From Thermoflexales bacterium (GTDB lineage: Bacteria > Chloroflexota > Anaerolineae > J036 > Brachytrichaceae), in the NCBI GenBank assembly GCA_025056965.1, contig JANWVF010000117.1, forward strand, positions 1-38,182: a stretch of 38,182 nucleotides of DNA, written 5' to 3'. A model generated the notes under the pieces. The model saw nothing but the letters and a program-made list of their open reading frames with translations, searched no databases and was not told the origin of the DNA. The translations under genes and the position numbers were made by a program. Within the stretch, counting starts at the first letter, position 1; every line of letters begins with the position of its first letter. This document shows positions 1-38,182 of the stretch, piece by piece.

Positions 1-99
1 CGAGGTCATCGCCGTGAACGGCTCGTCGCCGGAGCAGACGGCCAACGTCGCCTGTCGGCGCGCAAGGATAAACTCGCGGACTTCGGTCATCTCGTCCAT
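1..99 (-). CDS. N-terminal fragment of a pyridoxamine-5'-phosphate-oxidase-like protein (cut by window edge)
   Basis: An open frame of 33 codons runs from an ATG at 99 to the window edge without a stop. It begins MDEMTEVREFILARRQATLA and continues with a VCSGDEPFTAM stretch. A short helix followed by a strand with an R-x-A-T-L-A core is how FMN-binding split-barrel proteins of the PNPOx superfamily start, where the first strand lines the flavin site. Function cannot be taken further from 33 residues: oxidases, F420- or heme-binding relatives and nitroimidazole-resistance proteins share this start. A small palindrome, GTTGT-ATC-ACAAC at 120-132, sits about 20 bases upstream of the start and could be an operator. 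Confidence 0.5.
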   Translation of the reverse strand, partial: MDEMTEVREFILARRQATLAVCSGDEPFTAMTS

Positions 100-560
100 A
101 GCCGAATGGATTGCAGTGTGTTGTATCACAACTCGCGCGCCAAGGACACGTCGCACGGGATCAAGCTTAGGGCCATGAATAATGGCCTAGGAGGCGGTCA
201 GGGCCGTATTCAGGACGGCTTGTCGGCGCGGGGGCGAAACGGCTCACTGCTGCTTGGATGAGACGAACGACCTAGGGTTACGCTCCCCTGATTCCCCTCA
301 GGGTGCGGCGTGGGCGCATCTGCCGTCACCGTGCGGGCGTTCGAACTCGCTTCGATGGGACGCGCGTCAGCATCGAGCGCATCGGGTAGGGCCATACCGA
401 CTCCGCTAGCTGAACCACTGGTGCCGGCACGGGTGCAGTCGGCCTACACGCAGAGCAGGCTGGTGAGCAGCACACTGACCATCACCTCAGTCAACTGGTT
501 GCCGCTGGATGAGCTCAGCGGAACACAGGCGACGCGAATGCACTGGGCGCGCGGGCAGTA
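100..560. other. Region without a convincing intact gene
   Basis: No intact gene can be supported here. Short frames exist on both strands but show no recognisable domain. The plus-strand frame from 310 to 561 ends in a stop overlapping the GTG that opens the following remnant, and its last 40 residues (for example SSTLTITSVNWLP) could be an eroded upstream part of the same surface protein. Two small inverted repeats are visible: GTTGT-ATC-ACAAC at 120-132 and CCCTGA-N6-TCAGGG at 286-303. The region is best read as promoter sequence for the minus-strand gene at 1-99 plus degraded coding sequence. Confidence 0.5.
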
Positions 561-851
561 GTGACGCTGCCTGCTGATAGCCGGTTCCTGTGGCTTGGGG
601 TGCTGTCGGTGAGCGGCGGTGCAGTGACCTGGGACAACGTCGGCAAGCGGTTGGTGTGGGAAGGCGACCTGGCGGCAGGCGGCGAGGTGGCGATCGTATT
701 CAAAGCGCAGGCGAGCTTCGGGTTACCGCAGAGCGTGCTGGCGTCGCCGTTCGAGGTGAGCCATGCTTGGCGGCCGACGCACTACGGGACGGCAACGTAT
801 GGGTATCCGCATCGGCTGTATTTCATGCTGGTGAGGAAGAATGCGCCGTAG
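561..851 (+). pseudogene. C-terminal remnant of a repeat-type surface protein (DUF11-like domain)
   Basis: The 96-residue frame opens at a GTG and reads LPADSRFLWLGV, then GGAVTWDNVGKRLVWEG, then LAAGGEVAIVFKAQ. This order (LPAD...GG-x-V-x-W-D...L-x-W-x-G...L-x-x-G-x-x-V-x-I-x-F) is typical of the second half of DUF11-type Ig-like domains, found as tandem modules in large secreted or cell-wall proteins. There is no signal peptide, no N-terminal half of the domain and no good ribosome site, so this looks like the surviving tail of a decayed gene rather than a complete protein. A strong hairpin terminator follows immediately. It could instead be an assembly frameshift in a longer real gene. Confidence 0.5.
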
Positions 852-874
852 TACGCGGCGAGCGGCCTAGGAAG

Positions 875-914
875 AAACAGCCCGACAGACCTTTCTGGGT
901 CTGTCGGGCTGTTT
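875..914. terminator. Bidirectional intrinsic-terminator-like hairpin
   Basis: A perfect 16-bp inverted repeat (AAACAGCCCGACAGAC, 8-base loop, then its exact complement) spans 875-914. It lies between the plus-strand surface-protein remnant ending at 851 and the minus-strand dehydratase ending at 942, so it is placed to end transcription from both sides. The arms end in AAA/TTT, giving a short U-tract in either direction, although a long T-run is lacking. Confidence 0.8.
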
Positions 915-941
915 GCTTAGAGCAGATGGCCCAAACTTCGG

Positions 942-2219
942 TCATGACCACAGCCGATCCCACGACCGGTCGGTATCCCAGTAGCTGCTCGGCTCGAAAT
1001 AGCCGGCCGGATCGCCGGGCGTGAGGTGCGCGCGGATTGCGTCTTCATTGAGCTCGATGCCCAGCCCCGGCCCTTCGGGCACTGGGATGTAGCCGTTCTG
1101 GATAATGGGCTTGGGAATGCCGGTGATGAAGTCATCCCAGTAGGGCAGATCGGTGAAATGGTGCTCGAGCGCGATGAAGTTCTCCGTAGCAGCGGCGCTG
1201 TGTACGGCGGCGATAGTGGAGACCGGTGAGCCGGCCATGTGGATGGCCATGCTGATGCCGTACTCCTGCGCTAGGTCGCCGATCTTCTTTGTCTCCAGGA
1301 TGCCGCCGGCCGTTGCCAGGTCGGGATGGCATACCGAGATGGCGTGCGCCTCGAACAACGGCTTGAAGTTCTCGTGCAAGTAGATGTCCTCGCCGGTGCA
1401 GACGGGCGTCTTCAAGCGGGTGCGCAACAGGCGCCACTGCTCGGTGAGCTGCCATGGCACCATGTCCTCTAGCCAGGCCAGGTTGAACGGCTCCAGCGCC
1501 TCGCCTAAGCGCAGACAGTCCTCGACGCCGATGTGGCCGAAGTGATCTACGGCCAAGGGAATCTCATCGCCGATCGCGCTGCGCACTTGCGCCACGTATT
1601 CAACAAGGATGCGAATGCCCTTGTCGGTCAGTCGGATGTGGGTGAAGGGATGCATGACCGTGCGCGTCTCCAGCATGCCGGCCGGCGCGCACAACGCGCC
1701 GGGGATGCCGGCCAGCAACTCGATCCCCACATCCATCTTTAGGAAGGTGAAGCCTTTGGCGATGCGCTCTTGCAGCTTCCGACCCATAGCCTCGCCGGTC
1801 GGCTCATTGGGCGTGTCGCAGTACATGCGCACGCGGTCGCGGAATTTGCCGCCGGCCAGCATGTAGCACGGCACGCCGTAGGCCTTGCCGGCCAGGTCCA
1901 TCAACGCCATCTCGACGGCGGATACGCCACCGCCCTGGCGCGCATGTCCGCCGAATTGCTTGATCTTGCGAAAGAGCTTATCTACGTTGCAGGGGTTCTC
2001 GCCGATGAGCAGCCGCTTCAGCATCAGCGCGTAGTTCTTGCTGGCGCCGTCGCGCACTTCGCCGATGCCGTAGATATCCTGGTTGGTATCAATGCGGATC
2101 AGCGGGCACATCCATCCCGTCGGCGTGAGCTGCAGCGCCGCGGCGCGCACGTCGGTGATCTTCAAATCGCTTGGTCGTGAGAAGGTGCGGACGTTGTCCT
2201 CGATTCGTTTGGATTCCAT
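942..2219 (-). CDS. Enolase-superfamily (mandelate racemase/sugar-acid dehydratase type) enzyme
   Basis: This 425-residue protein has the full enolase-superfamily layout: an N-terminal capping domain (about 20-135) and a TIM barrel. Mg2+ ligands fall at the expected 26-residue spacing: D225 (AVDHFGH), E251 (AWLEDM) and E277 (TGEDIY). A general-base dyad is visible as D300 (CHPDLA) and H327 (AIHMAG), 27 residues apart as in mandelate racemase. The second-strand motif is K161-M-D163 rather than K-x-K. Family members abstract the proton alpha to a carboxylate, mostly in dehydration of aldonic or uronic acids; the substrate here is not determinable. The ATG at 2219 is chosen because an AGGAG precedes it; an in-frame ATG 14 codons upstream lacks one. 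It lies downstream of an SDR gene and probably shares its transcript. Confidence 0.88.
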   Translation of the reverse strand: MESKRIEDNVRTFSRPSDLKITDVRAAALQLTPTGWMCPLIRIDTNQDIYGIGEVRDGASKNYALMLKRLLIGENPCNVDKLFRKIKQFGGHARQGGGVSAVEMALMDLAGKAYGVPCYMLAGGKFRDRVRMYCDTPNEPTGEAMGRKLQERIAKGFTFLKMDVGIELLAGIPGALCAPAGMLETRTVMHPFTHIRLTDKGIRILVEYVAQVRSAIGDEIPLAVDHFGHIGVEDCLRLGEALEPFNLAWLEDMVPWQLTEQWRLLRTRLKTPVCTGEDIYLHENFKPLFEAHAISVCHPDLATAGGILETKKIGDLAQEYGISMAIHMAGSPVSTIAAVHSAAATENFIALEHHFTDLPYWDDFITGIPKPIIQNGYIPVPEGPGLGIELNEDAIRAHLTPGDPAGYFEPSSYWDTDRSWDRLWS

Positions 2220-2317
2220 AGTTGATCTCCTGTCCGTTGGTCTGCTTGGTCGAATCGTCATGCCTGCGTGCTGCGTGTCTCACTCGCGGCCTTGAGTCGA
2301 AATACGGCAATCGCGCA

Positions 2318-3172
2318 TCATTCGTCATGTCGCCATCCCAGCAGGCGCTCGGCTTTGGCGCAGTTGTAAAAGCCGGCGTTGCCGGAGAGGTCGCCGACAA
2401 TTGGCACGTCCGGGTAGAACTGCCGAGCCAGTTCGGCCGAGTGAACGTCCGGCGCGAAGATGGTCGTCGGCGCAACGATGAAGAAGGCTTCGTGACCGGT
2501 GTATGTCGCGTGCAGCGCGGCTATGCACGCGCGCGCCGCGGCATCTATGTCGGTGTAGGCCCACAGATGATTGACGATTCGTTGGCGCGTCGTCGGGTCA
2601 AGCCGGTTGATCTCCTCGAGCGTGGCGCGTGCGACCGGTGGGCGGAGGCCATGGAGGCGAAGACTGGCGATGGTCATGTGCTCGTGCCGGCGGGCGAATG
2701 AGTCGGCCTGCTGCTCCATCACCCACTTCGATAGGCTATACGCATCTTCGTTGTAAGTGGGGTGACGCTCGTCCACCGGGAAGTAGTCGTAGCGCGCCCT
2801 GCGGCTGTATGCGCCGCCGATCGCATTGATGCTGGAAGCCAGGCAGACCTTCCGGATGCCCAGCTTAGCAGCGGCGAACAACAAGTTGTAGCTGGTGACC
2901 GTGTTGTTCACATACACTTCTGGTTCGGGTGCGCTCAGCGGGCTGGGAATGGCCGCCAGGTGAATCACTGCGTCGCACCCTTCCAACGTATGGATGAGCG
3001 CGGACAAATCGGCCAAATCTAGGCTAACGAACGCGACCGGCTGCCCCGCTTGAGCAAGCGCAGCTTCGGATGAAGTTCGATCTATGTTAAGGACTTCGTA
3101 TCCGCCGCGGACGAGGTGTTCGATGACTACACGGCCGAAGCGGCCGTTGCCTCCGGTGACTGCGACTTTCAT
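2318..3172 (-). CDS. NAD(P)-dependent epimerase/dehydratase (extended SDR), uronate-dehydrogenase-like
   Basis: The 284-residue product starts MKVAVTGGNGRFGR, the Rossmann TGGxGxxG nucleotide-binding motif at residues 7-14. It carries HLAAIP around residue 80, an active-site serine in ASSINAIGG and the catalytic Y-x-x-x-K as YSLSK. These define an extended short-chain dehydrogenase/reductase acting on a sugar or sugar nucleotide. The short C-terminal half and the SINAIGG/DAYSLSK region recall hexuronate (uronate) dehydrogenases. That would fit the downstream acid-sugar dehydratase (oxidise a uronate, then dehydrate the aldarate), but this is inference. The start overlaps the stop of the upstream gene in an ATGA arrangement, indicating translational coupling and ruling out a longer upstream start. 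Confidence 0.85.
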   Translation of the reverse strand: MKVAVTGGNGRFGRVVIEHLVRGGYEVLNIDRTSSEAALAQAGQPVAFVSLDLADLSALIHTLEGCDAVIHLAAIPSPLSAPEPEVYVNNTVTSYNLLFAAAKLGIRKVCLASSINAIGGAYSRRARYDYFPVDERHPTYNEDAYSLSKWVMEQQADSFARRHEHMTIASLRLHGLRPPVARATLEEINRLDPTTRQRIVNHLWAYTDIDAAARACIAALHATYTGHEAFFIVAPTTIFAPDVHSAELARQFYPDVPIVGDLSGNAGFYNCAKAERLLGWRHDE

Positions 3173-4056
3173 GCGTAGATCCACAAACCGTTCTGCTGCG
3201 TGCCGCAAAGGATCGTCCCGTCGTTGTCTACCCACAGCGACAGCGGATCGCGTGGCATGCGGCCTTCGGTGCGCTCCCACGTCTCGCCGAAGTCGGAAGA
3301 TAAGGCGACGACCATTGGCGTGGCGACGGCGATCTTCGTCCCGTCCGGCGACACGGCCAGCGCGCTGATCGGGCCAGAGCTGAACGCGCTGCGCTTGCTC
3401 CAGCTCGTGCCCCGATTAGCCGAGTGGTATAAGCCGCGCGACTCGCTGCCGACGATCAGAGCGTTGCGCGCGAAGGCGATGCCGGACAGCGGTAGTGCCT
3501 CCGACGGCACGGGCGATAGGCGCCACGACTCGCCGCGGTTGATGCTGTAGAACAACCCGCCGGTGACGGCGACGAAGAGCATGCCATCCGCGGGGAACAT
3601 CGGAGAGAGCGCGATCGCGGTAACCTCATAATCGGGCAGCCCGAAGTTACGGTAGACCCAAGACCGGCCGCCGTCGGTGGAGCGCAGCACACCATGGCCG
3701 GTGGTCGCTGCGAAGGCAACGCCATCTTGGTCGAAAGCCGGCGAGAGGACGATGAAGGCGATTTGAGCCGGCTCGCGCAATGCGCCGGCCGTCCAGCTTG
3801 CGCCACCATCACCGGAGTAGGCGATGCCGTCGTTCGCGCCGACGATGATTAGGCCATTTTGGGCCGGAGTGCCGTTGTGGGCGGCTACGGCCGTGAGGAG
3901 CGTGTTCTTGAGCGGCTCGGCGATTTGCTCACATGCTTCGCCGCCGGCGTAACGCCAGAGGCCCTCGTTCGTGCCGAGCAGCCAGGCGGACGATGCGCCG
4001 TGTTGAGAGATCGAGAAGATCGTCTTAGGACTTGTTAAGTTTCGCCACCTGCGCAT
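3169..4056 (-). CDS. Asp-box (BNR/sialidase-like) beta-propeller protein
   Basis: The 295-residue protein is built of repeats ending in Asp-boxes of the form S-x-D/N-x-G-x-S/T-W: YSGDGGASW, RSTDGGRSW, YSINRGESW, HSANRGTSW and LSSDFGETW, spaced about 40 residues apart. Such boxes mark beta-propellers of the sialidase/BNR and Ycf48-like type. There is no signal peptide and no sialidase arginine triad that I can recognise, so catalysis should not be assumed; a scaffold or ligand-binding role is equally possible. It is first in a minus-strand set with a sugar-type SDR (ATGA overlap) and an acid-sugar dehydratase. The start at 4056 is the first ATG; its ribosome site is weak (AAGAG). Confidence 0.8.
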   Translation of the reverse strand: MRRWRNLTSPKTIFSISQHGASSAWLLGTNEGLWRYAGGEACEQIAEPLKNTLLTAVAAHNGTPAQNGLIIVGANDGIAYSGDGGASWTAGALREPAQIAFIVLSPAFDQDGVAFAATTGHGVLRSTDGGRSWVYRNFGLPDYEVTAIALSPMFPADGMLFVAVTGGLFYSINRGESWRLSPVPSEALPLSGIAFARNALIVGSESRGLYHSANRGTSWSKRSAFSSGPISALAVSPDGTKIAVATPMVVALSSDFGETWERTEGRMPRDPLSLWVDNDGTILCGTQQNGLWIYA

Positions 4057-4200
4057 AGACTCTTGAAACTTGCTGCACCTGTCTGTCGTCTAGTTCATAG
4101 CGGCTTGTGCACCATGCTGCCGGTTCAGAGGCCGAACGGCAAGCGCCGATCATAACATTGCCGCGCGTCCGTGGTGCGAAGCTGTGAGCGTGGAGGAAGT

Positions 4201-5961
4201 ATGAAAGCAATTCAGCAGCATGGTCTGAGCGGATTCTTCGGCATTGTTACACGAGCGGCCGTGCGAGCGATTGCCGCCTTGCTCCTCGCGGCGTGCCAGG
4301 CCCCGTTCTTGCCGACGCCGGTCTCGCCGACGGCGACGCCTGTGCGACCGCTGCCGTTCATCACGGTGGTGCCCAAACGCGTCCTTGCCGGCGAGGCGGT
4401 GACGATCGTCGGCTCAGACTGGGATGCCGGGGAGGAGATTACGCTGGGGCTGGTCTCGACTGTGCCAAGCCCCGGCGCCGGCTCGATCGTCCTGGCCGTG
4501 ATTCGCGCCGACCCGAACGGTCGGTTTGAGTTGGCAACGACAATCCCTGCGGACACGTCGGCAGGGGTGTGGCAGATCTACGCGCAGACGCGCACAATCG
4601 GACGTTTCGCCACAGATGCCCTGACCGTGCTCGTTCCTACTTCGACGCCTGCGCCCACGCCGACAGCTGTGCCGCCGACGCATACGCCGGTGCCGACGCG
4701 GATCACGCCTACCCGTCCACCTCGGCGACCAACTTTGACACCTGTGCCCCCCACGCCGGTGCCGACAACCATCGTGCTGCCGCCCTTCACCGATTGGCGC
4801 GGAGAGTACTACGCCAACCCCAACCTAGACGGCTCACCCATCATCGTTCGCAACGATGCCGTGATTGACTTCAACTGGGGATATGGCTCGCCCGATTCGC
4901 GCGTCCCGACCGATAACTTCTCGGCGCGTTGGACGCGCATATTGGAGTTCGCGCCTGGCACCTATCGCTTCACCTTTCGCGCGGACGATGGCGTGCGGAT
5001 GTGGTTGGACAATGTGCTGGTGCTGGATAACTGGCGCGAGGGCGCGGCACGCGATGTCTCGACCGACGTAACACTCGGTCCTCGACCATACTCCTTCCGC
5101 ATCGAATATTTTGAGCGTTCTGGCGTGGCGTCCATTCGTTTTAGCATCTTCCAACTGCCGGCAGTGACCCCATCGCCGCTGCCTACTGCGACGCCGACGC
5201 CGCTGCCCCCTTCGCCTACTGCGACGCCGCTTCCACCGACGGCTATCCCGCCGACGGCGACGCCAACCCCGATTCCTACGCGCATTCCGCCGACGGCTAC
5301 ACCGACGCCGACACCGATCCCGGTGCCGACGTTGACGCCGACACCCATCCCACCCGCGACGCCGACCAGAACGCCGACGCCACGGCCTACGGACACGCCG
5401 ACGCCGCGACCTACCGACACACCAACGCCGCGGCCTGCCGACACGCCGACACCGCAGCCTACGGATACGCCGACGCCGCGGCCCACTGACACACCGACGC
5501 CGCGGCCTACCGACACGCCGACGCCACAGCCCACCGATACGCCAACGCCGCAGCCTACCGACACACCGACGCCACGGCCTACGGACACACCAACGCCACA
5601 GCCCACCGACACGCCGACGCCGACCGAGACGCCTGAGCCGACGGCTACGCCAACGGTAGCGCCGCCGACTGCGACCCCTACGCCTACGCGGCCGCTTACG
5701 GCGACGGCAGTGCTCACCGACAACGTCAATCTACGCGTGACGGGCAGCGGTTGGCCGCCCAACAGCCGCCTTTCGATCAGCCTAAGCGAATCGCCGGACG
5801 GCGATGAAGCAACATTACTCGGTCGCGTGCGCACGAATCGCAACGGCCGATTCACCTTTAGCAAGGTGTTGGACGAACCGCCGGCCGTCCCGGTCTACGT
5901 AGTGGTCGAATACAATCCTGTATTCCGGCTGGTCGTGCCGGTTGAGGTAGTAACGCCGTAG
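4201..5961 (+). CDS. Lipoprotein with PA14 domain and long Pro/Thr repeat stalk
   Basis: This 586-residue protein is predicted to be surface-anchored. Residues 1-32 are a lipoprotein signal ending in LLLAAC (lipidated C32). An N-terminal beta domain (about 45-150, [20 protein letters not shown]) is followed by a Pro/Thr linker and a PA14 domain (about 199-318) with [34 protein letters not shown] and [10 protein letters not shown]14 modules bind carbohydrate, often beside glycosidase or adhesin domains. Residues 321-500 are an extended TPTP-rich stalk, including ten octapeptide repeats. The C-terminal beta domain (501-586, [20 protein letters not shown]) resembles the N-terminal one in its G[13 protein letters not shown] pattern, so the stalk may separate two related modules. 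ATG 4201 is chosen for its GGAGGAA; an upstream in-frame GTG would spoil the signal peptide. Confidence 0.85.
5383..5622 (+). repeat. Ten tandem 24-bp units coding for (R/Q)PTDTPTP
   Basis: Ten consecutive in-frame 24-base units encode RPTDTPTP or QPTDTPTP (one has Ala for Thr). The units differ at many third codon positions while the peptide barely changes, so selection appears to act on the protein. They form the regular core of the Pro/Thr stalk of the PA14 lipoprotein; flanking sequence from 5161 to 5700 is less regular TPTP-rich coding sequence. There are no unique spacers, so this is not a CRISPR array. Confidence 0.93.
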
Positions 5962-5982
5962 TCGTTGCGCGAAAGCTGAAGG

Positions 5983-7122
5983 ATGCCCAAAGTAGATTTC
6001 TCGCCGGCCAGGGATGGCTTTCAATTCGCAAACTACTTCGTCAACCAAATTGCCGATATACCCGGCATCGGCAAGTTGCAGACGGCCGGCCGGTGCGGCG
6101 GCATGTCGTATTGTGTGCTCGATCACTACTTCGCCCGCCGACCGCTGCCGAACTTCAAGCCGAGTGATTTCGGCGATGCCGGCGTGCCGCCCGATGGTCA
6201 CCCGTTGGCCGATTACATCTACCAACACCAACTGGACAGTTTCTTCACTCTGAGCGCGGTCAAGTTCGTCACGTGGACGCTTGCTCCCGACGTTGGCAAC
6301 TTCATTGTTCGCGGGGTGACAGATCGAACGAAGAAAGAGGAGTTCAAGAAGCTGCGTGAGGCGATTGATCGTGGTGTGCCTGTGCCTCTCGGCTTGATCG
6401 TTGCGCGCACCCTGAACGATCTAGGGCGCAACCATCAGGTCGTTGGCTACGGCTATGACTACGATTCCCAAACCCAGCGCATGACGGTTTACATCTACGA
6501 CGTGAACTGGCCGGGGCAGGAGATCACCCTCACGTCGGGCAAGGACGACCCCGGCTGGCTGGCGTCCGGCCCGGGCAAAGAGCAGTGGCGCGGATGGTTC
6601 GTGCAGGATTACGCGCCACGCCTTCCGCCGCCCGATTTAGCCCGACCACCGGCCAAACCGGCGCCGAAGACAATCGCGCTCACCGAACGAACTGCTCGGC
6701 CAAGAGGGCGGCGCAGTCATCTGATCGTCACGCTCAATCGCCTGGTCTTCTTCAACCCCGAAGCGCCGGATGCGTCCGCCGAGATTGCGCTTGAATTTCG
6801 CATCGCCGATCAGAAAGTGCGCTGGCCGGTGCGCGGTCTGCGCGCGGTGAAGCATGGCACGAAAGTTAAGCTCGGGCGACGGGTCGAGGTAGATGTGGCG
6901 CACGATGACGTGCTGGAGATCAGCGGTCGGGTTGCCGGCGACGTGATGTGGAGCCAAGCAGACGGCTTTGACACATTTAACTGGCTTGACCTCGACCGGG
7001 ACGCGGCCGCAGGTTTCTTCCGCCAACGTTTTACCCGCGCCGACAAATGGGGCAGAGGCGCGCATAGCGTGCGCAGCGAAGGCGAACCCTGCGGCTACAT
7101 CCTCGAATACGCGATCGAGTGA
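5983..7122 (+). CDS. Uncharacterised protein with predicted papain-like cysteine-hydrolase domain
   Basis: I do not recognise a named family. The 379-residue protein has features of a papain-like fold: AGRCGGMSYCVLDHYF with candidate nucleophile C38, then RNHQVVGYGYDYD with candidate H151, then VYIYDVNWP with candidate acid D173. The order Cys-His-Asp and the surrounding small-residue and strand patterns match C39-type and related papain-fold domains. A Pro-rich linker (about 212-230) leads to a C-terminal beta-rich domain (about 245-320). No signal peptide is visible, so it may act in the cytoplasm or leave by another route. It starts 21 bases after the PA14 lipoprotein and precedes a secreted hydrolase, so the three may be co-transcribed. 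Activity (peptidase, amidase, acyltransferase) is unknown. Confidence 0.6.
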   Translation: MPKVDFSPARDGFQFANYFVNQIADIPGIGKLQTAGRCGGMSYCVLDHYFARRPLPNFKPSDFGDAGVPPDGHPLADYIYQHQLDSFFTLSAVKFVTWTLAPDVGNFIVRGVTDRTKKEEFKKLREAIDRGVPVPLGLIVARTLNDLGRNHQVVGYGYDYDSQTQRMTVYIYDVNWPGQEITLTSGKDDPGWLASGPGKEQWRGWFVQDYAPRLPPPDLARPPAKPAPKTIALTERTARPRGRRSHLIVTLNRLVFFNPEAPDASAEIALEFRIADQKVRWPVRGLRAVKHGTKVKLGRRVEVDVAHDDVLEISGRVAGDVMWSQADGFDTFNWLDLDRDAAAGFFRQRFTRADKWGRGAHSVRSEGEPCGYILEYAIE

Positions 7123-7161
7123 TCCAGTCATGAGATGACTAACGGGCTTGGGATGGGTTAT

Positions 7162-8112
7162 ATGAGGATCATGAGACTGATCGGTGTGGGAGCAGTGCTG
7201 CTGATGGTGATGTTCGGCGGCCTGCCTGCGCGCGCGCAGCCGTCGGTCGGCAACGCGCCCTATGAATCGCTCACCATCGAGCACCTGCGCCAACGCAGCT
7301 ACGGCGCGGGCGAATTCAAGGTGGAGCGCACGCTACAAGTCACGAGTGCCTTCACGCGCTCGCTCATCAGCTTCGCCAGCGACGGGTTGACCGTCTACGG
7401 CTTCATGAACACGCCGAAGGGCAGCGGCCCATTCCCGGTGGTGATCGTGCTGCACGGCTACGTCAACCCGCGCACCTACCGCACGCCAACGACGTATACC
7501 CAGCGTTACGCCGATGCGCTGGCGCGCGCGGGCTTCCTGGTGATTCACCCGGACTATCGCGGCCACGGTCGCAGCGAAGGTGAGGCAGAAGGCAACACCA
7601 ACCTCTTCCGCACCGGATACGCGATTGACGTGCTGAACTTGATCGCGCATGCCGGCCGACTACCGAATACCGTCCCCGGGGCGATCGGACTATTCGGCCA
7701 CTCGATGGGCGGCGGCATCGCGCTGCGCGTAGCGGTGGTGAACCCGGACGTGAAGGCCGTCGTGCTCTACGGCTCCATGAGCGGCGACGAGCGCTTGAAC
7801 GTAGATCGCATCAAGCGCGTCTTTCGGGGGGTGTCGTATATGCCGGAGGACGATGTGCCGCTCGACCTGTGGGACGACATTTCGCCGATCTCTTATCTAA
7901 GCGACTTGCGAGCTGCCGTGGAGATGCACCACGGCGCGCGCGATCCACAAGTGCCACTGGCCTGGTCGCGCGATCTCCACGCGCGGCTATCGGCGCTGGG
8001 CAAGCCGGCGGCGCTCTACGAATACACCGGCGCCGGCCACATCCTGCGCGGCCGCGATTACACGGCGATGATGGAGCGCGTGACGCGCTTCTTCGGCGCG
8101 CATTTGCGCTAG
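7162..8112 (+). CDS. Secreted alpha/beta hydrolase (prolyl-oligopeptidase/dienelactone-hydrolase-like)
   Basis: The 316-residue form starting at 7162 has a classical signal peptide (MRIMRLIGVGAVLLMVMFGG, then ARAQ as cleavage site), so the mature enzyme is exported. An in-frame ATG at 7135 would put nine extra polar residues in front; a GGGATGGG lies upstream of 7162. The alpha/beta-hydrolase fold is clear: oxyanion strand VVIVLHGY, HPDYRGHGRSEG, nucleophile elbow GHSMGG (S181), acid D261 in HGARDPQVP and H293 in GAGHIL. An additional N-terminal beta region (about 35-85) precedes the hydrolase core, as in S9-type peptidases and acyl esterases. The substrate, ester or peptide, cannot be told. 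Confidence 0.85.
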   Translation: MRIMRLIGVGAVLLMVMFGGLPARAQPSVGNAPYESLTIEHLRQRSYGAGEFKVERTLQVTSAFTRSLISFASDGLTVYGFMNTPKGSGPFPVVIVLHGYVNPRTYRTPTTYTQRYADALARAGFLVIHPDYRGHGRSEGEAEGNTNLFRTGYAIDVLNLIAHAGRLPNTVPGAIGLFGHSMGGGIALRVAVVNPDVKAVVLYGSMSGDERLNVDRIKRVFRGVSYMPEDDVPLDLWDDISPISYLSDLRAAVEMHHGARDPQVPLAWSRDLHARLSALGKPAALYEYTGAGHILRGRDYTAMMERVTRFFGAHLR

Positions 8113-8139
8113 GCTGCGCCTGCGCGCGCCATTCTGAGC

Positions 8140-8847
8140 CTAGCGCGTGATCTTCTTCACTACCTCTATGCCGTTGGTCCACATGTTGTAGAGGAAGATG
8201 GCATGCAGCAGGTCGCCATCGTGCGCGGGGATGCCGAGTTTTTGCGCGGTCTTCACCGGTGTGTCGTAGGTCTGCACGCAGTTCTCCGGCAAGATGACGC
8301 GCGTCTCGCGATGCTGAAGGGCGTTAGCGCGCAGGCGCAGATGCATGGCCAGTTGATACGTGCATAAGTCGGTGCAGTCGCCGACGACGATAAACGTGGT
8401 CACGTGGGGATGTTCGTCCAGCCAGCGATCGAGTCCGGTATTCTCCGATGAGGAGATGGAGTTCTTCTCGAAGACGATGAACTCGTTCGCGAAGGGCAGC
8501 TTGAGCAGCTCGGGCGCCGTCTGTGATTCGACGTCGCCGCGCACGCAGTGAGGCGGGTATTGCTTGAACTCCACGGCATCCGGCTCGTGCGCGTCCTGGG
8601 TCAGGATGAAATGGCGCACGCCGGCAGCGTAACAGTCCCGAAAGAGCTTGACGATCGGCTTGACGATGCCCTGAACGCGCGGGCTGGCCAGCGGGCCGAC
8701 GGTGCAGAAGCCATTGATGATGTCCACCGAAACGACCGCGACCTGTGACGAATCGCCGATCAGCTTCGACAATTTGGCCGTGGGCAGACGATTCAGCCAA
8801 TCTTCGACGTAGGTGATGAACGGTCGGGACTTGGTTGCCAGAGACAT
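8140..8847 (-). CDS. Isochorismatase-family cysteine hydrolase, nicotinamidase-like
   Basis: The 235-residue protein has the D-K-C catalytic triad of the isochorismatase/nicotinamidase superfamily: D42 (SVDIINGF), K128 (FEKNS) and C162 (GDCTDLC). A probable metal site like that of nicotinamidase is present: D85-x-H87 (TQDAHEPD) and H100 (YPPHCVRG). This favours a nicotinamidase-type amidase (nicotinamide to nicotinate in NAD salvage) over isochorismatase proper, but relatives with other amide substrates exist. GGAGGG precedes the ATG at 8847. It is a single gene, convergent with the upstream alpha/beta hydrolase and divergent from efp. Confidence 0.85.
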   Translation of the reverse strand: MSLATKSRPFITYVEDWLNRLPTAKLSKLIGDSSQVAVVSVDIINGFCTVGPLASPRVQGIVKPIVKLFRDCYAAGVRHFILTQDAHEPDAVEFKQYPPHCVRGDVESQTAPELLKLPFANEFIVFEKNSISSSENTGLDRWLDEHPHVTTFIVVGDCTDLCTYQLAMHLRLRANALQHRETRVILPENCVQTYDTPVKTAQKLGIPAHDGDLLHAIFLYNMWTNGIEVVKKITR

Positions 8848-9150
8848 GGTTGCCCTCCGAAGGATTGTTTGACGAGCGCAATTCTAACGACTATCGCGAG
8901 CCGCCGCACCCACAACGTACTGGTAGCGCAGATCAGGCCGCATCAGGACGTTCAACAGCAAGGTTAGGCAGAGGATAGGCGACGGCGATGCCGTCGGCCA
9001 CCCTGCCGGCTGCCCCGTCTGCCGCGCCCCACATCGGGGACGCCCCGCTTTCCATGTAGAATACCGCGTCGCTGTCGGCGAGCAGCGCGACAAGATCATC
9101 TCGACCCTCTCGGCGCGGCGCCTGAGGGGGCTGGTTGTGCAGGTGAAATC
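8848..9150. promoter_or_regulatory. Divergent promoter region between nicotinamidase-like gene and efp
   Basis: No gene is supported in this 303-base gap, which must hold promoters for both flanking genes. For efp, TAGAAT at 9057-9062 is a possible -10 element, though no good -35 is spaced from it, and AGGTGA just before the ATG at 9151 is its ribosome site. The other gene has GGAGGG eight to twelve bases before its start. No terminator or RNA gene was seen. Confidence 0.4.
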
Positions 9151-9717
9151 ATGGCAACGACATCCGATCTTCGCAGAGGTATGCTCATCCGCTACAACGG
9201 CGACGTGTGGCGCGTCCTGGAGTATCAGCACATCGCGCCCGGCAACTGGCGCGCCATGGTGCGCATGAAACTGAAGAACATCAACAACGGCAAGGTGATC
9301 GAAGACCGGGTGCGGGCCGGCAGTGATATTGACGTCGTCCAATCTGAAGTCCGCCCCGTGCAATTCCTCTACAAGGACGGTAACACCTACCACTTCATGG
9401 ATGCGGAGACTTTCGATCAGATTGCGCTAGATGAGGAATTGGTCGGTGACGCTGCCCAGTTCATGCGCGAAAACGACACGGTGAACCTGCTGGTGTTGGA
9501 TGGCTCACACATCGCCGGCGTGGAGTTGCCGACCTTTGTCACGCTCAAGGTGGTTCAAGCCGACGTAGCCGTGCGCGGTGACACGGCCACTAATGTGCTG
9601 AAGAACGTCACGCTGGAGACCGGCGCCGTGATTCAAGCGCCCAGCTTCGTCAAGGAGGGCGATTACCTCAAGATAGACACGCGCACCGGTGAGTACATCG
9701 AGCGGGTCAAGGAGTAA
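9151..9717 (+). CDS. efp: Translation elongation factor P
   Basis: This 188-residue protein is full length for EF-P, which enters the ribosomal E site and relieves stalling at consecutive prolines. The KOW-like domain I (1-65) and two OB domains are intact, with the family signature near the C-terminus reading [15 protein letters not shown]. The loop that normally carries the modified Lys or Arg (PGKG in Escherichia coli) reads [12 protein letters not shown], placing Asn at residue 32 and Trp at 33. The protein therefore cannot take a lysine-type modification or arginine rhamnosylation at that exact position. Neighbouring R34 might substitute. Long polyproline-type stalks in this genome (4201-5961) give EF-P an obvious client. 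AGGTGA precedes the ATG. Confidence 0.97.
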
Positions 9718-9773
9718 TCCATCGGGGAACGTCTCGCCTGACGCGCGCAGACGGAATCCGGCGCAGATGGCGC

Positions 9774-10715
9774 CTACGCGCTGGCCTTCAGCATGCGCGC
9801 CGGCATGAGCGGCCGGATGTGATACTGCCGGCTGGCTGCCGGAACGATGACGCTCTCGAAGCGGTCGAGCGTTACTTCTGCGTCGCCGCTTATGACGACC
9901 ACGCGACCAGAGATTACCGTGAGCGCGTGAAAGCTCTGCCTCTGCGTGTCGAGGACAAGCGTCTCGCTTCGGGATGCAAGTAAATCGAGGGTGAAATACG
10001 AACAGGCGACGAGTTGTTGCGCGTCGGTGTCTAACATCGGGCGCAGATGGCGCACCTGACCGACGGCATCCGGATCGGTCACAATCAGCGCTTGCTCGAT
10101 GTGCAGCGCACGACCTGCGTCGGCCGGCCGATTCCAGTCCCACACCCGATAGGTGATCTCGGACGTTTGTTGCACTTCGTAGATTAGCAGGCCGGGACCT
10201 AATGCGTGCAGCGTTCCGGCGGGCATGAAGACGGTATCGCCTTCGCGCACGGTTTGGCGCTGCACCAGATCGAGCACATGGCCGTCGCGAATCGCCTGCC
10301 GCAGTACGTCGGGCTTGACGCCCGGTTTCACGCCGGCAATGAGCTGGGCGCCGGGGGCAGCTTCCAGCACATACCAGGCCTCGGTCTTGCCGAAATGGCC
10401 CGGGCCCTCTAGGGCAACAGCCTGGGCGTCGTTCGGGTGCACTTGGATCGAAAGCCAGTCGTTACAGTCGAGCAACTTGATGAGCAATGGGAAGCGTGCA
10501 CCGGTGCGCGCAACGACCGCCTCGCCCAACAGCGCCGCGCCCAGCGCTTCGGCCAGCTCGGCCAGCGAGCGTCCGGCGTAGCGCCCGGCGGCAACCCGGT
10601 TGCGTTCATGCACGATCCAGGCCTCACCGATGGGTTGTGCGGCGTCGGGCTTCAACCGCCGGCCGCCCCACACGCGAGGATGAAATTCGGGGATGAGCTG
10701 AAGCAGTTCAGCCAT
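9774..10715 (-). CDS. manA: Mannose-6-phosphate isomerase, class I (cupin)
   Basis: The 313-residue enzyme interconverts mannose 6-phosphate and fructose 6-phosphate, feeding GDP-mannose and glycan synthesis. Zinc-site motifs of class I enzymes are present: SIQVHPND (about residues 90-97), GKTEAWYVL (about 109-117) and the cupin strand MPAGTLHALG (about 164-173). The length is that of the short bacterial form, close to Bacillus ManA. It is the last gene of a four-gene minus-strand operon, starting three bases after the stop of the GH13 lipoprotein gene, so co-expression is very likely. Position next to an alpha-glucan hydrolase suggests sugar uptake and conversion. Confidence 0.92.
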   Translation of the reverse strand: MAELLQLIPEFHPRVWGGRRLKPDAAQPIGEAWIVHERNRVAAGRYAGRSLAELAEALGAALLGEAVVARTGARFPLLIKLLDCNDWLSIQVHPNDAQAVALEGPGHFGKTEAWYVLEAAPGAQLIAGVKPGVKPDVLRQAIRDGHVLDLVQRQTVREGDTVFMPAGTLHALGPGLLIYEVQQTSEITYRVWDWNRPADAGRALHIEQALIVTDPDAVGQVRHLRPMLDTDAQQLVACSYFTLDLLASRSETLVLDTQRQSFHALTVISGRVVVISGDAEVTLDRFESVIVPAASRQYHIRPLMPARMLKASA

Positions 10716-10718
10716 GCC

Positions 10719-12344
10719 TCATCGCCAAGCGATCAAGAGCGTCCCCCATGGCGCAATCGTCGCTGCGTCGAAGGGCTGCGCGTCTCCTAGCAGGAATTCG
10801 CTGCGATCGCCGAGGGGTGCAGGCGACGCTGTAACGTCGAGCGCGACCGTCTGGCTGCGATCGCTGAAGTTGAAGATCATGGCCATCACCTCGTCGCCGG
10901 CCCAGCGCCAGATGCCCATACAGGTCGGACAGCCGGATACAACATCCATCATGCGAAAGTCGGCGCTGCGCAGCGCGGCATGTTCGTTGCGCAGCCGGAT
11001 CAAGGCGCGGTAATAGTTCAGCAACGAACCCGGATCGCCGTCTTGCTCCTCCACCGAAACGCCGTCGTTGGGACGATTATTGCGGTCGGCCGGCTTGAAC
11101 CAGGTGGTCATGCCCGGACCGGTTTCGGCAGCATACCAATCCATCGGCTCGCGGCGGAACTCGTCGTAAATCGGCCCCGGCCCTTTTACGCCCCGCATGC
11201 CGATCTCCTCACCGTAGTAAATGATGGGAATGCCGGGCGTGAGTATTGAGACGGCCGCAGCCAGCCGCATGCGCGCGGGATCACCCTCGACGGCGGAGGC
11301 GATGCGATTGGTGTCGTGGTTGGATGCGAAGCGCACGATCTGCGCACCGCGCGGATATAGGTTGAGCATGGCGCGGTAAGCCGGCTGCAACAGCAACGCA
11401 TCCACCGCGCCGTTGAGCACGCCTTTGCCCACGGCGTTCTCGCCGCCGGATAGGCGCAGATACCACGGGAAGTCGAAGAGGGCGTCGAACCCTTCATCAA
11501 AGTAACGCCGCAGCGTAGAAGGTTCGCCGTCCCAGACTTCGCCCAGCAGGACGGCCTGGGGGTGCTTGGCTTTCACCGCCTTGCGCAAATCCGCCCAAAA
11601 CCAATGCTCGACGCCGCGGGCGTAATCGGCGCGCAGGCCGTCCACCCCTAAGTCGAGCCAGAACTCCGCTGCGCTGATCAAGTAAGCGTTAACCTCTCGG
11701 TTGCCATGGTTCCACTCCGGCAGGTCGGCGATGCCGTAGAACGAACTATACGAGAGGTTGCGTGCATCTTTGAACAGAAACCACTTGGTGTAGCGTGACT
11801 GTGGGTTGCCGTAGGCGTCTTTGAAGAACGGATGGCCTTTTGAGGTGTGGTTGGCCACGAAATCTACGAAGAGGTGCATGTCGCGGCGCTTGATTTCCTC
11901 GACCAGCGCTTTGAAGTCGTCGAGCGTGCCGAATTGGGGGTTGACGGCTTGATAATCGGCGACGTCGTAACCGTGATAAGTGAGCGCCGGATAGTGCGGG
12001 TTGATCCAGATCGTGTTAACGCCGAGCGACTGGATGTAATCAAGCTTCTGCCTCAAGCCTCGCAAGTCGCCGACTCCATCGCCGTCGGAATCGTAGAAGC
12101 TGCGCACGAAGACCTGATACAGCGTCGCGTCATTGAACCAGGCTGGCGATGCGATCACCGGTCGCCGGTCGGGCGTGGGCGTTGGGCGAGCCGGGCGCGG
12201 CGTAGCGGTTGGCGCAACGATGGGCCGAGGCGAGGGCGATTGTGCCGGCGCAGGCGTAGATGCAGCGGGCGGCGTCGCACAGGCGCACAACACGGCCGCG
12301 CAAATTCCAAAGGTGATCCCAACTCGTCCCCAGCGTTTCATCAT
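10719..12344 (-). CDS. Secreted GH13 alpha-amylase-family lipoprotein
   Basis: The 541-residue protein begins with a lipoprotein-type signal (hydrophobic ICAAVLCAC, probable lipidated C22) and a Pro/Thr/Ala-rich tether (about 25-60). Then comes a GH13 barrel with the four conserved regions: DFVANHTS (I), GLRADYARG with nucleophile D240 (II), LLGEVWDG with acid/base E269 (III) and ASNHDTNR with D344 (IV). A C-terminal all-beta domain C closes it. It should cleave or transfer alpha-glucosidic bonds at the cell surface. The GDGVGDLRG motif near the start is shared with oligo-1,6-glucosidase and neopullulanase types, but exact specificity is open. AAGGAGAG precedes the ATG, which overlaps the upstream stop as ATGA. 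Confidence 0.92.
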   Translation of the reverse strand: MMKRWGRVGITFGICAAVLCACATPPAASTPAPAQSPSPRPIVAPTATPRPARPTPTPDRRPVIASPAWFNDATLYQVFVRSFYDSDGDGVGDLRGLRQKLDYIQSLGVNTIWINPHYPALTYHGYDVADYQAVNPQFGTLDDFKALVEEIKRRDMHLFVDFVANHTSKGHPFFKDAYGNPQSRYTKWFLFKDARNLSYSSFYGIADLPEWNHGNREVNAYLISAAEFWLDLGVDGLRADYARGVEHWFWADLRKAVKAKHPQAVLLGEVWDGEPSTLRRYFDEGFDALFDFPWYLRLSGGENAVGKGVLNGAVDALLLQPAYRAMLNLYPRGAQIVRFASNHDTNRIASAVEGDPARMRLAAAVSILTPGIPIIYYGEEIGMRGVKGPGPIYDEFRREPMDWYAAETGPGMTTWFKPADRNNRPNDGVSVEEQDGDPGSLLNYYRALIRLRNEHAALRSADFRMMDVVSGCPTCMGIWRWAGDEVMAMIFNFSDRSQTVALDVTASPAPLGDRSEFLLGDAQPFDAATIAPWGTLLIAWR

Positions 12345-13477
12345 GATGATGCTCTCCTTAGTTCAAAGATGGCCGGCTGCAACCCACCCAAGTTTACGCG
12401 GAAGGTCGAGCCGCGCAGCCAGACCGATGACAGTGGTGCGAGCGCGTGCTCCATCAGCCGCACCTCCCCTGTGATGAGGACGCAGCGTGCACCCGGCTTC
12501 GCTACGCGCGCGGCCTCGCGCAACAGCGCCGGATAGAGCACGAGGTTGTCGCCGTGCGAGCCGACGCGATGACCGAAAGGAAGATCGGCCGTGATAGCGT
12601 CTACGCTCCCATCCGGCAGAGGCAAGCAGCGCATGTCCCAGTCGTGCAGCTCGAAAGCGCCACGTTGGCCGGGTGCGCTCTGCAGGTAGGCCGCGATGTT
12701 CTCCCGCGCACACTCGAGGGCACGCCGGTCGGTGTCGCAGCCGATCAACCGGCGCGCCGGAGCGAGCGCGGCGCGTTCGATCAGCAGCGTGGCCGAGCCG
12801 CACCCCAAGTTGAGGTAGACATCATTCGAGGCAGGTCGGGTCAGCTGCGCCATCACATGCGCGACGGTCGCCTGCAGCGAACCGGCGACGTGGCAAACGC
12901 GCCAGTCGCGCGTGGCGAGCGGCTTGGGGGAGAGTCGCACCAGCACATCCCAAGCGGACGTTCGCCGCGCCTTGGTCGTCAAAGCGTGTTCGCCTAGGCG
13001 CATCGCGGCCGGGGCGGGGGTGAACGCCTCGCGCGCGGGCCGGATGCGGATCAACAAGTCGCCTTCCGCGCCGACCTCGCGCAGACCGGTGTGCTGCGCG
13101 ATCGCGGATTTCAGACGGGTCATCACCGTCGAGCGGTTACCCGCCGCGCCGAGCATGAAGGTTTGGTAGGCGCGACGCGGCATCACGCCGAGCGCAGTCT
13201 CGATCTGCGCGAGCAGCGCGCGCTGGTTCTGGTCGCCGAGCAGCGCGCTGGGGCGCGGCACCTCGTAGCGCCGCAGAAGATACACCGACAAAACGGTCTT
13301 GAGCGCGAGCAGTGGGCGCAGCGCTTGTGCAGAGAAGCTAATGAGGCCGGGCTGCGGCACGTGGATCTCGCGCGCGCCGAGCGCAGCCAGCTCTTGACGC
13401 GCGAATGGCTCCAAGCCGCCGATGACGTCGGCCTCGCAGCGATGCACCTCCGCAGCGTCCCTGCGATCACGACTCAC
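12341..13477 (-). CDS. THUMP-domain RNA (guanine-N2) methyltransferase, Trm14/TrmN-like
   Basis: The 378-residue protein combines an N-terminal THUMP-type RNA-binding region (about 15-150, opening ADVIGGLEPFARQELAALGA) with a C-terminal SAM-dependent methyltransferase domain. Motif I is NLGCGSAT (223-230), an acidic ribose contact is CDTD (247-250) and the catalytic motif IV is DLPFG (298-302). D-L-P-F/Y-G is typical of enzymes making m2G in tRNA (Trm14/TrmN, THUMPD3), whereas RlmL-type enzymes have NPPY. The target position is inference. The gene starts inside the end of the upstream gene (11-base overlap) and its stop overlaps the start of the amylase gene, so an RNA-modification gene is translationally coupled to carbohydrate genes. 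Confidence 0.85.
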   Translation of the reverse strand: MSRDRRDAAEVHRCEADVIGGLEPFARQELAALGAREIHVPQPGLISFSAQALRPLLALKTVLSVYLLRRYEVPRPSALLGDQNQRALLAQIETALGVMPRRAYQTFMLGAAGNRSTVMTRLKSAIAQHTGLREVGAEGDLLIRIRPAREAFTPAPAAMRLGEHALTTKARRTSAWDVLVRLSPKPLATRDWRVCHVAGSLQATVAHVMAQLTRPASNDVYLNLGCGSATLLIERAALAPARRLIGCDTDRRALECARENIAAYLQSAPGQRGAFELHDWDMRCLPLPDGSVDAITADLPFGHRVGSHGDNLVLYPALLREAARVAKPGARCVLITGEVRLMEHALAPLSSVWLRGSTFRVNLGGLQPAIFELRRASS

Positions 13478-14636
13478 GTTTCGTCGCAGGCTTGCGGGAC
13501 GCGCGCGCTCGACCTCGATCGAGAGACTTGCGGGTTGGGATGACGCACACCGGCAGACCGGCGTAGAACTGGCGCAGGGTGGGTAAGTAATCGCTGATTT
13601 CGTAGCCGTCCCAGCGCTGGCGGTCGCTCACCTGGAAGATCGCGCCGCCGACGATCGGCGATGGATAGGATCTTCCGTTCACCACCAAGGGGGCGCTCTG
13701 CAAGCGGATGTATTTATCGCACCAGTCGCGGAACTTCTCCTGGGTATATGCGTGCGCCTTGAAGCCGCCTACGCCGGCCTGGTCGAGGCCACATTCGGAG
13801 CAGTAGATGGCGCGCACGTTGGGGTCGAAGCCACAGTGCGTGAACAGGAACTCCCAGCGCCGCTCGAACCACTTCCATTCGTTGGGCCGGTCAATGTGCT
13901 GCGGGTTGGGCGAGTAAAGGTGCATGTCGAAGGCGATGAGGCCGCTGTTGTAGGCCGGGGCGTAGAGTTCGCGGATGATCTGACAGGTCTCCGGGTTGGT
14001 GAAGTCGGGGCAGCCCATCGAGAAGGTGCCGGCGGCGTAGGTCGCGCCGCTGCCTTGCTTGATGCGCCGGGCTACCTCCAGATCAAGACGCGCGCGCCGG
14101 CGCAGGTCTTCCCCGTCTTGGCCGAGCTGGTCGGCCTCGTTTAGGCCGATGTAGATCAGGTTTCTGTCGGTCGCGCCCTCGAGGCCGTTGATGATTTGCT
14201 CGACGCTGGGCACCACGCCGTGATCAAAGAAGCGGCGCACCATCACCACGGCGTCGGGGTGAGCGCGCTTAAGCTGGCTGGCGCCGGCGAAGTTGTTCAT
14301 GCACAGGAAGAACTTGCAGCCGCGCCGCGCTTCCTCGAACGCGACTTCGCTGTTGGTCATAGCATGGATGCCCAGCTTGAACGGGGCATCGGGAGGGACG
14401 GGCATGGACTCGAACTCGAGCCAGGTCGTGGAAACGAACGCGCGCACAGGGCCGTCTTGCTTGTTGACGCTGACGCGCAGATCGTTGCCGCTGACCTGCA
14501 AAGCGACGGCTGCCCAACCGTTTTCAACTGAGAGCACATCCACTTCAGCCCCTCTCTCCAGCATGCCGATGATAGGCGCATCAAGACCGGGGCTCTGGCG
14601 TACGTTCAGCAACTGGGCTGTGACCGTCGCTTTCAT
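13467..14636 (-). CDS. SH3b domain plus TIM-barrel glycoside-hydrolase-like protein
   Basis: Residues 1-75 form a bacterial SH3 domain (LNVRQSPGLDAPIIGMLERG, VENGWAAV). The rest looks like a clan GH-A (beta/alpha)8 barrel: a candidate acid/base is the N166-E167 pair in IGLNEAD, a candidate nucleophile is E281 in YCSECG, and aromatic and histidine strands such as FDMHLY lie between. The Asn-Glu pair and the second Glu about 110 residues later are clan GH-A hallmarks, but I cannot name the family or substrate. No signal peptide is present although SH3b domains usually bind cell wall. The C-terminus is a basic Arg/Lys-rich tail. It is the first gene of the operon that runs on to THUMP methyltransferase, GH13 and manA. 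Confidence 0.7.
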   Translation of the reverse strand: MKATVTAQLLNVRQSPGLDAPIIGMLERGAEVDVLSVENGWAAVALQVSGNDLRVSVNKQDGPVRAFVSTTWLEFESMPVPPDAPFKLGIHAMTNSEVAFEEARRGCKFFLCMNNFAGASQLKRAHPDAVVMVRRFFDHGVVPSVEQIINGLEGATDRNLIYIGLNEADQLGQDGEDLRRRARLDLEVARRIKQGSGATYAAGTFSMGCPDFTNPETCQIIRELYAPAYNSGLIAFDMHLYSPNPQHIDRPNEWKWFERRWEFLFTHCGFDPNVRAIYCSECGLDQAGVGGFKAHAYTQEKFRDWCDKYIRLQSAPLVVNGRSYPSPIVGGAIFQVSDRQRWDGYEISDYLPTLRQFYAGLPVCVIPTRKSLDRGRARASRKPATKRES

Positions 14637-14727
14637 CGCATCCTCCCGAAGGTTAATCTGTGAGCATCGCGCTGCACACAGAGGCTAGGCAAGGGCGCCG
14701 CAGGCTTCACATCGCCTGCAGACTTAA

Positions 14728-14799
14728 GCGGGCAACGGGACTCGAACCCGTGATCTTCTGCTTGGAAGGCAGACGCTGTACCACCTCAGCTATACCCGC
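14728..14799 (-). tRNA. tRNA-Gly (anticodon TCC)
   Basis: Read on the minus strand, a complete cloverleaf is visible in 72 bases. The acceptor stem GCGGGTA pairs with TGCCCGC (one G-U), the anticodon stem TCTGC/GCAGA encloses loop CTTCCAA with anticodon TCC, and the T-arm ACGGG/CCCGT encloses TTCGAGT. CCA is not encoded. It stands alone between the SH3b/TIM-barrel gene start and the SPOUT methyltransferase gene. Confidence 0.97.
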
Positions 14800-14882
14800 G
14801 TCCATCAGAATTATACTTTCTCTTCGAGGATGGGCGAAAGCAAGGCTTCGCCCAAACGTTAAGCAACGTCAACGCAGCCGCC

Positions 14883-15716
14883 GTGCGCATCACAAGCTTG
14901 ACCAACCCGCGCGTGAAGCACATCGTGGCGTTGCGCGAGAAGCGCCAGCGCGATGAGGACGGCCTCATGCTGGTCGAGGGCTTTGATCCGCTGGTGTTGG
15001 CTCTGGATTGCGGCGTGCGTCCACAGGCGGTCTTCATTTGCCCCGAGCTGTTCAAGCCGGCGCGTAGCCCCAACGCGCATGCCAACCTACAGTGGCGCAT
15101 ACGCGACACCGGCGCCGAGGTGATCGAGACGACGCGGCCGGTTTTCGAGAAAATGGCCTATCGCGACGGGCCGGACGGCTGGTTGGCCGTGGTCAAGCGG
15201 CCGGATTTCTCGCTCGGCCGGCTGCCGGAGGCCCGTGAAGGCGCATCGCCGCTTTATCTTGTCGCGGAGGCAGTGGAGAAGCCGGGCAACCTGGGGGCGA
15301 TGCTGCGCACGTGCGACGCGGCCGGCGTCCATGCCTTTCTGTTCTGCGATCCCAAAGCCGACCTGACCAACCCGAACGTGGTGCGCGCGTCGCAGGGCGC
15401 GCTGTTTAGCGTGCCGGTCGCACAATGCGCCAGCGCCGAGGCCATCGCTTGGCTGCGCGCGCGGGGAGTGCGCATCGTCGCCACTACGCCAAATCCCCTG
15501 CATGGACGCTGGCCGATGAGCTACACGCAATTTGATTTCACCCAGCCCTGCGCCATCGCCGTCGGCGAGGAGAAATACGGGCTGTCCGGGATTTGGATTG
15601 ACCAGGCTGACGCCGCCGTGCGCATCCCAATGTTCGGGCGGATCAACTCACTGAACGTGGCGACGAGCGCAGCGCTGGTAATCTATGAGGCGATCAAGCA
15701 ACGCGGCCTGACATAG
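14883..15716 (+). CDS. TrmH/SpoU-family RNA 2'-O-methyltransferase
   Basis: The 277-residue protein has the two-part layout of 23S rRNA/tRNA ribose methyltransferases. An N-terminal substrate-binding region opens ITSLTNPRVKHIVALREKR, and a C-terminal SPOUT trefoil-knot domain carries all three motifs: EKPGNLGAMLRT (motif 1), IAVGEEKYGLS (motif 2) and IPMFGRINSLNVATSAAL (motif 3). It should transfer a methyl group from SAM to a ribose 2'-OH; the target nucleotide cannot be read from sequence. The GTG at 14883 is used because the N-terminus then matches the family; the ribosome site is poor. It is oriented away from the tRNA and may be co-transcribed with the following uxuA. Confidence 0.92.
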   Translation: MRITSLTNPRVKHIVALREKRQRDEDGLMLVEGFDPLVLALDCGVRPQAVFICPELFKPARSPNAHANLQWRIRDTGAEVIETTRPVFEKMAYRDGPDGWLAVVKRPDFSLGRLPEAREGASPLYLVAEAVEKPGNLGAMLRTCDAAGVHAFLFCDPKADLTNPNVVRASQGALFSVPVAQCASAEAIAWLRARGVRIVATTPNPLHGRWPMSYTQFDFTQPCAIAVGEEKYGLSGIWIDQADAAVRIPMFGRINSLNVATSAALVIYEAIKQRGLT

Positions 15717-15765
15717 GCAAATGCCGCGCAAGTCGGCCGGCCGAATTTTGTGATTCAATGGGCAT

Positions 15766-16875
15766 ATGAAACTCGGTCTGGGCCTCTACGGCAACATGCT
15801 CACTGCGGAGAACTTCCGCTTCGCCAAGCAATGCGGCGCGACGCACATCGTCGCCCACATCGTTGGTTACTTCAAAAAGCCGGATAGCCCGGTGCTGACC
15901 ACCGAAGGCTCACCGCTCTACGGCTTTGGCGTTAGCGATCCGGCGGACGGCACCTGGAACTACGAATGGTTTCGCGACTTGAAGGCGGCCATCAACGCCG
16001 AGGGGTTAGAGCTAGAGGCGATCGAGAACTTCGAGCCGGCGCATTGGTACGACGTGCTGCTCGATGGGCCGCAACGCGACGCCCAGATGGCGCGCCTCAA
16101 GCAGATCATCCGCGACATGGGCCGCGCAGGCATCCCGATCATGGGCTACAACTTCAGCTTGGCCGGCGTTTGGGGGCGTGACCAAGGTCCCTTTGCGCGC
16201 GGCGGCGCGATCTCGGTCGGCTATCACCATGCAGTCGAGACGCCGATCCCCAAAGGGATGGTGTGGAACATGGTCTACGACGTAGCGCAATTCGACCCAC
16301 AAGGTCAGCGCGGCGTGATCGAGCCGATCACGCACGAGCAACTGTGGGATCGCTTCGCGCGCTTCTTGCACGAGCTGCTGCCGGTGGCCGAAGAGGCCGG
16401 CGTGAAGTTGGCGCTGCATCCCGACGACCCACCCCTGCCGACCCTGCGCGGCACGCCACGATTGATATATCGCTGGGACTTGTACCAGCGCATGCTCGAT
16501 CTTGCGCCCTCGCCCTACAACACGATGGAGTTCTGCTTGGGCACGCTGGCGGAGATGAGCGCAGCATTTGGCAGCCGAGAGGGCTTCGCCGATTTCTACG
16601 ACATGGTGGATCGCTACAGCGCCACCGGCCGCATCGGCTACATCCACTTTCGCAACGTGCGCGGTCAGGTGCCGGAATACGAAGAGGTGTTCGTGGACGA
16701 GGGCGATGTGGATATGCTCGAGGTGTTGCGCATCTTGCACAAGAACGGCTTCGACGGCGTGTTGATCCCCGATCACACGCCGGCCATGAGCTGCGCTGCG
16801 CCGTGGCACGCCGGCATGGCCTTCGCGCTGGGGTTCATGAAGGCGGCCATCCGCCTGATCGAGCGCGGCGGATAA
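15766..16875 (+). CDS. uxuA: Mannonate dehydratase
   Basis: The 369-residue protein matches UxuA, which dehydrates D-mannonate to 2-keto-3-deoxygluconate in glucuronate breakdown. Family motifs are in place: ALHPDDPP (216-223), EFCLGT with C257, YIHFRNVRG (292-300), VDEGDVDM (310-317) and IPDHTP with H337. The metal-binding His and Cys residues of the TIM barrel are thus conserved, and length is as expected. It lies 49 bases after the SPOUT methyltransferase gene on the same strand. No other uxu/kdg gene is adjacent, but an acid-sugar dehydratase and a uronate-dehydrogenase-like SDR occur at 942-3172, so hexuronate use by the organism is plausible. Confidence 0.9.
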   Translation: MKLGLGLYGNMLTAENFRFAKQCGATHIVAHIVGYFKKPDSPVLTTEGSPLYGFGVSDPADGTWNYEWFRDLKAAINAEGLELEAIENFEPAHWYDVLLDGPQRDAQMARLKQIIRDMGRAGIPIMGYNFSLAGVWGRDQGPFARGGAISVGYHHAVETPIPKGMVWNMVYDVAQFDPQGQRGVIEPITHEQLWDRFARFLHELLPVAEEAGVKLALHPDDPPLPTLRGTPRLIYRWDLYQRMLDLAPSPYNTMEFCLGTLAEMSAAFGSREGFADFYDMVDRYSATGRIGYIHFRNVRGQVPEYEEVFVDEGDVDMLEVLRILHKNGFDGVLIPDHTPAMSCAAPWHAGMAFALGFMKAAIRLIERGG

Positions 16876-16892
16876 GGCTCGCGGTTGACCGC

Positions 16893-17906
16893 TTAGATCC
16901 GTCGCGCGATCTCTGCTGCGACTTCGCGGGTGGTCGCCTGGCCGCCCAGATCCGGCGTGCGCACTCCGCTTTCGATCGTTCCGTAGACGGCGCGTTCGAT
17001 GCGGTCGGCGACGTCGGCCAACTTCCAGTAGTGCCGCACCAACAATGCTGCGCTTAGGATCGCGCCGCATGGGTTAGCGATGCCCTGTCCGGCGATGTCC
17101 GGCGCGCTGCCGTGCACTGGCTCGGCGATCGCCATGCCCTCCCCCAGGTTCAGCGAAGGCGCCACCCCCATGCCGCCGCCCCATACGGCAGCGACGTCGC
17201 TCAGGATGTCGCCGAAAAGGTTGGTGGTGACGATCACATCGAACTGCGCCGGCTTGGACGCCAGCATCATCGCTGCTGTATCCACCAACATCTCGTCAAT
17301 CGTCACTTCAGGGTAGCCTGCGCCTACAGCGCGCACCGCATCGCGGAACAGACCATCGGTGAGCGGCAGGATGTTGGCCTTATGCACGATGGTGACGCGC
17401 TTGCGCTCGCGCTTGCGGGCCAACTCGAATGCCACGCGGGCGATGCGCTCCGATGCTGCGCGGGTGATCACGCGCTCGGCGATGGCCTCGTCACCTTGCA
17501 TGCGCTCGCGGCCGGCATACAGCCCCTGCGTGTTCTCGCGCACTAGAATCAGGTCCACAGGCTGGGGACGACCGATCATCTGCGATGCCTGTGACCACAG
17601 GATGCGCGTCGGGCGCAGGTTGGCATACAGGTCAAAACGCTGGCGCATCTGAATGATTGGACTGCGGTAGCCCTCAACTTTGTGCTTGGGCGAGGAGACG
17701 GCGCCGAACAGCGCCGCACCACAGGCGGTAACGCGAGCGAGGGTCTCCTCTGGCAACGCACTGCCGGTGCGCTGAAAGCAAGCCCAGCCAGCGTCTGCCT
17801 CGACGATGGCGAGATCGGGCAGCGCGCGCTGCAAGACTTCGACGGCGCAGGGGATAACCTCTTGGCCGATCCCATCGCCGGGGATGACGCACAGGTGATG
17901 AGCCAT
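16893..17906 (-). CDS. Isocitrate/isopropylmalate dehydrogenase family; homoisocitrate-dehydrogenase-like
   Basis: The 337-residue enzyme belongs to the beta-decarboxylating dehydrogenases. It shows the N-terminal [11 protein letters not shown], substrate-binding arginines in [15 protein letters not shown], the [12 protein letters not shown] loop, [11 protein letters not shown] with the catalytic lysine, NLFGDILSD with metal-binding Asp residues, and [18 protein letters not shown]. The RENT-x-GLY plus HKANxLPLTxGLF combination and compact length resemble Thermus homoisocitrate dehydrogenase (lysine via alpha-aminoadipate) more than classical LeuB, yet isocitrate or 3-isopropylmalate are possible substrates. 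No lys or leu gene is nearby to decide. It is divergent from arfB, with only 32 bases shared between the starts. Confidence 0.85.
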
Positions 17907-17938
17907 GATAGGTGATTGTATAGTTCGCCTACGGATCC
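17907..17938. promoter_or_regulatory. Compact divergent promoter, probably giving near-leaderless transcripts
   Basis: Only 32 bases separate the ATG of the dehydrogenase gene (-) from the ATG of arfB (+). The core ATTGTATAGT at 17915-17924 reads TATAGT on plus and TATACAAT (TACAAT) on minus, so overlapping -10 boxes serve both directions. Each lies about 8-15 bases before its start codon, leaving almost no 5' leader, and neither gene has a good Shine-Dalgarno sequence. Confidence 0.5.
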
Positions 17939-18376
17939 ATGGCGACGCAGGAGCAAGCGCTCATCATCAACGCGCGGGTGCGCATCCCACTTGACGAGCT
18001 GAAGTATCGCTTCTCACGCGCCGCGGGCGCGGGCGGCCAGCACGTCAACAAGACTGAGACGGCGGTTGAGCTGCTGTTCGATCTCGCGCGCACGCCATCG
18101 CTGAACGAGGCGCAACGCCAACGCGCCATGGCGCGCTTGGCCCGCTATTTGGACGGCCAAGGCATACTGCATCTGGAAGCACGCAACGAGCGTAGTCAGC
18201 TGCGCAATCGCGAGCAGGTGACGCGCCGCTTCGTTCAGCTCATGCGCCAGGCACTCGCGCCGACCCGAATCCGCCGCAAGACGCGCCCGCCGCGCTACGC
18301 CGACGAGGCGCGCCTGCGCCGCAAGCGCCGCATTGGTGAGATCAAGCGGCAACGTCGTGCGCCCGCCCTAGATTAG
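17939..18376 (+). CDS. arfB: Alternative ribosome-rescue factor ArfB (peptidyl-tRNA hydrolase)
   Basis: The 145-residue protein is of the ArfB/YaeJ/ICT1 type. The release-factor catalytic motif is at residues 32-34 in AGAGGQHVNKTET, with no stop-codon-recognition domain. It ends in a strongly basic tail (KTRPPRYADEARLRRKRRIG and on) that in this family threads into the empty mRNA channel of stalled ribosomes. It hydrolyses peptidyl-tRNA on non-stop complexes. Length (about 140) and motif spacing are normal. The start lacks a Shine-Dalgarno sequence and a -10-like box lies close upstream, suggesting a near-leaderless message. Confidence 0.95.
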   Translation: MATQEQALIINARVRIPLDELKYRFSRAAGAGGQHVNKTETAVELLFDLARTPSLNEAQRQRAMARLARYLDGQGILHLEARNERSQLRNREQVTRRFVQLMRQALAPTRIRRKTRPPRYADEARLRRKRRIGEIKRQRRAPALD

Positions 18377-18415
18377 GTCTCGCATTAAACTTATGCACCT
18401 GCGGAGGAGACAACG

Positions 18416-18871
18416 ATGAGAAGCATGACGGTACGAGACGCGATGCACAAAGGCGTCGTCAGCTGTGATTCGTCCATCAGCGTGCGCGACGCGGCACGCA
18501 TGATGAATGAGAAGAGGCTACGATCGTTGGTGGTAGTTGATTTCGACTGCGCGTTAGCCGGCATCATCTCCGAGACCGACATCGTCGCGGCGCGGCTTGT
18601 TCACGAGGGTGGCAAGCCGTGGGATCAACTCACCGTTGGCGAGATCATGACCAATCGGGTGTTGACGGTGACGCCTGACATGTCGCTCAAGGAGGCGGCC
18701 AAGATCCTCGTGGATCATCGCATTCATCGCGTGGTCGTGGCCGAGCCGGACGACATGTGCAACCCGATCGGGATTCTCTCCCTGGGCGACATCATGCGCT
18801 ATTTGGATCGCATCGAGCGCGAAGAAGCCGGCGAGGCGCAAGGCCAACCTCCTTCAGAAGAAGCAGGTTAG
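18416..18871 (+). CDS. Tandem CBS-domain protein
   Basis: The 151-residue protein is a stand-alone pair of CBS domains: the first at about 8-60 (TVRDAMHKGVVSCDSSISV, GIISETDIV) and the second at about 75-130 (TVGEIMTNRVLTVTPDMSL, HRIHRVVV, GILSLGDIM). Such pairs bind adenine nucleotides or SAM at the cleft and act as energy or ligand sensors for partner proteins. No catalytic domain is attached. The acidic tail (EREEAGEAQG) is probably disordered. A strong GGAGGAG precedes the ATG at 18416. It follows arfB by 39 bases and is convergent with sdhB; the partner protein is unknown. Confidence 0.9.
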   Translation: MRSMTVRDAMHKGVVSCDSSISVRDAARMMNEKRLRSLVVVDFDCALAGIISETDIVAARLVHEGGKPWDQLTVGEIMTNRVLTVTPDMSLKEAAKILVDHRIHRVVVAEPDDMCNPIGILSLGDIMRYLDRIEREEAGEAQGQPPSEEAG

Positions 18872-18922
18872 CGCTGCACCTGCGCCGGCAGGGGATGATG
18901 CGGCTTCGAGGCTCGGCCAGCC

Positions 18923-19639
<717 letters not shown>

Positions 19640-19644
19640 TTGCG

Positions 19645-19913
19645 TTACTTTAAAGTCTTAACGTGTGCGTATTCCAGGATCTTCTCGTCCGCAGTCAGGA
19701 TCGGCATGTCATGCACGCGCACCGTCGCTACGAGAACTGATCTGCAGGGTCGCGGTGAAACGGTTGCGGCAACTGTGTTGACTCGATCGCGATCTGCAGC
19801 GTGAAGTCGAGCAGGCGTGTGCCAGGAGCTTTCAATGCGGCTTCAATCCACCGCGCAACCGGCTGCGAGGGGCGAAGCCGTCCGACTTCGACTAGCGCTG
19901 ACCTCCCAGTCAT
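19645..19913 (-). pseudogene. Decayed VapC-like PIN-domain toxin
   Basis: Two adjacent frames together spell the C-terminal two-thirds of a VapC-type toxin. From 19913 the frame reads ALVEVGRLRPSQPVARWIEA, then TQLPQPFHRDPADQF, and hits TAG at 19728-19730. A shift of one base near 19731-19736 continues as LVATVRVHDMPILTADEKIL and EYAHVKTLK to TAA at 19645. HRDPADQ-x-LVATA and P-x-LTADE-x-I are hallmarks of PIN toxins of this group. The N-terminal 40-50 residues with the first catalytic Asp are missing, so the RNase is dead by two lesions. It fills the sdhA-sdhB gap together with an antitoxin remnant. A sequencing error could explain the frameshift but not the lost N-terminus. Confidence 0.8.
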
Positions 19914-20078
19914 TCACCTCCACAGCCGGCTCGAAGGGAGCTTCATGGAATGTGATGCTTCCGCGTAGTTCCTCCCAGGGGCGCTCGTCTGAAAGCGCCG
20001 GACAAGCGCGAGGAGTGCCGGCAAGTGCGCTTCCGGCACTTGCCTGATTTCGTCAAGCAGAAGCTCCTGATATGACAC
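19914..20078 (-). pseudogene. Remnant of the partner antitoxin gene
   Basis: From a GTG at 20078, three bases after the sdhA stop, 54 codons read SYQELLLDEIRQVPEAHLPA then LLALVRRFQT. The pattern E-x-x-L-D-E-I-x-x-hydrophobic-P-E-x-x-L-P-x-L-L-x-x-V-x-x-F is that of small dimerising antitoxins paired with PIN toxins. After RFQT another frame (ERPWEELRGSITFHEAPFEP) looks more natural than the one that stays open, suggesting an indel near 19985. The stop directly abuts the toxin remnant. With a dead toxin the antitoxin is no longer needed, which fits decay. Confidence 0.55.
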
Positions 20079-20081
20079 GGC

Positions 20082-21857
<1,776 letters not shown>

Positions 21858-21945
21858 AAACCAACTCCAAAATTGCGGTGATGGGTGGGAGATATAGAGT
21901 TCGTCCTCTATTATCAACCCACCGACCACCTACAGAAGTGAGAAC

Positions 21946-24033
21946 TCACCGAACCGACAACGCACGCCGTATTGTAACAATCGGCGCGCCCGGCTGCCTA
22001 GGATCGAAGTACACCGCGTTCTTCTTCTGATTGGGATCGAACAGGCTCATCTCCAGCGCGTACTCGCCCGGCGGCAAGTCGGACGGCAGCGCAAAGCGTA
22101 CCGCGCTGGCCTGCACATGGCCGGGTCGCCAGCGATGGCCCAGGATTGCCGGGGCATCGTCCACTTGGACGATCATGCGTCCGTCCGCAGCGAACAGCTT
22201 GACGAACGGCGCAAAATACCACCACCAGTGAGGCTCGGCCGGCGGCAACCCCACCCGCCAGTCATGCATCACGCTAATCATCTCGCCCGGGCGCGCTGCG
22301 GCCGGCGTTTGCAGCGCCAGCAATTGCCACCCCTCACCCAAATTAACGTCGAGTGCGCCCTCCGGGCGCAGGGCGGATTCGATCGGCAGCGAGCGATACA
22401 ACGTCAGCACGACCGGCGTCCGGTCGGTGCGCTTCTGGCCGGGGATGGTCACGGCGAAAGCCTCGGCATGGGCCGGCGCGGGCGACTCGGCCATCAGCAG
22501 GGCGCAATCGCCACCCTCGGGCCGCACTTGCCAGATGCTCGACGCGCCCTTGATGTGGATTTCCCCGGCGCGCACCGGCCGCGCCTCTCCCAACAGGCTC
22601 GCCACCCAGCGCGCATCTTCTTGCGCGTGGAGCGTGGCGCAGCTCAATGCGCGCCATTGCTCGGCTAACCGCATCTGCCACACTACTGGCAAGCTGTAGA
22701 AGCCATCGTGGTGATAAGGGAAGCGCACCGCAGCTTGTGTTTCGCCGTCGGCGTTCCACCAGGGGATGGCAACGGCGAACGCAGCGGCGAGCGACGCCAC
22801 CGCCAAGATCGCGTATCGCGCCCAGCGCAGCACATGGTGCGCGACCCAGGCCAGCAGCGCGAACGGCGCGCCGGCCAGCACGTAAGGCGCCGGCGAGGCC
22901 AGCAACAGGTAGAACACGTGCACCTTCCAATCGCGCATGACGGCATTGGCGACGAAGAACGTCGCCAGGATCGGCAGGGTAAACCAGCCGAGCATAAGGC
23001 GGCTCAGCAGCGTCTGGGCTCGGTGTGGGCGTCCTAGCGCCCGAATGAGCAGCATCCCAAGCCCAACCCACACGAGCGCGTCCACGATCGTCGCTCGCGC
23101 GTCACTCCAACGGTCACGCATGTCAAACCAGGGGGTGTCGGCCTCGACGAATGTGTTCTCGAAGTCTCGCCCGCTGGCGATGCGCAGCGCGTGATTGAGC
23201 GGGTCAAGATTCAGCGCGCCGGCGCGCGTCTCCTCGTTGAAAGCGTGTGGGTTGTTGATAACTGCCTCAAGCGAGGCGCGCGCGCTGACGACCGCGCCGA
23301 CGTAGATCAGCGCGCTCAGCAGGCAAACGGCGGCGCCGGCTATCGCAGCACGTCCCAGCGCGGCCTGCCAGCTGCGCGACCGGCGCAGGCCGAGCACCCC
23401 GATGAGCGTGGCCGCGGCGAGTTGACCGAGCAGGCCGGCGGCGACCAGGTAGGTGTGCAGACATGCCGCGGCCCAGGCGAATGCGGCGAACAAAAACCTC
23501 GGCTTATCGCGCGTCAGGCCGTTCACTGCCAGCCACAGCGTCAGTGCGCTCATCGCCTCCAGGGGGCCCTGCAGCCATGCGCCGCGCGCCACCCAAGCAG
23601 CCCACAAGCTCACGCTGGCAAGCAGTCCGGCGGCGAGCGCCGCCCACCTACCCCACAACCGTCGCGCCAGGTCGTAGGCGATGACTGCAGCCAGCGCGCC
23701 CAGCATGGCGTTCAGCGCCGTGGCGACATACGCACCGGGCTCGAGCGCCGTGAGCAGGGCGTAAAAATAGCTCGCGCCGGCCGGGTTAGGCAGGTTGATG
23801 CTGGCCAGTAGGCTGACGGCAGGGAGCTGATCCAGTCGTCCTGTGGCGATCGCCTCGCGGATGAAGAGGCCTAGACCATGTGGGTAGGCGCGGTCGTAGT
23901 TCTGACGCACATGCTCCAGCCCATGCATCCGAAAGGCGAACGCCGTCAATGCCACGCCAAGGGCAGGTAAGCACGTCTTGAGCCATTCGCTCGGCGCCAC
24001 GCGGCCTTCGCCGGCGACCGGCCTATGCTTCAC
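21946..24033 (-). CDS. GT-C-type multi-membrane protein with C-terminal beta domain, inside the sdh locus
   Basis: The 695-residue protein has about ten to twelve hydrophobic membrane segments in its first 430 residues and a soluble C-terminal half. Overall layout is that of GT39/GT83-like lipid-sugar-dependent glycosyltransferases. In place of the usual Asp-Glu in the first periplasmic loop it has QNYDRAYPHG, so catalysis is uncertain. The C-terminus (about 560-690) contains KLFAADGRMIVQVDDAP and LPSDLPPGEYALEMSLFDP, a beta-sandwich pattern that recurs in four paralogues downstream in the window. It lies 21 bases after sdhD and 88 before sdhA, so it seems transcribed with the sdh genes although unrelated to respiration. 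Confidence 0.75.
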   Translation of the reverse strand: MKHRPVAGEGRVAPSEWLKTCLPALGVALTAFAFRMHGLEHVRQNYDRAYPHGLGLFIREAIATGRLDQLPAVSLLASINLPNPAGASYFYALLTALEPGAYVATALNAMLGALAAVIAYDLARRLWGRWAALAAGLLASVSLWAAWVARGAWLQGPLEAMSALTLWLAVNGLTRDKPRFLFAAFAWAAACLHTYLVAAGLLGQLAAATLIGVLGLRRSRSWQAALGRAAIAGAAVCLLSALIYVGAVVSARASLEAVINNPHAFNEETRAGALNLDPLNHALRIASGRDFENTFVEADTPWFDMRDRWSDARATIVDALVWVGLGMLLIRALGRPHRAQTLLSRLMLGWFTLPILATFFVANAVMRDWKVHVFYLLLASPAPYVLAGAPFALLAWVAHHVLRWARYAILAVASLAAAFAVAIPWWNADGETQAAVRFPYHHDGFYSLPVVWQMRLAEQWRALSCATLHAQEDARWVASLLGEARPVRAGEIHIKGASSIWQVRPEGGDCALLMAESPAPAHAEAFAVTIPGQKRTDRTPVVLTLYRSLPIESALRPEGALDVNLGEGWQLLALQTPAAARPGEMISVMHDWRVGLPPAEPHWWWYFAPFVKLFAADGRMIVQVDDAPAILGHRWRPGHVQASAVRFALPSDLPPGEYALEMSLFDPNQKKNAVYFDPRQPGAPIVTIRRALSVR

Positions 24034-24054
24034 TTTGCGAGCGCGCGAATGCGC

Positions 24055-24516
24055 TCATCGCAGTGCAGCTTCGCCGCTGCCGGCAGCCGCGCCCATGAAC
24101 AGCGCCGCAATGCCGCCCAGCGAGATCAGCGCTGCGATGCCCACGACGACGTACATCAGCCCTTTGTACACCGCCGGGCGATGGCCAAAGTAATCGTAGG
24201 CGACTTGGCGCACGCCGTTGATGCCGTGCGCCACGGCTAGCACCAGCATCACAGCGTAGTAGGTGCGCCAGATCACTTGCTCGACCGTGACCGGCTGGCC
24301 GGTAATGCCCCAGCGCAGCTGGGTGCCGGCGAACTCAATCTCGTGCGTGCCGATGAGCACGTGTTGCATCCAAAAGTGCGATAGCGCGAGGAAGACCAAG
24401 GCCAAGCCACTGTAGCGCATGAAGAGCCACAAGCCCAGCTCGAGGCGGTTTCGGGTTTGTGGAATCGGCTGCACCTTGCGCACGGTGCGGCCGGGGGTAA
24501 CGGTTGTGGAAGCCAT
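24055..24516 (-). CDS. sdhD: Succinate dehydrogenase membrane-anchor subunit SdhD-type
   Basis: The 153-residue protein has three transmembrane helices (about 30-50, 85-107 and 117-142). Candidate heme-ligand histidines are H47 (LALSHFWMQH) in helix 1 and H97 (AVAHGINGVRQV) in helix 2. The H-G-x-N-G-x-R motif is typical of bacterial and archaeal SdhC/SdhD anchors that hold heme b and the quinone site with the iron-sulfur subunit. It begins five bases after the sdhC stop. Assignment as D rather than C rests only on order and on the neighbour's stronger SdhC motif. Confidence 0.88.
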   Translation of the reverse strand: MASTTVTPGRTVRKVQPIPQTRNRLELGLWLFMRYSGLALVFLALSHFWMQHVLIGTHEIEFAGTQLRWGITGQPVTVEQVIWRTYYAVMLVLAVAHGINGVRQVAYDYFGHRPAVYKGLMYVVVGIAALISLGGIAALFMGAAAGSGEAALR

Positions 24517-24521
24517 GGTAT

Positions 24522-24932
24522 TTACTTGATCCCGTGCGTCACGTAGTAGCTGATGGACTTGAAGGCCATGATGGCGATGGTCGGCGCGAGCAAAATCAGC
24601 GTGATGATGACCGACCAGCGCGTAGCCACTTCCTGCTTATCCCACAGAGACGGACGCAGTTCGAGGATGGCGATGCGTGTGCCGTTCACCGCGTGAAAGA
24701 TGAGGCACGCCGCCAACACAATTTCACCGACTGAGAACAGCGGCGTCTTGTATACCGCAAGCATGGCCTCGTGCAGCGGGGGGTTAAAAGACGCCATGCT
24801 CATTCCGAAGATATGCGTGCCCAAGAAAATTACGACGCCCAGACCGGTGATCCGATGCAGCAGCCACAGGATGTGACCGCTGCCTTTGTAGCGCAGCGAC
24901 TCGCGCGCCGTGGTGATAAGTGGACTCAACAT
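24522..24932 (-). CDS. sdhC: Succinate dehydrogenase cytochrome b556-type subunit
   Basis: The 136-residue protein has three membrane helices. It shows the SdhC signature SGHILWLLHRITGLG followed by the helix VVIFLGTHIFG, and FHAVNGTRIA in the second helix. H40 and H80 are candidate axial ligands; with H47 and H97 of the neighbouring anchor this gives the four histidines expected of a di-heme complex II. It is the first gene of the sdh locus; GAGG sits upstream of the ATG at 24932, and TATACT (24976-24981, minus strand) is a good -10 box giving a leader of roughly 35-40 bases. Confidence 0.92.
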   Translation of the reverse strand: MLSPLITTARESLRYKGSGHILWLLHRITGLGVVIFLGTHIFGMSMASFNPPLHEAMLAVYKTPLFSVGEIVLAACLIFHAVNGTRIAILELRPSLWDKQEVATRWSVIITLILLAPTIAIMAFKSISYYVTHGIK

Positions 24933-24975
24933 CTCAAAATAACCTCACGACCAAATGCAATTCGAGTGTGATGGA

Positions 24976-25008
24976 AGTATATGCCAGTTGTAGGCTGATT
25001 ATCTGGCA
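24976..25008 (-). promoter_or_regulatory. Promoter of the sdh locus with a flanking inverted repeat
   Basis: On the minus strand TATACT at 24976-24981 is a near-consensus -10 box for sdhC. Directly upstream lies TGCCAG-N15-CTGGCA (24982-25008), a 6-bp inverted repeat covering where RNA polymerase would contact the spacer and -35. The arrangement suits an operator for a dimeric regulator. No clear -35 hexamer is seen at 17 bases, which is compatible with a regulated promoter. Confidence 0.45.
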
Positions 25009-25054
25009 CTCGGTCGTTCAATCCCTTGCTAATCGCATTGCTCAGCACGGCCAT

Positions 25055-27340
25055 TCACGGTGACGCAGCCGCTTCGATCTGAATTTCGCCGATGAACGCG
25101 ACGTCGTCCGGCGCGCCGGTCTCGAATCGGCTGCCGTCGGCGGCGTAAAAACCGGTCGCCACCCGCAGCGTGCCGCGCGCGTCGGGCGGGATCGTCAAAC
25201 GGAATGATTCGCGCACGCACTCGCCGGCGTCCCACAAATCCGTGGGGTATTCCCCGTTCAGCGGCGCATGATCGTCCTGCGCCACTAGGCGGCCGTCCGC
25301 GTCCAGCAGATGCAAGAAGGCCGTGCCGCGTCGGTCGGTCGGGTGGATCATCTCATACGTTAGGTGGATATGAACCGTCTCGCCGGGGCGCACCTGAGCC
25401 GGAAGCTGCGCATCACGCAACCAGATGCCGTCGAAGTAGGCTAGCGGCGGCTGCCAGAACACGGGGAACGGCGGCGCCTCACCGATTTTGAAGCGGCCGA
25501 CAATGGGCGCGATCACGCGCCCCGCGCCGTCCATGGCCGGCAGCACGCGCGTGACGCTGATCGGTCGCGATGTAGTCAGCGGCTCGAACGGGAAGACCGT
25601 CACGTGTAACTTGCCGAGCGCAGGCAGTCGAGCGCACGGCTTTTCGAGCAAGATGTCGTAGGCGTCCACGAAGGTATCGCCGGCGCGCCAATTGGTGCTG
25701 GGGTAGTTGCCCAGGTTAGGGAAGACGACGATTGAACCGAGCACTTCGTGATCGCGGCCCAGCACGCTGACGCTGAAAGCATGGTGCTGGTCCGTCGCCC
25801 GCAGCGCGCGCCAGGTGAGCTTCACCCGCGCGTAGTGGCGCATGCCCTCGCGGTCGGGCAGGAAATCCGTCCGCGCCGTCGCATCTACCAGCTGAACCAG
25901 GTCGCCGAAGGTTAGCAGGGCGGTGTTGTCGCCGGAGGCGATGAGGCCGGGTTGATAGCGCGGCCAAATGAAGGCGAACGGCACAACCAGCGCGAAGGCA
26001 GCCAACCCGGCTGCGAGAGCGAAGGTCAGCTTGTGCGCGGCTGCCGTCCATCGCTCGATCAAGACGCTCCACCCGAAACCGAGCAGGCTGGCGTAGGCCG
26101 TCAGCGCAGGCATCAGGTAGCGACCCGGCATCAGCGCCGGATCCTGGTAGAACAACGCGCGGTACAGCGGCAGCAGCATCATCGAGAGGCCGAGCATCAA
26201 CCACACGAGGATGGCCGTGCGCAGCGCGTGCCCGGCGCGGCGATAGCCGATGACGCAGCCGATCGTGCCGGCCAACGTGAAGGCGGCGAACGCCAAATAG
26301 GCCCACTCCGGCAAGCCGACGTTGCCCCAGCCGAATTTGCCCCAGAACGTGCGGAAAGTGTTGGCGAATAACTGCGGCAGCCATGCGTCGCGGATAGAGA
26401 CCCATACGCCCTCGCCGATCACGCTGGTCGGCGCAGCCAAGATCGGGTTGTTCGGGTTGCGATCGGTCAACAGCCGGCCATAGCGCGCTAGGTTGTAGCC
26501 GAGGTAAGGCAAAGCCAGCGCGGCGAAAGCGCCTAGGGTGAATGCCCCACGTCCGAGCAGCTCGCGCGTTGGCCAGCCCGCCCGCCGGGCGATGAAGATG
26601 AGCGCTAACCCTGCGAATCCAATCAGTCCCAGGGCGTTGTTCTTGGATAAGAAAGCCAGCCCTAGCGCGAGGCCGAGAAGGATGAAGTCAACGTTGCGCG
26701 CAGCGTTCTGCGCGTCAGGCGAAGTCGGCGCTGCACCGTGCGCGATGTGCGCGACGCGATAGATCACCCAAGCGCCCATCGCAGTGACCATCGCATCGTT
26801 GTTGACCATGCTGCCCATGAAGATCACTTGGGGGTTGAACGCCGCGATTGCCGTGCTGAGCAATGCGGCCGTCGAGCCGACGCCGAAGATGAGGTTGGCA
26901 CTCGAGGCGACCAGATAAACGGTTAGACCGGTGAGCAAAGCCGAGACGACGCGCGCAGCGTGCAGGGCGAGGATCGTGCCCTGCCAGGGGAAGGCTTCTT
27001 CGGGCTGCCGCAGCATGATGCGAAAGCCACGCCGATTCGTGCCGTCGAGGGCGAAGTTGTTGAACTCCGGCTGCACGCCGTCGCTGCGGTTGGCCCAGAA
27101 CGTCAGCGCTGCGGCGACCAGGTAATACAGCGGCGGCTGGTGCGACTGATCGAACAGCACCTTGTCCTCAGCGTAAGCATCTGGCAGGCTGCGCTCCTCA
27201 ACCAGATGGTTGACATAGGCAAAGTGGCCGGTTTCGTCGTGCGCCTCCCAGGGTGGGTTGACGGCGCCGTAGAGCAGTGCGAGCGCGATGTGCGCCAGCA
27301 CGATTAGCCACTGCAGTCGCGTCGGCTGGGTGCGCGGCAT
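25055..27340 (-). CDS. GT-C (ArnT/PMT-like) membrane glycosyltransferase with tandem C-terminal beta domains
   Basis: The 761-residue protein has an N-terminal helix, then a first outer loop with the acidic motif AHDETGHFAYVNHL, followed by QSHQPPLYYLVAA and about ten further helices to residue 450. This is the GT-C fold that transfers sugars from polyprenyl-phosphate donors on the outer membrane face; D/E of the HDE motif is the likely catalytic pair. Two beta-sandwich regions follow: about 505-590 (SVSVLGRDHEVLGSIVVFPN, STNWRAGDTF) and about 645-755 (FLHLLDADGRLVAQDDHAP, LNGEYPTDLW). The next gene downstream on the same strand has the same two domains. The acceptor is unknown. Confidence 0.85.
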   Translation of the reverse strand: MPRTQPTRLQWLIVLAHIALALLYGAVNPPWEAHDETGHFAYVNHLVEERSLPDAYAEDKVLFDQSHQPPLYYLVAAALTFWANRSDGVQPEFNNFALDGTNRRGFRIMLRQPEEAFPWQGTILALHAARVVSALLTGLTVYLVASSANLIFGVGSTAALLSTAIAAFNPQVIFMGSMVNNDAMVTAMGAWVIYRVAHIAHGAAPTSPDAQNAARNVDFILLGLALGLAFLSKNNALGLIGFAGLALIFIARRAGWPTRELLGRGAFTLGAFAALALPYLGYNLARYGRLLTDRNPNNPILAAPTSVIGEGVWVSIRDAWLPQLFANTFRTFWGKFGWGNVGLPEWAYLAFAAFTLAGTIGCVIGYRRAGHALRTAILVWLMLGLSMMLLPLYRALFYQDPALMPGRYLMPALTAYASLLGFGWSVLIERWTAAAHKLTFALAAGLAAFALVVPFAFIWPRYQPGLIASGDNTALLTFGDLVQLVDATARTDFLPDREGMRHYARVKLTWRALRATDQHHAFSVSVLGRDHEVLGSIVVFPNLGNYPSTNWRAGDTFVDAYDILLEKPCARLPALGKLHVTVFPFEPLTTSRPISVTRVLPAMDGAGRVIAPIVGRFKIGEAPPFPVFWQPPLAYFDGIWLRDAQLPAQVRPGETVHIHLTYEMIHPTDRRGTAFLHLLDADGRLVAQDDHAPLNGEYPTDLWDAGECVRESFRLTIPPDARGTLRVATGFYAADGSRFETGAPDDVAFIGEIQIEAAASP

Positions 27341-27405
27341 GGCGCAGCGACATTACCACATTCGGCTACGCGCCAAGGTCGGCGGAGGTCTGTAGATGCG
27401 ATCGC

Positions 27406-29640
27406 TCAATCGGCCGGCTTAGTGATGCGCACCTCACCCAAGTAAATGCGGCCATCCGGCAAGCGTTTGCCATCGGGGTCGAAGGCCGGCATGCGGATCA
27501 GTTCAACCGCGTCATACAGACCGGCAAATAGATGATAGTGACCGGGCCGTAGGTCAGTGGGCAGCTGCAGCGTATAGGGATCATCAAAGATGACGCCGAA
27601 ATGCCAGCGCGTAGTAGGGAACTGACCATTGAGCGGTGGTGCATCCTGCTGCGCGCGGAGCACGCCGTGCTCATCTACCAGATGCAAAAAAGTAGTGTGG
27701 GGCTTCGGTGTTGCGCCTCGGCTGAGCCAAATCAGCGTCACGGTCAACGGGCGGCCGGCGACTGCTGTGGGCGCATATTGGACAGCCAGGAGCGAAGCGA
27801 CGTCCCCTAAGTTGGCCAGCGGCGCGCTAGCTTGCTCGTAGTGCCGAGCAGACGGCAATAGCGTCGCCCCCTCGAACAGCGGCGAGCCGGGTTTCCCGTG
27901 CTCATCGTAGCTTGTGGCGATGTCGCCGCTGCCCCGATTGTACAGCGCGAATTGGACGCGCAGGGTCGTCGGCGCGATCGCATCTTTGGGCACCACCAGA
28001 TCAACTGTGTCGCGCCACATCTCGCCGCTGCGCCAACCGCTGCTGGGAATCAGACCGCCACCGGTGAACGTCTCGAAGCGAGCCAGTTGTTGATTGTCGC
28101 GCCCAAGCAGACTAACGACCAGCGAGTAGTTGCCAGGCGTAGCGCGGCGCGCGCGCATGATCACGCTCACCCGCACCCGATCGCCAGGATAGACGACGTC
28201 GGGTCGCATGCTGTATCCGATGACCTCTGCGAACGGGCCCAAGCGTTGTCGGGCGGGGAGCATGTCCCCAGGCAATTCGGCGACCCAAGGTGGCTCATAA
28301 GCCGGAGCGATGTAACGGAAGGGCGAAATCAACGCTAAGGCGCAGAATGCGCCGCATGCTACGGCCGGCAATCGAGCCAGGGGAGCAATCGTTCGCTGGC
28401 CGATGTCCGCCCTAACGCGCGCAAGCTCGAAGAGGCCAACGGCCATCAACGTGGACAAACCTGCAATGGCAGGGAAGAGCAGACGTCCTTGAGACGCCGG
28501 TGTCATCATCGTCCAGCGCACTAGCGCAGCATAGGTAAGCAGAGCGTGCGCAGCTACGGCACCAAGCCCAATCCAGTGCGTGATTCCCGCGCTGTGCCGT
28601 CGCCGAGCGACGTAGAGGACTAAACCGACTAGACACATCAGCAGGAAGATGTCGAATGCCTGATAGACGACTCCGTCGGCCGGCACGTTGAAGTGACCGA
28701 AGACGGCCAGATAGGAAAGGCGCAGCCCTTGGAACTCGGCCAGCGCCTCGAGCAGCGAGATGCTGCGCGGGTGAGCGATCGCTGCCATCATCGTCGTTCC
28801 GGTCAAGTCGCCATAGAGCGCCAGATTGCGGGCATACCACCACGCAGCAATCAGCAGCCAGGGAGAGATGACGGCAACGATCAGCTTGAGCCGAGCTAGA
28901 GGAAGCGCGCTCGGTGAGACTTGTCGGGGCGCGATGAGCATCGCACCGGCTAAAGGCAGCAACAACGCCCCGCTGATTTTCGTTAGGCTGGCCAGGCCGA
29001 CCAGCGTGCCGAAGAGCGCTGCACGCCGCAAGGTAACGCCGAGCGCGACCGCCCGCGCCAGCACATAAAGCGCTGCCGTAGCCAGCGCAATGAGCAGGCC
29101 GTCGTTGCTCACGGCGGTGTTGACGTTCAGAAACATCGGGTTGAACGCCGTCAGCGCCATGGCCACAGCAGCCAGACGCGAGTCTCGGGTGAGCGTGTAG
29201 GCGAGGCCGAACGTGAGCCAAACAGTGATACTGCCGATCAGAATGCCCAGCAGGCGCAGTACCATAGCGGCGAGGGTGCTATCACGATAGGCAAAGGGGC
29301 GCTTCTCCGGCGTGATGATGAGCACGTTTTTATTGCCGGGCGCATACGGGTCGTAAAGCGGCGTAGCGTTTGGCAGTCGCTGCAAGTCGAAATCGCGGGT
29401 GTTGAACAGCCGCACGACCGCGGCGGCTGCCGCATAGTAGAGCGGCGGTTGACTACCCTCTTGTGCCCAAGGCGCTTCCCTGGACGCCATGGATTGCACC
29501 GGCAAGCCGCCGCCATTGGCCAAGTGCCGGACGAAGGCGAAATGCATCACCTCATCGCTCTTCTCGAAGATGGGCGTCGCAAATGCGTAGGGTAGCGCAA
29601 GAAGGATGAACGCAAGCAGAATGAAGGAACGATTCACCAT
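27406..29640 (-). CDS. GT-C membrane glycosyltransferase, paralogue of the neighbouring 25055-27340 protein
   Basis: The 744-residue protein begins with a membrane helix and has FEKSDEVMHFAFVRHL in its first loop (catalytic D-E), then GSQPPLYYAAAAAV, NPMFLNVNTAVSNDGL and about eleven helices. The two C-terminal beta regions match those of the neighbour: SLVVSLLGRDNQQLARFETF with PSSGWRSGEMW, and TTFLHLVDEHGVLRAQQDAP with LNGQFPTTRWHFG. They probably arose by duplication. It is 65 bases upstream of the neighbour on the same strand and likely heads a two-gene transcript. A -10-like GATAAT (29677-29682, minus strand) lies about 37 bases before the ATG. Confidence 0.85.
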   Translation of the reverse strand: MVNRSFILLAFILLALPYAFATPIFEKSDEVMHFAFVRHLANGGGLPVQSMASREAPWAQEGSQPPLYYAAAAAVVRLFNTRDFDLQRLPNATPLYDPYAPGNKNVLIITPEKRPFAYRDSTLAAMVLRLLGILIGSITVWLTFGLAYTLTRDSRLAAVAMALTAFNPMFLNVNTAVSNDGLLIALATAALYVLARAVALGVTLRRAALFGTLVGLASLTKISGALLLPLAGAMLIAPRQVSPSALPLARLKLIVAVISPWLLIAAWWYARNLALYGDLTGTTMMAAIAHPRSISLLEALAEFQGLRLSYLAVFGHFNVPADGVVYQAFDIFLLMCLVGLVLYVARRRHSAGITHWIGLGAVAAHALLTYAALVRWTMMTPASQGRLLFPAIAGLSTLMAVGLFELARVRADIGQRTIAPLARLPAVACGAFCALALISPFRYIAPAYEPPWVAELPGDMLPARQRLGPFAEVIGYSMRPDVVYPGDRVRVSVIMRARRATPGNYSLVVSLLGRDNQQLARFETFTGGGLIPSSGWRSGEMWRDTVDLVVPKDAIAPTTLRVQFALYNRGSGDIATSYDEHGKPGSPLFEGATLLPSARHYEQASAPLANLGDVASLLAVQYAPTAVAGRPLTVTLIWLSRGATPKPHTTFLHLVDEHGVLRAQQDAPPLNGQFPTTRWHFGVIFDDPYTLQLPTDLRPGHYHLFAGLYDAVELIRMPAFDPDGKRLPDGRIYLGEVRITKPAD

Positions 29641-29765
29641 CGGGCCGTCGTTGAGTGCGCGTGCTTAACGTGGGGGATTATCGTATAGCGCCTTTCGGGT
29701 GATGCGCACGTTGGGCCGGGGAACGGCGAAGCTGCACTGTGCGCCCCCTATAATCCGCTGCGCCG
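29641..29765. promoter_or_regulatory. Divergent promoter region between two GT-C genes
   Basis: In the plus direction a consensus TATAAT at 29749-29754 lies 11 bases before the ATG at 29766, so the predicted transcript would start within a few bases of the start codon (leaderless or nearly so); no Shine-Dalgarno sequence is seen. In the minus direction TATACGATAAT offers GATAAT at 29677-29682 as a -10 box. No convincing -35 boxes are visible on either side. Confidence 0.5.
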
Positions 29766-31682
29766 ATGAGCACGGATCTTCCGGCGCGCAAGCGCACTGC
29801 CACATCGCCCATCTTGTTCGTCTTGATGGTCGCGCTGGCCATTCGCGCCTTCGACTTGGCCGGCCAGAGCTTGTGGTACGACGAGGCATTCTCCGTGCGC
29901 TTGGCTCAGCAAAATGATATCCTCGCCCTCTTCATCCGCGAAGCACAGCTGAGCCTAAACACGCCGTTCCACTACATCCTGCTCAAGGGTTGGATGAATG
30001 CGCTCGGCGACGGTGAATTCGCCGTGCGGCTGCCGTCGGTGTTTGCCGGCGTGGTAAGTGTAGCGCTAGCCTATCGGCTGAGCGCCCTCGTCCTCGGTCG
30101 CCCCTCGCTGATCCCGGCGGTGCTTGTTGCCCTCTCGCCGGTCGGCGTCATGGCCGCGCAGGATGTGCGCATGCACGCTTTGGCGAGCTGCCTCGGCCTG
30201 GCGGCGACCGCGGCGTTTTTGGCGGCGCTGCGCGGCGAGAGGTCAAGCACCTGGCTGACGTGGGCGGCGCTCGGCGTGCTGGCATTTGCTACCCACGTGC
30301 TCGCCGGGCTGGTCGTCGGCATGCACATCCTGGTCGGCATCGCGCTGCGCCTATTTGAAAGGCGTGGCCTGAGCCGGCCGCAGCTGATCGCTTCGGCAAC
30401 TACTGGCGCAATCATCGTCATTTGGGCTGCGTTGCTGTGGTCCAACCGCGCCAACTACGGCGTCAGCTACGATGCCGCGGCAGACTGGCCCGCGCTGCTG
30501 GTGCAAACAGCCGCCGGTCAGGCCTTGCCTCGTCTTTTGCCTGCCGAGCTTATCGCCCCGGTCGGCGCTGCCATCATGTTGGCACTCGCGCTGTCGTGGA
30601 CTGCGCTGTTCGGCGCACCGGTTCACCTGCGCTCGGCCAACGCGCTAGCGATGATCGCAACGGGCGCATTGATCGCGATGACGACGTTCTGCGCCGTCGT
30701 CGGCAAATTCTCCCCTCGCTATCCACCTATCATCGCGCCGATCTCGCTCACAACCATCGGCATCGCCATCGCTGCCACTATGCAGCAGGGGCGGATAGCC
30801 CGCTTGCTCGCGCGTGCCGGCTTCGCCTTATTTGCGTTCGGGTTCGGCGGAGCGTTGCTCGCGTTGCGCACCAGCCCACTCTATGCTAACGAGGACTTTC
30901 GCGGCGCGGTAGCGCACATACGGGCGAATTTGAAGCCGGACGAGCGTGTGCTGCTGGTTTCCGGTCACTTCGCGCCAGTCTTTGAATATTATTGGAGCGG
31001 TTCACGCGATGCTTGGATTGCCCTGCCGCCCGACCCAGCCTTGGACGTGCGCAACACGCTGACCTACACCAGCGTCGTGCCGTTGACCAATGCGGCGCTG
31101 ACCGGCGCGGGCGGCGCATGGCTGCTGCTGTGGCAGGACGATGTGATTGACCCGACCGGCGTAGTGCAGTCGCTGATGCGCCGCCAAGCGCAGGCGCTTG
31201 CGCCGCAGCCCGATACGCCGCCTTTTGTCGGCTTGCGCCTGCAACACTATCGCTTCTTTCAACCGTATCGCCCGCTGCCGGAGCAGATCTCGTCCGGCGA
31301 GGCCACCATCGAATACAACCGCCCCGACGTCGGCCTGGACAGCCTAGGTTGCGTCCAGCCCCAGCCGGCCTACGCAGGCGACGGCTACCTGGAAGTGCAG
31401 TGCTTCTGGCAGACCCTGCCGTTTGCGCCGCTTTCGGTATATACCAAAGTGTCGTTGCGCCTAACCGACGCACAGGGGAATCAGGTCGTGCAATCGGATC
31501 AGCCGATTGCCTTCCGTGGCTTCCCCTACGTGCCTTACGAGAAACCCATCTGGGGTGTGCATTTCATCCCCCTGCCGCCCGACCTGCGTGCAGCCGATTA
31601 CACCCTGCGCGTCATCCCATACACCGAGGTCGGCGAGATCGCGCCCCAAGTCTCGCTGCCGATTCAGGTGTTGCCCCGCTGA
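29766..31682 (+). CDS. GT-C (GT39-like) membrane glycosyltransferase
   Basis: The 638-residue protein has the clearest dolichyl-phosphate-mannosyltransferase-like start of the group: helix 1, then FDLAGQSLWYDEAFSVRLAQ with the D-E catalytic pair, then NTPFHYILLKGWM and FAVRLPSVFAG. About eleven helices extend to residue 370. A soluble region has ANLKPDERVLLVSGHFAPVF (a loop seen in this family) and a C-terminal beta region (about 525-635) with VSLRLTDAQGNQVVQSDQP and LPPDLRAADYTLRV. That last part again resembles the C-terminal domains of the other four paralogues. It is transcribed towards the minus-strand 31691-33745 gene, with only eight bases between the two stops. Confidence 0.85.
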   Translation: MSTDLPARKRTATSPILFVLMVALAIRAFDLAGQSLWYDEAFSVRLAQQNDILALFIREAQLSLNTPFHYILLKGWMNALGDGEFAVRLPSVFAGVVSVALAYRLSALVLGRPSLIPAVLVALSPVGVMAAQDVRMHALASCLGLAATAAFLAALRGERSSTWLTWAALGVLAFATHVLAGLVVGMHILVGIALRLFERRGLSRPQLIASATTGAIIVIWAALLWSNRANYGVSYDAAADWPALLVQTAAGQALPRLLPAELIAPVGAAIMLALALSWTALFGAPVHLRSANALAMIATGALIAMTTFCAVVGKFSPRYPPIIAPISLTTIGIAIAATMQQGRIARLLARAGFALFAFGFGGALLALRTSPLYANEDFRGAVAHIRANLKPDERVLLVSGHFAPVFEYYWSGSRDAWIALPPDPALDVRNTLTYTSVVPLTNAALTGAGGAWLLLWQDDVIDPTGVVQSLMRRQAQALAPQPDTPPFVGLRLQHYRFFQPYRPLPEQISSGEATIEYNRPDVGLDSLGCVQPQPAYAGDGYLEVQCFWQTLPFAPLSVYTKVSLRLTDAQGNQVVQSDQPIAFRGFPYVPYEKPIWGVHFIPLPPDLRAADYTLRVIPYTEVGEIAPQVSLPIQVLPR

Positions 31683-31690
31683 AGCGCCGG

Positions 31691-33745
31691 CTACTCTGAA
31701 TCGCAACTCGCGCGAACTGGCGCGATGACCTCGCCCCCCGGCCACTCGAGGCCGTCGTGTCGCACGGCCTGCCAGCGCACCAACCCATCTCGGCGATACA
31801 CACCTACGCGCAATTCGACCACGAACTCGACAGCTCCTGCGACGATCAACCGCCGCTCTCGGATCAGCACGCCGGATGGCAGCTCGTGCAGCGGCAGCGC
31901 ACCGTCCAGTAGATCTCGATCGGCAACGACGACCCGCTCCCCTTGCGCGTTGAACCCATGCACGAAGACGCCAACCGGCGTCTCAACTCGTCCGTTGCTC
32001 CACCAGCCCAGATCAAGGGCAATCTGTTCACCGCACCGGCGCGCGTCCACGTCCCAGATCACGACCTGCGCCGCGCCATCGCGCAGCGTGGCGATAGCCC
32101 GGTCGGGCGGCGCAGCAGCCGGCTGGATAAGCGCCAGCCGTTGGGCGCGCAAGCCAGGCCGGTCGTAGTCGAAGCGGTAGACGTGCGTTGACGCGAAGAC
32201 GGCGCGGCGCAGCCCGTCGTCGTCCACCGTTGGGCCGGGTTGGCCGTATTGCCAGCGCGCATCGTAGGTGAGCGAAGCCTCATGGCGCACGTAGTGCGTG
32301 TCGCGGTAGGTGCCGCTCACCGCACCGATCCAGGTAGAGGCCGGCGCGCCGTCGTGCTGGAAGATCGGCATGCCTTCCGCGCCGATGAAGAAGCTGGGAT
32401 AGCGCGGCGCGTTCCACCACGGCATGTTGACGAACAACACGCGCGCGTTGGGGTCGCTGCCGCGCAGGTCGCGGTCAACGGCGGTCATCGCTGCCGTCAG
32501 CCGCGCCGTCTCATGGATGCGATCCAGGACGTAAGGTGCGCCCCAGGTCAGCAGCAGGGCGACGCCTGCGAGCGCCGGCCGGCGCAACCACGGCGGCTTG
32601 ATCGCGCGCAACGCGCAGGTGACCACAGCGCCCCAGAACAGCGCAACACCGACCGAGGGCGCATAGAGCAAGCGCGGCCCGAAACTAACGTAGGCGTGCG
32701 ACAACGTAACGGTAGGCAACGCCGCCAGCAGCCCCCACCAGCCCAGCGCCAGGAGACCCAGCCGGGCAGCGCGCTGTCGCATCAGCAGCACGCACGCCAA
32801 TCCGACGGCAACTACGAAGCCGACCAGGATGATCTGCGGCGCGGATGCCGTTAGCCCCATGATCGGTCGCAGCAGAAGCACCAACCAGCCGACAGCGCTC
32901 TGCGCAAAGTACACCGCGTTCGGCCCGACGTCGGCCGGCGACGCCAGCAGCGCCGCGGCTTGACCACCGAATCGTTCGGTAGCTAGGGCAAGCCGATACA
33001 CAACCGGATACAACGAGGCAACTGCGGCGATGCCGACCACGCCAAGCGACGGGCGCGCACGCTTAGGCAGGCGGATTACCAGGTTCAGCCACAGCGCAAG
33101 CAAGCCGAACATGAAGCCCGACTCGTGGCTCAGCGCAGCTGCTAAGGCGCACAACGCGCAGATGCCCCACCGCGCCCAGTACGCGCCGCCCGACGCGACC
33201 GAGCGAGCATACAGGCCAAGCGATGTGTGGACGGCAAGCAGGCCAAAAGCAGTCATGGCCGGGTGGTAGATCGCTCCGGCCCAGATCACTGCCTGATATG
33301 ACAGAGGGAAGAACGCGAAGATCGCCCCGCCGAGTGCCGGGAACATCGTGCCGGTCAAGCCCAGCCGCCGGCCTAGGCGCGTGGCCAAGCCGATGACCAG
33401 CGCGGTGTTGAGAACGTGCAACCACACGTTCCACATGTGGATGATGCCGGGGACATACCAGCCGAACAGGTCGCGCGTAAGAATCCAGAGCGCATTCGCC
33501 ATCGGCCTGGCCGAAGCGCCTCCCTGTGACCAGTTCGCGCCGAAGATCGAGGTGAGCGTGAATCCGTTGAGCCAGAAGATGTTGACGGCATCATCGTGGA
33601 GCGGCATCAACCCGACAGCCGGCGCGTAGAGCGCGAAGACGCCGAGCAAGATGCTCCCGAAGATCAATAGGTGATGAGGCACGACCGAGCGCGCAGCGAG
33701 CGAAGCAGCCGACGGGTGCGATGGCATCGAGCGACTCACGGCCAT
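31691..33745 (-). CDS. Multi-membrane GT-C-like protein at the end of the aromatic operon
   Basis: The 684-residue protein has about eleven to twelve membrane helices. Its first loop reads VGLMPLHDDAVNIFWLNG (Asp-Asp instead of Asp-Glu), then SARPMANALWILTRDL, IHMWNVWLHVLNTALV and AAALSHESGFMFG. This resembles membrane proteins with TPR-less Tmtc/GT-C layout of unknown activity. A soluble tail (about 430-684) includes a region near 575-680 with VFVHGFNAQGERVVVADRD, similar to the C-terminal beta domain of the neighbours. The gene starts three bases after the aroA stop, so it is probably co-transcribed with the aro genes. The first ATG is used, but later in-frame starts (for example Met7) are possible. 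Confidence 0.7.
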   Translation of the reverse strand: MAVSRSMPSHPSAASLAARSVVPHHLLIFGSILLGVFALYAPAVGLMPLHDDAVNIFWLNGFTLTSIFGANWSQGGASARPMANALWILTRDLFGWYVPGIIHMWNVWLHVLNTALVIGLATRLGRRLGLTGTMFPALGGAIFAFFPLSYQAVIWAGAIYHPAMTAFGLLAVHTSLGLYARSVASGGAYWARWGICALCALAAALSHESGFMFGLLALWLNLVIRLPKRARPSLGVVGIAAVASLYPVVYRLALATERFGGQAAALLASPADVGPNAVYFAQSAVGWLVLLLRPIMGLTASAPQIILVGFVVAVGLACVLLMRQRAARLGLLALGWWGLLAALPTVTLSHAYVSFGPRLLYAPSVGVALFWGAVVTCALRAIKPPWLRRPALAGVALLLTWGAPYVLDRIHETARLTAAMTAVDRDLRGSDPNARVLFVNMPWWNAPRYPSFFIGAEGMPIFQHDGAPASTWIGAVSGTYRDTHYVRHEASLTYDARWQYGQPGPTVDDDGLRRAVFASTHVYRFDYDRPGLRAQRLALIQPAAAPPDRAIATLRDGAAQVVIWDVDARRCGEQIALDLGWWSNGRVETPVGVFVHGFNAQGERVVVADRDLLDGALPLHELPSGVLIRERRLIVAGAVEFVVELRVGVYRRDGLVRWQAVRHDGLEWPGGEVIAPVRASCDSE

Positions 33746-33748
33746 CCG

Positions 33749-35071
33749 TCAGCGGTCGGCGATCAGCGACGATAAATCGCGGAAGAAAGCGGGATAAGTC
33801 TTAGCGACGCACTCCGCGCCGAGGATCGTCGTCGCACCTTCGGCGCGCAGGCCGGCAATGGCCAGCGCCATTGCCACGCGGTGATCGCCCAGCCCGTCCA
33901 CGACTGCGCCGTGCAGGTGCGTCGGCCCTTCGACGACGAAGCCGTCTGCGGTCGCCTCGATCCGCGCGCCCAGCTTGCGCAGCTCGCCGATGAATCCCTC
34001 TAGCCGGTTGCTCTCTTTCACGCGCAGCTCCTCAGCATCGCGCACGAGGGTGACGCCCTGCGCTTGCGTGGCCGCGACGGCGAAGATGGGGAATTCGTCA
34101 ATCATGCGCGGCGTCAGCGCACCGCCGACTTCGACGCTGCGTAGCTCGGCGCCCACGACTTCCAGATCCCCTACCGGCTCGCCACCTTCCTCGCGCAGGT
34201 TGGTCACGGTCACCATCGCGCCCATAGCCTTCAGAGCGTCAAGCAGGCCGGTGCGCGTCGGATTCAGGCCGACCTCGACCAGCCGGAGATACGCGCCGGG
34301 CGTAATCGCCGCCGCGACGATGAAGAACGCCGCCGAGGAGAAGTCGCCCGGCGTCAGCATGTCCAAAGCGCGCAGCGGCGCCTGGGGGGGATACACGGTG
34401 ATCCGGCGGGCATCCCCTTCGGCCTCTATGGTTAGTTGAACGCCTGCTGCGCGCAACATGCGCTCGGTGTGGTCGCGCGTCGGGGCCGGCTCGCGAACGG
34501 TAACCGGCGCATCGGCATATAGGCCGGCCAGCAGCAGCGCGCTCTTCACTTGGGCGCTGGCGATGGGCATGTCGTAGGTCAAGCCGCGCAGCGGCCGACC
34601 GGCGGCGTAGAGGGTGAGAGGCGCACCGCCGTCGGTGTCCTCGATCCGCGCGCCCATGCAGCGCAGCGGTTCGGTGACGCGGCGCATCGGACGACGGCGC
34701 AATTGTGCGCTGCCGTCCAGCACCGAGTCGAACGATTGTCCGGCCAAGAAGCCGGCCAGCAGCCGCATGGTCGTCCCGGATGAATTGCAGAACAGCGGTT
34801 GCGTCGGCGCGCGCAAGCCCCGCAACCCCAAGCCGGGAATGCGCAGGCCAAGCGAGTCGCACCCGCTGCCGAGCGGCGCCGCCCGTGCGCCGAGCGCCGC
34901 CATGCAGCTCAGCGCGGCGCTCGTATCATCGCTCTCCAGCGGCTCACGAATGTAGCTAACGCCCTCAGCAACGGAAGCCAGGATGGCTGCCCGCACGGTG
35001 ATGCTGCGGTCGCTGGGCACGCGCAGCGTGCCGTGCAGCGCGCGCGTGGGCTGAATGGTCTCGGTAGTCAT
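33749..35071 (-). CDS. aroA: 3-phosphoshikimate 1-carboxyvinyltransferase (EPSP synthase)
   Basis: The 440-residue enzyme condenses shikimate-3-phosphate with PEP, step six of the shikimate pathway. Most active-site motifs are conserved: LRRRPM, ASAQVKSALLLAGL, DEFPIFAV, VKESNRLEG, GDHRVAMA and KTYPAFF. Two changes stand out. The N-terminal motif, normally PGDKSxxHR, reads PSDRSITVR, so Arg22 replaces the PEP/S3P-contacting Lys. The loop normally GN(S/A)GT reads CNSSGTTMR. Both lie at the glyphosate/PEP site. The protein is otherwise full length, with no frameshift, so it is probably functional with altered PEP-site geometry. The start overlaps the tyrA stop by four bases. Confidence 0.95.
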   Translation of the reverse strand: MTTETIQPTRALHGTLRVPSDRSITVRAAILASVAEGVSYIREPLESDDTSAALSCMAALGARAAPLGSGCDSLGLRIPGLGLRGLRAPTQPLFCNSSGTTMRLLAGFLAGQSFDSVLDGSAQLRRRPMRRVTEPLRCMGARIEDTDGGAPLTLYAAGRPLRGLTYDMPIASAQVKSALLLAGLYADAPVTVREPAPTRDHTERMLRAAGVQLTIEAEGDARRITVYPPQAPLRALDMLTPGDFSSAAFFIVAAAITPGAYLRLVEVGLNPTRTGLLDALKAMGAMVTVTNLREEGGEPVGDLEVVGAELRSVEVGGALTPRMIDEFPIFAVAATQAQGVTLVRDAEELRVKESNRLEGFIGELRKLGARIEATADGFVVEGPTHLHGAVVDGLGDHRVAMALAIAGLRAEGATTILGAECVAKTYPAFFRDLSSLIADR

Positions 35072-35919
35072 CGGAAGTGCGCTTTGCGCGCCTGGGCTGC
35101 GGTGGTCAGAAAGGCGCGCAGCCCGTCCTCGTCACGGCGCTCCAGCAGCGCAGTGAACTGGTCAAGCGTGAATTGCAGGTCGCGCACCGCGCCGAGCACA
35201 GCATCGGCGTTGGTCAACAGGATGTCCAGCCACATGGTCACATCGCTGGCCGCTACGCGCGAGGTGTCGCGAAAGCCGCCGGCCATCACTTCCCATACCT
35301 CCGGATGGCTCAAGCCGAACTGGTCGGTTGCCGTCACCAGCGCGACGGCCAACGCATAGGGCAAATGACTGGCGAAGGCCAGCAGGGCATCATGTTGCTC
35401 GACGCTGACCTCGCGCGGCGCGGCCCCAACGCGCATGGCGAGCGCGCGGACGGCGTCTAGGGATTCGTCATCGGTGCGCTGGGTGCGCGTGAGCAGCCAG
35501 GGCGCGCCTTGATACAGCGTCGCTTCCGCGGCATCTATGCCGGCCGTTTCCTTGCCGCACATCGGATGCGAGCCTACGGCGCGCACATGCGTCGGCAGCG
35601 CGTTCATGGCGCGGACGATCTCGGTCTTGGTGCTGCCCATGTCGGTGATGATCGTGCCGGGGCGGCAGATGTCGGCGAGCTGCCCGATCTGTGCGATGAG
35701 CACGCGCACCGGCGTGCATAGCACAACGACGTCGGCTTCGCGGGCGGCGTCCAGCTCCGTCGAGAAGGCGTCGGCAATGCCGCGTTCCTGCGCCTTGCGC
35801 AGCGTCTCGATGCTGCGCGAGACGCCGATCAGTCGTCCGTCATAGCCTCGGCTGCGCAGCGCCGCGGCGAACGAAGCCCCCATCAATCCCAGGCCGACGA
35901 TGCAGATAGTATGAGCCAC
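35068..35919 (-). CDS. tyrA: Prephenate dehydrogenase
   Basis: The 283-residue protein oxidatively decarboxylates prephenate (or arogenate) on the way to tyrosine. It has the Rossmann motif IVGLGLMGASFA (7-18), DMGSTK around residue 93, GSHPMCGKETAG with the active-site His, and SHLPYALAVAL in the helical dimerisation domain. No chorismate-mutase or ACT domain is fused, so feedback control by tyrosine through ACT is not expected. The start is a GTG at 35919 without a clear Shine-Dalgarno sequence, and it lies at the edge of a stem-loop in the gap to the upstream DAHP synthase gene. It is translationally coupled to aroA (ATGA). Confidence 0.95.
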   Translation of the reverse strand: MAHTICIVGLGLMGASFAAALRSRGYDGRLIGVSRSIETLRKAQERGIADAFSTELDAAREADVVVLCTPVRVLIAQIGQLADICRPGTIITDMGSTKTEIVRAMNALPTHVRAVGSHPMCGKETAGIDAAEATLYQGAPWLLTRTQRTDDESLDAVRALAMRVGAAPREVSVEQHDALLAFASHLPYALAVALVTATDQFGLSHPEVWEVMAGGFRDTSRVAASDVTMWLDILLTNADAVLGAVRDLQFTLDQFTALLERRDEDGLRAFLTTAAQARKAHFR

Positions 35920-35965
35920 ACAAACAGGTTACCACGTTCGCGCGTCGGCGCGAGGGCGGTTTGTG
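35919..35965 (-). promoter_or_regulatory. Two-part stem-loop at the tyrA start
   Basis: The gap between the type I-beta DAHP synthase gene and tyrA contains nested inverted repeats. An outer pair CACAAAC/GTTTGTG lies at 35919-35925 and 35959-35965, and an inner perfect 6-bp hairpin with GTCG loop (TCGCGC/GCGCGA) at 35938-35953. In the transcript the outer arm touches the GTG start codon of tyrA, which has no Shine-Dalgarno sequence. It could modulate tyrA initiation, protect an mRNA end or weakly terminate; there is no U-tract. Confidence 0.4.
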
Positions 35966-35973
35966 GTGCACGG

Positions 35974-36999
35974 CTATACCGTGCGATCCACGGCCGCTGC
36001 TACGCGCCGCACCTGCTCGAACAACTCCCGGTAGCGCTGAGGGGTGAGCGTCTGCGCGCCATCGCTGACGGCTTTCGACGGATCCGGGTGCACCTCGATG
36101 ATCAGCCCATCCGCCCCGGCTGCGACGGCGGCCTTGGCGATCGGCGTGACGTATTCCCACTTGCCCGTGCCGTGCGATGGGTCTACGATCACCGGCAGGT
36201 GCGATAGCTCCTTCAGCACCGGCACGGCGTTAATGTCGAGCGTGTTGCGCGTGTACTTCTCGAACGTGCGGATGCCGCGCTCACAGAGCATTACCTCATA
36301 GTTGCCGTGAGAGAGGATGTATTCCGCGGCCATCAGCAGCTCCTCCATCGTCGCGCTCAGGCCGCGTTTGAGCAGCACCGGTTTATGCGCCTCGCCGACC
36401 GCATGCAACAGAGGGAAGTTCTGCATGTTGCGCGCGCCGACCTGTAGGATGTCGGCATACTTCGCGACCAACGGCACCTGCTCCGGTGACATCACCTCGG
36501 TGACGATGGCCAAGCCGTATGCGTCGCGCGCCTCGGCCATCCACTTGAGCGCCTCTTCCCCGTGCCCTTGAAAGGAGTAGGGCGACGTGCGCGGCTTGAA
36601 CGCGCCGCCGCGCAGGATGGTCGCGCCGATTTCTTTGACGAGCCGCGCGCTCTCCATGATCTGCTCGCGGCTCTCCACTGCGCACGGTCCGGCCATCATC
36701 GCCAAGTGGGTGTTGCCGATGGTGATGATATGGTGCTTCACGCGCAGCTGGATGACGGTGTTCTGCTTCTTGAAGTCGCGGCTGGCCAGCTTGAACGGCC
36801 GCAGAATCGGCACAACGCGCTCGACGCCGTTTAGCAGCTCGAACGGCGCCGGGTCTATCGGACGTTCATCGCCCACCATGCCGATAATCGTGCGCTCCTC
36901 CCCCTCGGAAAGGTGCGCGCGCAACCCGATGGACTCGATCTGTCGGATCACGCCAGCGATCTCGGATGCCGATGCGCCAGCCTTCATGATGATGACCAT
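35974..36999 (-). CDS. aroF: DAHP synthase, type I-beta with N-terminal ferredoxin-like domain
   Basis: The 341-residue enzyme makes DAHP from PEP and erythrose 4-phosphate, the entry to aromatic synthesis. Residues 1-70 form the regulatory ferredoxin-like domain seen in Thermotoga-type enzymes ([18 protein letters not shown]). The KDO8P-synthase-like barrel follows, with [45 protein letters not shown] and IVDPSHGTG. In this subfamily the N-terminal domain mediates feedback inhibition by tyrosine or phenylalanine. It stands 41 bases downstream of a second, unrelated-subtype DAHP synthase gene, and 54 upstream of tyrA. AGGTG lies before the ATG. Confidence 0.95.
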
Positions 37000-37040
37000 A
37001 GTACACCTATTCTGTCTTGCTATTTCCGCAGAGGCCTGAG

Positions 37041-38150
37041 CTACGCAGGCGTCAGCCTCCCGTTAATGTGCTTCGTAATATAGTCGGACGCCAGCGGGTA
37101 ACGCCGTCGTGCGCGCACTGCTTCGGCCAGCCGATCGAGCAGGCGCTCGGTGTCCTCCCAGCCGATGCATGCGTCGGTGATGCTCTTGCCGTACTCAAGC
37201 GGGCGGCCTGCAATGAGGTCTTGCCGGCCGGCCACCAGGTGCGATTCCAGCATCACACCGGCGATGGCGTATTCGCCGGCCTCGATTTGCTGCGCCACGT
37301 CCTCCGCAACCAGGAGCTGATTCTCGTGCTTCTTATTGCTGTTACCGTGGGAGCAGTCAATCATGAGGCGCGGTGACAAGCCGTCGCGCAAGAGCGCCTC
37401 CGCCGTCGCGCGCACGCTGGCGTTGTCGTAATTCGGCGCCTTGCCGCCCCGCAGCACGATGTGACAGTCGTCATTGCCGGCGGTGTGCACGATGGCGCTG
37501 ATGCCGCCCTTGGTCACGGAGAGAAAGTGATGTGGCTGGCGCGCGGCCTTGATCGCGTCAATGGCGATCCTAATGTTGCCGTCGGTGCCGTTCTTGAAAC
37601 CAACCGGACACGACAAGCCACTGGCTAGCTCGCGATGCACCTGCGATTCGGTCGTGCGCGCGCCGATGGCGCCCCAAGCGATCAGATCGGCGACGTATTG
37701 TGGTGAGATAGTATCGAGGTATTCAGTGGCCGCCGGCACGCCCAGTTCGTTGATGTCCAGCAGTAGCTTGCGCGCCATGCGCAGCCCCTTGTTGATGCGG
37801 AAGGAGCCGTCGAGGTCGGGGTCGTTGATTAGGCCCTTCCAGCCCACAGTCGTGCGCGGCTTCTCAAAATACACGCGCATGATGATCTCCAGCGCGTCAC
37901 GGCAGCGCTCGCGCACCGGCTTTAGCCGCGTCGCGTACTCCAAGGCGGCCTGCACGTCGTGTACGCTGCACGGTCCGACCACGACGAAGACGCGATCATC
38001 ACTGCCGTGCAGGATGTCATGCACGGCGCGCCGCGTCTCATACACCAGCTTCGACGCTTCGGGCGTGATGGAGAACTCCCGCATCAAGTGCGCCGGCGGC
38101 GCCAGCTCTTTGATCTCTCGGATGCGAACGTCGTCGGTTTGGTAAATCAT
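37041..38150 (-). CDS. aroG: DAHP synthase, type I-alpha (Escherichia coli AroG/AroF-like)
   Basis: The 369-residue protein closely follows the enterobacterial AroF/G/H group from the first residues ([18 protein letters not shown]) to [18 protein letters not shown]. Signature blocks are [57 protein letters not shown] and [14 protein letters not shown]. It carries the extra strands of the I-alpha type that form the allosteric site for an aromatic amino acid; which one cannot be assigned, because residues near 145-150 (YLDTISPQY) match neither AroF nor AroG exactly. ATG 38150 is chosen over 38165 because AAGGGTGAT precedes it and it aligns with the family start. Its promoter probably lies at or beyond the window edge. 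Confidence 0.95.
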
Positions 38151-38182
38151 GGCATCACCCTTCATAAAAAACTAAAAGCGCG

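What the first reader, a model, noticed from the sequence alone, without database searches (positions are those of the whole stretch)
5983..7122. Uncharacterised protein with a candidate Cys-His-Asp triad in papain-like order
Seen: CGGMSYCVLDHY (C38), NHQVVGYGYD (H151) and IYDVNWP (D173) in one 379-residue protein with an unrelated C-terminal beta domain and no signal peptide. Known: papain-fold enzymes use Cys, His and Asp/Asn in this order. Inference: a new type of peptidase, amidase or transferase, set between a PA14 lipoprotein and a secreted hydrolase in a likely operon.
Basis: partly seen in the sequence, partly recalled or inferred. Interest (0 to 1): 0.55.

Follow-up and report, generated by a model that had tools for sequence, protein, structure and literature searches.

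The report
Uncatalogued papain-like enzyme with C2-like domain
This gene from a Chloroflexota bacterium encodes a papain-type cysteine enzyme joined to a C2-like, probably membrane-binding domain, and it belongs to a widespread family that the protein-family databases searched here do not recognise, whose relatives carry lectin or lipid-binding parts instead.

Summary
Profile searches found relatives in 37 of 400 genomes of the phylum, on plasmids of haloarchaea and Proteobacteria, and in a few viral contigs. C38, H151 and D173 are invariant in all 45 aligned catalytic domains. A model of the N-terminal domain (pLDDT 80.8, pTM 0.84) puts Cys at the start of a long helix, His at the start of a strand and Asp just after the next strand, the papain arrangement. 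48 of the 50 best PDB alignments are enzymes I recall as papain-like; Z is modest (at most 8.6), and residue distances could not be measured. No Pfam or NCBIfam family passes its cut-off; Peptidase_C39_2 is closest (profile-profile probability 95%), but most of the family lacks its oxyanion glutamine. The C-terminal domain matches C2 domains (Z 10.0). Relatives replace it with aegerolysin, BP39L-type propeller or H-type lectin domains; none of 23 tested has an evident secretion signal. Best reading: a cytoplasmic papain-fold cysteine hydrolase, probably a peptidase, with exchangeable membrane- or glycan-binding modules. Activity and substrate are unknown. The operon link holds only within the genus.

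The parts
5983..7122 (+). whole gene: papain-like domain plus C2-like domain, 379 aa
   Evidence: full-length relatives at 34-77% identity in the same genus and family
5983..6636 (+). N-terminal papain-like catalytic domain, residues 1-218
   Evidence: model mdc18ab7d5dba, pLDDT 80.8, pTM 0.84; PDB alignments; occurs alone in about 217-230 aa homologues
6094..6096 (+). codon of Cys38, predicted nucleophile, first residue of helix 38-51, in motif G-x-C-G-G-M
   Evidence: 45 of 45; helix
6433..6435 (+). codon of His151, predicted base, first residue of strand 151-161, in motif N-H-Q-V
   Evidence: 45 of 45
6499..6501 (+). codon of Asp173, predicted third triad residue, just after strand 166-172, in motif Y-D-x-N-x-P
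   Evidence: 45 of 45
6121..6123 (+). codon of Asp47, near-invariant acid on the Cys helix, nine residues after C38; role unknown
   Evidence: 44 of 45
6031..6033 (+). codon of Asn17 in the G-F-x-F-x-N motif; a candidate oxyanion residue (speculative)
   Evidence: Asn in 41 of 45, gap in 3; the region has lower model confidence
6706..7119 (+). C-terminal C2-like beta-sandwich, residues 242-379
   Evidence: Foldseek: best rows are C2 domains, E 7e-4; VIA Z 10.0, rmsd 2.7, 109 residues against perforin C2 4y1s
4171..5961 (+). upstream PA14-domain lipoprotein; neighbour kept within the genus, not shown to be a partner
   Evidence: PF07691 E 3.2e-22; present in 4 of 4 same-genus loci
7135..8112 (+). 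downstream alpha/beta hydrolase with signal sequence; neighbour, partly kept
   Evidence: PF12146 E 2.3e-16; present in 3 of 4 same-genus loci

Best explanation
The protein is a cytoplasmic papain-fold (clan CA type) cysteine hydrolase, most likely a peptidase. Cys38 attacks a carbonyl and forms an acyl-enzyme, His151 is the base, and Asp173 orients His151 (N175 is close by in sequence). A C2-like domain follows, which most likely docks the enzyme on lipid membranes, in the layout of a stripped-down calpain. It is one branch of an unnamed family in which the same catalytic domain occurs alone or joined to other surface-binding modules (aegerolysin, BP39L-type propeller lectin, H-type lectin). 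The domain therefore probably acts on a target that the second module selects. Shown: conserved triad, papain-like secondary structure and fold matches, C2-like fold, module swapping. Inferred: catalysis, peptidase rather than transferase chemistry, membrane docking, substrate.
For: C38, H151, D173 invariant in 45 of 45 and 46 of 46. N-domain model pLDDT 80.8, pTM 0.84, with Cys at helix start, His at strand start, Asp after the next strand. VIA alignments: staphopain Z 8.0-8.1, SpeB 7.8-7.9, C39 peptidase domain of PCAT1 7.0, IdeS 7.0, cathepsins 6-7; 48 of 50 rows shown are enzymes I recall as papain-like. Profile-profile match to Peptidase_C39_2, probability 95.1%, E 3.4e-8, with H151 and D173 on the C39_2 His and Asp; 40 column-shuffled controls reach at most 0.8%. 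C2-like C-domain, Z 10.0. Alternative modules: aegerolysin, BP39L lectin E 2e-33, H_lectin above its cut-off. No evident signal peptide in 23 of 23 called family ORFs.
Against: Foldseek E for the N-domain is weak (best 0.027, none at 0.001 or below), and Z 8 is near the background that the tool states for models without a clear match. Distances in the triad were not measured. The local hhalign match covers the His/Asp half only, and a forced global alignment does not superpose the cysteines. The usual oxyanion Gln is present in 6 of 45 (the window's genus only, Q33) against 24 of 27 Peptidase_C39_2 domains. The C-domain matches no Pfam C2 model. No activity data exist.
Confidence: 0.72

Rival explanations
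1. A papain-fold acyltransferase, transglutaminase or amidase rather than a peptidase: the acyl-enzyme on C38 is passed to an amine or small molecule.
For: The fold also serves phytochelatin synthase (Z 6.4-6.6) and BtrH acyltransferase (weak Pfam match in 4 of 45, best E 0.11; hhalign probability 47%). The oxyanion Gln is mostly missing; PMC10318531 (passages read) says the acetyltransferase, deamidase and transglutaminase cluster almost always lacks the element with the oxyanion hole.
Against: The best family-level match is Peptidase_C39_2, and most of the best fold matches are endopeptidases (staphopain, SpeB, IdeS). No biosynthetic or acyl-carrier gene was noticed next to the gene in the window or in the loci examined (most neighbours were not annotated).
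Confidence: 0.22
2. A self-cleaving or processing peptidase for the upstream PA14 lipoprotein, in a small surface operon.
For: Tight spacing (21 and 12 bases) and conserved PA14 adjacency within the genus.
Against: No secretion signal, while both neighbours have one, so they would meet only in the cytoplasm. The hydrolase is missing in 1 of 4 same-genus loci, and neither neighbour occurs near the more distant homologues.
Confidence: 0.06
3. A catalytically dead papain-fold scaffold kept for binding.
For: The oxyanion residue is not obvious; the window alone has His at position 82, where 44 of 45 have Arg.
Against: Strict invariance of Cys, His and Asp over distant branches is what catalysis predicts.
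Confidence: 0.05

Closest known systems
Peptidase_C39_2 (Pfam PF13529)
   Same: Cys, His, Asp order; 'G-x-P' segment before a H-x-V-V-x-G-Y-D motif and a D-P/D-S-Y motif; hhalign probability 95.1%, E 3.4e-8
   Different: No member over the cut-off (14 of 45 weak, best E 0.0073; cut-off 24 bits, window 15.4). G-x-C-G-G-M replaces N-N-C-G-P. Oxyanion Gln 6 of 45 versus 24 of 27. Family-specific D47.
NCBIfam NF045837 Mplas_Cys_pep (putative mycoplasma cysteine peptidase)
   Same: Same His/Asp region; 10 of 45 members match, best E 4.7e-5
   Different: Window scores 18.4 bits against a cut-off of 45; only the second half of the domain aligns
BtrH_N (PF14399)
   Same: Weak match in the same second half (4 of 45; hhalign 47%)
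   Different: HCE/HPE motif instead of G-x-C-G-G-M; far below cut-off
Calpain and ciliary CEP76/CC2D2A layouts (papain-like or transglutaminase-like plus C2); recalled, except CEP76 domain passages read in PMC10992998
   Same: A papain-like enzyme joined to C2-type membrane-binding modules
   Different: No sequence match in the PDB searches; none of calpain's further domains; homology of the layouts untested, so likely convergent
MOA-type fungal chimerolectins (papain-like protease plus lectin; listing and passages of PMC8244254, PMC3355094)
   Same: Papain-like domain plus a lipid- or glycan-binding module; no evident secretion signal in the prokaryotic family (fungal cytoplasmic lectins)
   Different: Binding modules differ (C2-like, aegerolysin, BP39L propeller, H-type lectin instead of beta-trefoil); Cys-His spacing 113 here versus 42 in MOA (C215, H257)

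Membership tests
Papain-like cysteine peptidase superfamily (clan CA type) | Cys at the N-terminus of the central helix, His at a strand start, Asp/Asn after the next strand | tested here: met
   helix 38-51, strand 151-161, strand 166-172 then D173. Distances not measured.
Papain-like cysteine peptidase superfamily (clan CA type) | Conserved Cys-His-Asp/Asn | tested here: met
   45 of 45, 46 of 46
Papain-like cysteine peptidase superfamily (clan CA type) | Fold match to solved members | tested here: met
   48 of 50 rows, Z up to 8.1 (staphopain, 138 residues, rmsd 4.0); the first row, 9jdd (Z 8.6), was not classed. Foldseek E only 0.027, so met with modest strength.
Papain-like cysteine peptidase superfamily (clan CA type) | Oxyanion-stabilising Gln about 6 residues before Cys | tested here: inconclusive
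   Gln at -5/-6 in 6 of 45, all the window's genus (Q33); elsewhere no conserved residue there
Papain-like cysteine peptidase superfamily (clan CA type) | Peptide-bond hydrolysis | not testable with these tools
   needs enzymology
Peptidase_C39_2 (PF13529) | Score above the Pfam gathering cut-off | tested here: not met
   Window domain 15.4 bits versus 24; best of 45 members E 0.0073
Peptidase_C39_2 (PF13529) | Detectable common ancestry | tested here: met
   hhalign 95.1%, E 3.4e-8 with shuffled controls at most 0.8%, over the His/Asp half only
C39 leader peptidase (PF03412) | Fusion to an ABC transporter and removal of double-Gly leaders | tested here: not met
   No transporter domain in the protein and no such gene beside it
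C2 domain | Eight-stranded C2 beta-sandwich fold | tested here: met
   Z 10.0, 109 residues, rmsd 2.7; the visible Foldseek rows are nearly all C2 domains
C2 domain | Sequence match to a C2 profile | tested here: not met
   No C2 family among Pfam matches of the 13 C-domains at E up to 1
C2 domain | Ca-binding aspartates in the top loops | tested here: inconclusive
   Acidic loops in L011, L012 and L023, partly lost in the window (read by eye)
MOA-type chimerolectin | Beta-trefoil lectin domain | tested here: not met
   The second domain is C2-like

The most novel reading that the evidence does not exclude
This is a prokaryotic, partly virus-borne counterpart of the fungal chimerolectins: a modular family of cytoplasmically stored papain-like hydrolases whose partner domain (C2, aegerolysin, propeller lectin, H-type lectin) attaches them to foreign or damaged membranes after cell lysis or transfer. 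That would make it a conflict or defence system spanning Chloroflexota, Proteobacteria, haloarchaea and phages.
Probability: 0.2. Interest if true: 0.78.

Novelty: new variant of a known kind. Interest (0 to 1): 0.48.

Why it matters
It fills a gap: a recurring cysteine-hydrolase family in Chloroflexota, also found in archaea, Proteobacteria and viral contigs, that Pfam, NCBIfam and PHROGs searches here leave unnamed. It swaps lipid- and glycan-binding modules as toxins, calpains and chimerolectins do, and the stand-alone versions (about 217-230 aa) are small enough for direct enzymology and crystallography. If the partner domain does set the target, the family would be a natural set of addressable proteases.

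Tried and rejected
Sequence search of the PDB with the protein and with profile A1: no credible match. The C-domain profile hits on Photorhabdus propeller lectins are repeated short matches of about 25 residues, rejected as chance. LRV_FeS (6 of 45) rejected: only about 20 residues around the Cys, below cut-off. PHROGs and PADLOC: no matches. Phage records: no match. BFVD fold search: nothing at E 0.001 or below. Conserved operon: rejected outside the genus. My simple ORF caller did not list the family gene in 5 of the 20 extra loci (L073, L081, L086, L089, L091), so neighbours there are less certain. Calpain, MOA and CEP76 do not appear in the rows; this is not evidence against them. Viral-contig pattern scans gave no further full homologue (one 28-residue match only). 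A tree of the 45 domains places the window with its own family's two-domain proteins; long branches make the deeper order unsure, so I drew nothing more from it.

Rows dropped before counts: A3 leaves out identical copies (L001, L006-L008, L010, L029-L033), the truncated L046 and the IS-split L027. The 18 of 99 includes two short weak matches (L021, L022), which I regard as chance.

Literature: PMC10318531 abstract, section 4 and passages describe 106 papain-like families; I found no mention of aegerolysin or Chloroflexi there, but its supplementary tables were not read. A search for aegerolysin with papain gave 1 paper, unrelated by its title and abstract; C39-like with aegerolysin gave none; Peptidase_C39_2 with Chloroflexi gave 1 paper, on viromes by its title and abstract. 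So I found no printed description in the held library; most subscription papers are not in it.

Full report
OBSERVATION. The ORF 5983-7122 (+) encodes 379 aa. The gene lies 21 bases after a PA14 lipoprotein gene and 12 bases before an alpha/beta hydrolase gene. The genome holds one copy; named relatives are Candidatus Roseilinea and other Anaerolineae MAGs, so the window is from Chloroflexota.

RELATIVES. With the single protein, 18 of 99 related genomes match (two of these are short and probably chance, and G052 also gives a C-domain-only match). In the same genus, 5 of 8 other genomes have it. With a profile of 19 catalytic domains (A1), 37 of 400 genomes of the phylum match. Outside the phylum: plasmids of Haloferax larsenii, Paraburkholderia caribensis, Microvirga and Bradyrhizobium (4 records), Halorientalis (found with a relative as query), and four IMG/VR contigs that represent two kinds of protein. 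No match among 50,697 phage records.

TRIAD. In the alignment of 45 catalytic domains (A3), six positions are invariant: G36, C38, G40, H151, Y172, D173. D47, Q152 and N175 are conserved in 44 of 45. Cys-His spacing is 100-117 and His-Asp 20-24. An independent HMM alignment gives C, H and D in 46 of 46.

FOLD OF THE CATALYTIC DOMAIN. AlphaFold2 with 8 sequences gave pLDDT 64.5 for the whole protein, and pLDDT 80.8 with pTM 0.84 for residues 1-218 alone. Both place C38 at the start of helix 38-51, H151 at the start of strand 151-161 and D173 after strand 166-172. Foldseek finds only weak matches (best E 0.027), but they are mostly papain-like. In the VIA second look, 48 of the 50 rows shown are enzymes that I recall as papain-like (staphopains, SpeB, IdeS, cathepsins, phytochelatin synthase, the C39 domain of PCAT1, UfSP); the other two (9jdd, a type VI effector, Z 8.6, first in the list; 22oc) I could not class. 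Z values of 6-8.6 are modest, so the weight lies in the agreement of rows plus the triad. Coordinates are not released, so triad distances are unmeasured.

CLOSEST FAMILY. No family passes its cut-off. Peptidase_C39_2 is weakly matched by 14 of 45 members (best E 0.0073), and NCBIfam Mplas_Cys_pep by 10 of 45 (best E 4.7e-5). I aligned 27 Peptidase_C39_2 domains from genomes of the class (27 of the 30 read out, near-duplicates left out) and compared profiles: probability 95.1%, E 3.4e-8, with H151 and D173 on the C39_2 His and Asp. Controls: reversed alignment 0.3%, the window's own C-domain 0.2%, 40 column shuffles at most 0.8%, BtrH_N 47%. Against: only the second half aligns, and a forced global alignment does not put Cys on Cys. 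The oxyanion Gln is at -5 or -6 in 24 of 27 C39_2 domains but in 6 of 45 here, all the window's genus. The result is a sister family with a remodelled first half, not a member of C39_2.

C-TERMINAL DOMAIN. Residues 242-379 match C2 domains: perforin C2 Z 10.0 over 109 residues at 2.7 A, 3w56 9.8, Munc13 C2B 9.8, cytosolic phospholipase A2 C2 8.9; nearly all listed Foldseek rows are C2 domains. No Pfam C2 match. The same domain ends a 619-aa frame without the peptidase domain in L023. Acidic loops like those that bind calcium are seen by eye in L011, L012 and L023 and are partly lost in the window. Lipid docking is therefore inferred from fold alone.

MODULE SWAPPING. Other members carry other binding modules. 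Paraburkholderia L025 has an aegerolysin-like start (4jox, E 8e-6) and BP39L-type lectin propeller repeats (6gxr, E 2e-33). IMG/VR contigs L066 and L070 have an aegerolysin-like domain (tblastn of L066 to annotated aegerolysins; 4jox E 0.028). Haloferax L024 has H-type lectin domains above the cut-off, and L042/L085 has FG-GAP repeats. In 23 of 23 family ORFs called, no N-terminal segment reaches the hydropathy of the two secreted neighbours. So the common theme is a non-secreted papain-like enzyme plus a surface-binding module; several members (about 217-230 aa) are the enzyme alone.

CONTEXT. PA14 is adjacent in 4 of 4 same-genus loci and the hydrolase in 3 of 4. In 20 further loci no gene directly beside the homologue is shared outside close kin groups (5 of the 20 were poorly called). 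The operon is therefore a genus-level arrangement and does not explain the function.

MECHANISM. Most likely: C38 attacks, H151 is the base, D173 orients H151, and the C2-like domain holds the enzyme at a membrane. The layout resembles calpain and CEP76 (recalled; for CEP76, passages of PMC10992998), and in the wider family the fungal chimerolectin MOA (passages of PMC8244254 and PMC3355094; the listing of PMC8244254, describes MOA as an active Ca2+/Mn2+-dependent protease). Peptidase versus acyltransferase is open; about 3 to 1 for peptidase.

VERDICT. The enzyme type is known; the family appears unnamed in the libraries searched; the domain shuffling with lectin, aegerolysin and C2-like modules is the part a specialist would find new.

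Noticed in passing
window 18923-24932 (-): The succinate dehydrogenase genes (18923-19639, 20082-21929, 24055-24516, 24522-24932) are interrupted by a 695-aa membrane-protein ORF at 21946-24033. In L084, of the same class, a family homologue sits directly before such genes.
   Followed up: no
L027 1235-4984: In Bradyrhizobium sp. Ash2021 the homologue is split by an IS256-family transposase between its Cys half and its His/Asp half.
   Followed up: partly
window 6226-6228 (residue 82): The window has His82 where 44 of 45 aligned homologues have Arg.
   Followed up: no
L023 1483-3339 (-): A 619-aa frame that ends in the C2-like domain without any peptidase domain; its earlier part looks membrane-anchored (read from the sequence).
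   Followed up: no
L028 4989-5642: A stand-alone homologue lies in an IMG/VR contig next to ORFs that look like a sulfotransferase and glycosyltransferases and upstream of what looks like a terminase (read from the ORFs).
   Followed up: no
window 4171-5961: The PA14 lipoprotein has a long Thr-Pro repeat linker, probably a surface spacer.
   Followed up: no
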